The notes under the pieces: model-generated
Told to the model about the DNA's origin: nothing
What the model saw: the letters and a program-made list of their open reading frames with translations, nothing else
Database searches by the model: none
In this document: in pieces, positions 1 to 64,000 of the stretch
How the letters are laid out: every line of letters begins with the position of its first letter
Position numbering within the stretch: position 1 is the stretch's first letter
Made by a program: the position numbers and the translations under genes
Source: an uncultured Dehalococcoidia bacterium
GTDB taxonomy: Bacteria; Chloroflexota; Dehalococcoidia; Lucifugimonadales; UBA3495
DNA: 64,000 nucleotides
Direction: 5' to 3'
NCBI GenBank assembly: GCA_958296385.1
Contig: OY282494.1
Location: 281,416 to 345,415 of the forward strand

Positions 1-624
1 GACCGATTTACCCGCCTGTACTCGCCCACCATCGGCAGCGGGTTCGTGATGGACTATCTGGGCCAGACCGGGCTGGACGGCCTCAAAGCCGCCGACATCC
101 TGAAGGTTGCGCCGGAGCAGTACAGCAGCACCATCGAGTATCCGGACACGCCAATTGCGCGCAAGCTCAAGGGCATTTCGCAGGTGCATCAGGCCAATCT
201 GGGCACGCGGGTGTTCTACACCGACCACGGCAGCTTTGACAGCCATTCCAACCAGATTGGGATGCACGACGGGCTGTGGCGGGACGTGTCGGCTGCGGTG
301 GGCAGTTTCTTTGACGACCTGCGGGAGAACGACTCCAGCGACGACGTTATCCTGCTGATGTTCTCCGAGTTCGGCCGCCGTGTCCACGACAACGGCAGCG
401 GCACGGACCACGGCGCGGCCGGCCTGGTGTTCGTCATGGGCGATCGGGTCCAGGGCGGCGAGTACGGAGAGTTTCCGTCCACCCGTCCCGAAGACCTGGA
501 ACAGGGTGACCTGGTGCCGGGGACGGACTTCCGGGGGGTCTATTCGTCCATCCTGGAGAACTGGATGGGACTGGACGCCAACTCCATCGTGGGCGGCGCC
601 TTTGAGAAGCCGGCGTTCGTCTAG
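1..624 (+). CDS. DUF1501 family protein, C-terminal part (cut by window start)
   Basis: The reading frame is open from base 1 and its start lies outside the window; about 207 residues are visible. The DUF1501 pattern is clear: GSFDSHSNQ with H-x5-W, then LLMFSEFGRRVHDNGSGTDHG, a VMGDRV-GGEYG stretch and a terminal DFRGVYSSILENWMG. DUF1501 proteins belong to the alkaline-phosphatase/sulfatase-like superfamily and are often secreted with a Tat signal; the N-terminus cannot be checked here. No substrate is known. It is followed 165 bp later by an NHL-repeat gene on the same strand, so co-transcription is possible. Family is confident, function is not. Confidence 0.85.
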   Translation, partial: DRFTRLYSPTIGSGFVMDYLGQTGLDGLKAADILKVAPEQYSSTIEYPDTPIARKLKGISQVHQANLGTRVFYTDHGSFDSHSNQIGMHDGLWRDVSAAVGSFFDDLRENDSSDDVILLMFSEFGRRVHDNGSGTDHGAAGLVFVMGDRVQGGEYGEFPSTRPEDLEQGDLVPGTDFRGVYSSILENWMGLDANSIVGGAFEKPAFV

Positions 625-788
625 AAACCGGGCCGGTGAACGGTTCCGGTACTGCGGGACACGCCATTGGGCAAAAAAACCGTCCGGGGCCAGTGGGTGC
701 GAAATCTGCTGGCCCCGTCGGTATGACGGCGGTACGACTTGACGTCAAGCCGGCGTCGGAATGCACGACAACAAGCAGGTAAAAGACT

Positions 789-1850
789 ATGCTAACGCAA
801 ATCGCGAAAGGCCGCGTGTACGATTACAGCCACTCGGTGGGCCGGGGCGCGGCATCCGGCATGGGTTTCAGCCAGCCGGTGGCAATGGCCGTTGAGGGCA
901 GCACGGTGTACGTGCTGAACCGGGGGCTGGAAGGCATATCCAACGTGCCGTGGAACAAGGTTGCTTACGGGGCGCGGGTCAGCGTCATTGACGTGGGCGA
1001 GACCGCCGGGGACGAAGAGTTCACCGGGGAGTTTGGCAAGTATGGTGACCGGGACGGGGAGTTTATCTGGCCCTCCGGCATGATACTCGGACCGGACGGC
1101 AACTTGTACGTATCGGACGAATGGCTGAACGTTATCTCGGTGTTCTCCAAAGACGGTGGTTTTGTCCGCAAGTGGGCGGCCGCACCGGCGGACGGCAAAG
1201 AGCACGGGATTGCCAACATCGCCAGCGACAGCCAGGGGAACATCTACTGCACGGACGGGCGTAGCCACGAAGTGCGGAAGTTCAGTCCCAACGGCGAACT
1301 GCTGGCCAGCTGGGGTTCGCTGGGCGATGGCGACGGAGAGTTCAACTCGCCCTGGGGCATTACGGTTGACCAGGCTGACGATTCGGTCTATGTGGCCGAC
1401 CATCGCAACCACCGGGTGCAGAAGTTCACATCGGACGGCGCTTGGGTGATGCAGTTTGGCGAGGCCGGTTCCAAGCGGGGGCAGCTGCACTTGCCGGTGA
1501 AGGTTACCGTTGACCCGCAGGGGGACGTGTACGTGGCCGACTGGAGCGACAACGGGATGCACCCCGGCAAGGTGCACGTGTTTGACCGCGAGGGTAACTT
1601 CATCATTTCGCTCATCGGCGACGCGCAGCAGCTGAGCAAGTGGGCGGACATGACCGTGCAGGCCAACGCCGACTATCTGAAGCGGCGGCGTGAGGTGGCC
1701 ACCACCGAATCGGAATGGCGGTTTGCGCTGCCGACGGACGTGCAGTTTGACGAGGAGCGCAGCCGACTGGTGGTGCTGGACGCGCAGCGCAGCCGGTTGC
1801 AGATTTACGACAAGAGGGCCGACTACATGGTTCCGCAGATGAACCTCTGA
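789..1850 (+). CDS. NHL-repeat beta-propeller protein
   Basis: 353 residues, made almost wholly of NHL-type repeats, e.g. FIWPSGMILGPDGNLYVSDE, FNSPWGITVDQADDSVYVAD and LHLPVKVTVDPQGDVYVADW, each followed by a V-x-V/K-F strand. Five to six blades can be made out, enough for one closed propeller. No signal peptide or membrane segment is visible, so it is probably cytoplasmic or exported by another route. NHL propellers usually bind proteins, peptides or RNA, and some are lyases; no catalytic motif is evident. The ATG at 789 follows an A/G-rich stretch (acaacaagcaggtaaaagac), a plausible but weak ribosome-binding site. Confidence 0.8.
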   Translation: MLTQIAKGRVYDYSHSVGRGAASGMGFSQPVAMAVEGSTVYVLNRGLEGISNVPWNKVAYGARVSVIDVGETAGDEEFTGEFGKYGDRDGEFIWPSGMILGPDGNLYVSDEWLNVISVFSKDGGFVRKWAAAPADGKEHGIANIASDSQGNIYCTDGRSHEVRKFSPNGELLASWGSLGDGDGEFNSPWGITVDQADDSVYVADHRNHRVQKFTSDGAWVMQFGEAGSKRGQLHLPVKVTVDPQGDVYVADWSDNGMHPGKVHVFDREGNFIISLIGDAQQLSKWADMTVQANADYLKRRREVATTESEWRFALPTDVQFDEERSRLVVLDAQRSRLQIYDKRADYMVPQMNL

Positions 1851-1952
1851 AGTTGGTATGGCGGGAGCGGGCCGTTGGATAGCGGCTTGCTCCCGCGCTG
1901 CTATCCTCCTGTTCCAACGCCCGCCGCGCGGCATGGCATTGACGGTCAACTG

Positions 1953-2282
1953 ATGGCTATAACCCGAGAGCAGGAGCCCGACTACATCCGTTTGGCGGAA
2001 GAGTCGCCGGGTATGACGTGCCGGCAAGCGCCGGAGGAAATTCTCGAGGCGTGCGCGCTGGACAACGAACCGACGCCGTTTCTGGAGCGGTTCTTTGAGG
2101 CGGGGATACGAGCCCACGCGCGGATGCAGCACGGGCGGGCGCTGCCGCAAATGTACGTGAACAACGCTATTCTGGTGCTGTGGCTGCGGTCGTGCCGGCT
2201 TTACACCAACGGGCTGCTGGGCATACCGGACCCGGATTTGGACCGGGAGTTTTTCTCCAGCGCTGACGCTACGCCGGGTTAG
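1953..2282 (+). CDS. Hypothetical protein
   Basis: About 109 residues from the ATG at 1953; an in-frame upstream start at 1875 would add 26 Pro/Arg-rich residues that look like non-coding translation, so the shorter form is preferred. The protein is acidic and probably helical (AITREQEPDYIRLAEE, PTPFLERFFEAGIRAHARMQ), with one Cys-containing segment and no membrane helix. I do not recognise the family. It ends 32 bp before tRNA-Ser. Start choice is uncertain; that the frame is coding is moderately supported by length and absence of a better frame. Confidence 0.5.
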   Translation: MAITREQEPDYIRLAEESPGMTCRQAPEEILEACALDNEPTPFLERFFEAGIRAHARMQHGRALPQMYVNNAILVLWLRSCRLYTNGLLGIPDPDLDREFFSSADATPG

Positions 2283-2314
2283 CGGGTTACAATGTACTGA
2301 CGGCGGCGTTCTGC

Positions 2315-2402
2315 GGAGGGATGGCAGAGTGGACGATTGCGACGGTCTTGAAAACCGTTAACCCGCAAGGGTTCGTGGGTTCGAATCCCACTCCCTCCGC
2401 CA
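2315..2402 (+). tRNA. trnS: tRNA-Ser (anticodon TGA)
   Basis: Acceptor stem GGAGGGA (2315-2321) pairs with TCCCTCC (2392-2398), followed by discriminator G and an encoded CCA (2400-2402). The anticodon stem ACGGT/ACCGT encloses loop CTTGAAA with anticodon TGA at 2349-2351. A long variable arm (AACCCGCAAGGGTT) and a T-arm with GTTCGAATC identify a class II tRNA, as expected for serine. It lies 3 bp from the end of the convergent phosphodiesterase gene. Confidence 0.97.
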
Positions 2403-2405
2403 GCA

Positions 2406-3845
2406 TCACATCCGGTTGCCCCAATCAACGTAGCGCGCGCCGGCTACGGCGCTGATTTGGATTTCCTGCGCGTAGTCGCCGGATTCGGCCCGGTGACGGT
2501 TGACCGCAACCGGGGGCGATGTTTCGGGGCCGTCGGCTAATGATTCTTGCAGTACCCGGCCGTCCATCGCTGCGCCGTAGTTGGGCAAGCCCAGCAGCCG
2601 GAGTATGGTTGGGGCTACGTCGGTGTTTCCTGATGGCGTTGCGGATTTGAGGCTGCTGCGGAAGGATGGGCCGCGGGCCAGGCCGACGTTGCGCAGTTCG
2701 TGGCGGCTCATGCTGCCGTGCTGTCCCTGTCCGATCTGGCCGCCGGTGGAGGGGCAATGTCCGGGGTAGCCGGCGGCGTTGGCGTTGCTGTTCCAGCGGA
2801 AGGACATTGCCAAGTCGGGGGATCTGGGGCCATCGCAGCCAATCAGCGAGGCGGGCAGTGTTCCGGGCAAGTCGCCGAGATGGGCGGCGGCGCAGATTGT
2901 GCCGCACCAGGGTTGGGACATCAGCCAGGCGGCCAGCGCGCGGGCGGTAGTGGCATCTGGGTCGTTCAGATAGAACAGCGCGGAGCCGCCGTTGTTTGCT
3001 ACGCCAACGCCGCCGGGGTCGCTGATGGGGGCGAAGCCGGCATCCTGTACCATGTCCGCTAGCGGGATTGTGGCGCTGATGGTTGAGTAGCCGTGGTCGG
3101 ACAGCACGAATATGTCGGTGGATTGCGCCCGTCCGGATTCGTCCAGATAGTGCAACAGCGCGCCGAACTCGTCGTCGGCCTCGGTTAGGGCTACGGGGGC
3201 CTGGTCCAGCCCAACGCCGTACTCGTGCTGGCACTTGTCGGGTTCTGATGACCAGAGCAGGGCGACGGCGGGGTTGCGTTCCGGCAGGATGTATTCGGTT
3301 AGTATCCGGCGGGCGTGCTTGAGGCGGGGGGTGTTGGGCAAGTCGGCGTCGGGCCAGGGGCCGAAACGCGCGGCCAGCTCGCTATGCAGCGGGCGGGGCA
3401 GCGTGAAATCGGGATGGATGGTTGCGCCGCCGGAGGTTGCGGCGTTGGGGTTGTGCAGGTAGGCGTTGCCGGAGGTTCCGGTTCCGATGGCGATGTATTC
3501 CAGCCCGTGCTGGCCCAGCCGGTCGGCCAGGGTGGGGGCCAGTAGAACGGGCAAGCCGGCGTCGGATATGGCTTGCAGGGTAGGTTCCAATGCTCCGATG
3601 ACGCGCTGGGCGTCAAAATCGCGGGCCAGAAAAGTGTTGCCGGACAGCCCGTGCCGGCCGGGCAAGCAGCCGGTAACTACCGACGAGGCGTTGACGCGGG
3701 TTGCGGTGGGGTAGGCAGGATGGTGGTTTTGGAAAACAACGCCGGCGTCGGCAAATGCGGCGAGCTTCGGCATCAGCGACGGCGTGATTTGCGAGGGCTG
3801 CAAACCGTCGAATACTACGATTAGAACTGACTTGGCGTGCGGCAT
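2406..3845 (-). CDS. Alkaline phosphatase superfamily protein (nucleotide pyrophosphatase/phosphodiesterase type)
   Basis: 479 residues. Metal-binding and catalytic motifs of the NPP/PglZ-like branch are visible: VVFDG with Asp13, the nucleophile motif YPTATRVNASSVVTG with Thr49, LSDHG in the middle, and a late GQHGSMSRHEL histidine. Such enzymes hydrolyse phosphodiesters or phosphomonoesters with two zinc ions. No convincing signal peptide is seen, although the start is hydrophobic (SVLIVVF), as is normal for the first strand of this fold. It is the last gene of the long minus-strand run, 19 bp downstream of the nucleoside hydrolase, so it may act on nucleotides in salvage. Family confident; substrate inferred only from context. 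Confidence 0.88.
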   Translation of the reverse strand: MPHAKSVLIVVFDGLQPSQITPSLMPKLAAFADAGVVFQNHHPAYPTATRVNASSVVTGCLPGRHGLSGNTFLARDFDAQRVIGALEPTLQAISDAGLPVLLAPTLADRLGQHGLEYIAIGTGTSGNAYLHNPNAATSGGATIHPDFTLPRPLHSELAARFGPWPDADLPNTPRLKHARRILTEYILPERNPAVALLWSSEPDKCQHEYGVGLDQAPVALTEADDEFGALLHYLDESGRAQSTDIFVLSDHGYSTISATIPLADMVQDAGFAPISDPGGVGVANNGGSALFYLNDPDATTARALAAWLMSQPWCGTICAAAHLGDLPGTLPASLIGCDGPRSPDLAMSFRWNSNANAAGYPGHCPSTGGQIGQGQHGSMSRHELRNVGLARGPSFRSSLKSATPSGNTDVAPTILRLLGLPNYGAAMDGRVLQESLADGPETSPPVAVNRHRAESGDYAQEIQISAVAGARYVDWGNRM

Positions 3846-3864
3846 GGGCGATAATCCTTGCGAT

Positions 3865-4815
3865 TCAGGGGCGGTTCCAATCCAGCAGGGTTGACATAAG
3901 TTCGTGTACGCGGATGCTGTCCACGCCGTCGGGGCCGGCTACGGATATGGGGCCGCATCCGTCCGCAGTTACCTGGCATTTGCCCCAACGGGAGGCGTCG
4001 TCGGTGGTGTCGGCGTCGTCAACGGCGATGGTGGTTTGGCGGGTTTGGAGTACGGCGGGTTCTATTGCGGCGGCCAGGGCCAGGGGGTCGTACAGGTTGA
4101 ACCGTTCCCGGCTGGCGTCCTGGGCGAACCAGTTGGACAGCAGCTCGGCGGCTAATTTGCCGGCGATGCTCCGGGTGGTGACTTGCGCTAGGTCAGCGCG
4201 GGAGACGTGAACCTGGCGGCACGCGGCCAGGTCAACCAGGGTGAGGGGGATGCCGGATTCAATAACCTGCCGGGCGGCGGTGGGATCGCTGTAGAAATTG
4301 AACTCGGCGTGGGGGGTGGCGTTTCCGGGAGCGGCGACGGCGCCGCCCATTACGATGATGTTGCGGGCGGCCCGGATGGCGGCGGGGTGCCGCCGGAGCA
4401 GGCGGGCCAGGTTGGTAAGGGGGCCGAGCGCAATCAGCGTTATAGCGCCGGGGCGGGCGGTTAGCGCGTTGGCGAGGAAAGGGACGGCGTTGCTGCTGGA
4501 CGGGGTTATGGATGGTTCCGGCAGGCGGCGGGTCAGGCCGGAGGCGGAGTGGACGTGCCGGGCGTAGGCATAGCGTCCGCGCACCGGGCGGGCGGCGCCC
4601 CGGAACACGGGTATGGCGGTGCGGGCCAGGTGTTGCAGAATGGCCAGCGTGTTGCGGGTGGCTCTGGCCAGCGGCACGTTGCCGGCGGTGGTGGTGATGC
4701 CGATGACGTCCAGCTGCGGGCAGGCCAACGCCATCAGCAGGGCGATGGCGTCATCAACGCCGGGGTCGGTGTCGATGATTACCGGGTTGGGGTGTGCGGT
4801 TTGGCGGGGTGTCAT
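3865..4815 (-). CDS. Nucleoside hydrolase (IU_nuc_hydro family)
   Basis: 316 residues, the usual length. The calcium-binding signature DTDPGVDDA is at residues 15-23, and IVMGGAVAAPGNATPHAEFNF matches the conserved central region. These enzymes split the N-glycosidic bond of ribonucleosides into base and ribose. The start overlaps the stop of the upstream epimerase-like gene by four bases (4812-4815), so the two are translationally coupled. Its place downstream of the hopanoid genes, one of which (hpnH) makes an adenosyl lipid, invites the idea that it handles adenosine-type by-products, but ordinary nucleoside salvage is the simpler reading. Confidence 0.92.
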   Translation of the reverse strand: MTPRQTAHPNPVIIDTDPGVDDAIALLMALACPQLDVIGITTTAGNVPLARATRNTLAILQHLARTAIPVFRGAARPVRGRYAYARHVHSASGLTRRLPEPSITPSSSNAVPFLANALTARPGAITLIALGPLTNLARLLRRHPAAIRAARNIIVMGGAVAAPGNATPHAEFNFYSDPTAARQVIESGIPLTLVDLAACRQVHVSRADLAQVTTRSIAGKLAAELLSNWFAQDASRERFNLYDPLALAAAIEPAVLQTRQTTIAVDDADTTDDASRWGKCQVTADGCGPISVAGPDGVDSIRVHELMSTLLDWNRP

Positions 4816-5747
4816 CGGGAGGCCGGTTCCAGCAGGACGGAATGGCAGTAGGCGCGGAAGGTTTGCGCCGACGAGTATTTGTAGCGGAAGCGGGCGGCCT
4901 GCTTGAACTTGGTTGTGCTCAGCACCGGGGGCAGTCCGGTATGCTTGCCGCCCGTCTTGCGGGAGCGGCGCCGGGCGGACGGGGCGCCGGTTTTGCGACA
5001 GGATTGGGTGACGTCATTCAGTGGAATAGTGCCATCGCCGGCCAGATTGTAGATTCCAAAGAGGCGGCTGCGGATGGCGGCGACGGTGGCGCGCGCTAAA
5101 TCATGGTCGTGCAAAAACTGCAACGGCGGGTTGCGCTTGTCGTTGGATTTGGGCGGGGCAGTGAAAAATTCGGCGGCGGACGGACTGCCACCATTGGGGC
5201 CAACGGTCATGGCGGCGCGCAAAACCGCAACGCGCATCGCGTCGGCGGGGGGGGTAACGTGCTGGGGCAGCCGCGCGCGGGGTTCGGCGCTGCACAAGTG
5301 TTGGTTGGCGCCGTTGGTGGAGGCAGCGGCGCGTTCGGTAATGGCGGTGGGCTGTTCGGTGTTTAGGCCATAAACGCGGAAGTCGGACAGGTAGATGAAT
5401 TGGCGCAGTCCGGCGGCCCGGCCGGCGACGACCCATTTTGCGGTTTCGCCGAGGAAGCGTTCCGGGGATGGCCCGTCGTAATGGCTGCCGACGTGGATTA
5501 GCGTGTCGGCGGATTCCAGGCGGAGCAAGTCGGGAACGTCGTCCAGGGTGATGTTCTCGCCGACGTAGCTGAGGCCGAGGCGGTGGGCCGATGCTCCGCT
5601 GATGGGCCAGCGCAGGGGCGATTCGTCCAGGGCAACGAGCCGGCAGCCGGGGGCGGTCGATTCCAGGTGCAGCAGAATCTGGGAGCCGATGAACGACGAT
5701 GCGCCGGCGACGGCAATCACTTCGGGCGCGGCGTTGGGCGTGGTCAT
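4812..5747 (-). CDS. NAD-dependent epimerase/dehydratase-like protein
   Basis: About 311 residues from the ATG at 5747; the frame is open further upstream to 5936 but that part reads as low-complexity Pro/Cys/Trp and overlaps the aldolase gene, so it is rejected. An N-terminal Rossmann motif VAGASSFIGSQ is clear and the order of strands fits extended SDRs (TLIHVGSHYDG, FIYLSDFRVYG, YNLAGDG). The catalytic Tyr-x3-Lys is not evident: the site reads VYGLNTEQ, with no lysine. The C-terminus is unusually Arg/Lys-rich. It may be a non-catalytic or redox-independent relative. Operon position suggests sugar or sugar-lipid metabolism; no substrate can be named. Confidence 0.75.
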   Translation of the reverse strand: MTTPNAAPEVIAVAGASSFIGSQILLHLESTAPGCRLVALDESPLRWPISGASAHRLGLSYVGENITLDDVPDLLRLESADTLIHVGSHYDGPSPERFLGETAKWVVAGRAAGLRQFIYLSDFRVYGLNTEQPTAITERAAASTNGANQHLCSAEPRARLPQHVTPPADAMRVAVLRAAMTVGPNGGSPSAAEFFTAPPKSNDKRNPPLQFLHDHDLARATVAAIRSRLFGIYNLAGDGTIPLNDVTQSCRKTGAPSARRRSRKTGGKHTGLPPVLSTTKFKQAARFRYKYSSAQTFRAYCHSVLLEPASR

Positions 5748-5778
5748 GACGAGTCGTTGGGCGCCGGATGCTGCGGCA

Positions 5779-6441
5779 TCAGCGCCGGTCCCGGAACATC
5801 TGCATTTCGGTTGCGATGGCGTCATCGGGCAGAGCGGCGGCGGCGCGGGGGCCGAAGTTGCGGGCCAGCACAAAGATATGGGCCAGCCGCTCCACCAGGT
5901 CGCAAACTTCCAGGGCTTCCCAGATGTCGGGGCCAACGCCGACTACGCCGTGATTGCGGAGGAGGGCGGCGTTGCGGTCGCCGAGGGCGGCGTAGGCGGC
6001 GTCGGCCAGGGCCTGCGTGCCGGGGAAGGCGTAATCGCTCACTTTGACCGGGCCGCCGATGGTGAGCAGCATTTCGTCAATCAAGGCCGGAATATCCCGC
6101 CCGACGACGGCGGCTACCGAGGCATAGATGGAGTGGGTGTGCACCACGGCTTGCACGTCGTCGCGGCGGCGGTAGATTTCCAGGTGCAGCTGCGTTTCCG
6201 AGGATGGTTTCAGGCCGCCGGGGGTTACGGGCTGGCCGTCAAGGTCAACCACCACCAGCTCATCGGGCAGCAGCCGGTAGTAGGGGTGGTGGGTGGGCGT
6301 TACCAGCAGCAGGCCGTCGTCGCCGGCGCCGGTCAAGCGGAGGCTGGTGTTGCCGGAGTAGGCGCCCACCAGCCCCCGGCGGTACATCTCACGGGTTGCG
6401 TCGGTAAGTTCCTGGCGTTGTGCGCGCCACTGGTCGGCCAC
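5779..6441 (-). CDS. Class II aldolase/adducin family protein
   Basis: 220 residues, typical for this zinc-dependent family (L-fuculose-phosphate and L-ribulose-phosphate type). Visible features are GAYSGNTSLR near residue 27 for phosphate binding, Glu82 in KPSSETQLH, the zinc ligands His101 and His103 in VVHTHS, and His164 in LLRNHGVV. It lies 3 bp after hpnE and 31 bp before the epimerase-like gene, within the same run. It would catalyse retro-aldol cleavage of a short sugar phosphate or a related decarboxylation; the substrate cannot be deduced. Confidence 0.88.
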   Translation of the reverse strand: MADQWRAQRQELTDATREMYRRGLVGAYSGNTSLRLTGAGDDGLLLVTPTHHPYYRLLPDELVVVDLDGQPVTPGGLKPSSETQLHLEIYRRRDDVQAVVHTHSIYASVAAVVGRDIPALIDEMLLTIGGPVKVSDYAFPGTQALADAAYAALGDRNAALLRNHGVVGVGPDIWEALEVCDLVERLAHIFVLARNFGPRAAAALPDDAIATEMQMFRDRR

Positions 6442-6444
6442 GGT

Positions 6445-7845
6445 CTAAACTCCCGGCGGCGTTTGGCGGGCAAGTTGGGATGACATAACCGCCGCCGCCG
6501 CATTATAGCCGCTGATGATTGCGCCTTCCATAGTAGAGGGCCAGCCGGTATCCGTCCATTCGCCGGCGAGGAACAGATTGGCCACCGGAGTGGCCGGGCC
6601 CGGGCGCCAGCGGCTGGCCCCCGGCGTGCAGCGGAAAGTGGCGTTGCGCTGTTTGACGACGGTGGCGTGCAGCAGATTCGCCGGCGCCGCGCGGGGGTAG
6701 GCCAGACGGACTGCGGAGTCGATGGTACCGGCCAGCTGCTCACGTTCCAGGTCAACGTAATTCCAGGCGGCGCTGATGGACACGGTTAGCGATTGACGGG
6801 CGGCGGTTCGTTGCGGGTTTTGGATGGCGGAGCGGTTGAACACCCATTGCAGCGGGCTGTCCAGAAAGTAGGCAAAGTCGCCGTCCATAACCGTGCGGTC
6901 GTAAGTAAGGTGGGCGTTGACGATGGGCGATGTACGCAGCTGGCGCAGGCCGGCGAAGGGTTGCAGGCTCGCCATCGCATCGGGCAATAATGACGGCAGA
7001 ATCCAGAACGGCACTGCGCTGACGAACGCATCGGCGTACAGCGTTTGCCCGTCGGAGGTTACTACGCTGCCAGCGCGCGGACCATCATTGATCTCCAGAC
7101 GGCGAACAGTACAGCCCAGGCGCAGGCAGACGCCTTTGGATTCCAGATAACGCCGGGCAGGTTCGGCAATGGCCGGGGACAATGCTACGGCGGGGTAGCC
7201 CAGGTTGGCCTCGCTGCGGCCTTGCAGCATACCGTCCTGGACAATCATCAGCCCCATAGCGGCGCTCACGTCGCGCACGCTGTCGTTCAGGGTTCCCTCA
7301 ATCAGGACGTTCCATAAGTTAAAAATGGCCCGTTCGGATTGGCCATGGGCCCGCAGCCATTCGTAGAAGGTGATGTCCTCCAGCGGGGGGGAACTCCGGC
7401 GGGCGCGCATTGCGGCCATTACGCCCCGGACAGCTTGCAGTTTGTCCATTGGCCCCAGGTGGGGGTAGGTTAGGAACGCCGGCAGCAGGTGGGCGGGGGG
7501 CGGCAGGTTGACGCCGTAGAGGCGGCCCAGCCGGCCGCTGCGGTTGTACACGGCTACGTCAAGTTTGGCTTGCAGACGCCATTGCGGCCACGCGCCGATT
7601 TGTTGCAGGAATTGAATCAGGTTGCGGCAGGCGCCGACCAGGACGTGCTGGCCGTTGTCGAGTTCGGCGCCGCTGCCGGTATCGGTGTAGGAGAATACGC
7701 GGCCGCCCAGAGATTGGCGGGATTCCAGCAGGGTGACCCGCCAGCCGGATTCGGCGAGGCGGAGGGCGGCGGCGATGCCGGCCAGGCCGCCGCCCAGCAC
7801 GATGGCGGTGGGGCGGGCGGCGGCGGGCGTGACGGCGCCGGTCAA
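6445..7845 (-). CDS. hpnE: Hydroxysqualene dehydroxylase HpnE
   Basis: 466 residues. The N-terminal dinucleotide-binding motif IVLGGGLAGIAAALRLAESG plus LLESRQSLGGRVFSY and ELDNGQHVLVGAC identify the FAD-dependent amine-oxidase/phytoene-desaturase-like fold, and the last reads as the HpnE version. A C-terminal FLAGEWTDTGWPSTMEGAI motif completes the FAD site. HpnE reduces hydroxysqualene to squalene, the third step of the HpnCDE route from farnesyl diphosphate. The start overlaps the end of hpnD by four bases (7842-7845), as expected for a coupled hpnC-hpnD-hpnE cassette. Confidence 0.95.
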   Translation of the reverse strand: MTGAVTPAAARPTAIVLGGGLAGIAAALRLAESGWRVTLLESRQSLGGRVFSYTDTGSGAELDNGQHVLVGACRNLIQFLQQIGAWPQWRLQAKLDVAVYNRSGRLGRLYGVNLPPPAHLLPAFLTYPHLGPMDKLQAVRGVMAAMRARRSSPPLEDITFYEWLRAHGQSERAIFNLWNVLIEGTLNDSVRDVSAAMGLMIVQDGMLQGRSEANLGYPAVALSPAIAEPARRYLESKGVCLRLGCTVRRLEINDGPRAGSVVTSDGQTLYADAFVSAVPFWILPSLLPDAMASLQPFAGLRQLRTSPIVNAHLTYDRTVMDGDFAYFLDSPLQWVFNRSAIQNPQRTAARQSLTVSISAAWNYVDLEREQLAGTIDSAVRLAYPRAAPANLLHATVVKQRNATFRCTPGASRWRPGPATPVANLFLAGEWTDTGWPSTMEGAIISGYNAAAAVMSSQLARQTPPGV

Positions 7846-8738
7846 TTGAGCAGGGGGCCGGTGAGCCAGGCGCGGGCCATCAGCCGCAGTTTCTCCCGCT
7901 TGCTGAGACTGACCCGTTCCTCGAACACCTGGTAGCCGGACGATTCAATCCGGTCCAGCACCCGCCCGTAAATCAGGCCCAATGCGGCGGGACAGGCGCG
8001 GGAGCGGCGGGGGAGGTAGGGCAGCAGCAGCCGTCCGCTGGCGAAGTAGTCGCGGGCCCGGGCGACTTGGAACGCCATCAAGTCGGCGAATTGGGGCGTA
8101 ACCGCGCCGGACGCGATGCTATCCTCGGTGACGCCGAAACGGGCCATTTCGTCCTGGGGCAGGTAGATGCGGCCCAAGTCCCAATCCTCGCGCACGTCGC
8201 GGCAAATGTTGGTCAACTGCATGGCCAGGCCCAGGTCAACCGCCCCGCGCTGCGCCTCCGGCCCGCCGCCGTAGCCGAAGATGTGGATGCAGATGAGGCC
8301 AACGGCAGACGCTACCTGGTAGCAGTACTGGCGCAGTTCGTCAAAGTTGGCGTAGCGGGTTTTGACCAGATCGGCCTCTACGCCGTTGAGGACTTCCTGA
8401 AAGTATTGCTGGGGGATGGCGTAGGTGGAGGCGACGTCGGCGAGGCCGATAAACAGGGGGGTCGTGCCGCCGCCGTTGTAGGTTTCGGCGAGCTGCTGGC
8501 GCAGCAGGTTCAGCCGGGCCAGCTTCTCGTCGGGTGCGCCCTCGGCGTCCACGGAATCATCGCAGTACCGGCAGAACGTGTAGGCGACGTAGATGGCGCG
8601 CCGCTGGGCCGCCGGCAGGGTGAGGAATGCGAAGTAGAAATTGCGGGCTTCGCGACGGGTGACCTGCCGACATTCCGCGTAGGCGGCGGCCAGAACCGCC
8701 GGCGATGGGGCAGCGGCGTTGGGCGCGGGGGTGTTCAT
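7842..8738 (-). CDS. hpnD: Presqualene diphosphate synthase HpnD
   Basis: 298 residues of the trans-isoprenyl diphosphate synthase (squalene/phytoene synthase) family. The first Asp-rich motif is CDDSVD at residues 59-64 and the second is NICRDVREDWDLGRIYLP. HpnD condenses two farnesyl diphosphates to presqualene diphosphate. The order hpnC-hpnD-hpnE supports this over phytoene synthase. The start lies inside a 23-bp tandem duplication at the hpnC/hpnD border, and the stop overlaps hpnE. A soluble, membrane-associated enzyme is expected. Confidence 0.95.
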   Translation of the reverse strand: MNTPAPNAAAPSPAVLAAAYAECRQVTRREARNFYFAFLTLPAAQRRAIYVAYTFCRYCDDSVDAEGAPDEKLARLNLLRQQLAETYNGGGTTPLFIGLADVASTYAIPQQYFQEVLNGVEADLVKTRYANFDELRQYCYQVASAVGLICIHIFGYGGGPEAQRGAVDLGLAMQLTNICRDVREDWDLGRIYLPQDEMARFGVTEDSIASGAVTPQFADLMAFQVARARDYFASGRLLLPYLPRRSRACPAALGLIYGRVLDRIESSGYQVFEERVSLSKREKLRLMARAWLTGPLLN

Positions 8739-8779
8739 TGCGATGCGGCCGGGGCGTTCATTGCGATGCGGCCGGGGCG
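8734..8779. repeat. 23-bp perfect tandem duplication at the hpnC/hpnD junction
   Basis: Two identical 23-bp units, 8734-8756 and 8757-8779, starting ttcattgcgatgcggcc. On the minus strand each unit contains an overlapping stop-start ATGA. The hpnC stop is 8760-8758 and the hpnD ATG is 8738-8736. Between them an ATG at 8761-8759 opens an 8-codon frame that ends in a TGA overlapping the hpnD ATG. The duplication therefore turned one ATGA coupling site into two. Confidence 0.95.
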
Positions 8780-9738
8780 TTCAGGCCGTAGCCGAATCCG
8801 AGGAGGCTGCGGGTGAGGGTGGCGGCCAGCAGCCAGCCCTTTTGCCGTCCGCTGAGGCGAGGGCGCTGGCGGAGTACGTCGTAATCCCGGCGTCGGATGG
8901 CCTCCAGGATTGCTATGCCGCCGCGGGTGAACAGGGCTACCGGGATGCGGGCCCGCCGGGGCAGCATCTCGACCAGCGGGGCGCCCTGCTGGAACAGGCT
9001 CATGGCCACGGCGCACTCGTGACGCAGCAGGGCGCGGAAGGCAGCGGTGGGCCGGCCGGCGGCGATGTCGGATTCGGCAACGCCAAACCGGGCCATGTCC
9101 TCAATGGGCAGATAGATGCGGCCCCGGTCTTGATAATCACGCGCTACGTCTTGCCAGAAATTGGTTAGTTGCAGGGCGGTGCAGGTGAAGTCGGCCAGAC
9201 TTTGCCGCTCGGCGTCGCGATGGCCGAAAAGGTACAGAAAAAGATGGCCTACCGGATTGGCCGAATGTTCGCAGTAGGCAAGCACGTCGTCAATGCTGGC
9301 GAAACGCCCGCTGCCCTGGTCAATGCGGTTGGCCTGAATCAGTTTGCGAAAGGGGGTATCGGGGATGTCAAACTTGGATACGGTGGCCTGCAAAGCGACG
9401 GTTACCGGGTGGGCGGGCTGGCCGTGATAGACGGCGTCCAGTTCCGATTGCCACCAGTCCAGCCGGGAGAGGCGGTGCTGCGCGGCGGCGGCGTCCAGCC
9501 GGCCGGGGTCGGCGGTGGCCGCGGCGAGCTGGGGGGGCAGCGCCTCATCGCCCAGGTCGTCCACCGTGCGGCACCAGGCGTAGATGGCGTACACGTGGGG
9601 GCGCCGGTCTTTGGGGGTAATCCAGCCGCCGACGTTGAAGTTCTCGTAGTGGCTGCGGGCCAGGCGCCGGCAGTAGCGGAACGCCTCCTCTACCGAGGGA
9701 GCGGCGGCGGCCGGCGGTGATTCAAGCAGGGCGGACAT
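8758..9738 (-). CDS. hpnC: Hydroxysqualene synthase HpnC
   Basis: 326 residues. Squalene/phytoene-synthase fold with HYENFNVGGW near the start, typical of HpnC, a first Asp-rich motif in YAWCRTVDDLGDE and a second in NFWQDVARDYQDRGRIYLP. HpnC converts presqualene diphosphate to hydroxysqualene. Its paralogue hpnD follows directly. The last residues (NAPAASQ) and the stop are part of a 23-bp tandem repeat shared with the intergenic spacer (8734-8779). It follows the yjbQ-like gene by 25 bp. Confidence 0.95.
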   Translation of the reverse strand: MSALLESPPAAAAPSVEEAFRYCRRLARSHYENFNVGGWITPKDRRPHVYAIYAWCRTVDDLGDEALPPQLAAATADPGRLDAAAAQHRLSRLDWWQSELDAVYHGQPAHPVTVALQATVSKFDIPDTPFRKLIQANRIDQGSGRFASIDDVLAYCEHSANPVGHLFLYLFGHRDAERQSLADFTCTALQLTNFWQDVARDYQDRGRIYLPIEDMARFGVAESDIAAGRPTAAFRALLRHECAVAMSLFQQGAPLVEMLPRRARIPVALFTRGGIAILEAIRRRDYDVLRQRPRLSGRQKGWLLAATLTRSLLGFGYGLNAPAASQ

Positions 9739-9763
9739 GATGTTTGACCGGCGGGGGCGGCCG

Positions 9764-10207
9764 TCAGTCGCCTACAATCTGGACCATGACCTCCCGGGGG
9801 CGGGGGTGGTCCAGCTCGATGAAAAAGATGCTTTGCCACTGACCGAAAGGCATCTTGCCGTCAATGAGGGGGATGGTTTCGCTGCAACCGAGCATCAGAT
9901 GTTGCAGGTGGGCGTGGCCGTTGGGCGACTCGGCCTCGGTCATGTTGACGGTGCGGATGGTGAAATCGTTGTGGCGATATTCGCCATGGCGGGGGCAAAT
10001 CTGCTCGAGAAAGCGGGCCATGTCCTCGATGAGCAGGGGCTCGTTCTCGTTGATTTTGACCGCCGCCGTAGTGTGGCGCGAATAGACGACCACGAAGCCG
10101 TTGCTGACGCGGGATTTGCCAACGCACTGTCTCACCCAATCCGTGATGTCGATGAACTGGGGAGCGTCGTCGGTGTTGACCTTGAGGGTGAAGTTCTTGG
10201 TTTTCAT
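9764..10207 (-). CDS. yjbQ: YjbQ family (UPF0047) protein
   Basis: 147 residues, the full length of this small domain. The family signature is seen in VVVYSRHTTAAVKINENEPLL, HGEYRHNDFTIRTVN with conserved histidines, HAHLQHLMLG and the C-terminal WQSIFFIELDHPRPREVMVQ. YjbQ proteins form trimers with a metal-like histidine site and have weak thiamine-phosphate synthase activity; the true role is unsettled. It sits between shc and hpnC in the hopanoid run, 60 bp from shc and 25 bp from hpnC. Nothing known links it to hopanoids, so this may be chance. Confidence 0.93.
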   Translation of the reverse strand: MKTKNFTLKVNTDDAPQFIDITDWVRQCVGKSRVSNGFVVVYSRHTTAAVKINENEPLLIEDMARFLEQICPRHGEYRHNDFTIRTVNMTEAESPNGHAHLQHLMLGCSETIPLIDGKMPFGQWQSIFFIELDHPRPREVMVQIVGD

Positions 10208-10267
10208 AACCTGCGAAAGATGGCGTGTCTGGGCTGGATGGGTGTTGAACGTGCTGGCGCCGGCGAA

Positions 10268-12490
10268 TCAGCCGGCCGAGTTTCCATCGGCGGAATAGCT
10301 GTCGGCGGAATAGCTGTCGGCGGAATAGCTGTCGGCGGAATAGCTGTCGGCGGAATAGCTGTCGGCGGAATAGCTGTCGGCGGAATAGCTGTCGGCGGAA
10401 TAGCCGTTGTCGGAATAGCCGTTGGGAGAATGGCCGTTCCGGTGGCTGGCGATGGGGCCGGGGTAGTCGTTGCGGCGGGCGCGGTAGCGGGACAGGGCCA
10501 GCAGGGGCCAGGTGTTGCGATAGAGATGGTAGTTAATCATAAAGCCGGCGGAGAGTTCCGGGCCTTGAAAGCCGCGTTCGCCGGGCTGGGGCAGGCGCTC
10601 CACCCGCTCGCCTTTCAGATAGCCGGGAAAGCCGGTGCCGGTGAAGTAGGGTTCGTCCCAATCGCCATCGGGACGCTGCGTGTCCAGCAGGTATTGTACG
10701 CCGCGATGGGTTGCGGGATGGTTGGCCCGGTCGGCGGCAATCAGGGCGATGACGGCCCAGGCGGTTTGGGATGCGGTGCTGGGGCCAACGCCGCGCTGGG
10801 ACGGGGCAACGTATGACGCGCAGGACTCGCCCCAACCGCCGTCGTCGTTCTGATGCGACACCAGCCAATCTACGGCCCGCTGTATAAAGGGTTCGTTCAT
10901 GTTCTGGCCGATGGATTCCAGGGCGGGCAGAACGGCGCCCAGGCCGTAGATATAGTTGACGCCCCATCGTCCGAACCAGCTGCCGTCGGGTTCCTGCTCG
11001 GCGCGGACGTAGCGATAGGCGGATTGCAGTTCGGCGGTATCGGCCCGGTGTCCGAGCTTGCCGTACATTTCGAGGACGTGGGCGGTGACGTCGGCGCTGG
11101 AGGGGTCAAGCACTTCGCCGAAATCGCTGAAGGCCAGGGCGGTGAGGTAGCTGTGGTTGTTGTTTTTGTCAAAGGACGCCCAGCCGCCGTCTTTGTTCTG
11201 CATACCGGAAACCCAGGTTACGGCCCGTTTGATGGCCCGGCGGCGGCGTTCGTCCTCGGCGTCGGGCAGTTTGGTGAGGAGCAGGGCCAGGACTACTTCG
11301 GCGGTGTCGTCGACGTCGGGATAGCAGTTGTTGTGGAACTCGAAAGCCCAGCCGCCGGGGGGGAGCCGGTTGGCCTGGATTTGCCAGTCGCCGCCGGCGA
11401 GAATCTGGCGGTCGAGGAGCCAGCGCGTGGCAGTTTCCAGCATGGGGTCGTGCACCGGGAGGCCGCTTTCGGCCAGGGCCTGCACAATCAGGCAGGTATC
11501 CCAAACGGGGGAAATGCAGCCTTGAATCGTCCAGCGGTCGTCTTTTTGGATGCCGAAACCGTCCAGGCCGGCGAAGCCGCGCCGGATGGCCGGGTGGTCG
11601 TCGGCGAAGCCGTAGGCTTTGAGGGCGATGAGGCTGTACACCCAGGGGGGCTGGATGCCGCCCCAGCTGCCATCCTGCTCCTGGTGTTCCAGAATCCAGC
11701 GGATGGCCTTGCGTTCGGCCCACCGGCGCACCGGGTTGGCCGGAATCCGGTTGTAGATGGACAGGATGCTTTTCTCCACCAGCATCAGCGCGCGGGCCAG
11801 GCTGAACCCCGGCGGTGAGGGTAGCGAGTAATCGGTGCCCTCCGGGCCATCGGGCAGCAGTTCGTCGATGGCGTGTTCGGGGGGTATTTTGCGGACGGGC
11901 TGGCGGGTGGACACGATGGAGAGGGGGACGATGCAGCCGCGGGCCCAGCTGGCGAAGCGGTAGATGTTGAACGGCGCCCAGTTGGGGACGAGCATCATTT
12001 CCGGCACCAGCCGGGGGGTGCCGTGCCATTTCCACTGGCCGAGCAGGGCCAGCCAGATGCGGGTAAAGACGCGCACGGCGGGCAGGCCGCCCCGGGCCAG
12101 AATGAACTCGCGGGCCCGGTGCATATGGCCGGCGTCGGGCGATTCGCCGCACAGTTTCAGGGCGAAGTAGCACTCTACGGTGGTAGATAAATCGCCGGGT
12201 GCGCCGTAGTAGATGGCCCAGGAGCCGTCGGAGCGCTGCTTGTCCAGCAGGTAGTTGACGATGTGCCGCTCGCGCTCCGGGTCGTGTCGCTCCAGAAACC
12301 GGCACAACATAACGTACTCGGCTTCCATAGTGTTGTTGGATTCCAGCTCCGCCCACCAGTAGCCGTCGCTATATTGGATGCGGCGGAAATACTCCTGTAG
12401 CCGGCTGATTGCATCGTCCAGGGCCGGACGGGCCGGGGCAGCAACGCCGGGGGCGCGTTGGGGTGCGGTGATTTGCGGCTGCTGTATCAT
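10268..12490 (-). CDS. shc: Squalene-hopene cyclase
   Basis: 740 residues; family members are usually 620-720. The catalytic DxDDTA motif occurs as DVDDTAEV at about residue 390, and several QW-type repeats are present, e.g. QEQDGSWGG, QNKDGGWASF, QEPDGSWFGRWG and QNDDGGWGES. The enzyme cyclises squalene to hopene/hopanol at the membrane surface. The conserved core ends near INYHLYRNTWPLLALSRYRARRN. After it come some 55 extra residues, most of them a tandem YSADS repeat encoded by perfect 15-bp units (10291-10395). The first codon is at 12490, 45 bp after hpnA. It belongs to the hpnHGA-shc-hpnCDE run. Confidence 0.96.
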   Translation of the reverse strand: MIQQPQITAPQRAPGVAAPARPALDDAISRLQEYFRRIQYSDGYWWAELESNNTMEAEYVMLCRFLERHDPERERHIVNYLLDKQRSDGSWAIYYGAPGDLSTTVECYFALKLCGESPDAGHMHRAREFILARGGLPAVRVFTRIWLALLGQWKWHGTPRLVPEMMLVPNWAPFNIYRFASWARGCIVPLSIVSTRQPVRKIPPEHAIDELLPDGPEGTDYSLPSPPGFSLARALMLVEKSILSIYNRIPANPVRRWAERKAIRWILEHQEQDGSWGGIQPPWVYSLIALKAYGFADDHPAIRRGFAGLDGFGIQKDDRWTIQGCISPVWDTCLIVQALAESGLPVHDPMLETATRWLLDRQILAGGDWQIQANRLPPGGWAFEFHNNCYPDVDDTAEVVLALLLTKLPDAEDERRRRAIKRAVTWVSGMQNKDGGWASFDKNNNHSYLTALAFSDFGEVLDPSSADVTAHVLEMYGKLGHRADTAELQSAYRYVRAEQEPDGSWFGRWGVNYIYGLGAVLPALESIGQNMNEPFIQRAVDWLVSHQNDDGGWGESCASYVAPSQRGVGPSTASQTAWAVIALIAADRANHPATHRGVQYLLDTQRPDGDWDEPYFTGTGFPGYLKGERVERLPQPGERGFQGPELSAGFMINYHLYRNTWPLLALSRYRARRNDYPGPIASHRNGHSPNGYSDNGYSADSYSADSYSADSYSADSYSADSYSADSYSADSYSADGNSAG
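10291..10440. repeat. 15-bp tandem repeat array encoding the Shc C-terminal tail
   Basis: Seven identical copies of cggaatagctgtcgg occupy 10291-10395. Three diverged units (10396-10410, 10411-10425, 10426-10440) follow on the shc-proximal side, and a degenerate unit precedes at 10276-10290. On the coding (minus) strand the unit encodes a five-residue YSADS cycle, so copy number can change without a frameshift. Identity of the copies means recent expansion or ongoing slippage. Confidence 0.97.
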
Positions 12491-12535
12491 GTTCCGATAT
12501 ATTGGATAGAATCTTGCGGCGCGGGCAATTGCGGC

Positions 12536-13573
12536 TCAGCGGCGGTCGCTGAAGTATCCGTGATTGGCGAACCAGCGCACTGCGTTTTCGAGAGCCGATT
12601 CTACCGAGTTTTGGGGCATACCAAGCTGCGCGACGGCCTTGCGGCTGGTGACGTACATGGGATGGCGGGCTACTTTGATGCCCTCGACGGGAATGGTGGG
12701 TTGGCGGCGCAGCAGGCTGCCCTCTACCGCTTCATCCAGATAAGCGGCGCTCAGGGCCAGCCAGAACGGTAGGCGGATGCGGGGGGCGCGGCGTCCGGTA
12801 ATCTGGGCCAGCATCTCAAACACCTGGCGCAGGGGCAGGTTGCGGTTGCCGAGGATGTAACGCTGGCCGGGTACGCCGCGCTCCATCGCCAGTATATGCC
12901 CCTCGGCAACGTCGGCAACGTCAACCAGGTTCATGCCGGCGCTGATGTAAGCGGGGATGCGGCCGCGCGCAAAGTCCAGGGGGATGCGGCCGGTGGGGGT
13001 GGGTTTGACGTCCCAGGCGCCGACGGGGGCGCAGGGGTTGACCACTACAACGGGGAGGCCGGCGTCGTTGGCGCGCAGGGCCAGCTGTTCGGACTGGAAC
13101 TTGGAGCGTTTGTAGTGTCCAATCAGACGGGCCGTATTTAGCGGCGTGTCCTCATTTCCGCACCGATAGTCGTCATCGGGTAAAGCATCGGCGGCGTCCG
13201 GGGGGGCGGCATCGGGCAGGCCGATGGTTGATACGGAGCTGGTGAACACGACGCGGGCGATGCCGGCCTCTTGAGCGGCGGTGAGGATGTTTTGGGTGCC
13301 GTCAACGTTGGAGCGGTATAGGTCGGCGGGCCGGGGCGACCAGAAAGCGTAGGTGGCGGCGCAGTGGTAAATCCGGCTGCACCCGGACATCGCCCGGCGC
13401 AGAGAGGGCAAGTCGCAAAGGTCGCCGGCGCACTGCCGGATGCCGGTATCCCGGATGGCCAGGTCGTTGGCGCCGGGGCGCACCAGGGCGCGCACATCCT
13501 CGCCACGCTGCCACAGGGCGCGGGCTACGTTGCCGCCGATAAAGCCGGTGGCGCCGGTTACCAGCGTAGTCAT
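12536..13573 (-). CDS. hpnA: Hopanoid-associated sugar epimerase HpnA
   Basis: 345 residues from the ATG at 13573; the open frame continues upstream but overlaps hpnG. Extended SDR with LVTGATGFIGGNVARAL at the N-terminus and the catalytic Tyr-x3-Lys in GHYKRSK, followed by VVVNPCAPVGAWD. HpnA is a marker of hopanoid clusters; its substrate is not established. Start and hpnG stop overlap by ATGA (13570-13573). Gene order hpnH-hpnG-hpnA-shc supports the call over other NAD epimerases. Confidence 0.9.
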   Translation of the reverse strand: MTTLVTGATGFIGGNVARALWQRGEDVRALVRPGANDLAIRDTGIRQCAGDLCDLPSLRRAMSGCSRIYHCAATYAFWSPRPADLYRSNVDGTQNILTAAQEAGIARVVFTSSVSTIGLPDAAPPDAADALPDDDYRCGNEDTPLNTARLIGHYKRSKFQSEQLALRANDAGLPVVVVNPCAPVGAWDVKPTPTGRIPLDFARGRIPAYISAGMNLVDVADVAEGHILAMERGVPGQRYILGNRNLPLRQVFEMLAQITGRRAPRIRLPFWLALSAAYLDEAVEGSLLRRQPTIPVEGIKVARHPMYVTSRKAVAQLGMPQNSVESALENAVRWFANHGYFSDRR

Positions 13574-14274
13574 ACGCGCACCGCCCCGGCTAACGAGTTG
13601 GATGAGACGTGGGCGGCAACGAACGCGGCAACGCACCGGGCAAGGCTGCGCCGGGCGACTTGCGCCTGGCCGGCTAACCGGGCCAGCTGCGGGAGGCGGC
13701 CCGGACGGGCGATGGTTTGCATTGCAATGGATGCCGGGGCCGCAGCGTTGCCGATGTAGTCCGGGATGGTCTGTTCCGCCGTATCCAACACGGCGCGGAT
13801 GGAGGCGAAAGGTATGCTGGCGGCTTGGGCCGTTTGGGCAACCCAATAGTCCTCCATATTTACGGAGGCGGCGCCGTGCTGACGCCACAGGGTTTGCTTG
13901 GCGGCGGCGTTGGCGATTGCCGGCGTGGTGATGGACGGTGCGGCGGCGGCGCTGACGGGGGCGTTGCTGCTTTGGGCGGCGGAGTGAATCGCGGCCAGCA
14001 GGGTGGCAGCGGCGGGGATTGCGGGGGCGCCGTCGGCACACTGAAAGGCGGCGGCGGCGTGCAGGTCTCCGGTGGCAAGGTGGGGGGATGCTGCGCCGCA
14101 GAATCCGACCATCAGGATGGCGTCGGCGCCGGCGGCGATTTGCGCGGCGGCGGCGGATGCGGCCGGCCGGCCGATGCCGACGACGTGCAGGGATAGTTGC
14201 GCCGGGTTGGGCCGGCCGAGGCGGCGTCGGATACCGCTCAATTCGGTGGGCATTGGAGCGAGGATTGCCAGCAT
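13570..14274 (-). CDS. hpnG: Hopanoid-associated phosphorylase HpnG
   Basis: 234 residues from the ATG at 14274 (MLAILAPMPTEL); further upstream the frame is Arg-rich and lies in the spacer after hpnH. Nucleoside-phosphorylase fold: GIGRPAASAAAAQI, GADAILMVGFCGAA and SVNMEDYWVAQ, where the last corresponds to the purine-binding EME-like region. HpnG removes adenine from adenosylhopane by phosphorolysis, giving phosphoribohopane. The Ala-rich composition is extreme. It is directly downstream of hpnH and overlaps hpnA by four bases, so the three would be made together. Confidence 0.88.
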   Translation of the reverse strand: MLAILAPMPTELSGIRRRLGRPNPAQLSLHVVGIGRPAASAAAAQIAAGADAILMVGFCGAASPHLATGDLHAAAAFQCADGAPAIPAAATLLAAIHSAAQSSNAPVSAAAAPSITTPAIANAAAKQTLWRQHGAASVNMEDYWVAQTAQAASIPFASIRAVLDTAEQTIPDYIGNAAAPASIAMQTIARPGRLPQLARLAGQAQVARRSLARCVAAFVAAHVSSNSLAGAVRV

Positions 14275-14324
14275 CGCAGTTTGTTCCGGCGGTTGGTGGG
14301 GGTTAGGCAGTGCGGCGCGCGCGG

Positions 14325-15401
14325 TTAGCCTACGCTGATACCGCCCCGGCTGGCGGCGCCGGACTTGATGAACGTAACCCACTCGCGGGGCTTGCCGATG
14401 GCGTTGAATATCGTTGCCGACTCAAAGCCGCAGTGCATCATACAGTTGCTGCAACGGGGGTCGCGGCCCACGCCGTACTGCTCCTCCCACAGTTTGGGTT
14501 CGTAGAGGTCGGCTACGTCGTCGGTATGTTCGTCGGCCAGGGGGTAGCAGGGCTTGCGCCAGCCCATTACGGTGTAGGTGGGGTTAGACCAGGCGGTGCA
14601 CTGGTACTCCCGGTCGCCGCGCAGGAAGTTCAGGTACAGCGGGTTGTTGTAAAAGCGCATCCCTTCCATACGGGTTGGGTCCAGCAGATTGCGGAACACT
14701 TTGCGCGATTCCTGGCGGGTGAGGAACAGGTCCTGATCGGGGGCGTCCTCGAAGTCGTAGCCGGGGGAAAGCATGGAACCCTCAACGCCGAGGTCGCTGA
14801 CGTAGCGGAACATCTCGCGCAGGTCGTCCACGTCGCTGTTGCGAAAGACGGTGGTGTTGGTGCAGACGCGGTAGCCTTTATCCACCGCCAGCCGAATTCC
14901 GTTGACGGCCCGGTTGAATACCCCGGAACGGGCTACCGATTCATCGTGCTTTTCCTCCATGCCGTCCATGTGGATGACCCAGCAGAAGTACTTGGAGGGG
15001 GGGATTTTGTCCAGCATACGGGGCAGCAGGAGGGCGTTGGTGCAGCAATAGACGAAGTATTTCTCGGCGACCAGCGTGTTGATAATCTCGTCGATGTGGG
15101 GGTGGATGGTGGGTTCGCCGCCGGCGATGGACACGATGGGGGCGCCGGATTTATGGACGGCGTCCATTGCCTCGGCAACGGGCATCATTTTGTCCAGCAC
15201 GCCGCGATATTCCCGGATGCGGCCACAGCCGATGCAGGCCAGGTTGCACATTTCCAGCGGCTCCAGCATGGTTACCAGAGGAAAGCGCTTGCGGCCGCGC
15301 AGGCGGTTTTTCAGGATGTACCAACCCGTCCGCACACCCAGCTCCATAGGGCGCTTGGCCGGCTTGACGACGGCAGGGTTATCTTTCAAGGTCTGAACCA
15401 T
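14325..15401 (-). CDS. hpnH: Adenosyl-hopene transferase HpnH (radical SAM)
   Basis: 358 residues. The radical-SAM cluster motif is CNLACIGC, with Cys52, Cys56 and Cys59 (C-x3-C-x2-C), followed by SIAGGEPTIH, the SAM-binding GGE motif. HpnH couples the 5'-deoxyadenosyl radical to hopene to make adenosylhopane, the first step of side-chain extension. A C-terminal Cys group (DPRCSNCMMHCGFES) is characteristic of the family. It heads the hpnH-hpnG-hpnA-shc part of the run, 39 bp after the polyprenyl synthase. Confidence 0.95.
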   Translation of the reverse strand: MVQTLKDNPAVVKPAKRPMELGVRTGWYILKNRLRGRKRFPLVTMLEPLEMCNLACIGCGRIREYRGVLDKMMPVAEAMDAVHKSGAPIVSIAGGEPTIHPHIDEIINTLVAEKYFVYCCTNALLLPRMLDKIPPSKYFCWVIHMDGMEEKHDESVARSGVFNRAVNGIRLAVDKGYRVCTNTTVFRNSDVDDLREMFRYVSDLGVEGSMLSPGYDFEDAPDQDLFLTRQESRKVFRNLLDPTRMEGMRFYNNPLYLNFLRGDREYQCTAWSNPTYTVMGWRKPCYPLADEHTDDVADLYEPKLWEEQYGVGRDPRCSNCMMHCGFESATIFNAIGKPREWVTFIKSGAASRGGISVG

Positions 15402-15440
15402 TAGGCGGTCTCCGTTGGGATACGGTCGGATACGGTTCGG

Positions 15441-16550
15441 CTAGAACAGGCGACGGGAGAGGAAATCGACCAGTTTGTCGGCTTCATCGGTGGCCCAGGG
15501 GGGCAATTCCAGCCGGGCCAGGGCCGTGCGGGCCTGGTCGGCCGTTGCTACGGTGAGGCGGTCGGTTTGGCGGGCGGCGCCGAGGTCATCGAGTATGTCC
15601 ATCACCTGGGCAACGTCGGATTCGTCGAGGGTTGCCTTGGCGTACAGGCGCAGCAGCTCGGCGCGGGCCGGGCCGGTAGCGGTCTGAAAGGCGTACACTA
15701 CGGGGTAGCTCTTTTTGCGCTGCACGATGTCGCTGTCGGCGGGCTTGCCGGTGATGGCCTCATCGCCCCAAACGCCGAGGTAGTCATCGCGAATCTGGAA
15801 CAGGCGGCCCACGGCGCGGCCAAAGCCGGCAACGCCGGTGATGGTGTCGGCGTCGTCGGTAGCGATGGCGGCGCCAATCTCCAGACTGCACCGGATGAGG
15901 GCGCCGGTTTTAAGGGCAATCATCTCCAGGTATTCGTCGGCGCCGATAGTTTCCCGCTGCTCAAATTGCAGGTCGCGGCACTGGCCCTCAATCATCTGGA
16001 GGTAGCTGTCGGTGAGCAGGCCGGACACGCGGATGGCGGTGTGCGGGGGGATGCTGGCGTCAAATTGCAGGGTGGTTAAATCGCCCAGGGACTGCATGGC
16101 ATCGCCGGCTACCAGCGCGCGGGGCGTGCCCCAAATGGCCCACACGGTGGGCTGATGGCGGCGCTCCTCGCCCTGGTCCTGGATGTCGTCGTGGACGAGG
16201 GAGAAGTTGTGGATGAGTTCCAAAGCGGCGGCGGCGGCGGCGGCGTGGGCGGGTTCGCCCTGCAAGGCGTCGCAGGCAAAAATGCAGAGGGTGGGGCGCA
16301 GGGCTTTGCCCTGAGATGCGGGAGTGGGCGACGGTACGCCATCCGTATCTGACCAGCCGAGATGGTAGCGGAGTACGGCGTTGACCGGGTGCGCGTCGGC
16401 GGGAGGCACGTTGCCGGCCAGCGCGTGTTCCACGTAGGAACGATAACGGTCGAACATACCGGGCAAGGCCGGGCCGGTATCGTCGGCAACCGAAAGGGGT
16501 TGGCGGGCCAGCGGGTAAGCCGCCCTGGGTGCGGTTGGTGATGTGCCCAT
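15441..16550 (-). CDS. Polyprenyl diphosphate synthase (trans-isoprenyl type)
   Basis: 369 residues from the ATG at 16550; an upstream in-frame extension to 16721 is Arg-rich and unlike the family. The first Asp-rich motif is VHDDIQDQGEERR (DDIQD at residues 121-125), and the second reads QIRDDYLGVWGD, with Gly where DDxxD has its last Asp, a variant seen in many GGPP-synthase-like proteins. The short linker between Asp pairs and the lack of bulky residues do not settle chain length. Placed just before hpnH, it probably supplies farnesyl diphosphate to HpnD, or GGPP for other lipids. Confidence 0.88.
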   Translation of the reverse strand: MGTSPTAPRAAYPLARQPLSVADDTGPALPGMFDRYRSYVEHALAGNVPPADAHPVNAVLRYHLGWSDTDGVPSPTPASQGKALRPTLCIFACDALQGEPAHAAAAAAALELIHNFSLVHDDIQDQGEERRHQPTVWAIWGTPRALVAGDAMQSLGDLTTLQFDASIPPHTAIRVSGLLTDSYLQMIEGQCRDLQFEQRETIGADEYLEMIALKTGALIRCSLEIGAAIATDDADTITGVAGFGRAVGRLFQIRDDYLGVWGDEAITGKPADSDIVQRKKSYPVVYAFQTATGPARAELLRLYAKATLDESDVAQVMDILDDLGAARQTDRLTVATADQARTALARLELPPWATDEADKLVDFLSRRLF

Positions 16551-16732
16551 GATGCGTGGCCTGCCGAACAGGGGAAAGGTACGGGTCAGCGCGGCGCGCC
16601 GTGTAACAGTGGGGACTGTTTTCCAACGATGGTTGAATGTAGCCGACTGCCGGCGGCCTGTCAAGCAAAGCGGCCGCGCCTTTGCGCGCCTTTCTGCCCC
16701 GGCGATTGTTCCGGATGGCAAGGGGGATGCGT

Positions 16733-17830
16733 TCAGGATGCGGTGACGTAAGCCTGGCAGAGGCGGGCGCCGTCGAGTACTTCGCTGATGCTGGCAGTTT
16801 CGCGGGTGGTGTGGAAATCGCGCACGCCGATGCCTACGGGCAGGGCGGCGATGCCATGCTCAAAGAATACGTTGGCGTCGGAACCGCCGCCGGTGGTTTC
16901 AAAGACGGGGTGCAGGCCGATTTGCCGCACGGCCTGCGCGATGCCGGCCAGGGCCGGGTGGTCATCGGGAACCTGGTAGGCCCGGTACTGGCTGCGGATG
17001 TTCACGTCTATGCTGGCGGTGGGGAACAGACGGCCTATCTGGTCAAAGACCCGGTAGAACTCGCCGGTGTAGTTGTCCAGCTTGGCCTGGCTGCGGGAGC
17101 GGATTTCGCCGTCTATAAAGGCGGATTCGGGTACGATGTTGCGCTTGAGGCCGCCGTTCAGCACGCCGACGTTGCTGGTAGTTTCGTGGTCGATGCGGCC
17201 CAACGGGATTCGGGTCAGGACGTGGGCGGCGACCAGCAGGGCGGAGGTGCCGTTCTCCGGTTCCAGGCCGGCGTGGGCGGCTACTCCGGTGATGGAACCC
17301 TGCACGACGTTTTGCGCCGGGGCGCCGACGCAGATGCGGCTGACCGGGCCCTCGCCGTCAAAGACGATGCCGGCGGCGGCGTGCAGCAGGGAGAAATCCA
17401 GGTTGCGCGCGCCGTTCAGCCCGCCTTCCTCGGCACGGGAGAACACCACCTGCACGGGGCGCATGGGCAGCCCGGACGCGATGGCGGCGGCGAGGCCCTC
17501 CATCACGATGGCGAGGCCGGCCTTGCAGTCGCCGCCGAGGATGGTGGTGCCGTCGGAACGCAGGGTATCGCCGTCCAGCGCGGGCTTGATGCCGCGTCCG
17601 GGTTCTACGGTGTCCATGTGGGCGGAGAGCAGCACCGGGGGCGTTCCGGCGGCGGCGGATGCGCCGGGCAGATTGGCTATCAGATTGCCGTAGTCATCGT
17701 GGAGCACGTCGGCGCCTAGCGCGGCCAGCTGGCGGGTAAGATGGGCGTCAATGGCATCCTCCGCGCCGGTGGGACTGTCAATGCGGATGAGGTCAATCAA
17801 AGTTCGGGTGAGGCGTTCGCGGTTGAGCAT
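16733..17830 (-). CDS. M20 family metallopeptidase (peptidase T-like)
   Basis: 365 residues. Metal-site motifs: SAHMDTVEPG with His71 and Asp73; ILGGDCKAGLA with Asp101 (the usual second Asp is Cys here); and Glu134-Glu135 in SRAEEGGLNG. A late TGGGSDANVFFEHG supplies another region of the site. This matches the PepT-like branch of M20, cytosolic amino- or tripeptidases with two zinc ions. A GAGGAGACC ribosome-binding site precedes the ATG at 17830. It is the first gene of the minus-strand run; a link with hopanoid synthesis is not expected. Confidence 0.88.
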   Translation of the reverse strand: MLNRERLTRTLIDLIRIDSPTGAEDAIDAHLTRQLAALGADVLHDDYGNLIANLPGASAAAGTPPVLLSAHMDTVEPGRGIKPALDGDTLRSDGTTILGGDCKAGLAIVMEGLAAAIASGLPMRPVQVVFSRAEEGGLNGARNLDFSLLHAAAGIVFDGEGPVSRICVGAPAQNVVQGSITGVAAHAGLEPENGTSALLVAAHVLTRIPLGRIDHETTSNVGVLNGGLKRNIVPESAFIDGEIRSRSQAKLDNYTGEFYRVFDQIGRLFPTASIDVNIRSQYRAYQVPDDHPALAGIAQAVRQIGLHPVFETTGGGSDANVFFEHGIAALPVGIGVRDFHTTRETASISEVLDGARLCQAYVTAS

Positions 17831-17929
17831 GGTTGGTCTCCTCGCAGCAGCCGGGCCGTGTCGGGTTGCGGGCCGTGGGATTGTTGGCGGTATGATACAC
17901 GCCGCGGCGGTTTGGCGGACGGTTGGTGA

Positions 17930-17958
17930 TTGACGGTTGGGGCGTTTGGGGACATAAT
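17930..17958 (+). promoter_or_regulatory. Sigma70-type promoter of moaD-moaE
   Basis: TTGACG (17930-17935), a 17-bp spacer and CATAAT (17953-17958). The predicted transcript start, about 7 bp further on at 17965, is only about three bases before the moaD ATG at 17968, and no Shine-Dalgarno sequence precedes that ATG. The mRNA would be essentially leaderless. Confidence 0.65.
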
Positions 17959-17967
17959 TTTAGCGTT

Positions 17968-18240
17968 ATGCGATTTGAGGTAAGATTGTTCGCGCTGTAC
18001 CGGGAACGGGCCGGGTCGGCGCTGGTGTCGGTGGAGCTGCCGGAGGGCAGCACGGCGGGCGACTTGACGGCGGCCGTGCGGGCCGAGTATCCAAGACTGG
18101 CGCCGCCGGAAGTGCGGATTGTGGTTGCGGTGAACGCCGAGTATGCCGACGACGACCAGCCGCTTTGCCCCGGCGACGAAGTGTGCCTGATTCCCCCGGT
18201 GAGCGGGGGGATGCCGATGCGGGAGGCCGCCAGACGATGA
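17968..18240 (+). CDS. moaD: MoaD/ThiS family small sulfur-carrier protein
   Basis: 90 residues from the ATG at 17968. Beta-grasp ubiquitin-like fold: FEVRLFALYRERAG, then VSVELPEGSTAGDL, VVAVNAEYADDD and the terminal DEVCLIPPVSGG. MoaD carries sulfur as a C-terminal thiocarboxylate on the last glycine for molybdopterin synthase. Here the Gly-Gly is not terminal: nine residues (MPMREAARR) follow before the stop. The stop overlaps the moaE start by ATGA (18237-18240). Either the tail is trimmed by a protease or this carrier works differently. Confidence 0.88.
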   Translation: MRFEVRLFALYRERAGSALVSVELPEGSTAGDLTAAVRAEYPRLAPPEVRIVVAVNAEYADDDQPLCPGDEVCLIPPVSGGMPMREAARR

Positions 18241-18719
18241 TAATTTTGACGGATGAACCCCTGGACGCGGCGGCGGTGACCGATTCGGTGCGGCGCGACG
18301 GCAACGGCGCCGTGGTGACGTTTCTGGGCACCACGCGGGATAACTTTGGCGGCAAGACGGTTACCCGGCTGGAATACGAAGCCTACGACGCGATGGCGGT
18401 CAAGAAGCTGCAAGAAGTGCGGGACAGCCTGTGCCGGGATTACGGCATTGCGGACGTTGCCATCGCCCACCGCACCGGGCGGGTGGACGTGGGCCACATC
18501 AGCCTGATAGTAGCGGTGGCATCTCCGCACCGGCGGGAGGCTTTTGAGGCGTGCCACGAGGCGGTGAACCGCATCAAGACGATAGTACCCATCTGGAAAA
18601 AGGAATGGTTCGCCGACGGCTCGCGCTGGGTAGCGTGCGAAGACCACGAGTTTGCGGACGAAGCCGAGCATACCCACGCCCACGCGGAACGCCACGCCGC
18701 CCCGGTGGGGGATGACTAG
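18237..18719 (+). CDS. moaE: Molybdopterin synthase catalytic subunit MoaE
   Basis: 160 residues from the ATG at 18237. Conserved MoaE blocks are visible: GAVVTFLGTTRDNFGGKTV, LEYEAYDAMAVKKL, IAHRTGRVDVGHISLIVAVASPHRREAFEAC and the catalytic lysine segment PIWKKEWFADGSRWV. The C-terminus has a His/Glu-rich tail. Together with MoaD it converts cyclic pyranopterin monophosphate to molybdopterin. The gene is translationally coupled to moaD and ends against the convergent rimM gene (stops overlap at 18716-18719). Confidence 0.95.
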   Translation: MIILTDEPLDAAAVTDSVRRDGNGAVVTFLGTTRDNFGGKTVTRLEYEAYDAMAVKKLQEVRDSLCRDYGIADVAIAHRTGRVDVGHISLIVAVASPHRREAFEACHEAVNRIKTIVPIWKKEWFADGSRWVACEDHEFADEAEHTHAHAERHAAPVGDD

Positions 18720-19294
18720 CGCAGCCCGTCGATTAGGTGCACCAGTATGCGCCCGGCGGCCAGGTCAATGTCTTTGACGACCTGCTGGACGGCGGGGAGT
18801 AAAAGCTCGGCGCCGTCCGCAGATTCGACTACATAGACGTCGTTGCTGCCGGTGGCCAGTATTTCGCGAACCTGGCCCAGGTTCTCGCCGGCGTCGGTTA
18901 CTACGTTCAGTCCCACCAGTTGGTAGTGGTAATACTCGCCGGGGGGAAGTTGGGCGGCGCCGTCGGTGGGGGCGTAGAGCCATTTGCCGGTGAGCTGGCG
19001 GGCGGCGGCGGCGCCGGTGATGCCGTCCAGATTGAGCAGGGCGTAGCCGTCGGGCAGGGGGCGCCACGCTGCGATGGTGCGGGCGTCGTCGTTGACGGTT
19101 ACGGTTTGTCCGGGTTGAAACCGGGCGGGGTTGTCGGAGTAGGAACGGACGCGCAGGGCACCCTCCAAGCCGTGGGCGCGTATGACGCGTCCAACGACAA
19201 CTTGGCCGTCGCGGGCGGCCGGGGCGTCCTCGGCGGGCCGGCTGGCGGGTTGCGCTGGCCGGTGGCGACGCTGAGGGCGGTTCCGGCTAGACAA
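18716..19294 (-). CDS. rimM: Ribosome maturation factor RimM
   Basis: 192 residues. The N-terminal RimM domain starts at about residue 31 with VVVGRVIRAHGLEGALRVRSYSDNP, and the C-terminal PRC-barrel with YYHYQLVGLNVVTDAGENLGQV and LLPAVQQVVKDIDLAAGRILV. RimM helps assemble the 30S head and binds S19. The first 30 residues are Arg/Pro/Ala-rich and atypical. The called start is a TTG overlapping the end of khpA by eight bases; a later start is possible. It is the third gene of the rpsP-khpA-rimM operon. Confidence 0.93.
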   Translation of the reverse strand: MSSRNRPQRRHRPAQPASRPAEDAPAARDGQVVVGRVIRAHGLEGALRVRSYSDNPARFQPGQTVTVNDDARTIAAWRPLPDGYALLNLDGITGAAAARQLTGKWLYAPTDGAAQLPPGEYYHYQLVGLNVVTDAGENLGQVREILATGSNDVYVVESADGAELLLPAVQQVVKDIDLAAGRILVHLIDGLR

Positions 19295-19514
19295 TCTCCA
19301 GGACGGCCCGGGTGCCGTCTTTGACCGCGGCGACGCGCAGGAGAACGCGCATCGCCTGGGCCACGCGGCCCTGTCGCCCGATGACCTTGCCCTTGTCTTC
19401 GGGGGCCACTTCCAGGCGTATCACAATTTGGTCGCCCTCGTCCGACTCCGTAACGCGCACAGCTTCCGGGTTGGACGTGAGGGACTGAGCGATAAACTCA
19501 ATCAGCTCTTTCAT
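19287..19514 (-). CDS. khpA: KH-domain RNA-binding protein KhpA
   Basis: 75 residues, one type II KH domain. The RNA-binding GxxG loop is in APEDKGKVIGRQGRVAQAMRVLL. KhpA forms a dimer with KhpB (encoded at 41235 here) in other bacteria and binds many RNAs. Placement between rpsP and rimM is the normal order. It overlaps rpsP by 17 bases and rimM by eight, so its expression must depend on translation of rpsP. Confidence 0.94.
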   Translation of the reverse strand: MKELIEFIAQSLTSNPEAVRVTESDEGDQIVIRLEVAPEDKGKVIGRQGRVAQAMRVLLRVAAVKDGTRAVLEIV

Positions 19515-19782
19515 CCGAGATGACCTTGTCGGGGTGGACTTTGCTGAAAATGTCGTTGTAGTTGAAAATGCGGCGCACCGGGTCGGAGGGTTGGGCGCCT
19601 TTGCGCAGCCAGGCTACGGCGCGTTCCTCGTTCAGGGTTACGGCCGGCGGGTCTGCCATGGGGTCGTAGTGGCCGATGCCGTCAATGTAGGCCCCGTCGC
19701 GGGGGGTGCGTTGCTCAGTGACGACGATGCGGTAGTAGGGGCGGCCTTTCTTGCCGACCCGGCGCAGACGAATCCGTAGCAT
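19498..19782 (-). CDS. rpsP: 30S ribosomal protein S16
   Basis: 94 residues with the S16 signature MLRIRLRRVGKKGRPYYRIVV and the conserved IGHYDP and VAWLRKGAQPSDPVRRIF segments. S16 binds 16S rRNA in the 30S body. The ATG at 19782 follows a modest GGAG (19788-19791 on the plus map). It is the first cistron of rpsP-khpA-rimM and is preceded by a roughly 265-nt leader with a promoter, a short upstream frame and competing stems. Confidence 0.97.
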   Translation of the reverse strand: MLRIRLRRVGKKGRPYYRIVVTEQRTPRDGAYIDGIGHYDPMADPPAVTLNEERAVAWLRKGAQPSDPVRRIFNYNDIFSKVHPDKVISDERAD

Positions 19783-20047
19783 CTTTACTCCAGCTGATTA
19801 GTCAAAGAATAGAATATCGGGCCCAGACTGGACCTTTCGCTCACCGCCCGATAATCCCGAGGACCCCGGGGCGACGGTAGACACTGGTCTGGGCCCGACG
19901 AACGGGCTAAATGCCAACTTTTGGAAAGCGATGACGCTAAGAGGCGTTCACCCCGTCGTGTCCAGACTGGTGCCTACCATCGCCCCAGCATGTTAAACTG
20001 TGTTTCATTAGCCATCACCTCCTTTCTCAAAGTTCCGCCAAGCGGTT
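19783..20047 (-). promoter_or_regulatory. Structured 5' leader of rpsP-khpA-rimM (attenuator-like)
   Basis: Three related arms occur in transcription order. A is 19986-19962, B is 19892-19868 and its extension to 19898, and C is 19828-19817. A and B match over 25 nt with 21 Watson-Crick and 2 G-U pairs on the minus-strand RNA. B and C pair perfectly over 11-12 bp (CGGGCCCAGAC/GTCTGGGCCCG). Both stems need 19887-19892, so they cannot be complete together. After C comes a U-rich stretch (AUAUUCUAUUCUUU), making B:C look like a weak terminator and A:B an anti-terminator. The B:C loop of about 58 nt is long for a terminator. The pairing is read directly; the mechanism is inference. Confidence 0.55.
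19937..20008 (-). CDS. Possible 23-codon leader peptide upstream of rpsP
   Basis: An ATG at 20008 follows a ribosome-binding site complementary to 12 bases of the usual 16S 3' tail (AAAGGAGGTGAT, 20025-20014), with nine bases between AGGAGG and ATG. The frame has 23 codons, rich in Gly and His (MKHSLTCWGDG...), and ends with TAG at 19939-19937. Codons 8-16 coincide with arm A of the leader. A 13-codon frame from an ATG at 20015 is too close to the Shine-Dalgarno to be likely. Whether a peptide is made is unknown; the strength and spacing of the site are the support. Confidence 0.45.
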   Translation of the reverse strand: MKHSLTCWGDGRHQSGHDGVNAS

Positions 20048-20053
20048 GGTATC

Positions 20054-20082
20054 AATTTACCGTCGGGAGCTGCGCTTGTCAA
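20054..20082 (-). promoter_or_regulatory. Sigma70-type promoter of the rpsP operon
   Basis: On the minus strand: consensus TTGACA (20082-20077), a 17-bp spacer, then TAAATT (20059-20054). Predicted transcription start is near 20047, giving about 22 nt before the strong ribosome-binding site of the short leader frame and about 265 nt before rpsP. It lies close to or within the 5' end of the divergent fmt gene. Confidence 0.7.
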
Positions 20083-20117
20083 CCCATTTTGCAAACGAAT
20101 CGCCAAGTTCCGCCCCA

Positions 20118-21071
20118 TTGCCGAATTCGCTGCGGGCCGTGTTCATGGGCACGCCCGATTTCGTCGTTCCCGTGCTGGACGCGCTGGCCGGCGATTCCGA
20201 CGTGCAGGTAGTGGCGGCCTACGTGCCTCCGGACCGGCCCCGAGGGCGGGGGCGTACCGTGCAGGTGGCGCCGGTGAAACAGCGGGCCATTGAGCTGCAA
20301 ATGCCGGTAATCCAGCCGCCGACGCTGCGCAACCCGGACGCGGTGGCCGAGTTGGCCGCCTTTGCGCCGGACGTAATCGTAGTAGCCGCCTACGGGCGCA
20401 TCCTACCGCCGGACGTTTTGCGGCTGCCCCGGCTGGGCTGCCTGAACCTGCATCCGTCGCTGCTGCCGAAACACCGGGGGCCGTCGCCGGTGGTGGGCAC
20501 AATCCTGTCCGGGGACGTCGTAACCGGCGTTACTTTGATGCTGCTGGACGAGGGTATGGACACCGGGCCAATCATCGCGCAATCCCGTCGGGACATAGGC
20601 CCGGAGGACGACGCTCAATCGCTGACGACGGCGCTGTTTGACGACGGGGCCCGGCTGCTGCTGGAATGTCTGCCGGATTGGGCGCAGGGCCGGATTGACC
20701 CTACGCCGCAGGATGCCGGCGCCGCTACCTACACCCGCAAGGTGGAACGGGCCGACGGGGCGGCGCGTTGGGATGCTACGGCTGCGGAACTCTGCCGGCA
20801 GCTGCGGGCGTATAGCCCCTGGCCGGGGTTGTACACCAGTTGGGACGGCAAAGAACTCAAATTGTTGGGCGTGGATGCGGTTAGCGGGGCCGGCATTAAG
20901 GATGATGTTGAGCCCGGCAAAGTAATCAGCGCCGACGGAACGGGCATACTGGTTGGCGCCGGCGATGGGCTGCTCAACGTCCGCCGGCTGCAACTGGAGG
21001 GACGCCGGCCGTCCGATGCGGCGGACTTTTTGCGGGGGTATCCCGATTTTATCGGCGCCCGTCTGGGATAG
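20118..21071 (+). CDS. fmt: Methionyl-tRNA formyltransferase
   Basis: About 317 residues. N-terminal AVFMGTPDFVVPVLDAL, AAYGRILPPDVL, and the catalytic block CLNLHPSLLPKHRGPSPV with the conserved Asn, His and Pro; then DTGPIIAQ and C-terminal PWPGLYT. Where E. coli has SLLPRWRGAAP, this one has KHRGPSP. The enzyme formylates initiator Met-tRNA. No ATG stands at the family's usual start. TTG at 20118 gives a short normal N-terminus (MPNSLRAVFMG); TTG at 20046 would add 24 atypical residues and overlap the rpsP promoter; GTG at 20139 is a third choice. Confidence 0.93.
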   Translation: MPNSLRAVFMGTPDFVVPVLDALAGDSDVQVVAAYVPPDRPRGRGRTVQVAPVKQRAIELQMPVIQPPTLRNPDAVAELAAFAPDVIVVAAYGRILPPDVLRLPRLGCLNLHPSLLPKHRGPSPVVGTILSGDVVTGVTLMLLDEGMDTGPIIAQSRRDIGPEDDAQSLTTALFDDGARLLLECLPDWAQGRIDPTPQDAGAATYTRKVERADGAARWDATAAELCRQLRAYSPWPGLYTSWDGKELKLLGVDAVSGAGIKDDVEPGKVISADGTGILVGAGDGLLNVRRLQLEGRRPSDAADFLRGYPDFIGARLG

Positions 21072-21147
21072 GCGGCGGGCCGGATGGTGTAGAATGCGGC
21101 CGGCCGGTTTGGCCGGCGTGGGCATTATTTACGGAGGAGTTGGAGTT

Positions 21148-22098
21148 ATGGCGTTTGCAGGTGTGCCTACTGAGGCAGAGGTGCTGGAATGGTATCGCAG
21201 TGCGAATAACTGGGGGCGGTGGGGGCAGCAGGACCAGCACGGCGCGCTGAACCTGATTACCCCGGCCAAGCGAACGCAGGCGGCGGCGCTGGTGCAGAGC
21301 GGCGAAACCGTCAGCTGCGCGCGGCCGATTACTACGGACATCACGCCGGACGTAACGCATCAGGTGCAGCGGTTTATGGTGGACAGCGGCGAGGGGCGGG
21401 ATACGGATCCGCTGGAACGGCGCAACTCGCGGCGGGGCGCTGCTGAGTTTATCGGAATGGTGTTTCACGGGCAGGCCATCACGCATATTGACGCGCTGTC
21501 GCATTATTCTTACGACGGGCTGATGTACAACGGGGTGCCGGCCGGCGTGGTTACGTCGCGGGAGGGGGCGCAGAGCCATGCCATTGACCTGACCGCGCAG
21601 GGGCTGGTCAGCCGGGGGGTGCTGCTGGACATTGCCAAAGTGCGCGGGGTGGACTGGCTGCCGCCGGATGCGCCGGTGCTGCCCGCTGACCTGGACGCCG
21701 CCGAACGGGAACACGGCGTTACCGTTGAGCCGGGGGACATTTTGCTGGTGCGTACCGGCAACTACCGGCGGCGCATTGGGGAGGGGCCACTGCCCGGCAG
21801 CGAGCCGTCGGTGGCCTGCCACGTGGCTTGCGCGCCCTGGTTCAAGGAACGGGACATCGCAATGCTGGGCACCGACACGTCCAACGACATCAGGCCGAAC
21901 CAGTACGCGAACATCGTATCGCCGCTGCACATCGCCTGCCTGGTTTATCTGGGCGTGTGGCTCATTGACAACGCCAACCTGGAGGAGGTGGCCGAGGCCG
22001 CCGCCCGGCATGGGCGCTACGAGTTTATGCTGTCCATTGGGGCATTGCGTCTGCGTCGGGTAACCGGCAGCCCGGTGAACCCCATCGCAATTTTTTGA
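21148..22098 (+). CDS. Cyclase family protein (kynurenine formamidase-like metal hydrolase)
   Basis: 316 residues from the ATG at 21148, with a strong ACGGAGGAG ribosome-binding site; the longer upstream frame overlaps fmt. The putative cyclase (PF04199-type) metal signature HGQAITHIDALSHYSYDG contains the H-x3-TH-x-D-x3-H ligands. Further conserved blocks are SRGVLLDIAKVRG, VEPGDILLVRTGNY and MLGTDTSNDIRP. Such enzymes hydrolyse formyl-amides or lactone-like bonds with zinc or manganese; the substrate is unknown. It stands alone between fmt and a convergent gene. Confidence 0.9.
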   Translation: MAFAGVPTEAEVLEWYRSANNWGRWGQQDQHGALNLITPAKRTQAAALVQSGETVSCARPITTDITPDVTHQVQRFMVDSGEGRDTDPLERRNSRRGAAEFIGMVFHGQAITHIDALSHYSYDGLMYNGVPAGVVTSREGAQSHAIDLTAQGLVSRGVLLDIAKVRGVDWLPPDAPVLPADLDAAEREHGVTVEPGDILLVRTGNYRRRIGEGPLPGSEPSVACHVACAPWFKERDIAMLGTDTSNDIRPNQYANIVSPLHIACLVYLGVWLIDNANLEEVAEAAARHGRYEFMLSIGALRLRRVTGSPVNPIAIF

Positions 22099-22104
22099 TT
22101 GGCG

Positions 22105-22926
22105 TTATTCGCCGCCTTGCAAGTCGGCGGCGGTGGTGCCGGTTATCTCATAAACGCGGGCGATGATGGCGTCCTTGACCTGTTCCACTTCGTCAAAGAA
22201 TTCTTGATGCGATACGGGCAAGGGCGATGGAGCCTCGTAGCGTTCGCCGCCGGTGAAATTATCAAGCCAAGCGGAGCTGGGGGGGATGTGGATGCCGTGC
22301 CTTTCGCTGAGCCGGTCTAGTAGCGCCTCTAGTTCCCGCAGCTTGTGGGTGCGGGGATAGGCTACGCCCAACGCCGATATTAGGGCCTTGTAGCAATGCT
22401 CCAGCGTTTCGTGGGCGTTGCGGCCGAGGTATTTCTCGGCGCCGTCGGCCAGGTCGGAGCGCATATATCCGAAATATCGTAGAGCATCGCGGAGGCGCTC
22501 AACGATGTCGGGCCAGTTGTCGGGGTAGCCGTCATCGCCGTCGGAATCCGGGTCGATGGCCGAGAATGGGATTTGGGTCATTGGAATACCGTCTCTGATG
22601 ATGTCGTAGGCGACGTGGTTGACGGCCCGGCGGCCCCGCCGGAAATCGGGGTGGTCAATCTGCACGACGTCCACTTTCATTGCGAACCCGTATTCCTGCT
22701 GCGCGGCGGCTTTGGCGGTTTTGGAGGCGGGGGCCCAAGCTTGGTGGTAACCCTCCCGGTTCGGGGTTAGCAGCATCAGGTCGACGTCGGACCATTCGTT
22801 GTAATCCCCACGGGCCCGGGAGCCGAACAGAATGACGACAATCTCCGGGGGCGTCACATCCTGCACGGCCCGGGCTACGGCAACGGCTTTGGGGTCGGCC
22901 AGCTTATTTTTGACGGCGGTGGTCAT
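22105..22926 (-). CDS. Nucleotidyltransferase-HEPN fusion protein
   Basis: 273 residues in two domains. The first ~110 residues are a minimal polymerase-beta-type nucleotidyltransferase with ILFGSRARGDYNEWSDVDLMLL (the GS-x10-DxD catalytic pattern) and a third acidic site in KVDVVQID. The second, about residues 130-255, is helical and HEPN-like (ERLRDALRYFGYMRSDLADGAEKYLGRN and HETLEHCYKALISALG), with an Rx5H-like RNAHETLEH. In many bacteria these two domains are separate genes of a MNT-HEPN toxin-antitoxin system, where the transferase AMPylates the HEPN RNase. Here one chain carries both. Function is inferred from domains only. Confidence 0.8.
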   Translation of the reverse strand: MTTAVKNKLADPKAVAVARAVQDVTPPEIVVILFGSRARGDYNEWSDVDLMLLTPNREGYHQAWAPASKTAKAAAQQEYGFAMKVDVVQIDHPDFRRGRRAVNHVAYDIIRDGIPMTQIPFSAIDPDSDGDDGYPDNWPDIVERLRDALRYFGYMRSDLADGAEKYLGRNAHETLEHCYKALISALGVAYPRTHKLRELEALLDRLSERHGIHIPPSSAWLDNFTGGERYEAPSPLPVSHQEFFDEVEQVKDAIIARVYEITGTTAADLQGGE

Positions 22927-22974
22927 TTCCCGCTCGGAGTGATTGCGGAGCTATCTTGGAACGACGGCGGCGGT

Positions 22975-23889
22975 TTAGAAATTGGGGCGGTCGCTGCCGT
23001 CGAGTATTTCGTAGCTGGGGCGGTCGAGGGATTCGTAGTTGGGGCGGATTTGCATTGCGCGCAGGCGGCGGATGCGCTCTTGCGTGGGCGGGTGTGTGGA
23101 GAACAGGCGGGCCATGGAGCGGCCGCTGAGGGGGTTGATGATGAACAGGTGCGAGGCGGCCTCGTTGACTTTCATGGGGCGTACTTCGGAGACCATTTCC
23201 ATTTTTTCCAAAGCGCGGGCCAGGGCCTCCGGGTCGCCGCAGTTGTGGGCGCCGGTGGTGTCGGCCTGGAACTCGCGGGCGCGGGAGATGGCCATGCGGA
23301 TGACGGTTGCGGCCAGGGGCATCACGATGGCGATGATGAGCAGGCTGATGATGTTGCCGCCCCGGTCGCGGTCGCTGCCGCCCATGCCGCCAAAGATGGC
23401 CGCAATCTGGGCCATGAACGCCAGCATGGAGATGGCGCCGGCGATAGTTGCGACGATGGTCATAATCAGGGTGTCGCGGTTGCCCACGTGGGCCATTTCG
23501 TGGGCCATCACGCCGGCCAGTTCCTCGCGGGTGAGGATGCGGCGGATGCCGGTGGTTACGGCAACGGTGGCGTGATTGGGGCTGCGTCCGGTGGCAAAGG
23601 CGTTGGGCGAATCGGTGTCAATTTCGTACACCTTGGGCATGGGCATATTGGCCAGCCGGGCCTGCTCTGCTACCAGCTCGTAAAGCTCCGGGTCATCCTC
23701 TTGGGTAATCGGATGGGCCTTGGTCATACCCAGGGCAATGCGGTCGCTGAACCAGTAGGCGCCGAAGTTCATCGCCAGGGCAAACACCAGGGCGATGGCA
23801 ACGCCGGTTTCGCCGCCGAGCATTGCGCCAACCAGCAGCAGCAGCCCGGTCAGTACCATCAGCAGAAAGAACGTTTTGAGTGTATTCAT
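22975..23889 (-). CDS. htpX: M48 family zinc metalloprotease HtpX
   Basis: 304 residues from the ATG at 23889 (MNTLKTFFLL); six more codons upstream are possible. Two N-terminal membrane segments are followed by the zinc motif in GVMAHEMAHVGNRD, two more hydrophobic segments (LIMTIVATIAGAISMLAFMA and IISLLIIAIVMPLAAT) and the third ligand region SRAREFQADTTGA. HtpX degrades misfolded membrane proteins, with the active site in the cytoplasm. Transcribed with, or 57 bp downstream of, the small Gly-rich membrane gene. Confidence 0.95.
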   Translation of the reverse strand: MNTLKTFFLLMVLTGLLLLVGAMLGGETGVAIALVFALAMNFGAYWFSDRIALGMTKAHPITQEDDPELYELVAEQARLANMPMPKVYEIDTDSPNAFATGRSPNHATVAVTTGIRRILTREELAGVMAHEMAHVGNRDTLIMTIVATIAGAISMLAFMAQIAAIFGGMGGSDRDRGGNIISLLIIAIVMPLAATVIRMAISRAREFQADTTGAHNCGDPEALARALEKMEMVSEVRPMKVNEAASHLFIINPLSGRSMARLFSTHPPTQERIRRLRAMQIRPNYESLDRPSYEILDGSDRPNF

Positions 23890-23946
23890 GGGCGCATCTC
23901 CGAGCATCGAGGGGGAGCTAAATTGCCGCTATTCGGCATTGTATCA

Positions 23947-24237
23947 TCAGAAGCCGCCACCACCACCGCCGCCATCACCGCCACCGCCGCCGCCGCCGCC
24001 GTCTCCAAAACCGCCGTAGCCGCCGCCATGACCACCGCCATAGCCGCTGCCGTCATCTCTATGATGGGAGACGCCGCTGCGATGGCGGCCCGAACCGGCG
24101 ATCCACATAAACACGCTTACCACCAGGGCGATGATTGCGATGCCGTAGAAAGCGTCCTGGCCGGTTACCGCAACGAGGATGCCGGACAGCACAATTGCGG
24201 CAATCAAAGCGAGAATGATTTTCCACTTGCGGCTCAT
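23947..24237 (-). CDS. Small membrane protein with Gly-rich tail
   Basis: 96 residues. Two predicted membrane segments (IILALIAAIVLSGILVAVTG and YGIAIIALVVSVFMWIAG) are followed by a His/Arg linker and a tail of almost pure glycine with some Asp, Tyr and Phe. A GGGAGG ribosome-binding site precedes the ATG at 24237. Gly-rich tails of this kind occur on TPM-domain and other envelope proteins, but no TPM domain is present. It lies upstream of htpX on the same strand and may be an HtpX partner or substrate; that is speculation. Confidence 0.7.
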   Translation of the reverse strand: MSRKWKIILALIAAIVLSGILVAVTGQDAFYGIAIIALVVSVFMWIAGSGRHRSGVSHHRDDGSGYGGGHGGGYGGFGDGGGGGGGGDGGGGGGGF

Positions 24238-24376
24238 GATTGCCTCCCTATGCGGTTTGTGGGTTTGGCGGACGACGGCGATAAAGTCATTGTAACACCG
24301 CAGCCGGCGCCGTCCTCCGGGCCGTCCTAATGACGCGGTAGTTCACCGACGGGCTATCATAATTCTGTTCCTGCTC

Positions 24377-24823
24377 GTGATTACTATCGCCATTAGCGCT
24401 GGCGTAGCGCAGCTATATCCGCTGGGGGGAACGCGTCATAATATCTACCTGGGGCCGGTTGTTTTTCTGGCTGCCGGCATCGCCTTTAATTCGGTGGTGA
24501 ATAACTTTGGCGCGCTCATCCGACGGGACTGGCTGGCGCTGGCCGTTGTGACCGCCGGCGTGATAGCGATTGCCGGAATAGTTGACGTATGGCAAAACAG
24601 TCCGTACCGGGAACCGGACATCATTGACTCGATTCTCGCTGTTCTGGCTGAAAACGCGACGGCCGGTGATTTGGTTTTTGCTGATCATCGTTTAAGACCG
24701 TGGCTAAACTTTTACCAAGGGCAAAAACCGGATAATTACCACTATGCAAAGGCGAAGTGCTGGCGGCTTACCGATACAGAATGTACCCGGAAAGTGCTCA
24801 TCGGGGTTTCCTTTCCCCGGTAA
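24377..24823 (+). pseudogene. C-terminal remnant of a multi-membrane-span glycosyltransferase (GT39-like)
   Basis: The frame is open from 24296 but has no convincing start; GTG at 24377 is the first usable codon. The ~148 residues have two or three membrane segments, a YPLGGTRHNIYLGPVVFLAAG segment and a soluble end containing FADHRLRPWLNFY. This resembles the last part of GT39-type/dolichol-phosphate-sugar-dependent membrane glycosyltransferases, which often read Y-P-x-G-x-x-R there. The N-terminal catalytic part is absent; upstream sequence is the neighbouring gene's leader. Probably a decayed fragment. Confidence 0.45.
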
Positions 24824-24915
24824 TCGGATTGCCCGGTGACCGGGCTGCCGAATCACCGGGCGGCTGCGGCAAAGGGGTATAATGCCGCCAGACTTGCAGA
24901 TCCGGAGGCGGCGCT

Positions 24916-26022
24916 ATGATGCGTATTACTGACGTAGAGGCCGATATTGTTCGTATTCCCCTGAGCACCCGTTTCAGCGGCAGCGTGTATCAGATTGACT
25001 CCCGCTGCACCATCGTGGTGCGCGTGCATACCGACGCGGGGCTGGTTAGCGAGGTGTATTCCGGCGATGAGCGGACGGGCTATCGTCTGCTGAAAGACCT
25101 GGTGGTGGGGCCGATGCGGGATGCGGTGCTGGGCGAGGACCCGACGGCGATTGAACGCTGCTGGCAGAAGATGTTTGCGCTGACGCCGCACGTCGGGGAC
25201 AAGGCCATTGCGATGCGGGCCGTGGCCGCTATTGACATCGCGCTGTGGGACATCACCGGCAAGTTTCTGGGGGCGCCGGTGCGGGCGCTGCTGGGGGGCT
25301 ACGCCGCGCGCGCGCCGGTGGTGCGATTTGCCTACTACGTGCAGGGGCGGGATACCGACGATATGGTGCAGGACTTGCTGCATCAGCGGGCGCGCGGCAT
25401 CGGCGGGGTCAAGCTGAAGGTGGGCGGCGTAGCGGTGGCCGACGACCTGCTACGCGTGCGCGCCATACGCGATACGCTGGGCGACGACTTTATCATCGTG
25501 TGCGACGCTAACCAGGCGTGGACGCTGGACGAGGCGCTGGAGTTCGCCGGGCCGGCCAAAGAGATGGGCCTGGCCTGGCTGGAAGAGCCCTGCCGCTGGC
25601 AGAACGCCGACCACGATATGCGCCAGGTGCGCCTGCGGACGGGCATCCCCGTAGCCGCCGGCCAGGGCGAAAGCAGCTCGTGGGGCGGGCAGCGCCTGAT
25701 GGACACCGAGGCGGTGGACATTCTGAACATAGATGCGGCCATCTGCGGCGGCATATCGGAATGGCGGCGGGTCGCCGGCGCCGCGCAAATGCGAGGCGTC
25801 CGCATGGCCCACCACGAAGAGCCGCAACTGGCGGTGCAACTGCTCCCAGCCCACGCCCACGGCCTGTTTGTAGAAGTGTTTGAAGAGGAACGCGACCCCG
25901 TATATTACCGCCTCAACAGCACACTGCCGGATTGGGATAACGGGGAGATTATCGCGCCGTCCGAGCCGGGGATGGGGCTGCATCTTGATGCGGCGGTGCT
26001 GGAGGATTACAAGGTATATTGA
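24916..26022 (+). CDS. Mandelate racemase/muconate lactonizing enzyme family protein (enolase superfamily)
   Basis: 368 residues. Enolase-superfamily residues are in place: the Lys-x-Lys acid/base pair in GGVKLKVGG, metal ligands in VCDANQAW (Asp), WLEEPCRW (Glu) and AAGQGESSSW (Glu), and a catalytic His region MAHHEEPQLA. The MR-like His suggests a racemase or acid-sugar dehydratase rather than MLE. Substrate cannot be read. A CGGAGG ribosome-binding site lies upstream of 24916; a perfect -10 hexamer TATAAT is at 24878-24883. A small gene follows 16 bp later. Confidence 0.92.
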   Translation: MMRITDVEADIVRIPLSTRFSGSVYQIDSRCTIVVRVHTDAGLVSEVYSGDERTGYRLLKDLVVGPMRDAVLGEDPTAIERCWQKMFALTPHVGDKAIAMRAVAAIDIALWDITGKFLGAPVRALLGGYAARAPVVRFAYYVQGRDTDDMVQDLLHQRARGIGGVKLKVGGVAVADDLLRVRAIRDTLGDDFIIVCDANQAWTLDEALEFAGPAKEMGLAWLEEPCRWQNADHDMRQVRLRTGIPVAAGQGESSSWGGQRLMDTEAVDILNIDAAICGGISEWRRVAGAAQMRGVRMAHHEEPQLAVQLLPAHAHGLFVEVFEEERDPVYYRLNSTLPDWDNGEIIAPSEPGMGLHLDAAVLEDYKVY

Positions 26023-26038
26023 ACGAGGGAGGGGCAAA

Positions 26039-26320
26039 ATGACCAACGAAGCAATAGCCGCCGCCGGCCAGAAAATCTACGAGGGCATACGCGCAGAAAT
26101 GGAGGCCAACCACTGGGGCCGGCTGGTGGTGATTGACATATTCAGCGGCGACTATGAGGTTGGCGACGATGACCGGACTACCACCAATCGGCTGTTTGAA
26201 CGCCAACCGGACGCGCTAACCTGGGCAGCGCGGCCCGGCTACCCGGCGCCGTACTACAAACACATCGGGCGCAAGCCGCCGGCGCATATGGCATACCAAA
26301 GGAAAGGCGTCAGTGATTAG
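26039..26320 (+). CDS. Small conserved hypothetical protein (partner of a decayed aspartic protease-like gene)
   Basis: 93 residues from ATG 26039 with a strong GAGGGAGGGGC ribosome-binding site. Motifs AIAAAGQKIYEGIRAEMEANHWGRLVVIDIFSGDYEVGDD match a small protein family that I recall as a frequent neighbour of single-domain clan AA (retropepsin-like) aspartic proteases, an arrangement reminiscent of toxin-antitoxin pairs. The C-terminus (YYKHIGRKPPAHMAYQRKGV) is basic. Its stop overlaps the remnant of that protease gene. Function unknown. Confidence 0.65.
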   Translation: MTNEAIAAAGQKIYEGIRAEMEANHWGRLVVIDIFSGDYEVGDDDRTTTNRLFERQPDALTWAARPGYPAPYYKHIGRKPPAHMAYQRKGVSD

Positions 26321-26480
26321 GGGCATTGTACGCGCATCGGGGCAAGGTGGTTCGCCTCTGGAAGCCTGGATTAATACTGGTGGGACGGCGGCGATGTGGT
26401 CATTGAGGAACAGGCACCGCCGGCGCAGTGACGGCCGGCAGCGCAGAGAGTTTTACGATTATGGATTTGGTCACAATTGA
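26313..26480 (+). pseudogene. Remnant of a clan AA aspartic protease-like gene
   Basis: A GTG at 26313, overlapping the stop of the preceding gene, opens MIRGIVRASGQ-like N-terminal sequence followed by AWINTGGTA, where an intact retropepsin-like protein would have a VDTGFTG-type active site. The catalytic Asp is Asn and the remaining 56 codons become Arg-rich. In another frame at about 26370-26430 the peptide DGGDVVIEE resembles the C-terminal strand of such proteins. The simplest reading is an internal deletion with loss of frame. Identification relies on short motifs. Confidence 0.4.
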
Positions 26481-26611
26481 GCAGGTTGACTTGGGGTAGC
26501 GACTGCCAAGCAGCGGCTGCAATTTCGCCGGCGGCGCCGTCCTGATGCTATGCAGGGGCTGGCTTTGTGGCATAATGGCAGTGTCGCATCAGGTGGTGCG
26601 GGGGACGAATT
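26481..26611. other. Short gap before the coiled-coil gene
   Basis: No gene seen. It carries a CATAAT hexamer at 26571-26576 that could be the -10 box for the gene at 26612, without a clear -35. Confidence 0.3.
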
Positions 26612-27334
26612 ATGACTACCATCGGAACGTTTGACGATATTGTGCGCGCCCTGCGCGAGCAGCCGGAATTGCGGGATACGGTACGGCAGTTAGTCCTTAC
26701 GGAAGAAGTGCTTGAACTGCCGCAAAAGCTTGCCGACCTGGCTCAGCAAGTTCAGGAACTGGCGGCTGCGGTGGCCAATCTCACTCGGCGGTTGGACGAT
26801 TTTATCGAAACTACGAACCGCAACTTTCAGACGGTGAACGAGAGATTAGACCGATTGGAAGCCAACGTTGGCAGTCTCAATGACAAAGTGGCCAATCTCA
26901 ATGGAAGTGATGCGGAAAGGCGTGCTCAGGACAGCATCCTCAACATTGCCAAGGATGAGCTTGGGTTGACCCGGGGTACGGTGCTGATGAGCCGTGTTCA
27001 TAAAGTTGACCCGCAGTTGCTTGCTGATGCGGAGCGGGCTGAGGCGCGGGGGGTGGTTACTGAGGAGGAAATTGATAACTTGCTGGTTACGGACATCATC
27101 ATCCGCGCCCGTCGTACCAGCGACCGGCAGTATGTTTATGCTGCTATTGAGGTTTCGCGTACCATTCACGACCACGATATAAGCCGGGCTGGGAGCCGCG
27201 CCCGCACTTTGGCCGCCGTTACGGGGGAGGAGGCTATTGCGGTGGCGCTGGGGGATGTTATTCAGCCTCCGCAGCAGTTGCTGGCCGATGAGCAGGGCGT
27301 GCGGGTGGTGCTGCCGGCTATGTTTGTTGAGTAG
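26612..27334 (+). CDS. Coiled-coil protein with C-terminal nuclease-like (PD-(D/E)XK-type) domain
   Basis: 240 residues. Residues ~30-110 form heptad-rich coiled coil (LAQQVQELAAAVANLTRRLDDFIE and NFQTVNERLDRLEANVGSLNDKVANL). The C-terminal part, with DIIIRARRTSDRQYVYAAIEVSRTIHDHDI and RTLAAVTGEEAIAVALGD, fits a PD-(D/E)XK-like fold as found in cyanobacterial and Chloroflexota proteins of the DUF3782 kind; the E-x-S after a hydrophobic strand would replace E-x-K. Activity is doubtful. It lies 28 bp upstream of the selenoprotein-linked operon but may be independent. Confidence 0.65.
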   Translation: MTTIGTFDDIVRALREQPELRDTVRQLVLTEEVLELPQKLADLAQQVQELAAAVANLTRRLDDFIETTNRNFQTVNERLDRLEANVGSLNDKVANLNGSDAERRAQDSILNIAKDELGLTRGTVLMSRVHKVDPQLLADAERAEARGVVTEEEIDNLLVTDIIIRARRTSDRQYVYAAIEVSRTIHDHDISRAGSRARTLAAVTGEEAIAVALGDVIQPPQQLLADEQGVRVVLPAMFVE

Positions 27335-27362
27335 TGTTTTTGAGGATGGGCCTCCGGTGACT

Positions 27363-28412
27363 ATGGACATTCATTTGACTACGGACATTCATTACGACGA
27401 ATCTTTGGCGCTGGCTTACGAGGCCGGCTGGACGGACGGGTTGCCGGTGGTGCCGCCGACGCGGGGGCGGGTGCAGGCGTTTCTGGATGCGGCCGGGCGG
27501 TCGGCGCTGGATTTGGTGGGTATCATTCCGCCGCGCGGGGGGCGGGCTACGGTGGAGAAACTGGCGGCTAACGCGGTGATGGCCGGCTGCCGTCCGGAGT
27601 ATTTTCCGGTGGTGATTGCGGCGGTGGAGGCTTTGCTGCTGCCTCGTTTTAACCTGGCGTCGGTGCAGTGCTCTACGCACATTGCTACGCCTTTGGTGGC
27701 GGTGAACGGGCCGGCGGCGGCGGCGCTGGAGATGAACTCCGGCGGCAACTGCTTTGGGCAGGGCAACCGGGCCAACGCTACCATCGGGCGAGCGGTGAAG
27801 CTGGCGTTGACGAACCTGGGCGGCGCGCTGCCCGGCGATGAGGACCGGGCAACTTTCGGGCATCCCGGCAAGTACACCTACTGCATCGCCGAGAACGAGG
27901 CGGAGAACCCCTGGCAGCCCTATCACGTGGAGCGGGGCTATGCGCCGGAGCAGTCGGTGGTTACCGTGCATCCGGCGGAGGCGCCGCACAATCTGAACAA
28001 TCACGGGGCGGACAATCCCCGGGATTTGCTGGCGACTTTTGCCTGGTCTATGGCCATCCCCGGCTGCAACAACATCCACGTGATGGGCGACGTGCTGCTG
28101 GTGCTGGGGCCGGAGCACGCCGACATCATCGCCAGCGCAGGCTGGAGCAAGAACGACGTGCGTTCCTATCTGTACGAACTGGCGCGGCAGCCGCTGTCGG
28201 CGCTGAAACTGGGCGGGATTCACGGGCGGCATACGCATCGCAACACGCTGTGGCCGCGCTGGATTGACCGGGACGACGACAACGCAATGGTGCCGGTAGT
28301 GCGGCGTCCCGAGGATATACATATAATGGTGGCCGGCGGGCCGGGCCGCCATTCGCTGTACATCCCCGGCTGGGGTTCGCGGATTACCTCGGCCCCGGTG
28401 CGGGCGGCGTAG
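27363..28412 (+). CDS. Conserved protein encoded upstream of the UGSC selenoprotein
   Basis: 349 residues from the ATG at 27363; the frame is open upstream but overlaps the preceding gene. The start contains YEAGWTDGLPVVPPTRGRVQAFL, a motif also met at the N-terminus of UGSC-family proteins, then VGIIPPRGGRATVEKLAANAVMAGC. Two cysteines (AGCRPEYFP, VQCSTHIATP) and several histidines (GIHGRHTHRN) are candidates for redox or metal chemistry. No membrane helix. I cannot name the reaction. It is followed 59 bp later by the selenoprotein gene, and co-function is likely from adjacency. Confidence 0.7.
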   Translation: MDIHLTTDIHYDESLALAYEAGWTDGLPVVPPTRGRVQAFLDAAGRSALDLVGIIPPRGGRATVEKLAANAVMAGCRPEYFPVVIAAVEALLLPRFNLASVQCSTHIATPLVAVNGPAAAALEMNSGGNCFGQGNRANATIGRAVKLALTNLGGALPGDEDRATFGHPGKYTYCIAENEAENPWQPYHVERGYAPEQSVVTVHPAEAPHNLNNHGADNPRDLLATFAWSMAIPGCNNIHVMGDVLLVLGPEHADIIASAGWSKNDVRSYLYELARQPLSALKLGGIHGRHTHRNTLWPRWIDRDDDNAMVPVVRRPEDIHIMVAGGPGRHSLYIPGWGSRITSAPVRAA

Positions 28413-28471
28413 CGGGAACTTTACGCGGCCGGACAGGACAATGACGATGACGACGATGCAGGATGACGACT

Positions 28472-29047
28472 ATGATTGACGGGAAAGATTATCTGGCCGG
28501 ACGCGTTGCCGCTTTGGGGCTGCTGGACCCTACCGACCGGCAGGAGGAGCCGGAACGCCGGCCGGCTCCGGCGCTGGAGACGCTGGAGGGACTGCGCGGC
28601 GGTTTTCTGGATAACCGCAAGGGCAACGCGGACGTGATTCTGGAGGCCATCCGGCAGCGGCTGGCCGACGGGTATGGAATGACGGACGCGCTGGTGCGCT
28701 CCAAGTGGGTGTTCTCGGCTCCCGCCGCGCCGGAGATTATTGACGAGCTGGCGGGCTGCGACTTTGTGGTTACGGCGGTGGGGGATTGAGGCAGCTGCGT
28801 GGCGCGCAGTTTGCGCGACGCAGTGGAGCTGGAGGATCGGGGCGTGCGCACGGTGGTAGTGCATACGCAGGCGTTCTGCTCGGCGGCTGAGCAGCACGTC
28901 CGGTCGCTGGGGCGGCCGGATTACGCCGGGTCGGTGTACCTGCAACACCCGGTGGCGGCGCTGGACGCAGCGGCTATCGGGCAGCGCGTGGATGCGGTGG
29001 TAGCGGATATTGCAGCATCCCTGCTGGGCCACGCGCGGGAGCGGTGA
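28472..29047 (+). CDS. UGSC family selenoprotein (in-frame UGA read as selenocysteine)
   Basis: 191 residues if the UGA at 28787-28789 is read as selenocysteine (residue 106). Upstream the frame gives MIDGKDYLAGRVAALGLL and CDFVVTAVGD; then Sec-Gly-Ser-Cys; then VARSLRDAVELEDRGVRTVVVHTQAFC, with no further stop until TGA at 29045-29047. The Sec-Gly-Ser-Cys motif is the name-giving feature of UGSC (seleno)proteins, whose other members have Cys there. A hairpin that fits bacterial SECIS rules starts six bases after the UGA. Annotators ignoring Sec would report two short ORFs (ending 28789; starting GTG 28799). AGGA precedes the ATG at 28472. The biochemical role is not established. Confidence 0.85.
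28795..28823 (+). promoter_or_regulatory. SECIS-like hairpin of the UGSC gene
   Basis: Lower stem CTGCGT (28795-28800)/ACGCAG (28818-28823), a two-base GG bulge, upper stem CGCGC (28803-28807)/GCGCG (28813-28817) and apical loop AGTTT (28808-28812). The loop begins 18 bases after the UGA and has G as its second base, both within the known limits for bacterial SECIS elements. The bulge is GG rather than the U often seen. Confidence 0.7.
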
Positions 29048-29529
29048 TGTTTGCCGCCCGTCGCCTGTATGTGGTTGGCTGCGGCGGCCACGCCAGAAAG
29101 CTGGTCTTTTACTGGCTGCCGGCGTTGGCCTGGATGTCGGTGATATTCGCGTTCTCCAGTCTGCCGAGGGCTACCCTGCAAGCGACGCAGCTGGAAATGC
29201 CCGGCCATCAGGTGTATTGGGAATTGCTGGGGCCGATAGCGCATATCGTTGAGTTTGCGGTGCTGGCGGCGCTGCTCTACCGGCTGCTGGCGTCTTACCC
29301 CGGCCTGAGCGGGCGGTATGTCCTGGGCGGCGCTTTTGCCCTTACCGTGCTGTACGGACTGACTGACGAGTTGCACCAGTATTTCGTGCCGGGACGCAAC
29401 ATCTCCGGCGTGGACCTTGGCCTTGACACGCTGGGCGCGCTGCTGGGCCTGCTGCTGGTGGATGGGATTGTGCGGATTTACGCCATGTCCAGAACGCCGC
29501 GCCCGGACAAGGAACGGGCGGCGGTTTAG
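29047..29529 (+). CDS. VanZ family membrane protein
   Basis: 160 residues. The ATG at 29047 overlaps the selenoprotein stop (TGATG); a GTG at 29044 is also possible. Three to four membrane segments (LVFYWLPALAWMSVIFAFSS, IVEFAVLAALLYRLLAS, VLGGAFALTVLYGLTDE) and the VanZ signature TDELHQYFVPGRNISGVDLGLDTLGALLG. VanZ gives low-level teicoplanin resistance in enterococci, but most family members are of unknown role in the envelope. Its coupling to the UGSC gene is probably operon packing. Confidence 0.9.
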   Translation: MFAARRLYVVGCGGHARKLVFYWLPALAWMSVIFAFSSLPRATLQATQLEMPGHQVYWELLGPIAHIVEFAVLAALLYRLLASYPGLSGRYVLGGAFALTVLYGLTDELHQYFVPGRNISGVDLGLDTLGALLGLLLVDGIVRIYAMSRTPRPDKERAAV

Positions 29530-29532
29530 GCG

Positions 29533-30771
<1,239 letters not shown>

Positions 30772-30830
30772 TCAAATCAAACGCAGCACGTCAAGCGCAG
30801 CACACGTTTTGGTGAACCGGCAGGCTTGCA

Positions 30831-31010
30831 ATGTTCCAGGCTGTTCTCGATTCTCTGGTGTCGCTGAGCGGGTATCCCGTGCTGTGGGCGCTGGCGATGG
30901 TGGTTGGGATGGCGGTTACGGCGGCGGCGCTGTATCTGTTCTGGGATTTGGTTTGGCGGGGCGTTTCGCTGCTGGGGCGGGCCGGCGGCGCGCGGCGGCG
31001 GCGCAACTGA
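30831..31010 (+). CDS. Small single-pass membrane protein upstream of the TauE/SafE transporter
   Basis: 59 residues. An N-terminal soluble start (MFQAVLDSLVSLSGYP) leads to one long hydrophobic segment (VLWALAMVVGMAVTAAALYLF) and ends with a positively charged tail (RAGGARRRRN), predicting an inward C-terminus. It ends 16 bp before the transporter GTG start, so it is likely co-transcribed. No ribosome-binding site of note. Unknown family; might be an accessory subunit. Confidence 0.5.
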   Translation: MFQAVLDSLVSLSGYPVLWALAMVVGMAVTAAALYLFWDLVWRGVSLLGRAGGARRRRN

Positions 31011-31026
31011 CGGTATCAGGATAGCA

Positions 31027-32100
31027 GTGTACTTTCCCATCTCCGACGTTACTATCTCGCCGCTGCTGCTGGGGCTGCTGGGGATGATTGTGGGCACCAT
31101 GACCGGGTTTTTCGGCGTGGGCGGCGGGTTTCTGATTACGGGCGGGCTGCTGGTGCTGGGGGTGCCGACGATTTACGCGGTGGGGACGGGGCTGCTGATG
31201 GTGATGGGGACGGCGATTGCCAGCACGCTGCGGCACCGGCGGCTGGGCAACGTGGACATCCGGCTGGCCGTCCTTATTGTGTGCGGCACGGTGCCGGGGG
31301 GGTTGATAGCGGAGCGGGTGAACGCCATGCTGCACCAGTCCGGCATCGCCGGGCCGGTCATCGGGGCGGTGTACTTCGTGCTGCTGCTGAGCCTGGGGGT
31401 CTTTATGACGGCAAGCTGGCTGCGGGGGCTGGGCCGCAAGGATGCGGGCCAACCGGGAGGCGGGATGGCCCGACGACTGCACGAGCTGCGTATCGGGCCA
31501 TCTGCAATCACGCTGCCGGGGCTGGGGCGAGTGCCGACGCGGATGCCGTTTTTGCGTTCGGAAATCAGCGATATGTCGGTGTTCGTGCCGATGCTGGCGG
31601 GGTTCGTCATCGGGTTCATTGCGCTGCTGCTGGGGGCGGGCGGCGGGTTCATCCTGATGCCGTTTCTGGTGTACGGGCTGGGGGTGCCGACGGTGGTAGC
31701 GGTGGGCACCGACCTGTTCCAAATCATCATCACCGGCACGCTGGGGGCGTTTCTGTACTCGCTGGGGGGCAACGTTGACCCGGTGATTGCGGTCATAATG
31801 TTCACGTCGGCATCGGTGGGAACGCAGCTGGGCGCGCTGGCGACGCGGTTTGTGGAGTCAACGCGTATTCTGGGGCTCTTTGGGGTGACGGTTTTGACGG
31901 CGGGCATTGCGGTGGGGGTCAGGCAGCTGGCGCTGCTGCTGGATTCGGAATTGCTGGCGCAGATTGGGCAGGTATTGCTGCTGGGAGCGGCCGGGGCGGT
32001 GGCCGTTACCATCTTGCTGATGCTGGCGGTGGCTTTGGCGAAACGGGCCCGGCGCCGGAACGCCGGCGGTATGGAGAGCGCGGCGCCGTCGGATGACTGA
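31027..32100 (+). CDS. TauE/SafE family sulfite/organosulfonate exporter
   Basis: 357 residues from the GTG at 31027; the open frame continues upstream but there it reads as Arg/Cys-rich shadow of the small membrane gene. Two halves each begin with the family motif: GMIVGTMTGFFGVGGGFLITGGLLVLGVP and GFVIGFIALLLGAGGGFILMPFLVYGLGVP. About eight membrane segments with a long central loop (residues ~135-195). TauE/SafE proteins export sulfite, sulfoacetate or related anions. Convergent with aroB 16 bp on. Confidence 0.9.
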   Translation: MYFPISDVTISPLLLGLLGMIVGTMTGFFGVGGGFLITGGLLVLGVPTIYAVGTGLLMVMGTAIASTLRHRRLGNVDIRLAVLIVCGTVPGGLIAERVNAMLHQSGIAGPVIGAVYFVLLLSLGVFMTASWLRGLGRKDAGQPGGGMARRLHELRIGPSAITLPGLGRVPTRMPFLRSEISDMSVFVPMLAGFVIGFIALLLGAGGGFILMPFLVYGLGVPTVVAVGTDLFQIIITGTLGAFLYSLGGNVDPVIAVIMFTSASVGTQLGALATRFVESTRILGLFGVTVLTAGIAVGVRQLALLLDSELLAQIGQVLLLGAAGAVAVTILLMLAVALAKRARRRNAGGMESAAPSDD

Positions 32101-32116
32101 CCGGGTGCGTTCAGGG

Positions 32117-33241
32117 TTAGCCGGTTAGCCAGGCCAGGGTGTCGTCAACTAGTTCGGTGGGGACGTCGCGGCGGACGGTGGCTTGGCCTACGTCCTCCAG
32201 CAGCACCCAGCGGTTGGCGCCGCCGACGGTTTTTTTGTCCAGGGACATGGCGCGGCGCACGTCGTCGAGGTCAACGTTGGCGGCGGTGATGGGGAGGTTG
32301 AATCGCTGGAGGAGGCGGCGCTGGCGGTCGATGACGTCATCGCCAATCATGCCCATTTCGCGGGCGATGCGGGCGGCGCCCATCATGCCGACGGATACGC
32401 CCTCGCCGTGCATAAAGCGGCCGTATTCGGTGGATGCCTCCAGAGCGTGGCCGATGGTGTGGCCGTAGTTGAGGAGGATGCGGACGCCGAGGGTTTCGCG
32501 CTCGTCCTGGCTGACGACGTCGGCTTTGATGGCCATGCTGCGGCGGATGACCTCGGTGGAGATTTCCGGTTCTACGTCCATCAGGGCGGCGGCGTGTTCC
32601 TCGAATACGTCCACCAGCGAGGGGTCGATAATCAGGCCGTGCTTGATGGCTTCGGCCCAGCCCTCGGACAGCTCGCGCTTGCCCAGGGTGGCGAGGGATT
32701 GGACGTCGGCCAGGACGGCGCGGGGCTGGTAGAAGGCGCCGACCATGTTTTTGGCCTGGGGCAGGTTGACGGCGACTTTGCCGCCGATGGAGGCGTCAAC
32801 CATAGCGGCCATGCTGGTGGGAACCTGGACGAAAGGGACGCCGCGCAGGAAAGTGCTGGCGACAAAGCCGCCCAAATCGCCGGCGACGCCGCCGCCGATG
32901 GCGATGATGGGCTGGCCGCGTTCGGCTTTGAGGCCAACCAGCCACTCGTAAATTTCCTGCGCCTGCGCAAAGGACTTGCTGGTTTCGCCGGCGGGGATGA
33001 CGAAACAATGGGCGGCGATGCCGGCCCGCTGCAAGGCCCACTGCGCGCGGCGTCCGTAGGGCCGCATCACGTTCTCGTCGGTGACGATGTAGGCCGTGGG
33101 GCCCAGGCCCAATTCCGTCAGGTGTTCGCCCAGGCGGTCAATCACCCCCCACCCGGCAATCACGGGGTAGCTGCCGCCGGAATGGTGGACGGTGGCGGCC
33201 AGTTCGGGGTTGGTCGCGGAATTGGTCACGGGATCGGTCAT
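32117..33241 (-). CDS. aroB: 3-dehydroquinate synthase
   Basis: 374 residues. NAD and metal-binding blocks: PAGETSKSFAQAQEIYEWL, IAIGGGVAGDLGGFVASTFLRGVPFVQVPTS, DASIGGKVAVN, EGWAEAIKHGLI (Glu ligand) and NYGHTIGHALE with HGEGVSVGM (His ligands). It converts DAHP to 3-dehydroquinate, step 2 of the shikimate route. The start abuts the aroK stop (33241/33242), giving an aroK-aroB unit. Confidence 0.97.
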   Translation of the reverse strand: MTDPVTNSATNPELAATVHHSGGSYPVIAGWGVIDRLGEHLTELGLGPTAYIVTDENVMRPYGRRAQWALQRAGIAAHCFVIPAGETSKSFAQAQEIYEWLVGLKAERGQPIIAIGGGVAGDLGGFVASTFLRGVPFVQVPTSMAAMVDASIGGKVAVNLPQAKNMVGAFYQPRAVLADVQSLATLGKRELSEGWAEAIKHGLIIDPSLVDVFEEHAAALMDVEPEISTEVIRRSMAIKADVVSQDERETLGVRILLNYGHTIGHALEASTEYGRFMHGEGVSVGMMGAARIAREMGMIGDDVIDRQRRLLQRFNLPITAANVDLDDVRRAMSLDKKTVGGANRWVLLEDVGQATVRRDVPTELVDDTLAWLTG

Positions 33242-33802
33242 TTAGAGTCCTCCCTGGATGCGGTGTTCCGGGTTGGGATATTGCGGGTCAAAGGTGCGCA
33301 GGATTTGGTCGGCTACTTGTTCCGGGGTGCGGTGGTCGGTGGGGATGGCGTGGTGGGCGTGGGCGTAGGCGCTGGCGCGTTCGTCGAGCAGTTCGCGGAT
33401 GCGTTGCAGGGGGTTGCCGCTGCCGAGCATGGGGCGGACGGCGGCGCTGGGGCTGCCCCGGGTGATGCGGTAGTGGATGGTTTCGGGGCGGGCGGTGAGG
33501 CAGAACACGGCGCCGCTGTCCAGCAGGATTTGGCGGGTGAGTTGCTGGGCGAAAGCGCCACCGCCGGCGGCGATGATTTTGCCGCCGCCCTCGCACAAGG
33601 ACAGGGCGGCGTGACGCTCCATGGCCCGGAACACGGCCTCGCCGTCCTCGTTGAATATGCGGTAGATGGGCTTGCCGGCGCGGCGCACGATTTCCTCGTC
33701 CAGGTCGGCCATGGGCCGGCCGGTGGCGCGGGCGATGATGCGGCCCACGTGGCTTTTGCCGGTGGCCATAAAGCCGACCAGGATGATGTTGTCGCGGGTC
33801 AT
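33242..33802 (-). CDS. aroK: Shikimate kinase
   Basis: 186 residues from the ATG at 33802; an ATG at 33844 would add 14 Gly/Ala-rich residues and overlap the end of cynS. P-loop GFMATGKSHVGR, shikimate-binding DLDEEIVRRAG, then IAAGGGAF and the adenine-lid RPMLGSGNPLQRI. It phosphorylates shikimate at the 3-position with ATP. Located between cynS and aroB on the same strand. Confidence 0.95.
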   Translation of the reverse strand: MTRDNIILVGFMATGKSHVGRIIARATGRPMADLDEEIVRRAGKPIYRIFNEDGEAVFRAMERHAALSLCEGGGKIIAAGGGAFAQQLTRQILLDSGAVFCLTARPETIHYRITRGSPSAAVRPMLGSGNPLQRIRELLDERASAYAHAHHAIPTDHRTPEQVADQILRTFDPQYPNPEHRIQGGL

Positions 33803-33837
33803 TGCAGCCGCGCCGGAACCGTTGCCGCCATCGGTGG

Positions 33838-34281
33838 CTACCATCGTTTGTAGGGCAGGAACTTACCGGACATAATGACTTTTACCCGGTCGCCGTCGGG
33901 GGCTGCATCCTGCTCTACGTGCAGGGTAAAGTCGATGGCGCTCATGATGCCGTCGCCGAATTTCTCGTGGATTATCTCTTTCAGGGGCATACCATAGACC
34001 TGCACGATTTCGTAGAAACGGTAGATGAGCGGGTCGGTGGGGACGACGGGGCCGAGACCTTTCAGGGGCGGTTGGGTGAGTTCCATTACGACGTTGCGGT
34101 TGGTGATGCCCAGGGACTCGACCAGCAGGGACGCCTCCTCCAGGGACGCGCTGGCCTGGCGGTAAAACAGGGCGGCTACCCAAACCTCATCCCGTCCGAC
34201 GGCCGCGCCCAAATCGGCAAAGGTCAGTGCGTGTGACTGCTTGGCGTCCAGCAGGATGCGGGTTACTGCTGACGGTTCCAT
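33838..34281 (-). CDS. cynS: Cyanate hydratase (cyanase)
   Basis: 147 residues from the ATG at 34281; upstream in-frame sequence lies inside the VOC gene and is rejected. N-terminal helical domain [38 protein letters not shown], then the catalytic cyanase domain with the Arg and Glu in [12 protein letters not shown] and the Ser in [10 protein letters not shown], ending [27 protein letters not shown]. Cyanase turns cyanate and bicarbonate into ammonia and CO2. The bicarbonate supplier could be the gamma-carbonic anhydrase at 51941, though not adjacent. Its place next to aroK is probably incidental. Confidence 0.95.
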
Positions 34282-34306
34282 AAGGTTCTCCGGTAATTCA
34301 CTGCGG

Positions 34307-34708
34307 TCAGGCGGGGCGTTGCGGGGCGGGGGCGTAGCCGGATGCGGTGCAGAACTCGACGCTGTTGCCGTCCGGGTCCTCGATAAAGAAGTATGCCTGG
34401 CCGTCGTAGCGTACGCCGCCGCGCAGGGGTTGAAAGCCGCTGCTTTCCAGGGCGGCTTGGGTGGCTTCCAGGTCATCGACCTGGTAGGCCAGGTGCACGC
34501 TGCCGGGCTGGGCCGGGGCAGCGTCGGTTTCGATGAGATGCACCATCACGCCGTCGTCGAGTTGCAGCCAGGTAATGGCCGGGTTGTCAACCTGGCTCTG
34601 AATCTGCTTGATGCCAAGCAGATTGTTGTAGAACTCCATGGCGCGGGCGGTGTCCTTGACCATGGTGGTTACGTGGTTCATCCGGCGAATCTGAATCTTT
34701 TCGGGCAT
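34307..34708 (-). CDS. VOC family protein (glyoxalase/dioxygenase-like)
   Basis: 133 residues from the ATG at 34708; the longer upstream frame is Pro/Thr-rich. Two beta-alpha-beta-beta-beta modules: [23 protein letters not shown] and [24 protein letters not shown], ending [15 protein letters not shown] with the conserved Glu metal ligand. A His near the start (MNHV) and H in VHLAYQ complete a likely metal site. Substrate unknown. It is 25 bp upstream of cynS on the same strand. Confidence 0.9.
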
Positions 34709-34778
34709 AATCTCCCCCAAAAAAGCGGTTCGTTTGACGGGGGATATTATGCCATAGGCGGTTGCGGTGCGGGTAGGG

Positions 34779-35426
34779 TTAGTCCGTCCAGCCGCCGTCG
34801 CCGAGGAGGGGGACGTAGCGGCAGTTGCCGAGGTTTTCGGTGTTAAAGCCGGCGGCAACGCGACGCACGCGGGTCAGGGTTTGCGAGGCGCGGTCGCCGA
34901 TGGGGATGACGAGGCGGCCGGCGAAAGTCAGCTGGTCGAGCAGGGCGTTGGGTACGCAGGGGGCGGCGGCGGAGACGAGGATGGCATCGTAGGGGCCGCA
35001 CTGCGGATGGCCCAGGGTGGCGCCGGCGGTGTCAATTTTGACGTTGGCGACGCCGACGCAAGCCAGGTTATGGCGGGCCAGTTCGGCCAGCTGGGGGATG
35101 CGCTCGACCGATACGACGGCGCCAAAGGGGAGCAGTTCGCTGAGGATGGCGGCTTGATAGCCGCTGCCGGCGCCGACTTCCAGCACTTTCTCATCGCCAC
35201 GCAGTTGCAGGCCCTCGGCGGCTTTGGCCACCATGAAAGGCTGGGAGATGGTTTGGCCGTAGCCGATGGACAGGGGGACGTTGCAGTAGGCCAGATGGCG
35301 CAGGCGATCCGGCACGAACCGCTCGCGGGGCACGCGACGCATTGCGTCCAGCACCGGGCCGTCTCCGAAATGCCCGGCCAACTCGGCCAGCAGGCAATCC
35401 CGCTCAATGTCCACAGAGCGAATCAT
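34779..35426 (-). CDS. pcm: Protein-L-isoaspartate O-methyltransferase
   Basis: 215 residues, the usual size. MRRVPRERFVPDRLRHLAYCNVPLSIGYGQTISQPFMVA is the acceptor-binding region; VLEVGAGSGYQAAILSEL is the SAM-binding motif I; VVSVERIPQLAELA and PYDAILVSAAAPCVPNALLDQL follow. It repairs isoaspartyl residues using SAM. First gene of the leftward pcm-VOC-cynS-aroK-aroB group, 70 bp before the VOC gene. Confidence 0.96.
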   Translation of the reverse strand: MIRSVDIERDCLLAELAGHFGDGPVLDAMRRVPRERFVPDRLRHLAYCNVPLSIGYGQTISQPFMVAKAAEGLQLRGDEKVLEVGAGSGYQAAILSELLPFGAVVSVERIPQLAELARHNLACVGVANVKIDTAGATLGHPQCGPYDAILVSAAAPCVPNALLDQLTFAGRLVIPIGDRASQTLTRVRRVAAGFNTENLGNCRYVPLLGDGGWTD

Positions 35427-35614
35427 GGCGCTCCCCGGTTGTGGGTCGTCGTGTTGCGCAACAGTGTTGATAACATAATAACACGGGGGCGTGGGCCGCG
35501 TTTCGTTTCAGATGGTTTGGTCAAGTCATGATGGGTCATCCTGCGGGAGAGATTTTGCGGTTGTCGGTATCGGGCGTTTATCGGGCAGTGGGTTCGGTTG
35601 GATTTGGTGCTGGT

Positions 35615-35827
35615 GTCGGAGATTCAAGTCGTTGTCAGCCCTACGGCCGGAGGTTGGTACGCAACTATTTTGGACCTTCATTTTACGTGTCCTGCCCTAA
35701 TGAGAGGCAGCACGCGGGCTGAAGCTCGATACCCAGCGGAGGCAGCCCGCGCCGTGGAAGCGGGGTCGGGACTACCCTTGCCGATTGCGATTTTTGCTGA
35801 CTGGCCGTTTTGACTTGAATCTCCGAC
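35615..35827. repeat. Element bounded by perfect 16-bp inverted repeats
   Basis: GTCGGAGATTCAAGTC at 35615-35630 and its exact complement GACTTGAATCTCCGAC at 35812-35827, 181 bp apart. No flanking direct duplication was found by eye and no transposase is present, so a non-autonomous element is only one possibility. Confidence 0.6.
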
Positions 35828-35986
35828 GATGGTGATGCGGTGTCCCCGATTCCCAGGTGCGCCCTCTATATGAGAAACGGCTGGTAGCGGGGTTGGTTGG
35901 TTGATTTGCCCGATAGATGTATCTTACACGAACGGGTGTGCGGTTGCAAGGGGTTGGGGTCGCTGATTTTTGGAAAGGGGGTTACG

Positions 35987-36009
35987 CTGGGGGAAATCAT
36001 TTCCCCCAG
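35987..36009. repeat. Perfect palindrome, 11 + 1 + 11 bases
   Basis: CTGGGGGAAAT (35987-35997), central C, ATTTCCCCCAG (35999-36009). A second, shorter GC hairpin (ACCCC-CT-CGGGGT type) follows at about 36010-36024. No T-run, so it is not a standard terminator; a protein-binding site or repeat element is possible. Confidence 0.6.
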
Positions 36010-36112
36010 ACCCCCTCGGGGTGTCATTGGGGGCGGCCGTCTTGTCAATGACGGGTTGGGGGTGTACAAATGGGGGCGTGCTTTGCGCGCAGATTGAGGG
36101 GGAGTGCTATCT

Positions 36113-37714
<1,602 letters not shown>

Positions 37715-37748
37715 TTGCCGTCGGCGGGGTACGTGCGGGATGGCGGGG

Positions 37749-37771
37749 GCCGGGCCGTTTCCGGGCCCGGC
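37749..37771. terminator. GC hairpin between convergent genes
   Basis: GCCGGGCC (37749-37756)/GGCCCGGC (37764-37771) with a seven-base loop, between ggt and a convergent gene whose last bases it touches. No U-tract, so termination strength is doubtful. Confidence 0.35.
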
Positions 37772-38166
37772 TATTGGGACAGCCAGTGTCGGAAACGCTG
37801 CCAGGGGGTTTGCGGCGGCGGGTCGGCCGGGCGGCCGCGCCAGACGGCCCGGTTGGGCGTGGTGGCGCGCTGGAGGAACATCCAGGCGATGGCGACGACG
37901 ACCATGGCCAAGCCGGCCAGGGGCAGCCAGAATCCGGGCAGCAGCAGGCCGACCAGCGCGATGGCGATGCCGATGAGGGACAGCTTGGCCGGGGATATTA
38001 CCCGTTTGCGGGTGGGCAGTTTGGGCGCGAAGGGCGAAGGTTCGTCATCCGGCGGGGTTGCGCCGCGCCGGGCCGACGGTTGTTCCGGCGCATCGCCCGG
38101 CGGTTTGGTGTCCAAATCCCGGAGGAGCTGCTCAATTTCCTGTTCGTAACGGTCTTTCATCATCAC
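37771..38166 (-). CDS. Small membrane protein of unknown function
   Basis: 131 residues, starting MMMKDRYEQEIEQLLRDL, an amphipathic helix also seen in other actinobacterial/Chloroflexota membrane proteins; then a Pro-rich linker with TPPDDEPSPFAP, two adjacent membrane segments (LSLIGIAIALVGLLLPGFWL and LAGLAMVVVAIAWMFLQ), and a basic tail. The two-helix hairpin with cytoplasmic ends fits a DUF3040-like layout, but I cannot assign the family firmly. Stands alone, divergent from rpmH. Confidence 0.65.
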   Translation of the reverse strand: MMMKDRYEQEIEQLLRDLDTKPPGDAPEQPSARRGATPPDDEPSPFAPKLPTRKRVISPAKLSLIGIAIALVGLLLPGFWLPLAGLAMVVVAIAWMFLQRATTPNRAVWRGRPADPPPQTPWQRFRHWLSQ

Positions 38167-38357
38167 ACTTCATCGGGCGGCGCGGGCGGGTACTGGCGAG
38201 GCGTTACGGCAGTCAAGGGTAGGGTTTTGATTCTGGATTGCGCCTGATTATAACGCCGGCGGGGCCAATGCGTAACCTGCGGCGGCGTTTTGGCGGCGTT
38301 TCGTTTCGGGCGGCGGGCGCGGGCGGCGTTTTGGGATTTTTGGGTTGGGGTTTTTAG

Positions 38358-38386
38358 TTGACGTTTTGGGGTGAGGCAAGTATAGT
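38358..38386 (+). promoter_or_regulatory. Sigma70-type promoter of rpmH
   Basis: TTGACG (38358-38363), 17-bp spacer, TATAGT (38381-38386). Predicted start near 38393, then CCGGAG and the rpmH ATG at 38405. The rest of the 38167-38404 gap is G/T-rich; no DnaA boxes were recognised. Confidence 0.75.
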
Positions 38387-38404
38387 TACAGGCCGGAGTT
38401 GGAT

Positions 38405-38542
38405 ATGCCGAAGCGTACTTATCAGCCCAAGAAGCGACGCCGTGCCAGAGTGCATGGTTTCCGTTCCCGTTCGAGTACCTCCGACGGTCGCGCGGTTTTG
38501 CGCCGGCGACGGTTCAAGGGTCGGCACAAGCTGACCGTGTAG
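38405..38542 (+). CDS. rpmH: 50S ribosomal protein L34
   Basis: 45 residues, the normal size, highly basic: [19 protein letters not shown] at the start and [18 protein letters not shown] at the end, the diagnostic L34 sequence. GGAG lies six bases before the ATG. First gene of the conserved rpmH-rnpA-yidD-yidC-khpB cluster. The dnaA gene that often precedes rpmH is not here. Confidence 0.98.
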
Positions 38543-38581
38543 GCGGGCGGGATTGTGGGCAGCTACCCTCTTTTTGTCTAG

Positions 38582-38938
38582 ATGCAACGCCGTAACCGGC
38601 TCACCGGCGCCGCCCGCATTGGAGAAGTGCATCGCCTCGGGCGCAGTTCTGCGAACGGGCTGCTGGTGATACGCACGCTGCCCAACGGGCTGGACCACAA
38701 CCGCTTTTGCGTTGTGGCCGGCAAGCGCGTGGGCAACGCGGTGGTGCGAAACCGCACCAAACGCCGGCTGCGCGCCGTTATTCGCAACCTGCCAATCCGT
38801 CCGGGGTGGGATTCCGTGGTGATGGCCCGGCGGGGCGCCGGCGACGTTGACTTTGCCAGCCTGGAGCGGGCCGTCCAGCATATTTTGCGGCGGGTGAAAC
38901 TGCATCCGGTATCCGGGCAAGCGGAGTCGTCAGCGTGA
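38582..38938 (+). CDS. rnpA: Ribonuclease P protein component
   Basis: 118 residues. Starts [23 protein letters not shown] and contains [25 protein letters not shown], the RNR motif that binds RNase P RNA and pre-tRNA leader. Overlaps yidD by four bases (GTGA at 38935-38938) and follows rpmH by 39 bp, so the group is one operon. Confidence 0.96.
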
Positions 38939-39144
38939 AGACGGCGGCGCTGAAAACCCTGCGGCTGTATCAGCTGGCAATCTCGCCGTATCTGCCGGCT
39001 ACTTGCCGCTACCAGCCGAGCTGCTCGCAGTACGCCGTTGACGCGGTGCAGCGTTACGGCGTGGTGAAAGGGTGCTGGCTGGGGATGCGGCGGATTACGC
39101 GGTGCCGTCCCTGGGGCGGCAGCGGCTACGATCCGGTCGGCTGA
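38935..39144 (+). CDS. yidD: Membrane protein insertion efficiency factor YidD
   Basis: 69 residues from a GTG overlapping the rnpA stop. The family pattern is complete: [30 protein letters not shown] and [23 protein letters not shown], with three conserved Cys. A small amphipathic, membrane-associated protein near the Sec/YidC machinery. Confidence 0.96.
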
Positions 39145-39154
39145 GCAAACCGTG

Positions 39155-40393
39155 ATGCTTTTACATATCCTGCCCTCCCGCAATCCTCCGGCTGTACCCG
39201 TCCGGGGCTGGCGTCGGTCGCAGATTGCGCTGCCGGTTTTGCTGGCGCTGCTGGCGGTTGCGCTGCTGCTGGCGGCGGGGTGCCGTCCGAATCTGGGCGC
39301 ATCTACCCAAGGCTGGGGCGCCGTGGTTGCCGATAACGGGGTGGTGTACGCTACTACGCTGAACGGGCAGGTTTATGCGCTGGACGACCGGGGCGTTGAC
39401 GGCGTTAATACGCGCTGGCAATCTACGCTGCCGGGGGATGACGGGTTTTTGGGTTCTTACAACCCGCCGGCGGTGGGGCAGCATCTTTACGTGGCGGGGA
39501 TTGACGGGTTTTTGTACGCGCTGCGGTTTCCGAGCGGCGGCGGGCCGGTTGACATCGTATGGCGCAATCCGCCGGTGGAATCGGAGGACATGGCGCCGCT
39601 GGTGGGCAGTCCGGGGCTGGACGAGGCGGGCGGCATTATTGCCGTGGGCTCCGAGGACGGCGGGCTTTACGCCTATAACGCCCTGACGGGAGAGGGGTTG
39701 CAGTGGTCGCCGTTTCGTACTGAGGGCGAAGTGTGGTCAACCCCGGTCTTGCGTCGGGGGGTAGCCTATTTTGGCTCGCAGGATGGGACGGTATATGCGC
39801 TCAACCTGATTGACGGCACGGTGGCGTGGGAGTACGAAACGGGCGGGGCGGTAATCGCCAAGCCGCTGATCCACGACGATATGCTGATTGTGGGGTCGTT
39901 TGACCGCAAGCTGTACGCGCTGGGCCTGAACGACGGGCTTTTGCGGTGGGAGTTTGAGGCCGACAACTGGTGGTGGGCCGCGCCGGTATCGACGGGCCGT
40001 TTGATAATGGCGCCGTCGATGGACGGGAGCGTGTACGGGCTGGACGAGAACGGCATTTTGCTGTGGCAGCACGACGTGGGGGCGCCCATCGTTGCGGACC
40101 CGGTGCTGCTGGAGCGGGGGCTGGCGGTGGCCAGCGTGGACGGCAAGCTGACGGTGCTGCGGGCCACCGAAACGGACCACGGGCCATCGCAGGAGATTGC
40201 ATCGCTGACCGTTGGCGAGGCCGAGATTAAGGCCCCGCTGTCCAGCTGGAGCGCGGCGGGCAGTGGGGATGCGAACCGGCCCGACTCGGTGTACATCGGT
40301 TCCGACGACGGCACGGTGCGGCGGGTGCAGGTGGTGTCCGGCATCAACATCCTCTGGTGTTACGACACCAGAGAGAACAGCCGGTGCAACTAG
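39155..40393 (+). CDS. Lipoprotein with PQQ-like beta-propeller repeats
   Basis: About 412 residues; GTG 39152 or ATG 39155. A hydrophobic signal (IALPVLLALLAVALLLAAGC) ends in a lipobox LAAGC, so it should be lipidated outside the membrane. The rest consists of PQQ/BamB-type blades: VVYATTLNGQVYALDDRG, LYVAGIDGFLYALRF, AYFGSQDGTVYALNLIDGTVAWEYE, LIVGSFDRKLYALGLNDGLLRWEFE and others, about seven in all. It lies between yidD and yidC, 18 bp before yidC. A BamB-like role is unlikely without an outer membrane, so it may be a scaffold or chaperone at the insertion site; this is inference. Confidence 0.82.
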   Translation: MLLHILPSRNPPAVPVRGWRRSQIALPVLLALLAVALLLAAGCRPNLGASTQGWGAVVADNGVVYATTLNGQVYALDDRGVDGVNTRWQSTLPGDDGFLGSYNPPAVGQHLYVAGIDGFLYALRFPSGGGPVDIVWRNPPVESEDMAPLVGSPGLDEAGGIIAVGSEDGGLYAYNALTGEGLQWSPFRTEGEVWSTPVLRRGVAYFGSQDGTVYALNLIDGTVAWEYETGGAVIAKPLIHDDMLIVGSFDRKLYALGLNDGLLRWEFEADNWWWAAPVSTGRLIMAPSMDGSVYGLDENGILLWQHDVGAPIVADPVLLERGLAVASVDGKLTVLRATETDHGPSQEIASLTVGEAEIKAPLSSWSAAGSGDANRPDSVYIGSDDGTVRRVQVVSGINILWCYDTRENSRCN

Positions 40394-40411
40394 GCAGGCA
40401 GGATAGTTTCC

Positions 40412-41341
40412 GTGGAATTTTTCTCCATATTCATACTGCTGTGGAACGAAGTAATCATTCGTCCCATGCTGAACACCCTGCTGGTGCTGTACGTGGTGTG
40501 CCTCTCGCAGATGGGGGTGGCCATCATCGTATTTACGGTGCTGGTGCGGGTGCTGACGATACCGCTGACGGTGCGGCAGGTGCGGCAGATGCGGTCGATG
40601 ACCGGATTGCAGCCCAGGGTGCGGGAAATCCAGCAGCGCTACGAGGGCGACCGGCAGCGTATATCGCAAGAGACGATGCGGCTGTACCGGGAGTCGGGCG
40701 TCAGTCCGGTGGGCTGCCTGGGGCCGCTCATCGTGCAGATGCCGATTCTGATTGGGCTGTTCCGGGTGCTGATACAGACGCTGTTCAACAACCCGGAGGA
40801 TTTGGTTAACCTGTCGGACAAGATGTACGCGTGGATTACGTTTGTGCCAATCCACGCGTCGGTGCCGGTGAACCCGCAGTTTTTGTGGCTGGACTTGAGC
40901 CAGCCGGATCCGTCGCCCATCGTGATGCCGATACTGGTTGCGGTGTCCACGTGGGTGCAGCAAAAGATGACGCAGATGCCGTCGCCGGACCCGCGTCAGC
41001 AATCCAGCCAGACGATGATGCTGTGGATGATGCCCATATTCCTGGGTGCGTTCTCGCTGGGCTGGCCCAGCGGGCTGCCGCTGTACTGGGTGGTGTCCAA
41101 CCTCATCGGAATTGGAATTCAGTACTTCATAACCGGCTGGGGGCCGCTATTCCCGCTGTTCCCCAAACGGGGCCAGGATGCGGGGGACGCAACGCCCGCC
41201 GCGCCTGCCCGCAGCCAACAGGAGGACAGAGCTGATGAATCAAGTAGTGCAAACCGGACGGAGCGTCGAAGAAGCCGAAGAGCTGGCGCTCGCGGCCCTC
41301 GGCGCCGACCGCAGCGAGGTCGAGGTCGAAATACTAAATAG
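40412..41341 (+). CDS. yidC: YidC/Oxa1 family membrane protein insertase
   Basis: 309 residues, short form. Five membrane segments with family blocks: TVLVRVLTIPLTVRQVRQMRSM, LQPRVREIQQRYEGDRQRISQETMRLYRESGVSPVGCLGPLIVQMPILIGLF and LPLYWVVSNLIGIGIQYFI. There is no large extracytoplasmic P1 domain, as in single-membrane bacteria. The C-terminal ~45 residues are strongly basic (Arg-rich), for ribosome contact. The last 107 bases overlap khpB in another frame. Confidence 0.95.
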   Translation: MEFFSIFILLWNEVIIRPMLNTLLVLYVVCLSQMGVAIIVFTVLVRVLTIPLTVRQVRQMRSMTGLQPRVREIQQRYEGDRQRISQETMRLYRESGVSPVGCLGPLIVQMPILIGLFRVLIQTLFNNPEDLVNLSDKMYAWITFVPIHASVPVNPQFLWLDLSQPDPSPIVMPILVAVSTWVQQKMTQMPSPDPRQQSSQTMMLWMMPIFLGAFSLGWPSGLPLYWVVSNLIGIGIQYFITGWGPLFPLFPKRGQDAGDATPAAPARSQQEDRADESSSANRTERRRSRRAGARGPRRRPQRGRGRNTK

Positions 41342-42050
41342 GGGCCGCCAGGGCTTCCTGGGCATCGGCGGCGAGATGGCCGAGGTCAGGGTAACCCGGA
41401 TCGCCGGCAGTACGGCGGCGGCGGATGCTGACGCCGGGCCGGACGAGTTCACCGACGAGGCCGACTTTGACGACACCGACGATTACGATGACGACGATGA
41501 CGTTGACGATGACGATTACGTTGATGACGACGAGGCTGACGCGGATGACGACGGCCGGCCGGCGGCGCGTCCGGTAATTGACGCGGATTCTCCGGCGGCG
41601 GCCGCGGTGGTGGCAGTGGAGCGTATCCTGGATACGGTGGGCGCCGACGTGGAGGTTACGCTGCGGGCGGAGCATGACGAAATGTCCGGCGGGCCGGTCA
41701 TTGACATCAACGGGCCGGATTCCGGGCTTTTGATTGGGCGGCGGGGCAATACGCTGCAATCGCTGCAATTCATCGTGCAAAGCATCGTGCGACAACAGTT
41801 TGACCAGGACATCCGGGTTGCGCTGGACGTGGAGCAGTACCGGCGGCGGCGGGAGGACTCGCTGCGGGAGATGGCGGACCGGGTGGCCGACCGGGTAGCA
41901 CAAACGGGCCGCAGCATCACCCTGGAGCCGATGACGCCCTCAGACCGTCGGGTCATTCATCTTTATTTGGGCGAACGGGACGGGATACGCACCGAAAGCG
42001 TGGGCTACGGCGAAAGCAGGAAGGTTCAAATCATACCGGAACGCGGTTAA
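41235..42050 (+). CDS. khpB: Jag/KhpB family RNA-binding protein (Jag-N, KH, R3H domains)
   Basis: 271 residues from the ATG at 41235 (GGAGGA ten bases upstream). Jag-N domain MNQVVQTGRSVEEAEELALAALGADRSEVEVEILNRGRQGFLGIGG; then about 45 residues of acidic linker, mostly Asp (DYDDDDDVDDDDYVDDDEAD); then the KH domain with DINGPDSGLLIGRRGNTLQSLQ (GxxG loop) and the R3H domain RREDSLREMADRVADRVAQTG with SDRRVIHLYLGERDGIRTES. Partner of KhpA in other bacteria. The first 36 codons overlap yidC. Confidence 0.95.
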   Translation: MNQVVQTGRSVEEAEELALAALGADRSEVEVEILNRGRQGFLGIGGEMAEVRVTRIAGSTAAADADAGPDEFTDEADFDDTDDYDDDDDVDDDDYVDDDEADADDDGRPAARPVIDADSPAAAAVVAVERILDTVGADVEVTLRAEHDEMSGGPVIDINGPDSGLLIGRRGNTLQSLQFIVQSIVRQQFDQDIRVALDVEQYRRRREDSLREMADRVADRVAQTGRSITLEPMTPSDRRVIHLYLGERDGIRTESVGYGESRKVQIIPERG

Positions 42051-42145
42051 CGACAGCGTAAATCTGCAACAGCATCAATCTGCAACGATAGCGTCAATCT
42101 GCCAGGTCATTCTGAACGCGGCGCAGAATTGCGCTGGCGCAGGCG

Positions 42146-42174
42146 TTGACCTGGACTGGGGCGGACAATACAAT
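42146..42174 (+). promoter_or_regulatory. Sigma70-type promoter of purF (leaderless arrangement)
   Basis: TTGACC (42146-42151), 17-bp spacer, TACAAT (42169-42174). The purF ATG at 42181 is exactly seven bases past the -10 box, where transcription would start, and no ribosome-binding site precedes it. Confidence 0.7.
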
Positions 42175-42180
42175 CCAGCT

Positions 42181-43629
42181 ATGAGCTACTGGATGCCTCA
42201 CATTCAGGATGCTGCGCCGTGCGACCATCCCCGGGAGGAGTGCGGGATTGTTGCGGTGTGCGCGCCGGGGGACGACGCCGTACCCCGTACCGTCGTGGGC
42301 CTGTTCGCGTTGCAGCACCGGGGGCAGGAATCGGCGGGCGTGGCGGCTTTGAGCGGCGGGGAAATTCGGATGCACACCGGGATGGGGCTGGTGTCGGAGG
42401 CGCTGGACGATGCGGAGCTGGAGCGTATCAAGGGCGAGTTGGCCATCGGGCATACGCGGTACTCCACTACCGGCTCCAGCGACCCCTGCAACGCGCAGCC
42501 CATTATGGTCAGCGGCGTCAACGGGCGGCTGGCGGTAGCGCACAACGGTAACATCATCAACTCGGTGCAACTGCGAGAGCAGCAGCAAACGCGGTGGGGC
42601 TGCCAGTTTGTTACCACTACCGATACCGAAGTTGCCGCTCATATTCTGGCCAACGCCGCCGGCGCGGGCTGGCCGGAGCGCCTGTTTTACGCGATGCGCA
42701 CGATGCAGGGGGCGTTCTCGCTGGTGGTGCTTACGCCGGATACGCTGATTGCGGCGCGGGACCCGCTGGGCATCCGTCCGCTTTGTCTGGGCCGGCTGGA
42801 CGGCGGGTGGGCGGTAGCATCGGAGACTTGCGCTTTGGACCATATGCAGGCCGAATTCGTGCGGGAACTGGAGCCGGGGGAAGTGGTCATAATCAACCGG
42901 GATGGCATTGAGTCCCACGTGTACGTCGGGGCGGCGCGGCGGGGGCGGGCGCTGTGCGTGTTTGAGTGGATTTACTTTGCCCGTCCGGACAGCGTGATGG
43001 ACGGCAAGTTGATGCACGCCGCCCGGGAGGAGATGGGGGCGCAGCTGGCCCGGGAACACCCGGCCGACGCTGACCTGGTGATAGGGATTCCCGATTCCTC
43101 CACCTCGGCGGCGGTGGGCTATTCGCGGGAATCGGGCATACCCTTTGCCAACGGGCTGGTGCGCAATCGGTACGTGGGGCGGACGTTCATCGAGCCGGAG
43201 CAGCGGCGGCGGGACCGGGGCGTGCGGCAGAAGTTCAACCCGATGCCGGCCGTGCTGCGGGGCAAGCGTTTAGTCGTGGTAGATGACAGCATCGTGCGGG
43301 GGACGACGACGCCGCACGTGGTGGAGCTGCTGCGCCGGGCGGGGGCCGCTGAAATCCACCTGCGCGTTTGCGCCCCGCCAATCAAGCATCCCTGCTACCT
43401 GGGCGTGGACATGGCCACGCGGGGGGAGCTAATCGCCGCCAACAAGTCGCTGTCCGAAATCAGGGAGATTACCGGGGCGGATACTTTGGGCTATCTGAGC
43501 GTGCGGGGGTTGATGGACCTGGTGCGGGGGGAGCAGGGGGGGTTCTGCGACGCCTGCTTTACGGGCAACTACCCGGTGCCGGTGCAGCTGGATTTGGGCA
43601 AGCTGTCGCTGGACGCCTCCGCATTGTGA
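42181..43629 (+). CDS. purF: Amidophosphoribosyltransferase
   Basis: 482 residues. A 20-residue propeptide-like start precedes Cys21 of ECGIVAVCAPGDD, the N-terminal nucleophile of the glutaminase after processing. FALQHRGQESAGVA, HTRYSTTGSS and HNGNIINS belong to that domain; the PRPP-binding loop is VVDDSIVRGTT. It makes phosphoribosylamine from PRPP and glutamine, the first step of purine synthesis. C-terminal cysteines (CAPPIKHPCYLG, FCDACFTGNYP) suggest the 4Fe-4S form. Followed by purM and purH. Confidence 0.97.
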   Translation: MSYWMPHIQDAAPCDHPREECGIVAVCAPGDDAVPRTVVGLFALQHRGQESAGVAALSGGEIRMHTGMGLVSEALDDAELERIKGELAIGHTRYSTTGSSDPCNAQPIMVSGVNGRLAVAHNGNIINSVQLREQQQTRWGCQFVTTTDTEVAAHILANAAGAGWPERLFYAMRTMQGAFSLVVLTPDTLIAARDPLGIRPLCLGRLDGGWAVASETCALDHMQAEFVRELEPGEVVIINRDGIESHVYVGAARRGRALCVFEWIYFARPDSVMDGKLMHAAREEMGAQLAREHPADADLVIGIPDSSTSAAVGYSRESGIPFANGLVRNRYVGRTFIEPEQRRRDRGVRQKFNPMPAVLRGKRLVVVDDSIVRGTTTPHVVELLRRAGAAEIHLRVCAPPIKHPCYLGVDMATRGELIAANKSLSEIREITGADTLGYLSVRGLMDLVRGEQGGFCDACFTGNYPVPVQLDLGKLSLDASAL

Positions 43630-43636
43630 GGGACGG

Positions 43637-43666
43637 AATACTGATGCCGGGAATACTGATGCCGGG
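43637..43666. repeat. 15-bp tandem duplication between purF and purM
   Basis: gaatactgatgccgg occurs twice in a row (43637-43651, 43652-43666) in the 52-bp purF-purM gap. It contains no ribosome-binding site; likely neutral slippage. Confidence 0.85.
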
Positions 43667-43681
43667 AACCGCAGCGCGCCT

Positions 43682-44719
43682 ATGAATCGGTCGGAAACTC
43701 ACGCGGAAACTTACGCCGGCGCCGGCGTTGCGCTGGACGCGATGGAGGGGGTGAAAGACCGCATCAAGGCGTTTGCGGCGATGACGCACGGGCCGGAGGT
43801 GCTGGACGGCGGCGGCGGGTTTGCCGGGCTGTTTGCGCTGTCCGGGGTCAGCGAGCCGGTGCTGGTGGCCAGTGCGGACGGGGTGGGCACGAAACTGAAA
43901 ATCGCCGCGCAGCTGGGCCACTTTGAGGGCGTGGGGCAGGATCTGGTTACCCTCAACGTCAACGACATCCTCACCAAAGGCGCGCGCCCGCTGTTCTTTC
44001 TGGACTACGTTTCGTTCAGCGCAATGGACGAACACCGGCTGGAGATGCTGATGCGGGGGATTGCGTGGGGGTGCCGGGAGCTGGGGTGCGCGCTGATTGG
44101 CGGCGAAACCGCCCAACTGCCGGGCGTGTATGCCGACGCCGACTTTGACCTGGCCGGGTTCGTAGTCGGGGTTGCGGAACGCAGCCGGCTGCTGGACGGA
44201 GGCGGTATCCGTCCAGGCGACCGGCTGGTGGGTATTCCGTCCAGCGGGGTGCACACCAACGGGTTCTCGCTGGTGCGGCAGGTGTTCGGGCTGGACGACG
44301 ACCCGGCGGCGCTGCACCGGCCTATGCCCGGCCTCACGCGGAGTTTGGGCGACGAGCTGATGCTGCGACACCGGGCTTACTTTCCGCTGCTAGAGCCTTA
44401 TCTCGGACAGGTTAAGGCGTTGAGTCATATTACGGGCGGGGGGCTGCCGGGCAAAATGCCGCCGGTGCTGCCGGACGGCGTTGCGGCGGAGTTTCGGCGG
44501 GGGTCGTGGGACGTGCTGCCCGTATTTGACGCCATCCAGCAGGCCGGCAACGTCAGCGACGGCGAGATGTACCGGGTGTTCAACATGGGGCTGGGGATGG
44601 TTGCGGTGTGCGACGACGACGGGGCCGCGGCGCTGCTGTCCGGCGTTGCGGACGCCGTGGACGTGGGCCGTATCGTGGAGCGGGCCGGCGAGGCACAAGT
44701 GACATTCGCCGGTGAATAA
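43682..44719 (+). CDS. purM: Phosphoribosylformylglycinamidine cyclo-ligase (AIR synthetase)
   Basis: 345 residues. Conserved blocks: ETYAGAGVALDAMEGVKDRI, LVASADGVGTKLKIA (ATP binding), LNVNDILTKGARPLFFLDYVS, CALIGGETAQLPGVY, GIPSSGVHTNGFSLVR and ITGGGLPGKMPPVLP. It closes FGAM to AIR with ATP, step 5 of purine synthesis. Fully conserved; no anomalies. Purine genes purF-purM-purH are adjacent here without the others. Confidence 0.97.
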   Translation: MNRSETHAETYAGAGVALDAMEGVKDRIKAFAAMTHGPEVLDGGGGFAGLFALSGVSEPVLVASADGVGTKLKIAAQLGHFEGVGQDLVTLNVNDILTKGARPLFFLDYVSFSAMDEHRLEMLMRGIAWGCRELGCALIGGETAQLPGVYADADFDLAGFVVGVAERSRLLDGGGIRPGDRLVGIPSSGVHTNGFSLVRQVFGLDDDPAALHRPMPGLTRSLGDELMLRHRAYFPLLEPYLGQVKALSHITGGGLPGKMPPVLPDGVAAEFRRGSWDVLPVFDAIQQAGNVSDGEMYRVFNMGLGMVAVCDDDGAAALLSGVADAVDVGRIVERAGEAQVTFAGE

Positions 44720-44801
44720 AAGGGCCGGAATGGCCGGGCAAAACTACGCAAAAAAATCCGGGCCGGTGAATCCGGGCCCAGTTCAGGGGAAAAACCAAAA
44801 A

Positions 44802-46352
44802 GTGAAAGCATTATTGAGTGTCTATGACAAAACCGGAATCGAGAACCTGGGCCAGCGGCTGGCTAACGCCGGCTATGAGCTAATCAGCACCGGCGGCACG
44901 CACCGGAGTTTGGCCGAGGCCGGGGTTGCGGTGCGGCAGGTGGCAGACGTTACCGGCTCGCCGGAAATTCTGGAGGGGCGGGTTAAGACGCTTCATCCGA
45001 CGATACACGGGGGGCTGCTGGCGCGGCGGGATATTCCGGCGCACATGGACGAACTGCGGCAGCACGGGATTGACGCCATTGATTTGGTGGTGGTGAATCT
45101 GTATCCATTCGTTGATACCATCAGCAAAGCCGGCGTTACGCTGGACGACGCGTTGGAGAACATTGACATCGGGGGGCCGACGATGCTGCGGGCGGCGGCC
45201 AAGAACTTTCCGGCGGTGGCGGTGGTCGTTGACCCGGCCGATTACGAGTGGGTTGCCGACGCGCTGGCGGGGGACGGGCTGGATTTGCAGCAGCGGCGCA
45301 GTCTGGCGGGCAAGGCGTTTCAGCACGTTGCCGCCTACGACGCCGCCGTTGCCGGCTACCTGGCGTCCGGCCCAGCGGGCGACGCGGACGGGGCCGGGGA
45401 AATGCCCGAACAAATTACCATCGGGCTGAGCCGGGTGGCCGCGCTGCGCTACGGCGAGAATCCGCACCAGCGGGCGGCGCTCTACACACCGTCAAGCGGC
45501 GGGACGGGCGGGCTGGCCCGGGCGCGGCAGCTGCACGGGCGGGAGCTGTCGTTCAACAACCTGATGGATGCGGACGCGGCGTGGCGCACCGTGAGCGATT
45601 ACGACGATGCTACGGTGTGCGTCATCAAGCACGCCAACCCGTGCGGTTTGGCCGCGGCGGAGGATGTTGCGGAGGGCTACCGGCGGGCTTACGCGGGCGA
45701 TCCGGTGTCGGCTTTTGGCGGCATTGTCGGTTTCAACCGGACGGTTACCGCCGCCGCTGCGGAGGCGATGGAGCCGGTGTTTTACGAGGTGGTGGTTGCG
45801 CCCGGCTACGACGACGACGCTTTGGCAATCTTGCAGCGCAAGCGGAATCTGCGGATTTTGTCGGTGAGTGACGCAGTCGCCGGCGCCGGTGGGGTTGATT
45901 ACGACTTGCGGCCTTTGAACGGCGGGATGCTGGTGCAGACGCACGACGCTATCGCCGAGTATCCTGACCAGTGGGCGACGGCTACCAAGCGTGGGCCGAC
46001 GGCGGCGGAAGCGGCGGATTTGGCGTTTGCGTGGAAAGCGGTCAAGCACATCAAGTCTAACGCCATTGCGTTTGTCAAAGACCGCACTCTGGTGGGAATG
46101 GGCGCCGGCCAGCCGAACCGGGTGGTCAGCGTGCATCTGTCGGAGCGGGCGGCTGGCGATAAGGCGGCGGGGTGCGTGCTGGCGTCCGATGCGTTTTTCC
46201 CGTTCCCGGACAACATCGAGCTGGCGGCGGCGGCCGGGATTACGGCGATCGTGCAGCCGGGCGGTTCCATCCGGGATGACGAGGTTATTGCGGCGGCGGA
46301 TGCGGCGGGTATCGCCATGGTGTTCACCGGCGTGCGGCACTTCCGGCACTGA
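44802..46352 (+). CDS. purH: Bifunctional AICAR transformylase/IMP cyclohydrolase
   Basis: 516 residues from the GTG at 44802 (MKALLSVYDKTGIENLG), which matches the usual PurH start; a GTG at 44712 would overlap purM and add 30 atypical residues. IMP-cyclohydrolase domain with LISTGGTHRSLAEAG, GRVKTLHPTIHGGLLARR and VVNLYPF; transformylase domain with LRYGENPHQRAALY, VIKHANPCGLA (catalytic Lys-His), KSNAIAFVKD and AFFPFPDNIELAAAAG. Performs the last two steps to IMP. Confidence 0.96.
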   Translation: MKALLSVYDKTGIENLGQRLANAGYELISTGGTHRSLAEAGVAVRQVADVTGSPEILEGRVKTLHPTIHGGLLARRDIPAHMDELRQHGIDAIDLVVVNLYPFVDTISKAGVTLDDALENIDIGGPTMLRAAAKNFPAVAVVVDPADYEWVADALAGDGLDLQQRRSLAGKAFQHVAAYDAAVAGYLASGPAGDADGAGEMPEQITIGLSRVAALRYGENPHQRAALYTPSSGGTGGLARARQLHGRELSFNNLMDADAAWRTVSDYDDATVCVIKHANPCGLAAAEDVAEGYRRAYAGDPVSAFGGIVGFNRTVTAAAAEAMEPVFYEVVVAPGYDDDALAILQRKRNLRILSVSDAVAGAGGVDYDLRPLNGGMLVQTHDAIAEYPDQWATATKRGPTAAEAADLAFAWKAVKHIKSNAIAFVKDRTLVGMGAGQPNRVVSVHLSERAAGDKAAGCVLASDAFFPFPDNIELAAAAGITAIVQPGGSIRDDEVIAAADAAGIAMVFTGVRHFRH

Positions 46353-46378
46353 CTTGCACTGACTGGATTGGATGGCTT

Positions 46379-46876
46379 ATGGACGCTTATCTGGACATTG
46401 AAACTACCGGGCTGTCGCCGGCGTTTGCGGTGCCGACGGTGGTGGGGATTGCGGTTGACTTTCCCGGCGATTGGTTCGTTGAGCAGCTGGTGGGCGACGA
46501 GATTACGGCGGCGGCGATTCTGCGCGTGCTGGAGGGCGTGACCAGCATCTATACGTTCAACGGGGCCAGTTTTGACTTGCCCTTTCTGGCCCAGCGGCCC
46601 GGCGTTGACTTGCGTAGGCGGTTCCGGCATCACGACTTGCGGTGGACTTGCTATCACGCCGGGTTGACCGGGGGGCTGAAGGCCATTGAGCAAAAGCTGA
46701 ATATCGTGCGAAATCTGCCGGACATGGACGGGCGCGACGCTATTGACCTATGGCGCAAGTACGAGGATGAGGGCAATCAGTCGGCGCTGGATATGCTTTT
46801 GGAATACAACCGGGAGGACGTGGAGAACCTGCATACGCTGCGGCGAATCCTGGAGCGGAATAACGCGGCAAAATAA
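46379..46876 (+). CDS. Ribonuclease H-like exonuclease (YprB type)
   Basis: 165 residues. DEDD exonuclease pattern: YLDIETTGLSP (Asp-x-Glu), TFNGASFDLPFL (Asp), and LLEYNREDVENLHTL with Y-x3-D. This is the RNase H-like domain of the YprB family, 3'-5' exonucleases probably on DNA/RNA repair. Without the zinc/TPR parts of longer homologues. It starts 26 bp after purH; the SDR gene follows 18 bp on. Confidence 0.88.
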   Translation: MDAYLDIETTGLSPAFAVPTVVGIAVDFPGDWFVEQLVGDEITAAAILRVLEGVTSIYTFNGASFDLPFLAQRPGVDLRRRFRHHDLRWTCYHAGLTGGLKAIEQKLNIVRNLPDMDGRDAIDLWRKYEDEGNQSALDMLLEYNREDVENLHTLRRILERNNAAK

Positions 46877-46894
46877 CTATTGGAGGCAACAGAC

Positions 46895-47692
46895 TTGGAG
46901 TTAGGATTGAAGGGCAAGAACGTCGTCGTTACCGGCGGCGGCACCAACATTGGGCGGGCGATTGTGCTGGCCTTTGCCGCCGAGGGCTGCAATCTGGCGA
47001 TTGCGGAGCTGAACCGGAAGGCCGGGGAGAAAGTGGCCGGTGAGGTGAGTGCGATGCCAGGCGGCGCATCGGCTACCGTGATTGACGCCGACGTTACCGA
47101 TATGGGTAAGACGGACGCGATGATGGCCGAGGCGATTGACCGGCTGGGCAGCGTGGACGTGCTGGTGAATAACGTGGGCTGGACGATAGACCGGCTCTTT
47201 ACCGAGAAATCGCGGGAGGAACACATCCGCGAGGTTGACGTGAACTTGTGGGGCGCGGTCAACTGCATCAACGCCGTGCTGCCGCATATGATTGAACGGC
47301 AGACGGGCGCCATCGTCAGCATCAGCAGCGACGCCGGGCGTATTGGCGAATACCGGGAGGCCGTCTATTCGGCTTGCAAAGCGGGGGTGATTGCGCTGAG
47401 CAAGTCAATTGCGCGGGAGACGGGGCGCTACGGGCTGCGGCTGAATATGGTTTGCCCGGGGCTGGTGGTGCCGCCGCCGGGGGAAGTGTCCAACCCGGAC
47501 AGTATGTGGGCGCAGGGGATGGAGGCGCTCTTTACCGATGACGTGCTGGAACGGGTGCGGCGGGCCTACCCGCTGCGGCGGATGGGGACGGCGCAGGAAG
47601 TAGCCAACGCAGTGGTGTTTCTGGCATCGGATGCGGCCAGCTTTATTACCGGGCAGACGCTCAGCGTGTCGGGCGGCTATACGATGATGTGA
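46895..47692 (+). CDS. Short-chain dehydrogenase/reductase
   Basis: 265 residues from the TTG at 46895, which has GGAGG eight bases before it; a TTG at 46880 would include that GGAGG inside the gene. NAD(P)-binding VVTGGGTNIGRAIVLAFAAEG, LVNNVGW, IVSISSDAGRIG with catalytic Ser, Tyr-x3-Lys in YSACKAG, and the closing GQTLSVSGGYTMM. Classical SDR; acidic DAD after beta-3 would favour NAD. Substrate unknown. Confidence 0.92.
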   Translation: MELGLKGKNVVVTGGGTNIGRAIVLAFAAEGCNLAIAELNRKAGEKVAGEVSAMPGGASATVIDADVTDMGKTDAMMAEAIDRLGSVDVLVNNVGWTIDRLFTEKSREEHIREVDVNLWGAVNCINAVLPHMIERQTGAIVSISSDAGRIGEYREAVYSACKAGVIALSKSIARETGRYGLRLNMVCPGLVVPPPGEVSNPDSMWAQGMEALFTDDVLERVRRAYPLRRMGTAQEVANAVVFLASDAASFITGQTLSVSGGYTMM

Positions 47693-47721
47693 CGCCGGGC
47701 GGCAGTTGGATGCCAATGATT

Positions 47722-47748
47722 AGGGGCGGGTTTTGCACCCGCCCCTTT
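47722..47748. terminator. Bidirectional terminator hairpin
   Basis: AGGGGCGGGT (47722-47731) and ACCCGCCCCT (47737-47746) with loop TTTGC, then TT. Thirty bases beyond the SDR stop and before the stop of the convergent gene. The T-run is short; stem strength supports the call. Confidence 0.6.
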
Positions 47749-47780
47749 GCTGCTGCCAAGCCGAAACTTGGAACGATGGG

Positions 47781-48584
47781 TTAGCGCTGGTTGGTGCCGA
47801 CGAGGGCCCACGCCTTTTCCTCCATCGCCGGAACGACGGCCTGCACCAGGTCGTTGTCGAGGTTGGAGGCTACGGTGGGGTAGCCGGCGCGGTCGATCAT
47901 GCTGGCGAGGTTGCCGGACTTGAACTGGTCAAGGGTCCAGGCCAGGGTGTGGCCGCTGGTGGTGGTGTCCCAGTAGATGCGGACGTCCTGATTGCGCGGG
48001 CCGTAGTGGTAGTGGGGCGCAATCTCGAAGCAGTCAAAGGCCAGCAGCTCGAACTCCTGCCCCAGGTGGTCGGTGAGGACGTGGATGGCAACGCCGCGGT
48101 CGTTGGCGGCGCCGATGTTGTCGCGGAACTCCACGCCGAATCGGATGTTGCCGGCCTCGTAGATGTGGTCGCCGCGGAAGTGGGTGACGGTGCGGCGCTC
48201 GTCGCGGGACTTGCTCAGGGCGCACTCCTCCACGTCGTCCATCTTTTGCTGGTCAACGGGGTTGGACGCGATGGCGGCGGCCAGGTCGTCGTAGCCGGCG
48301 CGCTGGACCATGGCGGGCAGGTTGTGCCGGATGTTCTTGAGCGTCCAGCCCAGGGGGGTGCCGACGGTGGTCTTGTCCATGTGCAGCCGGATGTTCATGT
48401 TCTCCGGGCCATAGTGGTAGTGGGGGTCCTGGTCGAAGCAGTCAAAGCGCAGGATTTCGGTGTCCTGGCCGTTGACGTCGCCATAGACCTGAACCATCAG
48501 GCCCTGGTCGGGCATGATTTCGCGGCGGTAGGACAGGGTTACGTCCACCGGGCCAACGTTGATAACGGTATCTCCCTTTTCCAT
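47781..48584 (-). CDS. Two-repeat protein with conserved PHYHYGP motif, function unknown
   Basis: 267 residues, an internal duplication. Both halves carry FDCF-x5-PHYHYGP: EILRFDCFDQDPHYHYGPENMNIRLHMDKTT... and ELLAFDCFEIAPHYHYGPRNQDVRIYWDTTT..., each followed by G-x-x-x-x-WTL and an L-x-x-M-x-x-RAGY segment. The His-rich motif could hold a metal. I think of the DUF7700-like group but cannot confirm. GGAGGAG lies before the ATG at 48584. No membrane segment or signal. Function not known. Confidence 0.7.
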   Translation of the reverse strand: MEKGDTVINVGPVDVTLSYRREIMPDQGLMVQVYGDVNGQDTEILRFDCFDQDPHYHYGPENMNIRLHMDKTTVGTPLGWTLKNIRHNLPAMVQRAGYDDLAAAIASNPVDQQKMDDVEECALSKSRDERRTVTHFRGDHIYEAGNIRFGVEFRDNIGAANDRGVAIHVLTDHLGQEFELLAFDCFEIAPHYHYGPRNQDVRIYWDTTTSGHTLAWTLDQFKSGNLASMIDRAGYPTVASNLDNDLVQAVVPAMEEKAWALVGTNQR

Positions 48585-48754
48585 TTTGCTCCTCCTCGTT
48601 CAAGGCGGTATCGGATGCGGACGAACCGATGCTGATTCGGCCCGTCGATTAATGGGCAAATTATAGCACTGCAAATCCGCTTGGCAACCATCATTGTCAA
48701 GAATATCACCAAGAACCGGGCGCTGCGGGTTTCGGCGAGTTTGCGGCGCATCTG

Positions 48755-48760
48755 TATAAT
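48755..48760 (+). promoter_or_regulatory. Probable -10 box of the SprT-like gene
   Basis: Perfect TATAAT preceded by CTG, 22 bases before the ATG at 48782; no clear -35. The SD GGGGAG sits between. Confidence 0.5.
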
Positions 48761-48781
48761 ATGGCGGGCAGCAGGGGAGTT

Positions 48782-49459
48782 ATGCGAGTAAAGAGAGCCG
48801 AGATTACCGCCGATTTTGCCGGGGCCAATTCGCCGGTGGGCAGCCGCGTCCGGTTCCGCAGCGGCGGCGCGGAACGGGCCGGCACGGTGGCCCGCCTGCG
48901 GCTGCGTGGTGCGGAGGTGGTGTGCGACGACGGGCGGCGCTGCGCCGTGCCTTATGCGGCCCTTGCCGTTGTAGAGGGAACCGCGACGCCGCAGATTACG
49001 CTGGCGCAGGTGGAATCCTTGGCCCGGCAGCTGATTGCGGAGCAGCAGGACGACGGCAGTCTGGGCAAGGGCTGGCGGTTTGGGTTTGACCTGGCGCCGG
49101 CACGGGCCGGGGTGTGCCATTATTCGCCTAAACGGATTTGCCTGTCGGTAACCTTTTGCCAGCGGGCGGCGCCATCGGAAGTAAAGGATACTATCCTGCA
49201 CGAAATCGCCCATGCCATCGTCGGGCCACGGCATAATCACGATGCGGTTTGGAAGGCCGCCGCGCAAAGGATTGGGTGTACGGGAGACCGCTGCCATCGG
49301 GTGGAGCATACGGCGGCGCGGTGGGTGGGGGAGTGCGGGTGCGGGGGGCGCTGGTTCCGGCACCGGCTGCAACGCCGGATGCTGCACAACCGGATTTGCG
49401 CCAAGTGCCGGGCGGGTATAGTGTGGCGGGAGAATACGGGGGCGATTGGCGGGTCGTAA
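48782..49459 (+). CDS. SprT-like zinc metallopeptidase domain protein
   Basis: 225 residues from the ATG at 48782. The N-terminal 70 residues form a small beta domain (SRVRFRSGGAERAGTVARLRL...), probably binding nucleic acid or ribosome. The SprT-like domain has ILHEIAHAIVGPRHNHDAVW, with HExxH and downstream His. A zinc ribbon follows: GECGCGGRWFRHR and RICAKCRAG, four Cys in two pairs. Eukaryotic SPRTN cleaves DNA-protein crosslinks; bacterial relatives are little studied. Stands alone, leading into an inverted-repeat element. Confidence 0.85.
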   Translation: MRVKRAEITADFAGANSPVGSRVRFRSGGAERAGTVARLRLRGAEVVCDDGRRCAVPYAALAVVEGTATPQITLAQVESLARQLIAEQQDDGSLGKGWRFGFDLAPARAGVCHYSPKRICLSVTFCQRAAPSEVKDTILHEIAHAIVGPRHNHDAVWKAAAQRIGCTGDRCHRVEHTAARWVGECGCGGRWFRHRLQRRMLHNRICAKCRAGIVWRENTGAIGGS

Positions 49460-49487
49460 GACGATTGCGAAAACCCGCCCCCATCTA

Positions 49488-49591
49488 ATGTCATTCTGAG
49501 CGCAGCGAAGAATCTCGATAGCGTAGGAATGGCGTTGCCCCCAAAGTGTGCGCTACGCCGTCGAGATTCTTCGCTGCGCTCAGAATGACAT
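49488..49591. repeat. Inverted-repeat element, copy 1
   Basis: Left arm 49488-49518 and right arm 49561-49591 are perfect complements over 31 bp (atgtcattctgagcgcagcg... outward), with a 42-base centre. Same element as 50708-50813. RNA of it would fold into a long hairpin. It lies between the SprT-like gene and the alcohol dehydrogenase. Confidence 0.9.
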
Positions 49592-49638
49592 AATCGGATA
49601 AGTTCTTACGATGCCAAATGCAAAACAGGAGTGACCTG

Positions 49639-50658
49639 ATGAAAGCGCTGGTGCTAGAGGAGTTCAACGGCCCGTTTGTGTCAAAGGACGTGCCGACGCC
49701 GGTGATTGCGGCCAATGAGGCGCTGGTGCGCGTGCGCAACGTGGGTGTTTGCGGCACTGACCTTAAGATTCGCGCTGACCGGATGGGGCTGGGCGTTATT
49801 CCGCTCATTATGGGCCACGAGATTGCCGGGGAGGTGGCTGAGGTTGGTGCGCAGGTGGTGGGGTTTGCGCCGGGCGACCGGGTGGCGGTGAACTTTTATC
49901 TGACTTGCGGGGCGTGCGAGTACTGCCGGCAGGGGCGAGATACGCTGTGTCCGCAGGTGCGACAGCACGGTTTCAGCGTGGACGGCGGGTTTGCGGAGTA
50001 TATCAGGACGCCGGGCGTCAACCTGTGCCATGTGCCGGACAACGTGCCTTTGGAGCAAGCCTGTATTCTGGGCGATGCAGTGGCAACGTCTTACCATGCG
50101 GTGGTCAAGCGGGCGCAGGTTCGGGCCGGGCAGACGGTGGCTTGCGTGGGCGTGGGGGGCGTGGGGCTGCACGCTTTGCAGATGGCCCGGATTGCCGGCG
50201 CGCGCACCATTGCCGTTGACGTCAACGCGGAGCGGCTGGAATTGGCGCGGGAACTGGGGGCTGATGAGGTGGTGCATACGGGCGGCGGCGCGTTTGACGA
50301 AATCATCCGCGACTTGACCGGCGGCGGGGGCGTTGACGTTTTGCTGGAGTTTGTCTCCAACGAGCAGACGCTGCCGTCCAGCCTGGCCAGCGTCAAAAAG
50401 GGCGGGCGGCTGGTGTTCGTGGGGTACGTTCCGGAAATCCCGATGAGCCTGCTGCCCCATTACACCGTCCGCAACGAGCTGGAAATAATGGGCAGCCGGG
50501 CCAACTCCAAGCAGGAATTGCAGGACACGATGAACCTGGTAGCCGCCGGCAAGGTGCGTCCTATTGTGGACCGGGTGTTTCCGCTGGCGGATGTTGAGCG
50601 GGCCTTTGACGCACTGCGGCAAGGGGCCTCAATCGGGCGCAACGTGGTGGCGGCGTAG
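49639..50658 (+). CDS. Zinc-dependent alcohol dehydrogenase family protein (MDR)
   Basis: 339 residues from the ATG at 49639 (AGGAG upstream). Catalytic zinc: Cys in VGVCGTDLKI, His-Glu in MGHEIAGEVAEVG; structural zinc CGACEYCRQGRDTLC with four Cys. Rossmann motif ACVGVGGVGLHALQMARIAGA, followed by AVDVNAERLELA, suggesting NAD. Substrate could be a sorbitol-, threonine- or benzyl-alcohol-type compound. It is bracketed by two copies of the inverted-repeat element. Confidence 0.93.
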   Translation: MKALVLEEFNGPFVSKDVPTPVIAANEALVRVRNVGVCGTDLKIRADRMGLGVIPLIMGHEIAGEVAEVGAQVVGFAPGDRVAVNFYLTCGACEYCRQGRDTLCPQVRQHGFSVDGGFAEYIRTPGVNLCHVPDNVPLEQACILGDAVATSYHAVVKRAQVRAGQTVACVGVGGVGLHALQMARIAGARTIAVDVNAERLELARELGADEVVHTGGGAFDEIIRDLTGGGGVDVLLEFVSNEQTLPSSLASVKKGGRLVFVGYVPEIPMSLLPHYTVRNELEIMGSRANSKQELQDTMNLVAAGKVRPIVDRVFPLADVERAFDALRQGASIGRNVVAA

Positions 50659-50707
50659 CGATTACATCCTGCCGCCGCCCCAATGTCATTATGAGTGTTC
50701 CCCCCTC

Positions 50708-50813
50708 AATGTCATTCTGAGCGTAGCGAAGAATCTCGACAACGTAGCAGCGGCGTTGCTATCAAAGTCTGCACTACGCCATCGAGATTCTTCGCTGCGC
50801 TCAGAATGACATT
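50708..50813. repeat. Inverted-repeat element, copy 2, with flanking fragments
   Basis: Left arm 50708-50739 and right arm 50782-50813 are complementary over 32 bp with one G-U type mismatch. Partial arm copies flank it at 50681-50695 (caatgtcattatgag) and 50826-50840 (gttcagaatgacatt), suggesting nested insertion or decay. The 305-bp gap 50659-50963 holds this element and the extended -10 at 50893-50901; no gene. Confidence 0.88.
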
Positions 50814-50892
50814 GGGGGGAGGAGCGTTCAGAATGACATTAGCAAAAGGGAGTTTCGCAAGGTTTCCGTTTGCGTTGTGGTTATGGCGGCGG

Positions 50893-50901
50893 TGTTATAA
50901 T
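50893..50901 (+). promoter_or_regulatory. Extended -10 promoter of the LLM gene at 50964
   Basis: TGT-TATAAT (TGn extended -10, hexamer 50896-50901), 62 bases before the ATG at 50964. A consensus -35 is not evident, as is usual for extended -10 promoters. Confidence 0.55.
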
Positions 50902-50963
50902 CCGCTGCGCTGCCGGGTTGGACTGGCGATGTCCTAATTGCGCCGGCGGGCCGGAGGTTCTCG

Positions 50964-51905
50964 ATGAAAATAGGCGTAAGTATTCCCAGGCTGCCGGATG
51001 CGGAGGGTATCCGCGAGTTCGCGCAGCGGGCGGAGCAGCTGGGGTTTGAGTCGGTGATGGCCGGCGACCATATTGTGCTGCCGGTGGGGGGGACTAACCA
51101 GTATCCTTATACGGCTACCGGCGCGTTTCAGCGGCCATCGGATGAGCCGTTTCTGGAAACGATGACGATGCTGGGGTATATGGCGGCGTGCACCAGCGAG
51201 ATACGGCTGGGCAGCACGGTGCTGATCCTGCCCTACCGCAATCCGGTGGTGCAGGCCAAGATGTTTGCCTCGCTGGACGTGCTGTCGGGCGGGCGGGTCA
51301 TCTGCGGCGTGGGCGTGGGCTGGCTGGAGAAAGAGTTTGACATCCTGGGCGTGCCTTACGCCGACCGGGGGCCGATGACCGACGAGTTTCTGGAGATATT
51401 CAACGCGCTGTGGACGCAAGAGCAGCCGGTGGTGAACGGCAAGTATTATCAGATTGACGGGGTATTTTTTGAGCCCAAGCCCATCCAGCAGCCGCGCATC
51501 CCGATTTGGGTTGGGGGACATACCCGCCGCGCGCTGCGGCGCACCGCCAAGTACGGCGACTGCTGGCACACGACCCGCCAGACGCCGGATTTTGTCGCTG
51601 AAAACCTGCCCTATCTGCGGGAGCAAACCGAACGGGCCGGCCGCGACCCGGCCGACATCACCATCTCACTGAAACGCAGCCTGCACTTTACCGACATGGA
51701 CGGTTCGGAGGAGGGCGTGGGCGTGCGCTCCGGCGGGGCGCTGATTGCGACGACGCAGGAGGTGATTGACGACCTGCACTACTGCAACGAGCTGGGCATT
51801 GACCAGCTGACGTTTGACTTTCGGGTTGACGGCATCGGCCCGTGCATTGAGGTCATGAACCATCTTGCCGACAACGTTTTGCCGGTTGCGGAACGGCTGG
51901 GGTAG
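50964..51905 (+). CDS. LLM class F420-dependent oxidoreductase
   Basis: 313 residues of the luciferase-like TIM barrel. MKIGVSIPRLPDAEGIREFAQRAEQLGFESVMAGDHIVLP, EIRLGSTVLILPYRNPVVQAKMFASLDVLSGGRVICGVGVGWLEKEFDILG and RIPIWVGGHTRRALRRTAKYGDCWH are the conserved blocks; the last matches TIGR03619-type enzymes. Probably uses F420 or FMN on an unknown substrate. A strong GGAGG is upstream. Three LLM genes in the window. Confidence 0.9.
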   Translation: MKIGVSIPRLPDAEGIREFAQRAEQLGFESVMAGDHIVLPVGGTNQYPYTATGAFQRPSDEPFLETMTMLGYMAACTSEIRLGSTVLILPYRNPVVQAKMFASLDVLSGGRVICGVGVGWLEKEFDILGVPYADRGPMTDEFLEIFNALWTQEQPVVNGKYYQIDGVFFEPKPIQQPRIPIWVGGHTRRALRRTAKYGDCWHTTRQTPDFVAENLPYLREQTERAGRDPADITISLKRSLHFTDMDGSEEGVGVRSGGALIATTQEVIDDLHYCNELGIDQLTFDFRVDGIGPCIEVMNHLADNVLPVAERLG

Positions 51906-51940
51906 GCGCCGGCGGGCGGGCGGCGCGCGCCGGCTTTCGG

Positions 51941-52444
51941 TTACAGTCCGCTCTCTTTGAACCACACGGCGCGCTCGGCCAGGTGTTCGGCGGTGGTGCG
52001 CATCTGGGCAATCTGCTCCGGGGTGACCTGGCGCTTGATGGAGCCGGGGACGCCGGTTACGAAGCTGTGGTCGGGCACGTCCACGCCGGACAGCACTACG
52101 GAATTGGCGGCAATCAGACATTCCCGGCCGATGGTGGATTCGGTGAGGAAAGTACAGTTGTTGCCGAGCAGGCTGCCCGTGCCAATGCGGTCGCCGTGCA
52201 CCACTACGCTGTGCCCGATGGAAACGTAGTCCTCAATGACCAGTCCGTCGCCGTGGACGACGGAACCCTCCTGGATGTTGACGTGATTGCCGATGGTGAT
52301 GAGTTCGCCGTCGCCGCGGATGGTAACGCCGGGCCAAACGCTGCTGTGTTCGCCGATGGTGACGTTGCCCACTACGTAGGCGAACTCGCTGACCCAGGCG
52401 GTGGGGGCAATTTGGGGTTCAATACCCCGCAGGCTGCGTATCAA
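51941..52444 (-). CDS. Gamma-carbonic anhydrase-like protein (left-handed beta-helix)
   Basis: 167 residues from the TTG at 52444, chosen because GAGGA lies eight bases before it and the protein then starts MIRSLRGIEPQI like its family; the frame is open to TTG 52528. Hexapeptide repeats (VVGNVTIGEHSSVWPGVTIRGD, ITIGNHVNIQEGSVVHGD, VSIGHSVVVHGDRIGTGSLLG) with the zinc His positions in SVVHGD and IGHSVVVHGD. Hydrates CO2, or acts as an acyl carrier-like gamma-CA protein. Confidence 0.92.
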   Translation of the reverse strand: MIRSLRGIEPQIAPTAWVSEFAYVVGNVTIGEHSSVWPGVTIRGDGELITIGNHVNIQEGSVVHGDGLVIEDYVSIGHSVVVHGDRIGTGSLLGNNCTFLTESTIGRECLIAANSVVLSGVDVPDHSFVTGVPGSIKRQVTPEQIAQMRTTAEHLAERAVWFKESGL

Positions 52445-52558
52445 TTCAGGTTCCTCACAAGACAAGGCACCCCCGGCCCGAAAAAACCGGCGGGTGCGGA
52501 ATACTAACGGCGGTACATTATAGCGCAAACCCGCTGTGCCGGGGGCGCCGGGAGCCGG

Positions 52559-53068
52559 CTATTCCCGCCACTCTTTGACGGCCTGCCGGGCCGCCCGCTC
52601 CCGCTCGCGCTCGATGATGACGCGGCGCTTGTCGTACTGGCGTTTGCCTTTGGCCAGGCCCAGTTCAATCTTGGCGCGGTGGTTCTTGAAGTACATTCGC
52701 AGGGGGGTCAGGGTCAGGCCCTTTTGCGCGGTTTGGGCGGTCAGGTCGCTGATTTCGCTGCGGTGGAGCAGGATTTTGCGGGGGCGGCGGGGTTCGTGGT
52801 TCAGGTAGCTGGCGGCATCGTAGGGGGCGATGTGCACGCCGTGCAGCCACAGCTCGCCATCCTGGGCCCGGGCGTAGGCATCGCGCAAATCCACCTTGCC
52901 GGCGCGAATGGACTTGACCTCGGTGCCGGTCAAAACCAGGCCGGCCTCAACCCGGTCCAGGATTTCGTAATCGTAAAGCGCCTTGCGGTTCACCGCCACC
53001 TGGCGATTATTGCTGTTGTTGGCGACGGCAGAGGCGTTCTTTTTGCTGTTGCGGTTCTTGCGGGCCAT
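52559..53068 (-). CDS. smpB: SsrA-binding protein SmpB
   Basis: 169 residues. The core begins at about residue 29 with KALYDYEILDRVEAGLVLTGTEVKSIRAGKVDLRDAYA; LHGVHIAPYDAASYLNHEPRRPRKILLHRSEI and the basic KGKRQYDKRR tail follow. The 25-residue Asn/Ser-rich N-terminus is extra. SmpB delivers tmRNA to stalled ribosomes. No tmRNA is in the window. Confidence 0.96.
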   Translation of the reverse strand: MARKNRNSKKNASAVANNSNNRQVAVNRKALYDYEILDRVEAGLVLTGTEVKSIRAGKVDLRDAYARAQDGELWLHGVHIAPYDAASYLNHEPRRPRKILLHRSEISDLTAQTAQKGLTLTPLRMYFKNHRAKIELGLAKGKRQYDKRRVIIERERERAARQAVKEWRE

Positions 53069-53124
53069 TGCGACTGCTCAACTCTATTCTGGCTATTCTA
53101 TTGTATTGTAGCGCATTGCGCGGA

Positions 53125-54354
53125 TTACGGCGCGGCCAGTTCCGCTTTGATGATTTTGATAGCCTCCTGCAACCCGGCATCGTCGGCAGTGTCAATGGGC
53201 AGCGGATGTGCTTCAACTTCGATTACGACGTCGGGGGTTACGCCCTGTCCCTCAATTTGCGTGCCGTCGGGCAGATACCAGCGGCGGATGGAGAAGTAGA
53301 TGGCGGAGCCGTCGGCCAGCTCGCGGGTGATGTTGACGCTGCCTTTGCCGAAGGTAGTTTCGCCAACCACCGTGGCCCGGTCGTTGGCCTGGACGGCGCC
53401 GGCCAGAATCTCGCTGGCGCTGGCGGAGAACTGGTTGACCAGAACGACTATCGGAATGTCGGTGGCCCGGCCGCCGCCTTTGGAGTCGTAGTTGGTGCGG
53501 TTGCCCTGGGCGTCAATCTCGTAAAGCATTGCGCCGCCGTCCAGGAACAAATCGGCAATGTTGATTACCACGTGGAGCAGACCGCCGGGGTTGTTGCGGA
53601 GGTCAAGTATCAGGCCGGCACCGTCGGATTCCTCAAACTCGTCCAGGGCTTCGCGCACCTCATCCTCGGTAGTGTTGGAGAACCCGTACACCCACAGATG
53701 GCCGATGCCATCGTCCAGCATCCGATACGATGAGCTGTCAATGGGCACCCGCCCGCGCGTTACGGTGATGTCAACGTTCTCGGTGCTGCCCTCGTGCCGT
53801 ATGGTGAGAGTAACGTCGGTGCCGTCCGGGCCGCGGATGATGTTCACGGCTTCAATCAGGGTAAGATGGGAGATGTCATCGCCGTTGACTTTGAGAATCA
53901 GGTCGCCGGGCAAGATGCCGGCGGCCTCGGCGCCCGCGCCGGGTATGGGGGCGATTACGGTCAGGCCGGCCTCGGTTAGGGTGACCTGCGCCCCGATGCC
54001 CTCAAAGAACCCCCGGTAGCCTTCCTGCTCGCTGGCGTACTGCTCGGCGGTCAGGTAAGAGGCGTGGGGGTCGTCCAGGGCCATCAGGATGCCCCGGATG
54101 GCGCCGTCGGAAAGCTGTTCGGGGGTTAGCGTTTGGTGGTCAACGTGTTCGGCCAGCAGGATGTTGTAGGTTTCTACCACCCGTGCCAGCTCCGGCGGCA
54201 GCTCGCTGACGGACGCCGGCGGTGCGCCGTCCGACGACGGCCCCGACTCCGACCCGGACAGCAGGCCACAGCCGGCCGACAGCAGCAGCAGCAGCGCCGC
54301 CGTCGTTAGTAAAAGCGACGGCAGCGGGGTATGACGGTTGAGCCAGCCAAACAT
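53125..54354 (-). CDS. S41 family carboxyl-terminal processing protease, lipoprotein
   Basis: 409 residues from the ATG at 54354. Signal with lipobox (LLLTTAALLLLLSAGC) and a Ser-rich linker; PDZ domain with GIGAQVTLTEAGLTVIAPIPGAGAEAAGILPGDLILKVNG; catalytic domain with LILDLRNNPGGLL, Ser in VLVNQFSASASEILAGAV and Lys in TTFGKGSVN. CtpA-type enzymes trim C-termini outside the membrane. A TACAAT at 54366-54361 ends six bases before the ATG, so the mRNA may be leaderless. Confidence 0.94.
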   Translation of the reverse strand: MFGWLNRHTPLPSLLLTTAALLLLLSAGCGLLSGSESGPSSDGAPPASVSELPPELARVVETYNILLAEHVDHQTLTPEQLSDGAIRGILMALDDPHASYLTAEQYASEQEGYRGFFEGIGAQVTLTEAGLTVIAPIPGAGAEAAGILPGDLILKVNGDDISHLTLIEAVNIIRGPDGTDVTLTIRHEGSTENVDITVTRGRVPIDSSSYRMLDDGIGHLWVYGFSNTTEDEVREALDEFEESDGAGLILDLRNNPGGLLHVVINIADLFLDGGAMLYEIDAQGNRTNYDSKGGGRATDIPIVVLVNQFSASASEILAGAVQANDRATVVGETTFGKGSVNITRELADGSAIYFSIRRWYLPDGTQIEGQGVTPDVVIEVEAHPLPIDTADDAGLQEAIKIIKAELAAP

Positions 54355-54395
54355 TATGCGATTGTAGCACGGGGCGGCGGATAACCGGGTTTGGA

Positions 54396-54425
54396 TTGAC
54401 ACTGTATCCGGGCCGCTGATAGCAT
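54396..54425 (+). promoter_or_regulatory. Sigma70-type promoter of the HMGCS-like gene
   Basis: Consensus TTGACA (54396-54401), 18-bp spacer and TAGCAT (54420-54425). Predicted start about 54432, upstream of the GGAGAG ribosome-binding site at 54451-54456 and the TTG start at 54461. It is divergent from the S41 protease. Confidence 0.6.
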
Positions 54426-54460
54426 TGGCGGCGCGGCTATTCGCCGTTTTGGAGAGTAAC

Positions 54461-55894
54461 TTGGTCGGAATCGCTGCTTACGGCGCCTACATCCCGCGCT
54501 TTCGTCTGGGGGCGGCTACGGACGGCTGGAATTCGCGGCAGGAGCGGGCCGTCGCTAACTTTGACGAGGACAGCGTTACGATGGCGGTTGCCGCCGGCGT
54601 TGACTGCTTGGGCGAACGGGATCGCGACGCCATTGACGGCATCGTCTTTGCCTCTACGACGCCGCCTTACGCTGAAAAGCAGTGTGCGGCTATCGTTGCG
54701 GCGGCGCTGGACTTGCGGCGGGATATATTCGCCACCGACGTTACCAACGTCCTGCGGGCCGGCACCAGCGCCCTGAAATCGGCGATTGACACCGTAGCGG
54801 CGGGTTCGGCCCGGCAGGTGCTGGTGGTGGCAGCCGACAACCGGCAGGGGCCGCCGCGCGGCGAAACGGAGCGGGCCGCCGGCGATGGCGCCGCCGCTTT
54901 CATCGTTGCCGCCGAGGGCGTGATTGCCGAGTCGGTGGGCAGCTACTCGATAACCGACAATATGCTGGATACGTGGCGCGCGCCCGGCGATGCTTTCGTG
55001 CGTACCTGGGAGGACCGCTTTGCCACCGAGGAGGGCATTGAGCGCATCGTGCCGGAGGCGGTTTCCGGGTTTTGCGCGCGGCAGGGCATTGCTCCCGCCG
55101 ACGTTGCCAGGGTTGCCCTCTACGCACCCGACGGCCGGCGGCACGCGCGTTTGGCCCGGCAGTTGGGGTTTGCCGAATCGCAGGTTCAGGAACCGCTATT
55201 CGGGATGCTGGGCAACACCGGCGCCGCCTTTGCGCCGATGCTGCTGGCGTCGTCGCTGAGCTCTGCCGCTCCGGGCGACTTGCTGCTGGCGGTTTCCTAC
55301 GGCGACGGCAGCGACGTGCTGGGGTTCCGGGCCAGCGCTGGCATAACTGCTGCGCCCCGTCCGGTGATGGGCGTTGACGGGTGGCTGGCGGACAAGCGGG
55401 TGCTGGACAGCTACGAAACTTACGCCCGCTGGCGCGACGTGTGGACGCTGGATGACGCGGCCCGTCGTCCGCCGGCGGCATCGCCATCGGTGTCGGCGCT
55501 GTGGCGGGAGGGCGATAAAAACGTGCGGCTGTACGGGGCGCGCTGCCGGTCGTGCGGCTACGTCCAATATCCGGCGCAGCGGGTCTGCGTGGAGTGCCGC
55601 AAGTACGACGACGGGGAGCCGGTGCGTCTGAGCGACCGGCCCGGAGAGCTTTTTACCTACTCAATGGACTACATCGCCGGCGCCGTAGATACCCCGCTGG
55701 TCGTTGCCGTGGTCAATTTTGAGGGCGGCGGCCGGGCGCTGTGTATGATGACGGACCGGGAGCTTGACGAGGTGCGGGTGGGACTGCCGGTGGAGATGAG
55801 CTTTCGCAAGCTGCGGGTCGTGAACGGGATTCACAATTATTACTGGAAAGCGATACCCCAACGCCGGCTGGCCCGGATGACCGCCGCCGTCTGA
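54461..55894 (+). CDS. HMG-CoA synthase-like protein fused to a DUF35 zinc-ribbon/OB domain
   Basis: 477 residues from the TTG at 54461 (GGAGAG upstream). First ~330 residues: thiolase fold of the HMG-CoA-synthase branch (VGIAAYGAYIPRFRL, VLVVAADNRQGPPRGETERAAGDGAAAFIV, FGMLGNTGAAFAPMLLA, VSYGDGSDVLGFR). The place of the catalytic Cys (in FACKAGT of archaeal enzymes) reads NVLRAGT, so Cys seems lost. From about residue 360: CRSCGYVQYPAQRVCVEC zinc ribbon and an OB fold, i.e. DUF35. In archaea, thiolase, HMGCS and DUF35 form a complex from three genes. Here two are fused and the thiolase is next. Role: CoA-thioester condensation, substrate unknown. Confidence 0.88.
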   Translation: MVGIAAYGAYIPRFRLGAATDGWNSRQERAVANFDEDSVTMAVAAGVDCLGERDRDAIDGIVFASTTPPYAEKQCAAIVAAALDLRRDIFATDVTNVLRAGTSALKSAIDTVAAGSARQVLVVAADNRQGPPRGETERAAGDGAAAFIVAAEGVIAESVGSYSITDNMLDTWRAPGDAFVRTWEDRFATEEGIERIVPEAVSGFCARQGIAPADVARVALYAPDGRRHARLARQLGFAESQVQEPLFGMLGNTGAAFAPMLLASSLSSAAPGDLLLAVSYGDGSDVLGFRASAGITAAPRPVMGVDGWLADKRVLDSYETYARWRDVWTLDDAARRPPAASPSVSALWREGDKNVRLYGARCRSCGYVQYPAQRVCVECRKYDDGEPVRLSDRPGELFTYSMDYIAGAVDTPLVVAVVNFEGGGRALCMMTDRELDEVRVGLPVEMSFRKLRVVNGIHNYYWKAIPQRRLARMTAAV

Positions 55895-55912
55895 CTGAAC
55901 AGGGAGGCAAAC

Positions 55913-57085
55913 ATGAGCGGAATACGAGATCGGGTTGCCGTGGTCGGGATGGGCTGCACCCGCTTTGGCGAGCGTTGGGACGCATCGGCCAGCGACTTGA
56001 TGGTCGAGGCGGCTTACGAGGCTTACGAGGATGCCGGGCTGGAATCCGGCGACATCCAGGCGGCGTGGCTGGGTACGGTGAGCAGTTTCCGCACCGGCCA
56101 GCCGCTGGCCGAGGCCCTCAAGCTGGACTACATCCCCATCACCCGCGTGGAGAACGCCTGCGCCACCGCCACCGACGCCTTTCGCAACGCGTGCTACGCC
56201 GTAGCCGCCGGCGTCTATGACATCGTGCTGGCCATGGGCGTGGAGAAACTCAAGGACAGCGGGTTCTCCGGCCTGGCCATCGCCGCCGGCCCCGGTTCTG
56301 ACGTTGAGCCGCCCACGCCGCCACCGTCGCAGTTTGCGATGGCGGCCACGCGCTACTTTCACCAGTACGACATTGACTACGACGACGGCAAGCGGACGCT
56401 GGCGCAGATTGCGTCCAAGAACCACCACAACGGCACGCTGAACCCCAAGGCGCATTTCCAGCGGGAGGTGAGCGCGGAGCAGATTGTGAGCGCGCCGATG
56501 ATTGCCTGGCCGCTGGGCCTGTACGACTGCTGCGGTGTGAGCGACGGGGCCGCCGCCGCCATCATCACCACGCCGGAGATTGCCCGCACGCTGCGGGATG
56601 ACTACATTCTGGTGAAAGGCTTGGGCCTGGCCGTAGGCGCTTTTGGCGTGCTGCGCGACGATTGGGACTTCACGCATTTTCCGGAGACGGTGCGGGCCAG
56701 CCAGGCCGCCTACGCCGAGGCCGGCGTAACCAACCCCCGCGCCGAGATTGACATGGCGATGGTGCACGACTGCTTTACCATCACCGAGCTAATCATTATG
56801 GAGGACTTGGGGTTCAGCCCGCGGGGCCAGGCCAGCGCCGACGTTGCCAACGGAGCTTTCTCGCTGGAGGGCGACCTGCCGGTGAACACCGACGGCGGGC
56901 TGAAATGCTTTGGCCACCCCATCGGGGCCAGCGGCATCCGGATGATTTACGAGGTGTACAAGCAGATGCAGGGCAAAGCCGGCGGCCGGCAGCTGCAAAA
57001 GGCCGACCTGGGCATAACGCACAACCTGGGCGGGCGGCCCGGCTCGTTCACCTGCTCAGTAGCCATCTTTGGGCAGCCGGATTAG
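55913..57085 (+). CDS. Thiolase family protein (acetyl-CoA acetyltransferase-like)
   Basis: 390 residues. Starts VAVVGMGCTRFGERW like SCP2-type thiolases; catalytic Cys in VENACATATDAFRNA, then SDGAAAAIITTPE, HDCFTITELIIMEDLG and CFGHPIGASGIRM with the second catalytic His/Cys. A GGAGG-type site (cagggaggcaaac) is upstream of 55913, 18 bases after the HMGCS-like gene, so the two should form the CoA-condensing pair. Confidence 0.93.
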   Translation: MSGIRDRVAVVGMGCTRFGERWDASASDLMVEAAYEAYEDAGLESGDIQAAWLGTVSSFRTGQPLAEALKLDYIPITRVENACATATDAFRNACYAVAAGVYDIVLAMGVEKLKDSGFSGLAIAAGPGSDVEPPTPPPSQFAMAATRYFHQYDIDYDDGKRTLAQIASKNHHNGTLNPKAHFQREVSAEQIVSAPMIAWPLGLYDCCGVSDGAAAAIITTPEIARTLRDDYILVKGLGLAVGAFGVLRDDWDFTHFPETVRASQAAYAEAGVTNPRAEIDMAMVHDCFTITELIIMEDLGFSPRGQASADVANGAFSLEGDLPVNTDGGLKCFGHPIGASGIRMIYEVYKQMQGKAGGRQLQKADLGITHNLGGRPGSFTCSVAIFGQPD

Positions 57086-57124
57086 TTGCCCAGTGCCGTG
57101 TTGCACAATCGGGCGGGCGGCGTC

Positions 57125-58456
57125 CTAAACCGTCTGCCCGGTAAAGTTCCAGCCGGCCAGTTTTGCCGCCGGCACGTGCATTGCTACGCCGGCCTCGTTG
57201 AGATTCAGGCGGGGTTCGTTTGATAATCCATGGCAGCCGGCCAGTGCGTCAACGTAGCTTTGGGTGAAGCGCAGGTTTTTGACGGGGGTGGTTAGCTCGC
57301 CGTTTTCGATTAGAAACGTGCCGTCGCGGGTCATGCCGGTCATTACGCAGCCCCGGCTGTGGGCCAGGCGGGTGTAGTAGAAACGGGTTACGTAGATGCC
57401 CCGTTTTATGGAGGCGATTAGCGATTCGGTGTTGTGGCTGCCGCCGGCCATGAACAGGTTGGCCGCCGTGGGGCCGCCGGTTGCGCCGCGCTGGTGGCCG
57501 GTGGAGGCGGCGCCCGCTTTGCGCGCGGTGTAGGTATTGTGCACCGGCCCCTGCACGATGCCATCAGTGACGATGTGCACTCGTTGACGGGGGACGCCCT
57601 CGGCGTCAAAGGGCACGGGCCAGCCGGCTGGGTTCAGGCCGTCGTCCCAGATGGACACCAGGGGGCTCATGGCGGGCTGGCCGATAACGCGGTTCATCCA
57701 GCTGCGGCCATCCTGCACCATCTGGCCGCCCATCCCGTAAAAGCTCAGCGCCTCCAGCAGGTCGTCAACGGCGTAGTGTTCCAGCAGCACCGGATAGTTG
57801 CCCGGTTCCAGGGGCTGCGGGTTGCGGCCGCGTATCGCCTTGTCGATGGCCTCGTCGGCCAGGGCGGCGGCGTTGATGGCGTCAATGCGCCAGCCGCCGT
57901 CTTTGGCCCAGCCGGATGCGTCGTTGCTACGAGCGGTGATAAGCAGGCCGGCGAAAGTTCCGGCGTGGTAGGCGTCGGCGCCGCGCGTGCTCACTACGGC
58001 CAGTTCGGTGACGCCGGTGCGACAGAACCCGGCGGCGTCCAGCCCGGCGGCGGCGGCTTTGCGGCAGACTACCCCGGCGATGGCGGCCCGATGCTCGGCG
58101 CCGCAAGTCTGAGTTGTCCGGTCAAATGCTGACACGGATGCGGCGGGATGGGCGTCCGGGATGCCGGGGAAATCAGGATCCTCCGGCATCAAACGGGCGT
58201 GTTCGTTGGCCTGTTTGACGGCGTTCTCCAACCCGGCGGGCGAGAAATTGTTGGTCACCGCCCGTCCTTGACGCTTGCCGTGAGTTACCCGCACGTGGGC
58301 GATGGCGTCCTCGTGGTACACGTTCTGGTGGATGCGGTTGTTGGCGAACCGCGTCAGCGCCTGCTGCGTGGCGGTCACGTAGATGTCGGCAGCGCCGGCG
58401 CCGGCGTGGCGCAGGGCAGCGCGCAGCAGGGAACGGATGGCGTCCTGGCCCAGCAT
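57125..58456 (-). CDS. pmbA: TldD/PmbA family metalloprotease subunit (PmbA/TldE-like)
   Basis: 443 residues from the ATG at 58456; the longer frame upstream overlaps tldD. Like TldE/PmbA, it has no HExxxH motif. FANNRIHQNVYHEDAIAHVRVTHGKRQGR near the start and the C-terminal TANLFMAGGSHNTESLIASIKRGIYVTRF and LTTPVKNLRFTQSYVDAL fit the family. TldE binds peptide in the TldDE dimer, which degrades unfolded peptides and matures microcins. Sixteen bases after tldD. Confidence 0.92.
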   Translation of the reverse strand: MLGQDAIRSLLRAALRHAGAGAADIYVTATQQALTRFANNRIHQNVYHEDAIAHVRVTHGKRQGRAVTNNFSPAGLENAVKQANEHARLMPEDPDFPGIPDAHPAASVSAFDRTTQTCGAEHRAAIAGVVCRKAAAAGLDAAGFCRTGVTELAVVSTRGADAYHAGTFAGLLITARSNDASGWAKDGGWRIDAINAAALADEAIDKAIRGRNPQPLEPGNYPVLLEHYAVDDLLEALSFYGMGGQMVQDGRSWMNRVIGQPAMSPLVSIWDDGLNPAGWPVPFDAEGVPRQRVHIVTDGIVQGPVHNTYTARKAGAASTGHQRGATGGPTAANLFMAGGSHNTESLIASIKRGIYVTRFYYTRLAHSRGCVMTGMTRDGTFLIENGELTTPVKNLRFTQSYVDALAGCHGLSNEPRLNLNEAGVAMHVPAAKLAGWNFTGQTV

Positions 58457-58472
58457 AACGGTTAGAGGATGC

Positions 58473-59930
58473 CTAGCGCAGCACGCCGACGCGGACGCTG
58501 CGAAAGCGGGCGGGGCTGGCGCCGTGGCTGGTGTGGGCGATTTGCCCCGGCTGGCCTTTGCCGCAGCGGGGGGTTCCCCAGAGCTGCCACAGCTGCGGGA
58601 CGCAAACGGCGTCGCAGCTGCGCCAGAACTCCGGCGTGATGCCGGTGTAAGTGCAGTTGCGCAGCAGGCGGCCCAGCTTGCCGTTTTTGATTTCCCGGCC
58701 CACTTCGGCGCCGAACTGAAAGTTATAACGGCGGTCGTCAATTGACCAGGAGCGGTTAGTTTCCAGATAGATGCCGCTCTCGGTGTCGGCAATCAGGTCG
58801 TCAAGCGACCATGCGCCGGGTTGCAGGCTGACGTTGGTCATGCGGATGAGGGGGATGCGGTTCCAGGATGAGGCGCGCATACAGCCGTTGGAATCCAGCC
58901 CCAGCCGGGTTGCGGATTCGCGGGACATCAGATAGCCGACGAACTGCCCAGCGCGGATGATGTCGGTAGATTGCGCCGGCAAACCTTCGTCGTCCCAACC
59001 GAATGTGCCCAGGCCGCCGGCGCTGGCGCTGTCGGCGGTGATGTTGACCTGCTCGGAGCCGTACTGAAAGTTATGCAGCAAGTCGGGGGTGAGAAACGAC
59101 GTGCCGGCAAAGGCGGCCTCATCGCCCAACGCGCGGTCCAGCTCCACCGCGTGGCCGCAGGATTCGTGAATCTGCAAGGCCAACTGGCTGCTGTCTATGA
59201 CAAGGTCGGTTGTGACATCGGACGGGCAAGGTTCGGCGGTAAGCAGTGCGGCGGCGGTTTCGGCAGTGCGGCGGGCGTTGCCCGGCAAGTCCATTGCGAC
59301 GATAAACTCCCAACCGGCGCAACCCTGCTGGCGTCCGTGGGATTGGGGATAAGAGCGGCGCTGGATTTCACCATTGCCCACCGCCGTAGCCTGTATGCCG
59401 CCCCCGGCCTCGTGGATAGTCTGGCTCACCAGGGCGCCCTCGGTGTTGGCAAAGGTGCGTTCCTCGCGAATGAAAATCAGGTTGCCCATCCGGGCGGTAA
59501 CCTGCGGCACGGCGGCCATTTCCGCATCGGCGGCCAGCAGCAGGGCCAGCTTGTCATCCAGCGAAACGGCGGCCGGGTCAACATCAATTGGGGTGACATA
59601 AACGCCCCGGCTGGATACCGGCGCGCCCAACACGCGCTGCGGGCTGCGCCGGTCGTCGTTGTGACGGGCGGAGGCGCGGGCGATTTGCACCGCCTGGCCG
59701 GCGGCATGGTCAGCGGCCGGCACCGTCAGGTTGCGCGTGGATGCGAACCCCCAGGAACCATCGTACAGCGCGCGTATCCCCAGGCCCACCGACTCATCGG
59801 AGGAGAGGGTTTCCACCACGCCGTTGCGGACGACGATACGCTCCTCCCGATTGTGCACAATCCGCAAGTCGGCGTACTGCGCGCCCCGCCGCCGGGCCGA
59901 GTCCAGCGCCGATGCTATGATTTCGTCCAT
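58473..59930 (-). CDS. tldD: TldD family metalloprotease catalytic subunit
   Basis: 485 residues. Zinc motif HESCGHAVELDR (H-E-x3-H) at about residue 258, and the C-terminal zinc Cys region GTPRCGKGQPGQIAHTSHGASPARFR. YADLRIVHNREERIVVRNGVVETLSSDESVGLGIRALYDGSWGFAST is the TldD start. With the following pmbA it makes the TldD/TldE heterodimer. Confidence 0.94.
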   Translation of the reverse strand: MDEIIASALDSARRRGAQYADLRIVHNREERIVVRNGVVETLSSDESVGLGIRALYDGSWGFASTRNLTVPAADHAAGQAVQIARASARHNDDRRSPQRVLGAPVSSRGVYVTPIDVDPAAVSLDDKLALLLAADAEMAAVPQVTARMGNLIFIREERTFANTEGALVSQTIHEAGGGIQATAVGNGEIQRRSYPQSHGRQQGCAGWEFIVAMDLPGNARRTAETAAALLTAEPCPSDVTTDLVIDSSQLALQIHESCGHAVELDRALGDEAAFAGTSFLTPDLLHNFQYGSEQVNITADSASAGGLGTFGWDDEGLPAQSTDIIRAGQFVGYLMSRESATRLGLDSNGCMRASSWNRIPLIRMTNVSLQPGAWSLDDLIADTESGIYLETNRSWSIDDRRYNFQFGAEVGREIKNGKLGRLLRNCTYTGITPEFWRSCDAVCVPQLWQLWGTPRCGKGQPGQIAHTSHGASPARFRSVRVGVLR

Positions 59931-59954
59931 TGCGGGGGTTATACCGTGCGGCGG

Positions 59955-60515
59955 CTATACCGGCAGGAACGGCTCGTCCGACGGCGGCGGCAGCTGCTCA
60001 AAGGCGTTGATGTTGAACGCCAGCACCGAATAGTAGCCCATCAGATTGGTCAACTCGACCAGGCCACGATCGCCAAACTCGGCCCGCGCCGCATCAAACG
60101 CGGCCTGCGACACGCGGCGGGTGCGGAAAAACTCCCGGCCATAGTTGATTACGGCCGATTCAGCGGCGGATAGCGTTGGCAAATCCTGCTTGTCGCGCAG
60201 GCTGTCAACCAAGGCGTCGCTGAGGCCGGCGCGGCGGCCGGCGGCGGCGTGGGCGTGCCAGATGAACTGGCAATCCAGCTCGCGGGCCGTGGTCAGCATC
60301 GCCAATTCCTGCACGTTGTCGGGCAGAGACGAACCCTCAGCGCGCAGGTAGGCGCGGAGAACCTCGCCACGCTGCGCAATCTCGGGGACGTGCAACTGCA
60401 CCGCAACGGGGCCGAACACGGGAACCTCGTTGTTGCGGGACGAAACAATGGCGTCAAAAGCGTCCAGCTGTTCCTGGGGAACGGAATCGCGGCTGGCGGC
60501 GGGGAAACGTGGCAT
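59955..60515 (-). CDS. Carboxymuconolactone decarboxylase family protein
   Basis: 186 residues, all-helical. The characteristic block is ELAMLTTARELDCQFIWHAHAAAGRRAGLSDALVDSLRD, with the family's Glu and His, but without the C-x2-C of AhpD peroxidase-like members. Likely a gamma-CMD/alkylhydroperoxidase-fold protein acting on a lactone or acid; unknown. Just upstream of tldD on the same strand, 24 bp apart. Confidence 0.88.
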   Translation of the reverse strand: MPRFPAASRDSVPQEQLDAFDAIVSSRNNEVPVFGPVAVQLHVPEIAQRGEVLRAYLRAEGSSLPDNVQELAMLTTARELDCQFIWHAHAAAGRRAGLSDALVDSLRDKQDLPTLSAAESAVINYGREFFRTRRVSQAAFDAARAEFGDRGLVELTNLMGYYSVLAFNINAFEQLPPPSDEPFLPV

Positions 60516-60559
60516 GGTGCAAACTCCTGAAACGTGGTTGGGTAACGGCGGCTGGCCGG

Positions 60560-61168
60560 CTAGTCATCGGCGGCGACCAGTTCAACATCGGGCGGCTCGG
60601 TGAAAATAGGCGCGCCGTCGGGCTCCAAATGCCGGTGGTTCACCAACGCGCGGATTAGCTGCTGGTGGCTGCGGCGAATCTCGGCAACTAACTCCTCCTT
60701 GAGTTCTCCGTTGGAACGGTTAACATCCTGACGCAGTTCACTGAATCGCTGCTCCATTTCTATGTTGGAGCGGTTAACGTCCTGGCGCAGTTCAGCGAAT
60801 TCCTGGCGCAATTCCCTGTTGGAGCGGTTAACGTCCTGGCGCAGTTCAGCGAATTCCTGGCGCAATTCCCTGTTGGAGCGGTCAACGTCCTGGCGCAGTT
60901 CAGCGAATTCCTGGCGCAATTCTCTGTTGGAGCGGTCAATCTTGTCGTTAACGTCCTGGCGCAGTTCAGCGAACTCCTGCCGTAGGTCGTTAACATCCTG
61001 TTTGGTTTCTTTGCTGGAACGGTCAATCCTGTCGTTAACGTCCTGCCGCAGTTCATCGTACTCTTTGCGTTTGGGCAAATTGCCCAGAGCGTAGGCGGCA
61101 GCGGCGATGCTGGCGGTTACGGTAAAGCCGAAGGCTATTATCGCAATTAATTCCGGGCTGATAGTCAT
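60560..61168 (-). CDS. Membrane-anchored coiled-coil protein with 18-residue repeats
   Basis: 202 residues. One N-terminal membrane segment (LIAIIAFGFTVTASIAAAAYAL), then a long coiled coil with repeats of the kind RELRQEFAELRQDVNRSN. The repeats are encoded by 54-bp units of near-identical DNA. The C-terminus (LVAEIRRSHQQLIRALVNHRHLEPDGAPIF) is soluble. Length change by repeat number is likely. Unknown function. Confidence 0.75.
   Translation of the reverse strand: MTISPELIAIIAFGFTVTASIAAAAYALGNLPKRKEYDELRQDVNDRIDRSSKETKQDVNDLRQEFAELRQDVNDKIDRSNRELRQEFAELRQDVDRSNRELRQEFAELRQDVNRSNRELRQEFAELRQDVNRSNIEMEQRFSELRQDVNRSNGELKEELVAEIRRSHQQLIRALVNHRHLEPDGAPIFTEPPDVELVAADD
60763..60924. repeat. 54-bp tandem repeat inside the coiled-coil gene
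   Basis: Units start at 60763, 60817, 60871 and (partly) 60925, each opening tgttggagcggt and spaced exactly 54 bp. They differ by only a few bases, and 54 keeps the reading frame (18 codons). Confidence 0.9.
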
Positions 61169-61224
61169 GGTGGGCGCCTCCGGTGCGGATTATACCCTAA
61201 CTGTGCGCGGCGTTGTGGCGGCGG

Positions 61225-62235
61225 TTATTGGCAGTGGGGTATTACCGCTTCGCCGAAAAGTTGGATGGCTTCCATAATCCGTTCGTGTGCCGGGCCGCCG
61301 GAGTGGGCGTGGCGTAGGCGCAGCAGGAAATAATCGGCTCCGGTGGCCTCTTGCCAGCGGTGGAAATCGTCCACCACCTCTTGCGGTTCGCCGATGATTA
61401 GGCGGTCCGGCGCCATGTTGTCCAGGTTGATGTCGGCTTCGTCGGTGTAGCGGCGGAACTCGTTCAGTCCGTTGCGCCAGTAGTATTTGTAGGCGTCAAT
61501 GACCTCCGGGCCGTAAATCCGTTCCGCCTCGGCCCGGGTTGGGGCAACCCAGGCGTCGCGCATCAGGCACAGCGTGGGGGTTTTGCCGGCGGCCTCGGCA
61601 GCTTGCCGGTAGGCGTTGGTGAGGGTGATGGTGCTTTCCAGGTCGGTGCTGGGCCCGGCAACGAACCCGTCGGCGATGCGGCCGGCGCGACGTGCCCCCG
61701 GCGGGCGGCTGGCCCCAATCCAGAGCGGCGGGGCCGGATCGGAGTACGGTTTTGGCGTTATCGTGATGTCCTCCAGGTTGAAATGCTCTCCGGAGAAATC
61801 AAACCGCTCTCCCGTCCAGCATTGCCGGATTATTTCAATCTCTTCCTCAAACCGGCTGACCCGCTGCTCTATTGGCACGTCAAAAGTGCGAAAATCCACC
61901 GGCTGGTAGCCCAAGCCAACGCCCAGAATGAACCGCCCGCGCGACACGATGTCCAGCGTGATGACGTCCTCGGCCAGCCGCACCGGATGATGCAGCGGCA
62001 GCAGGATGACCGACGTGCCCAGATTCAGCGTGGTAGTCTGCGCGGCGACGGCCGCCGATACAATCAGCGGCGACGGCAGGAATCCGTCTTTGTCCTGGTG
62101 GTGTTCACCAAAGAAGCAGGAATCAAAACCGACCGACTCGGCCAGTTTCGCCTCAGCGACGACTTCGTCCACCCGCAGGGCCAGGTTCTCCCCGGCCGGC
62201 GCATCGGCGATGGAACTGTAAATCCCGAACTTCAT
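61225..62235 (-). CDS. LLM class flavin-dependent oxidoreductase
   Basis: 336 residues from the ATG at 62235, eight bases after GGAG; an ATG two codons earlier is only two bases away from it. MKFGIYSSIADAPAGENLALRVDEVVAEAKLAESVGFDSCFFGEHH, SVILLPLHHPVRLAEDVITLDIVSRGRFILGVGLGYQPVDFRTF and PLWIGASRPPGARRAGRIADGF show the bacterial luciferase-like barrel. Unknown substrate, FMN or F420. Confidence 0.9.
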   Translation of the reverse strand: MKFGIYSSIADAPAGENLALRVDEVVAEAKLAESVGFDSCFFGEHHQDKDGFLPSPLIVSAAVAAQTTTLNLGTSVILLPLHHPVRLAEDVITLDIVSRGRFILGVGLGYQPVDFRTFDVPIEQRVSRFEEEIEIIRQCWTGERFDFSGEHFNLEDITITPKPYSDPAPPLWIGASRPPGARRAGRIADGFVAGPSTDLESTITLTNAYRQAAEAAGKTPTLCLMRDAWVAPTRAEAERIYGPEVIDAYKYYWRNGLNEFRRYTDEADINLDNMAPDRLIIGEPQEVVDDFHRWQEATGADYFLLRLRHAHSGGPAHERIMEAIQLFGEAVIPHCQ

Positions 62236-62291
62236 AACCATACTCCGGTGGGGTGGCGATTAGGCTTTGCGATGTTCCGGGTAGAGAACGC

Positions 62292-62576
62292 TTACTCCCG
62301 GTTGAGGCCATTCCGGTTGATTGCCTCGGCGAGCCGATTCAGCGCGTCCAGGTACGCCACCCGTTCCGCGGCGGCTTGTCGGCGTTCCTCAGCAGCTTGC
62401 TCAAGCATATTTTTAAAGAATTCCACCATACAGTCGACGCGCTGTTGTTCTCGCTCGTAGCGTTGCCGTTGTTGTTCATTATATTTTCGTTCGAGTAGGA
62501 ACAGCATCAGGTCAGAACCTCCCGTGCTTGTGATGGCAATTCCGGCATGGCTGATGCAATCATGCAAGGTAACCAC
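62292..62576 (-). pseudogene. Truncated tandem copy of the membrane coiled-coil gene
   Basis: A 94-codon frame from GTG 62576, similar along its whole length to the C-terminal half of the neighbouring gene: LHDCISHAGIAIT/LHDCIIHAGIAIT, GGSDLMLFL-ERKYNEQ, AEERRQAAAERVAYLDALNRLAEAINRNG. The N-terminal membrane part is missing, and the Glu/Gln repeat is shorter. The DNA similarity continues beyond the stop. A duplicated fragment; expression not excluded. Confidence 0.6.
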
Positions 62577-62626
62577 ATTCCGGGGGCTGGCGATACGGGC
62601 TTGGCGACGTTCCGGGTAAAGCGCGC

Positions 62627-63136
62627 TTATTCCCGGTTGCGGCCATTTTGGTTAATTGCCTCGGTGAGCCGGTTCAGCGCCTCCAGGAACGCCACCCGCT
62701 CCGCTGCGGCCTGTTGGCGTTCCTCGGTAGCTTGCTGGCGTTCCTCGGCGGATTGACGGCGTTCCTCGGCGGCTTGCTCGACCGCTTTCTCCATCGCATC
62801 TTTAAAGAATTCCATCATCCGTTCGGCACGCTGTTCTACTTGCTCGGTGCGTTGCCGTTCTTGTTCGTTGTATTTTCGTTCGCGCAGGAATAGCATCAGG
62901 TCAGAACCTCCCGTTAGTGTGATGGCGATGCCGGCGTGGATGATGCAATCGTGCAGGACGGTGGGGGATAGGTAGCGGGCCAGCGGTGTGGGCTGGCACA
63001 TTAGTTTGATGGCGGTTTCCGGTGTGCAGTGCGGAGTGGTGTAATACCAGACTACCCAGGTTATGGCGGCGGCCAATGCGCCGGAGAGGAGCGGTGCCCA
63101 TAGGGCCAGGGCCAGTGTTTTGATTCCTGCCTGCAT
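62627..63136 (-). CDS. Membrane-anchored coiled-coil protein (full copy)
   Basis: 169 residues. Two hydrophobic segments: LALALWAPLLSGALAAAITWVVWYY and DCIIHAGIAITLTGGSDLMLFL; between them a short loop with two Cys (HCTPETAIKLMCQ). Then a charged coiled coil with AVEQAAEERRQSAEERQQATEERQQAAAERVAFLEAL. Its start codon lies in the first unit of a 32-bp triplicate repeat that carries TATAAT in each copy. Unknown function. Confidence 0.7.
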   Translation of the reverse strand: MQAGIKTLALALWAPLLSGALAAAITWVVWYYTTPHCTPETAIKLMCQPTPLARYLSPTVLHDCIIHAGIAITLTGGSDLMLFLRERKYNEQERQRTEQVEQRAERMMEFFKDAMEKAVEQAAEERRQSAEERQQATEERQQAAAERVAFLEALNRLTEAINQNGRNRE

Positions 63137-63228
63137 TATAGCCGTCGCTGGCGGTTACTTGACTGCATTATAGCCGTCGCCGCCGGTTACTTGACTGCAT
63201 TATAGCCGTCGCCGCCGGTTACTTGAAA
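63133..63228. repeat. Three tandem 32-bp repeats, each with a TATAAT
   Basis: Units at 63133-63164, 63165-63196 and 63197-63228, near-identical. Minus strand: each holds GGCTATAATGCA. The third covers the last codons and stop of the LLM gene (63219), the first includes the ATG of the membrane gene (63136). Confidence 0.92.
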
Positions 63229-64000
63229 TGCGTTAGGACGCGGTTGGAGAACAGCTCCATTTGGGCGAAGTAGTCGTCGGGTTCGCCGGCCAGGAATCCA
63301 AAGACGAAATCGCGCACGCCGGCGTCGATGCGTTCCCGGATGGCGCCGATGCAGTCTTCGGCGTTGCCGGTGATGCACAGAGCTTTGGCGATGTCCTCGG
63401 CGCTGCGGTCGGGGGTGACGTAACGCTGGCCGACGTGGGCTGCTGCCGTTGCCAATGCCTGGTCGGGGTCGTTGCTGATTGCGGTGGGCTGGTTCAATCC
63501 CCAGTGGAAGTTGCTGAGGTCGCGCCCGGATTGTTCTGCCATCTCGCGCACGCTTTCGTTGGTGCGCCGGATGCGGTTCACCGTGAACAGGTAGGGATAC
63601 CAGCCGTCGCCGGCGATGGCGGCCCGCCGTATCGCGGCGTCGGAGCGGCCGGCAACCCAGATTGGCGGGTAGGGCTGCTGCGCCGGCTGGGGCAGCAGGG
63701 TGATGTCGTCAAAGTTGAAAAAGCGCCCGTGATGCGAAACGTGCTCCTCAGTCCAGAGCCGTTTCATTACATTTAGCATCTCGTCGGTGCGCCGGCCGCG
63801 CGTGTTGACCGGGATTTCCAGCGCCTCAAACTCGACGACGGTATCGCGCTGGCCGCTGATGCCGATGCCAAAGTCCAGCCGGCCGCCGGAGATTTGGTCG
63901 GCCACGGCTACCATCTTGGCCAGCAGCACCGGATGGTACAGCGGGGCGATTACGATGCCGGTTAGCACCCGGATGCGGGAGGTGGCGCCGGCGGCGGCGG
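63219..64000 (-). CDS. LLM class flavin-dependent oxidoreductase (N-terminus beyond window)
   Basis: About 260 residues visible; the frame stays open to the window edge with RIRVLTGIVIAPLYHPVLLAKMVAVADQISGGRLDFGIGISGQRDTV, typical of mid-protein LLM sequence, so the start is outside. A later block PPIWVAGRSDAAIRRAAIAGDGWYP is conserved. Third luciferase-like enzyme in the window; its last codons lie in the 32-bp repeat. Confidence 0.88.
   Translation of the reverse strand, partial: AAAGATSRIRVLTGIVIAPLYHPVLLAKMVAVADQISGGRLDFGIGISGQRDTVVEFEALEIPVNTRGRRTDEMLNVMKRLWTEEHVSHHGRFFNFDDITLLPQPAQQPYPPIWVAGRSDAAIRRAAIAGDGWYPYLFTVNRIRRTNESVREMAEQSGRDLSNFHWGLNQPTAISNDPDQALATAAAHVGQRYVTPDRSAEDIAKALCITGNAEDCIGAIRERIDAGVRDFVFGFLAGEPDDYFAQMELFSNRVLTHFK

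Follow-up and report, generated by a model that had tools for sequence, protein, structure and literature searches.

The window, by which we mean the entire 64,000-nucleotide stretch of DNA analyzed here, carries on its minus strand the genes rpsP (encoding S16; 19498 to 19782; Pfam PF00886), khpA (19287 to 19514; PF13083), and rimM (18716 to 19294; PF01782 and PF24986). Their divergent neighbor on the plus strand is fmt (20046 to 21071; PF00551 and PF02911), whose listed TTG start overlaps the promoter and 5' end of the element described below, so that the true fmt start probably lies further in. All features of the element are on the minus strand. A sequence scan located a sigma-70-type promoter, TTGACA-17-TAAATT (TTGACA at 20082-20077 and TAAATT at 20059-20054), which was the sole promoter-like site in 900 nt, against 0.2 expected. 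Adjoining the expected transcription start is a 5'-end hairpin, CCGCUUGGCGG (20035 to 20045), and behind it lies a perfect Shine-Dalgarno (SD) sequence of 12 nt, AAAGGAGGUGAU (20025-20014). Over these 12 nt the SD, AAAGGAGGTGAT, is perfectly complementary to the 3' end of the 16S rRNA of the same genome, ...GGATCACCTCCTTTTT. The SD precedes a micro-ORF of 23 codons, MKHSLTCWGDGRHQSGHDGVNAS* (20008-19937). The promoter, the 12-base ribosome-binding site, and the 23-codon frame had all been proposed in a first-pass annotation of the locus, and each was present as described. Sequences of the type AGGAGGTGAT with an ATG within 9 nt occurred at only two sites in the whole 3.3-Mb genome, the element included; the other, a AGGAGGTGAT-N-ATG site (G000:C1:384386-384403, L188), precedes a 377-amino-acid ORF with an HGHADHDGG motif (metallo-beta-lactamase-like). 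No second copy of the element was found in this genome.

The element was present in 46 of 50 genomes of the window's family (f1), in one copy each, beside rpsP and on the same strand. The genomes examined were mostly metagenome-assembled genomes (MAGs), and the named records of the family are Dehalococcoidia and SAR202-cluster MAGs. Among the 42 nonredundant family copies, the frame was always exactly 23 codons long with an invariant ATG, a consensus promoter was found upstream in 41 (1.6 expected), and a run of at least four T residues followed arm C, the last arm of the fold, in 35. The core of the family, GGCGATGGTAGGCAYCWGTCTGGACRYGACGRGGTGA, hardly varies, even at third codon positions. 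Codon 5 was TTA in all 42 copies and codon 12 was invariably AGG, with TTA accounting for 1.7% of the Leu codons in the window and AGG for 2.1% of Arg codons. The encoded amino acid was kept at codons 9 to 13, 15, 16, 18, and 20. Since the third positions are frozen too, conservation of the peptide is inseparable from constraint on the RNA within this family.

Fold of the element

The leader (19783-20045; 263 nt) had a fold z-score of -3.5, and none of 200 shuffled sequences was equally stable. The A:B and B:C stems reported earlier were recovered as 17 plus 6 bp and 12 bp, respectively. The lower part of A:B, here called S1, is formed by the lower part of arm A (19986-19970) and segment B2 (19884-19868), whereas the upper helix pairs GUCUGG (19967-19962) with the last 6 nt of segment B1 (19892-19887). 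The B:C stem, S2, comprises 12 perfect pairs between the whole of B1 (19898-19887) and arm C, GUCUGGGCCCGA (19828-19817). Arm A overlaps the short frame, an arrangement conserved in the family. The U-rich stretch that had been noted after B:C is there (UAUUCUAUUCUUUG; 19803 to 19816), but it is degenerate and weak, with no T run longer than 3, and a scan for simple terminators (loops of at most 8 nt) found none in the window element.

Pairing was assessed in 31 distinct concatenated A, B, and C segments, which were cut by hand in one register, so that the following counts lean somewhat towards structure: S1 was paired in 98.7% of cells, S1 plus the upper helix in 98.8% with six doubly changed pairs, and S2 in 94.3%. 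When the partner was slid by one column, the pairing of S1 plus the upper helix fell to 42 to 43%. Doubly changed pairs in S2 were seen across families at 36:69 (C-G to U-A) and 39:66 (A-U to G-C). Judged from these alignments, the conservation of S1 and S2 is far above chance and both contain compensatory changes, which the first-pass annotation had named as something to be sought in relatives.

The same annotation held the two stems to be mutually exclusive. Both do use 19887-19892, but these nucleotides belong to the upper helix only, and the 17-bp S1 is no competitor of B:C. The duplex energies were -34 kcal/mol for S1, -26 kcal/mol for S2, and -8 kcal/mol for the upper helix, with spacings of about 2 to 4 nt between B1 and B2 and about 35 to 47 nt between B2 and C. 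Because B:C conflicts only with the 6-bp upper helix, the two stems could be present together in a pseudoknot; the energies and spacings would permit an H-type fold in which B:C displaces the upper helix while S1 stays in place. Nested folding did reproduce a flip, with all 42 sequences forming A:B as long as A was free and all 42 forming B:C once A was masked, but this is no proof of strict exclusivity, since nested algorithms are unable to represent a pseudoknot.

Relation to rpsP and occurrence in other families

A promoter of the TTGACA-17-TAnAAT type, accepted at 9 or more of 12 matches, lay between arm C or the terminator and the rpsP start in 40 of the 44 family loci, where chance would give about 4. 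Among the four exceptions is the window, in which arm C is 34 to 36 nt from rpsP with no promoter between them. Another locus, in G022, has a promoterless gap of 66 nt from the element to rpsP. Transcription of rpsP solely through the terminator of the element fits the window and, at most, three loci besides it. Of 42 family loci, 40 showed signs of a divergent fmt; fmt, the element, and rpsP form one conserved block, and for this reason the proximity of rpsP is not independent evidence for a role in cis. Compared with its sister species, the window shows at 19816-19783 a shrunken interval, a lost rpsP promoter, and a degraded T run. Read from sequence, the RNA may have been captured recently as a leader in the window species, where the element, with no promoter evident for rpsP itself behind it, may indeed serve in that role.

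The interval behind the element varied in other ways within the family. In the copies of genus g4 (L057 and L093-L098), the first terminator is directly followed by another hairpin and T run (CCGGCGA..CGCCGG-TTTTT), and in L056 a long inverted repeat, GGCCGGGCCCGTCTTTTT...AAAAAGACGGGCCCGGCC, makes up the interval between arm C and rpsP. L153 (in G024), a divergent copy of the family located between fmt and rpsP, lacks the TTA codon, has a stop after 10 codons, and is followed closely by an rpsP promoter, TTGACA-17-TAGAAT; this copy is perhaps decaying.

A covariance model of the region from the SD to B (R1) identified the RNA in another seven genomes of this order (families f4, f10, and f15), with E values of 1e-13 to 1e-19; the values of 1e-24 to 1e-29 obtained after these seven were added to the model are raised by construction. 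In these families the RNA is located away from rpsP. The two were far apart on the same contig in G038 (rpsP at 2.30 Mb and the element at 0.36 Mb) and in G049 (2.18 and 1.09 Mb) and on different contigs in G044. Gene neighbors differed between families and some downstream genes were unrelated: Pfam matches identified convergent downstream genes for a luciferase-like protein in L147, a protein with BNR repeats in L151, and a CoA transferase III in both L148 and L152, two copies from f15. All f4, f10, and f15 copies have a TTGACA-17/18-TAnnAT promoter, and a promoter was present upstream in 8 of 8 divergent copies. The 5' hairpin was kept with base-pair swaps, for example, as CCGACGAGUCGG in L152. 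A simple terminator was found 57 to 75 nt behind S1 in five of the seven copies, and the scan for simple terminators found none in L149, L151, and L153. As far as can be read from sequence, the element has the promoter and terminator of its own that are expected of a standalone small RNA, and its structure is conserved independently of its gene neighbors, with compensatory changes in the fold while the neighbors vary.

The SD, the ATG, and a UUUA were retained in all seven other-family copies, while the frame behind them was altered. In f4 it reads MKHNLGQRGDGKHLSRCDSD, f15 shifts the core into a different frame (MEHSLTKRAMVGICLDSTL), and f10 has a stop inside the core after 11 codons (MSEYLSNRGRW). 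The leader frame, whose conservation had been proposed as a check, is therefore kept within the window's family but replaced by another frame or cut short by an early stop elsewhere. The altered frame and the location away from rpsP indicate that selection in these families keeps the RNA and its ribosome entry rather than the peptide or the link to rpsP.

The first-pass annotation had read the element as a dedicated attenuator of rpsP-khpA-rimM, in which translation of the short frame leads to termination by B:C and poor initiation leads to formation of A:B and reading of rpsP. As a general account this failed on the separate rpsP promoters of the family and on the other families, in which the RNA often has no gene to control. 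Regulation of this kind could operate where rpsP is without a promoter behind the element, in G022 and the window species, and the weakened U tract of the window also counts in its favor. So do the perfect SD and the 23-codon frame of all 42 family copies, which provide the leader frame that translation would require. The reading as an rpsP leader, thus, may apply in the window species but not in the family or order generally. Even for the window species, we regard attenuation in cis as unlikely to be the main function. The element does adjoin rpsP on the same strand throughout the family, and the folding flip in 42 of 42 sequences is what such a switch calls for, but the flip is built into nested folding, and B:C can displace the upper helix with S1 intact. 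Moreover, given the size of the ribosome footprint, codons 8 to 16 are left exposed once translation has reached the stop codon.

It seems improbable that the conserved product is instead a micropeptide, GDGRHxSGHDxV, with the RNA structure being incidental. The perfect SD, the constant length of 23 codons, and the amino acids kept in the family agree with such a gene, but the third positions of the core are frozen along with them (GGC GAT GGT AGG .. TCT GGA .. GAC), rare codons included, which argues that the RNA is what is constrained, and the changed frame in f15 and the early stop in f10 also speak against it.

Similar elements across the Chloroflexota

A second model, R2, gave 10 weak matches (E values of 1e-4 to 0.05) in 400 Chloroflexota genomes. 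Those that could be read were standalone micro-ORFs with a perfect SD; L155, which has no such SD, was set aside. An independent pattern, SD-AUG-RAN-NNN-AGT (AGGAGGTGATN{1,6}ATGRANNNNAGT), was found in 23 of the 400 genomes, exactly once in each and in 13 genera, and its loci coincided with 9 of the 10 R2 matches. The reversed pattern had no match in the 400 genomes, and the pattern itself had none in 27 genomes reached through other loci, mostly from other phyla. The inspected pattern loci were standalone micro-ORFs of 14 to 22 codons (e.g., MNDSKRMGVAAGEAR, MDSSTKLSAVASLLE, and MDYSSCRCTWASPEVSR), most of them with a promoter upstream and many with a strong terminator nearby. Their peptides have little in common beyond M-[DN]-x-S, which again argues against a peptide as the conserved product. 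Neighboring genes at the pattern loci varied and included DUF3048, methyltransferase, and rRNA genes. Because the resemblance lies mainly in the SD and start region, common descent of these phylum-level elements with the RNA of the window is likely, judging by sequence, but not proven.

Some of these loci had features of their own. In L170 (1500-3026; family f137), the element converges on the 3' end of a 23S rRNA gene and on a probable 5S gene, the score of which was just under the Rfam cutoff. L165 (from position 1500, read in reverse orientation) contains GGGCAUCACC, a sequence nearly identical to the 3' end of 16S rRNA, with two possible pairing partners, the SD region GGUGAUGCCC and a further GGUGAUGCC; the three segments would make a predicted switch that hides the SD. 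As a general rule, hiding of the SD by a downstream anti-SD copy was rejected: it was convincing in L165, L168, L169, and L174 and nonsignificant in most others.

Interpretation and comparison with known RNAs

Comparison with Rfam 15, which had been suggested at the outset, gave no convincing match to the element in the window, in the other families, or in the phylum-level relatives, and no description of such an RNA was found in the literature. The only match in the window at the gathering score was a tRNA gene (2315-2399). Mimicry of rRNA was tried and rejected, the element scoring 20 against its own 16S rRNA in the sense orientation compared with a shuffled null mean of 20.6. Attenuation specific to an amino acid also was rejected: the frame has no codon run, and its frozen rare codons are limited to TTA (codon 5) and AGG (codon 12).

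Autogenous control, in which S16 or RimM would bind the RNA and repress its own operon, is very unlikely in our judgment. It would agree with the position beside rpsP in the window's family and has a parallel in the S16 leaders proposed in Flavobacteria (PMC7247131), but the association with rpsP that is expected of an S16 leader across the range of the RNA breaks down in the other families, and the element has neither similarity to its own 16S rRNA above that of shuffled sequence nor an Rfam match. We give almost no credence to the idea that the element is a known stable RNA (tmRNA, 6S, RNase P, or SRP RNA) in diverged form, which would share the single copy, strong promoter, structure, and short reading frame, since Rfam 15 gave no convincing match in the window or its relatives and ARAGORN found no tmRNA at the element loci.

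Overall, the comparative sequence data suggest that the element is probably an undescribed standalone RNA gene that captures or loads ribosomes and that has been fused secondarily to rpsP in the window species. Its strong promoter would yield an independent small RNA of about 200 to 250 nt, composed in order of the 5' hairpin, the SD perfectly complementary to the end of 16S rRNA, a micro-ORF of about 10 to 23 codons, the helices S1, upper helix, and S2, and a terminator, for which S2 presumably also provides the stem in the window's family. Such an RNA would be expected to be a highly efficient binder of 30S subunits or ribosomes, and S1 would be opened by ribosomes as they traverse the micro-ORF. 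Selection then would act on the RNA and its ribosome occupancy and not on the peptide, as for a sensor of ribosome loading or a decoy. In the window species, the shortened promoterless interval would make rpsP-khpA-rimM dependent on read-through of the RNA, and ribosome loading may tune rpsP secondarily by this route. Against a standalone gene stands the position of the family copies, always upstream of rpsP and in the same orientation, which a role in cis would produce likewise.

More tentatively, the proposal may be extended to the phylum. It is conceivable that many Chloroflexota carry a single-copy, ribosome-capturing RNA, with a perfect SD of 10 to 12 nt and a micro-ORF, that serves by way of its fold, stability, or termination to report or buffer the pool of free ribosomes and that in the lineage of the window was captured as promoter and leader of rpsP-khpA-rimM, coupling 30S assembly to ribosome loading. 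If true, this would define a new class of translation-linked small RNA in a major and poorly studied phylum, based on a single-copy gene, a near-unique perfect SD, a nonconserved micropeptide, and a conserved fold that is switchable or pseudoknotted. It would offer a concrete test case for whether bacteria sense or buffer free ribosomes by a dedicated RNA. A further caution is that what looks like a conserved "leader" of a neighboring gene may be an RNA gene in its own right, held in place by synteny.

Among known systems, the S16 leader has been reported only from Flavobacteria, where it was proposed by Eckert and Weinberg (2020; PMC7247131). In the window's family the element shares with that leader a position upstream of rpsP and rimM; it differs in having no tie to rpsP outside one family and no match in Rfam 15. 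Ribosome-mediated transcription attenuators of the trpL/pheL type are likewise built on a short frame that overlaps alternative helices, one of which is a terminator stem, as S2 presumably is in the window's family. In contrast to these, the RNA described here is standalone in other families without a downstream target gene, contains no run of regulatory codons, and has helices, S1 and S2, that can coexist as a pseudoknot. SgrS/SgrT, RNAIII, and SR1 are dual-function small RNAs with an independent promoter and terminator, an SD, and a small frame, and the element resembles them as a short RNA with all of these parts. It differs from them in that the peptide is not conserved across families, the SD matches the 16S end over 12 nt, and the frame overlaps the main stem.

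Follow-up and report, generated by a model that had tools for sequence, protein, structure and literature searches.

As shown by comparison with its homologs, the gene at positions 28472–29047 of the window (the whole stretch of 64,000 nucleotides analyzed here, from a Chloroflexota bacterium) encodes a selenoprotein of the UGSC family, with predicted insertion of selenocysteine (Sec) at residue 106. Genomic evidence strongly supports the view that this protein and the product of the preceding gene form a two-subunit enzyme. The following features are used below.

27363–28412, + strand: partner subunit gene, 349 amino acids, with a conserved NAVMAGC motif containing Cys75
28472–29047, + strand: UGSC-family selenoprotein gene, 191 amino acids including Sec106; the start codon is ambiguous (ATG at 28472 or, alternatively, at 28463)
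28787–28789, + strand: in-frame TGA, codon 106, predicted Sec codon of Sec-Gly-Ser-Cys
28794–28824, + strand: predicted SECIS hairpin; lower stem 28794–28800/28818–28824, upper stem 28803–28807/28813–28817, loop AGUUU at 28808–28812
29047–29529, + strand: VanZ-family membrane protein gene; its ATG and the stop codon of UGSC overlap

The UGSC reading frame continues across an in-frame TGA

The sequence from 28472 to 29047 is open across the TGA (translation ...VVTAVGD-U-GSCVARSLRD...). This bears out an earlier interpretation based on the nucleotide sequence and its open reading frames (hereafter, the sequence-only reading), according to which both halves share one frame and Gly-Ser-Cys follows the TGA. 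As that reading had also anticipated for standard gene callers, mechanical ORF calling cuts the gene at the TGA, which results in products of 108 and 82 residues. The read-through product matches the Pfam family UGSC (PF24696) over most of its length with 151.8 bits and an E-value of 2.6e-44 (curated cut-off 25 bits), and scores 112 bits against NCBIfam NF041046 (E-value 2.4e-32), i.e., 13 bits short of the equivalog cut-off of 125. By these scores, the protein is a somewhat divergent member of the family, clearly homologous to NF041046, with its membership assigned through Pfam.

Orthologs in eight congeners are 82–89% identical, and the TGA is kept in all of them (8/8). In this set, dN/dS ranges from 0.06 to 0.23 before the TGA and from 0.10 to 0.23 after it; since purifying selection acts 3′ of the TGA, the downstream half is translated in the UGSC frame. 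At the end of the gene, the UGSC stop codon and the VanZ start codon overlap (TGATG, window positions 29045–29049), which suggests translational coupling of the two genes, and the VanZ gene is probably co-transcribed.

The genome, a single contig of 3.3 Mb, was searched for the Sec machinery on which the sequence-only reading depends, and all four components are present: selA (537 bits), selB (357 bits), selD (374 bits) and a tRNA-Sec with the anticodon UCA. The SelD gene (L028, G000:C1:1766127–1767047) contains one in-frame TGA and is itself a selenoprotein gene. Including the window gene, six UGSC genes were found in this genome, each with exactly one TGA, and about 90 of the approximately 95 UGSC matches listed for 400 genomes of the phylum likewise have one TGA. 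The presence of six paralogous modules in one genome suggests several substrate variants of one chemistry.

A SECIS hairpin supported by covariation

The hairpin with an AGUUU loop, proposed to lie 18 bases downstream of the TGA, was recovered with an upper stem of 5 bp and a lower stem of 7 bp, the loop starting 18 nt after the TGA. The bSECIS model describes a loop of 3–9 nt with G in the first two loop positions, located 16–37 nt from the UGA, and an upper stem of 4–16 bp (PMC13188914); loop, distance and upper stem of the window hairpin all fall within this description. Taken on its own, its folding energy is only moderately unusual: a 40-nt fold has a minimum free energy of −21.2 kcal/mol (z −2.0), and the predicted minimum free energy structure is a register shifted by one. 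When codons were redrawn synonymously with the protein held fixed, 1.1% of the redraws gave the full upper stem plus a G[GU] loop.

The comparative evidence, namely covariation, a fixed GU loop and the lack of synonymous change, is decisive for the predicted hairpin. Across a set of 110 non-identical Sec-type genes, the register of the upper stem is the same throughout, and the loop begins 18 nt after the TGA. Numbered by offset from the T of TGA, positions 20 and 26 form G-C in 62 genes and C-G in 43, and they pair in 106/110, compared with a mean of 55 and a maximum of 72 in permutations (raw counts, with kinship among the 110 genes ignored). As both positions are third codon positions, the covariation owes little to the protein sequence, with the caveat that position 20 also distinguishes Trp from Cys codons. 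The pair 18–28 is C-G in the window and U-A in most Sec-type genes. In the loop, G22 and U23 each occur in 104 of the 110 genes (kinship again ignored), whereas U23 is found in 0/5 Cys-type homologs, whose sequence at this place is TGC, AGC or ACG. AGT encodes the serine of the loop in 93/110 Sec-type genes but accounts for only 7/152 serine codons in nine window genes. Further, the stem-loop codons GCG CGC AGT TTG CGC are invariant in a nine-sequence ortholog set, with a dS of approximately 0.5–1.1 in the downstream half. Free energy fails to distinguish Sec from Cys genes (−19.0 vs. −18.7 kcal/mol), since part of the stem is already dictated by the residues S-W..H-D; the two types are, however, separated by loop identity and covariation.

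Cysteine, UAG and other variants at the Sec site

The sequence-only reading implied homologs with Cys or Sec at the motif position, and both forms exist (110 Sec and 5 Cys genes); one further homolog, from Blastococcus, has a TAG. SelA was above the cut-off in none of the five Cys-type genomes (Natrialba, Natronomonas, two sphingomonads and one Binatia) but in 11/11 Sec-type genomes tested. In Blastococcus, the TAG at the Sec codon (L071:8684–8686) is followed by an intact SECIS hairpin of the same type, and the tRNA-Sec (L201:1501–1592), which ARAGORN misnames as tRNA-Pyl, has the anticodon CUA. According to a citation in PMC5330540, UAG-decoded UGSC was reported earlier for Geodermatophilaceae; family and motif are those of the window gene, but the Sec codon is UAG instead of UGA.

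The second Cys of the motif is kept in 107/110 Sec genes. The other three have Ser in its place and keep Sec (UGSS; L038:8218–8763, L039:8291–8842, L044:704–1249); thus, the Sec-Cys pair is not always needed. A fusion of UGSC and partner (L085:6996–8675) has the motif GEGGNP, without Sec or Cys; its chemistry may be lost or altered. From these four homologs it follows that the UGSC motif is not strictly invariant. Taken together, the Pfam match, the Sec machinery, the SECIS element and the Cys homologs corroborate the initial assignment to the UGSC selenoproteins.

A constant partner encoded next to UGSC genes

The gene upstream of UGSC had been proposed as its partner, which is well supported by adjacency, occurrence in both orders, fusions and mirrored distances. 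In the same genome, every UGSC gene has a partner gene adjacent, fused or within about 5 kb: four of the six partner copies are located beside a UGSC gene (window included), one is fused (L006) and one lies approximately 5 kb away. The partner sequence was used to retrieve 80 named loci from other genomes; in these, 81 UGSC genes were found at most 500 nt from a partner on the same strand (median gap 47 nt), with the order UGSC-partner in 64 pairs and the reverse in 17. True fusions number about 20. Distances within the UGSC and partner families correlate with r 0.78 (permuted maximum 0.16), part of which is due to the common descent of the species. That the pair persists through order changes and fusions argues strongly for a common function, and a two-subunit enzyme is thereby strongly supported at the level of genomics. 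At some loci (L060, L086, L090, L097, L105), a single UGSC gene precedes a tandem array of two or three distinct partner genes, suggesting partner heteromers.

The partner matched no family in either Pfam or NCBIfam, and its sequence matched no solved structure. All 46 partners compared have Asp24, Gly25, Gly74, Gly115-Pro116, Gly141-Arg142 and Glu176, and 45 of them have Cys75. An AlphaFold2 model (mean pLDDT 91.8) gave only matches at noise level in PDB and BFVD, with no clear solved fold (VIA Z ≤7); weak ones include the alpha subunit of two-subunit fumarase (Foldseek E 6e-4, TM 0.29) and Toblerone-fold amide hydrolases. Assignments as chorismate mutase or as YjgF-like protein were rejected, as the matches cover about 90 residues, and so was GrdE/PrdA, since a profile comparison of the partner with GrdE gave 0.1%.

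Shorter partners (about 280 amino acids) were observed in Poribacteria (L076:3316–4143, L088:8938–9777, L089:8947–9777, L099:8962–9801, L109:8983–9831). They have no UGSC gene nearby, the NAVMAGC motif is intact where checked, and SelA is present in 4/4 of these genomes tested.

Relation of the Sec half to GrdB and PrdB

UGSC proteins and relatives of GrdB/PrdB have a segment strand-[U/C]xxC-helix-ExxG[IL]P in common, which reads AVLLVATUGSCNRCGATISKEIERQGLPVV in a GrdB of Chloroflexota. When 52 UGSC sequences were compared with a GrdB/PrdB set using hhalign, the Sec columns fell in register and the result was 91.1% (E 1.1e-6), for an alignment of only about 84 columns against a low-diversity template. 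Controls reached at most 23.6% for 38 unrelated clusters, at most 1.4% for column-shuffled templates and 0.1% for the reversed template. No match of UGSC to PF07355 was found at E-values up to 0.1. By the profile comparison, the Sec half of UGSC is remotely related to the Sec domain at the C-terminus of GrdB/PrdB.

GrdB and PrdB (PF07355; glycine and D-proline reductase) resemble UGSC in the signature of the Sec segment and in needing a second subunit. However, UGSC has one domain only. The UGSC partner is unrelated to GrdE; the pyruvoyl mechanism of Grd/Prd, therefore, cannot simply be copied. What the profiles suggest is a GrdB/PrdB-like Sec domain paired with a second subunit of another kind. 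The genome itself lacks PF09338, the second subunit of GrdE/PrdA type, and has one PrdB-like gene (L146, G000:C1:3061078–3061503; PF07355, 49 bits).

Possible mechanism and alternative explanations

We put forward, with confidence that is evenly balanced, a two-subunit selenoenzyme whose SECIS-guided Sec106 would perform GrdB/PrdB-like selenolate chemistry on a partner-bound substrate. Directed by the hairpin immediately 3′ of the UGA, SelB and Sec-tRNA(UCA) would insert Sec at residue 106, and the UGSC protein would act together with the product of the preceding gene as a two-subunit enzyme. By analogy with GrdB/PrdB, the selenolate would be the nucleophile or reductant acting on the partner-held substrate, most likely a carboxylate or carboxylate derivative, and the Cys three residues after Sec would usually resolve the Se adduct. 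We infer that UGSC and its partner may carry out new redox biochemistry, as the sequence-only reading had envisaged.

TctC solute receptors (14/123), CoA transferases III (5), MmgE/PrpD (3) and enoyl-CoA hydratases were found among the neighbors of UGSC genes. TctC genes are very numerous in Betaproteobacteria and were, therefore, given little weight. An assignment to a pathway from gene neighbors was abandoned, as these are diverse and no pathway dominates; the frequency of catabolic neighbors hints faintly at a carboxylate-type substrate. These same neighbors would also suit a two-subunit enzyme without redox function, e.g., a lyase, isomerase or hydrolase, in which the selenolate acts only as a strong nucleophile. 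The weak similarities of the partner to fumarase alpha and to amide hydrolases as well as the UGSS variants point in this direction, but those structural matches are at noise level and the near-universal second Cys suggests redox resolution. We consider a non-redox enzyme unlikely, though deserving of attention.

Still less probable is a thioredoxin-like thiol oxidoreductase, in which Sec-x-x-Cys would reduce disulfides or peroxides and the partner would be a client or electron acceptor. The UxxC motif fits this explanation, and a thioredoxin fold was proposed for UGSC in 2008, according to passages in the literature. However, the confident AlphaFold2 model of UGSC (mean pLDDT 94.3) consists of five strand-helix units (E-H-E-H-E-H-E-H-E-H) in a parallel beta/alpha arrangement. 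Sec106 lies where the helix behind strand three begins, and the best structural matches of the model are flavodoxin/Rossmann-like, a common arrangement. The modeled fold is not obviously that of thioredoxin, although a list of matches that lacks this fold proves nothing. Further, the second Cys is replaced by Ser in three homologs, and an obligate, fusable companion of 350 residues is atypical of thioredoxin. The constant partner and the kinship of the Sec domain with GrdB/PrdB also speak for a fresh look at the thioredoxin-like label that the literature gives UGSC.

Finally, the split in mechanical ORF calling and the folding-energy z of only −2 for the hairpin might suggest that two separate ORFs are divided by a sequencing error, a real stop or the scar of a pseudogene at the TGA. 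This explanation can be dismissed with near certainty and is refuted by the comparative data: the TGA in eight orthologs and in 6/6 paralogs, purifying selection on both sides, SECIS covariation, Cys codons only in genomes without SelA, and a TAG matched by a CUA tRNA-Sec.

UGSC in the literature and significance of the pair

Passages in the literature treat UGSC as a selenoprotein family since 2007–2008, and those on UGSC and selenocysteine give no function or reaction. A natural fusion of UGSC with Unknown_1, a conserved domain of unknown function, is described from the Global Ocean Sampling survey (PMC2398784) and resembles, as far as that description goes, the fusions of UGSC and partner found here. 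Thus, the family, its Sec and its fusion with an unknown domain are already known. The window gene shares with this family (PF24696; NF041046) the sequence, the Sec-Gly-Ser-Cys motif, the SECIS element and the distribution in aquatic bacteria, but stays below the NF041046 cut-off, and neither library has a model for its partner. In the accessible literature, searched mostly outside subscription papers, we found neither the role of the partner as a constant second subunit nor the relation to GrdB/PrdB nor the present SECIS analysis, and no priority is claimed.

Tentatively, and with slightly less confidence than we place in the mechanism, we propose that UGSC and its partner represent an undescribed class of two-subunit selenoenzymes, in which a GrdB/PrdB-related Sec domain may have been recruited to a new catalytic subunit. 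The class would be widespread (Chloroflexota, Proteobacteria and Rokubacteria, with the Cys form in haloarchaea) and would occur in up to eight or nine copies per genome for different substrates, many of them in lineages usually regarded as aerobic. With the constant, sometimes fused partner and the relation to GrdB/PrdB, UGSC becomes part of a concrete system of two proteins that can be expressed and assayed. The Cys forms, being found in culturable haloarchaea and sphingomonads, can be deleted.
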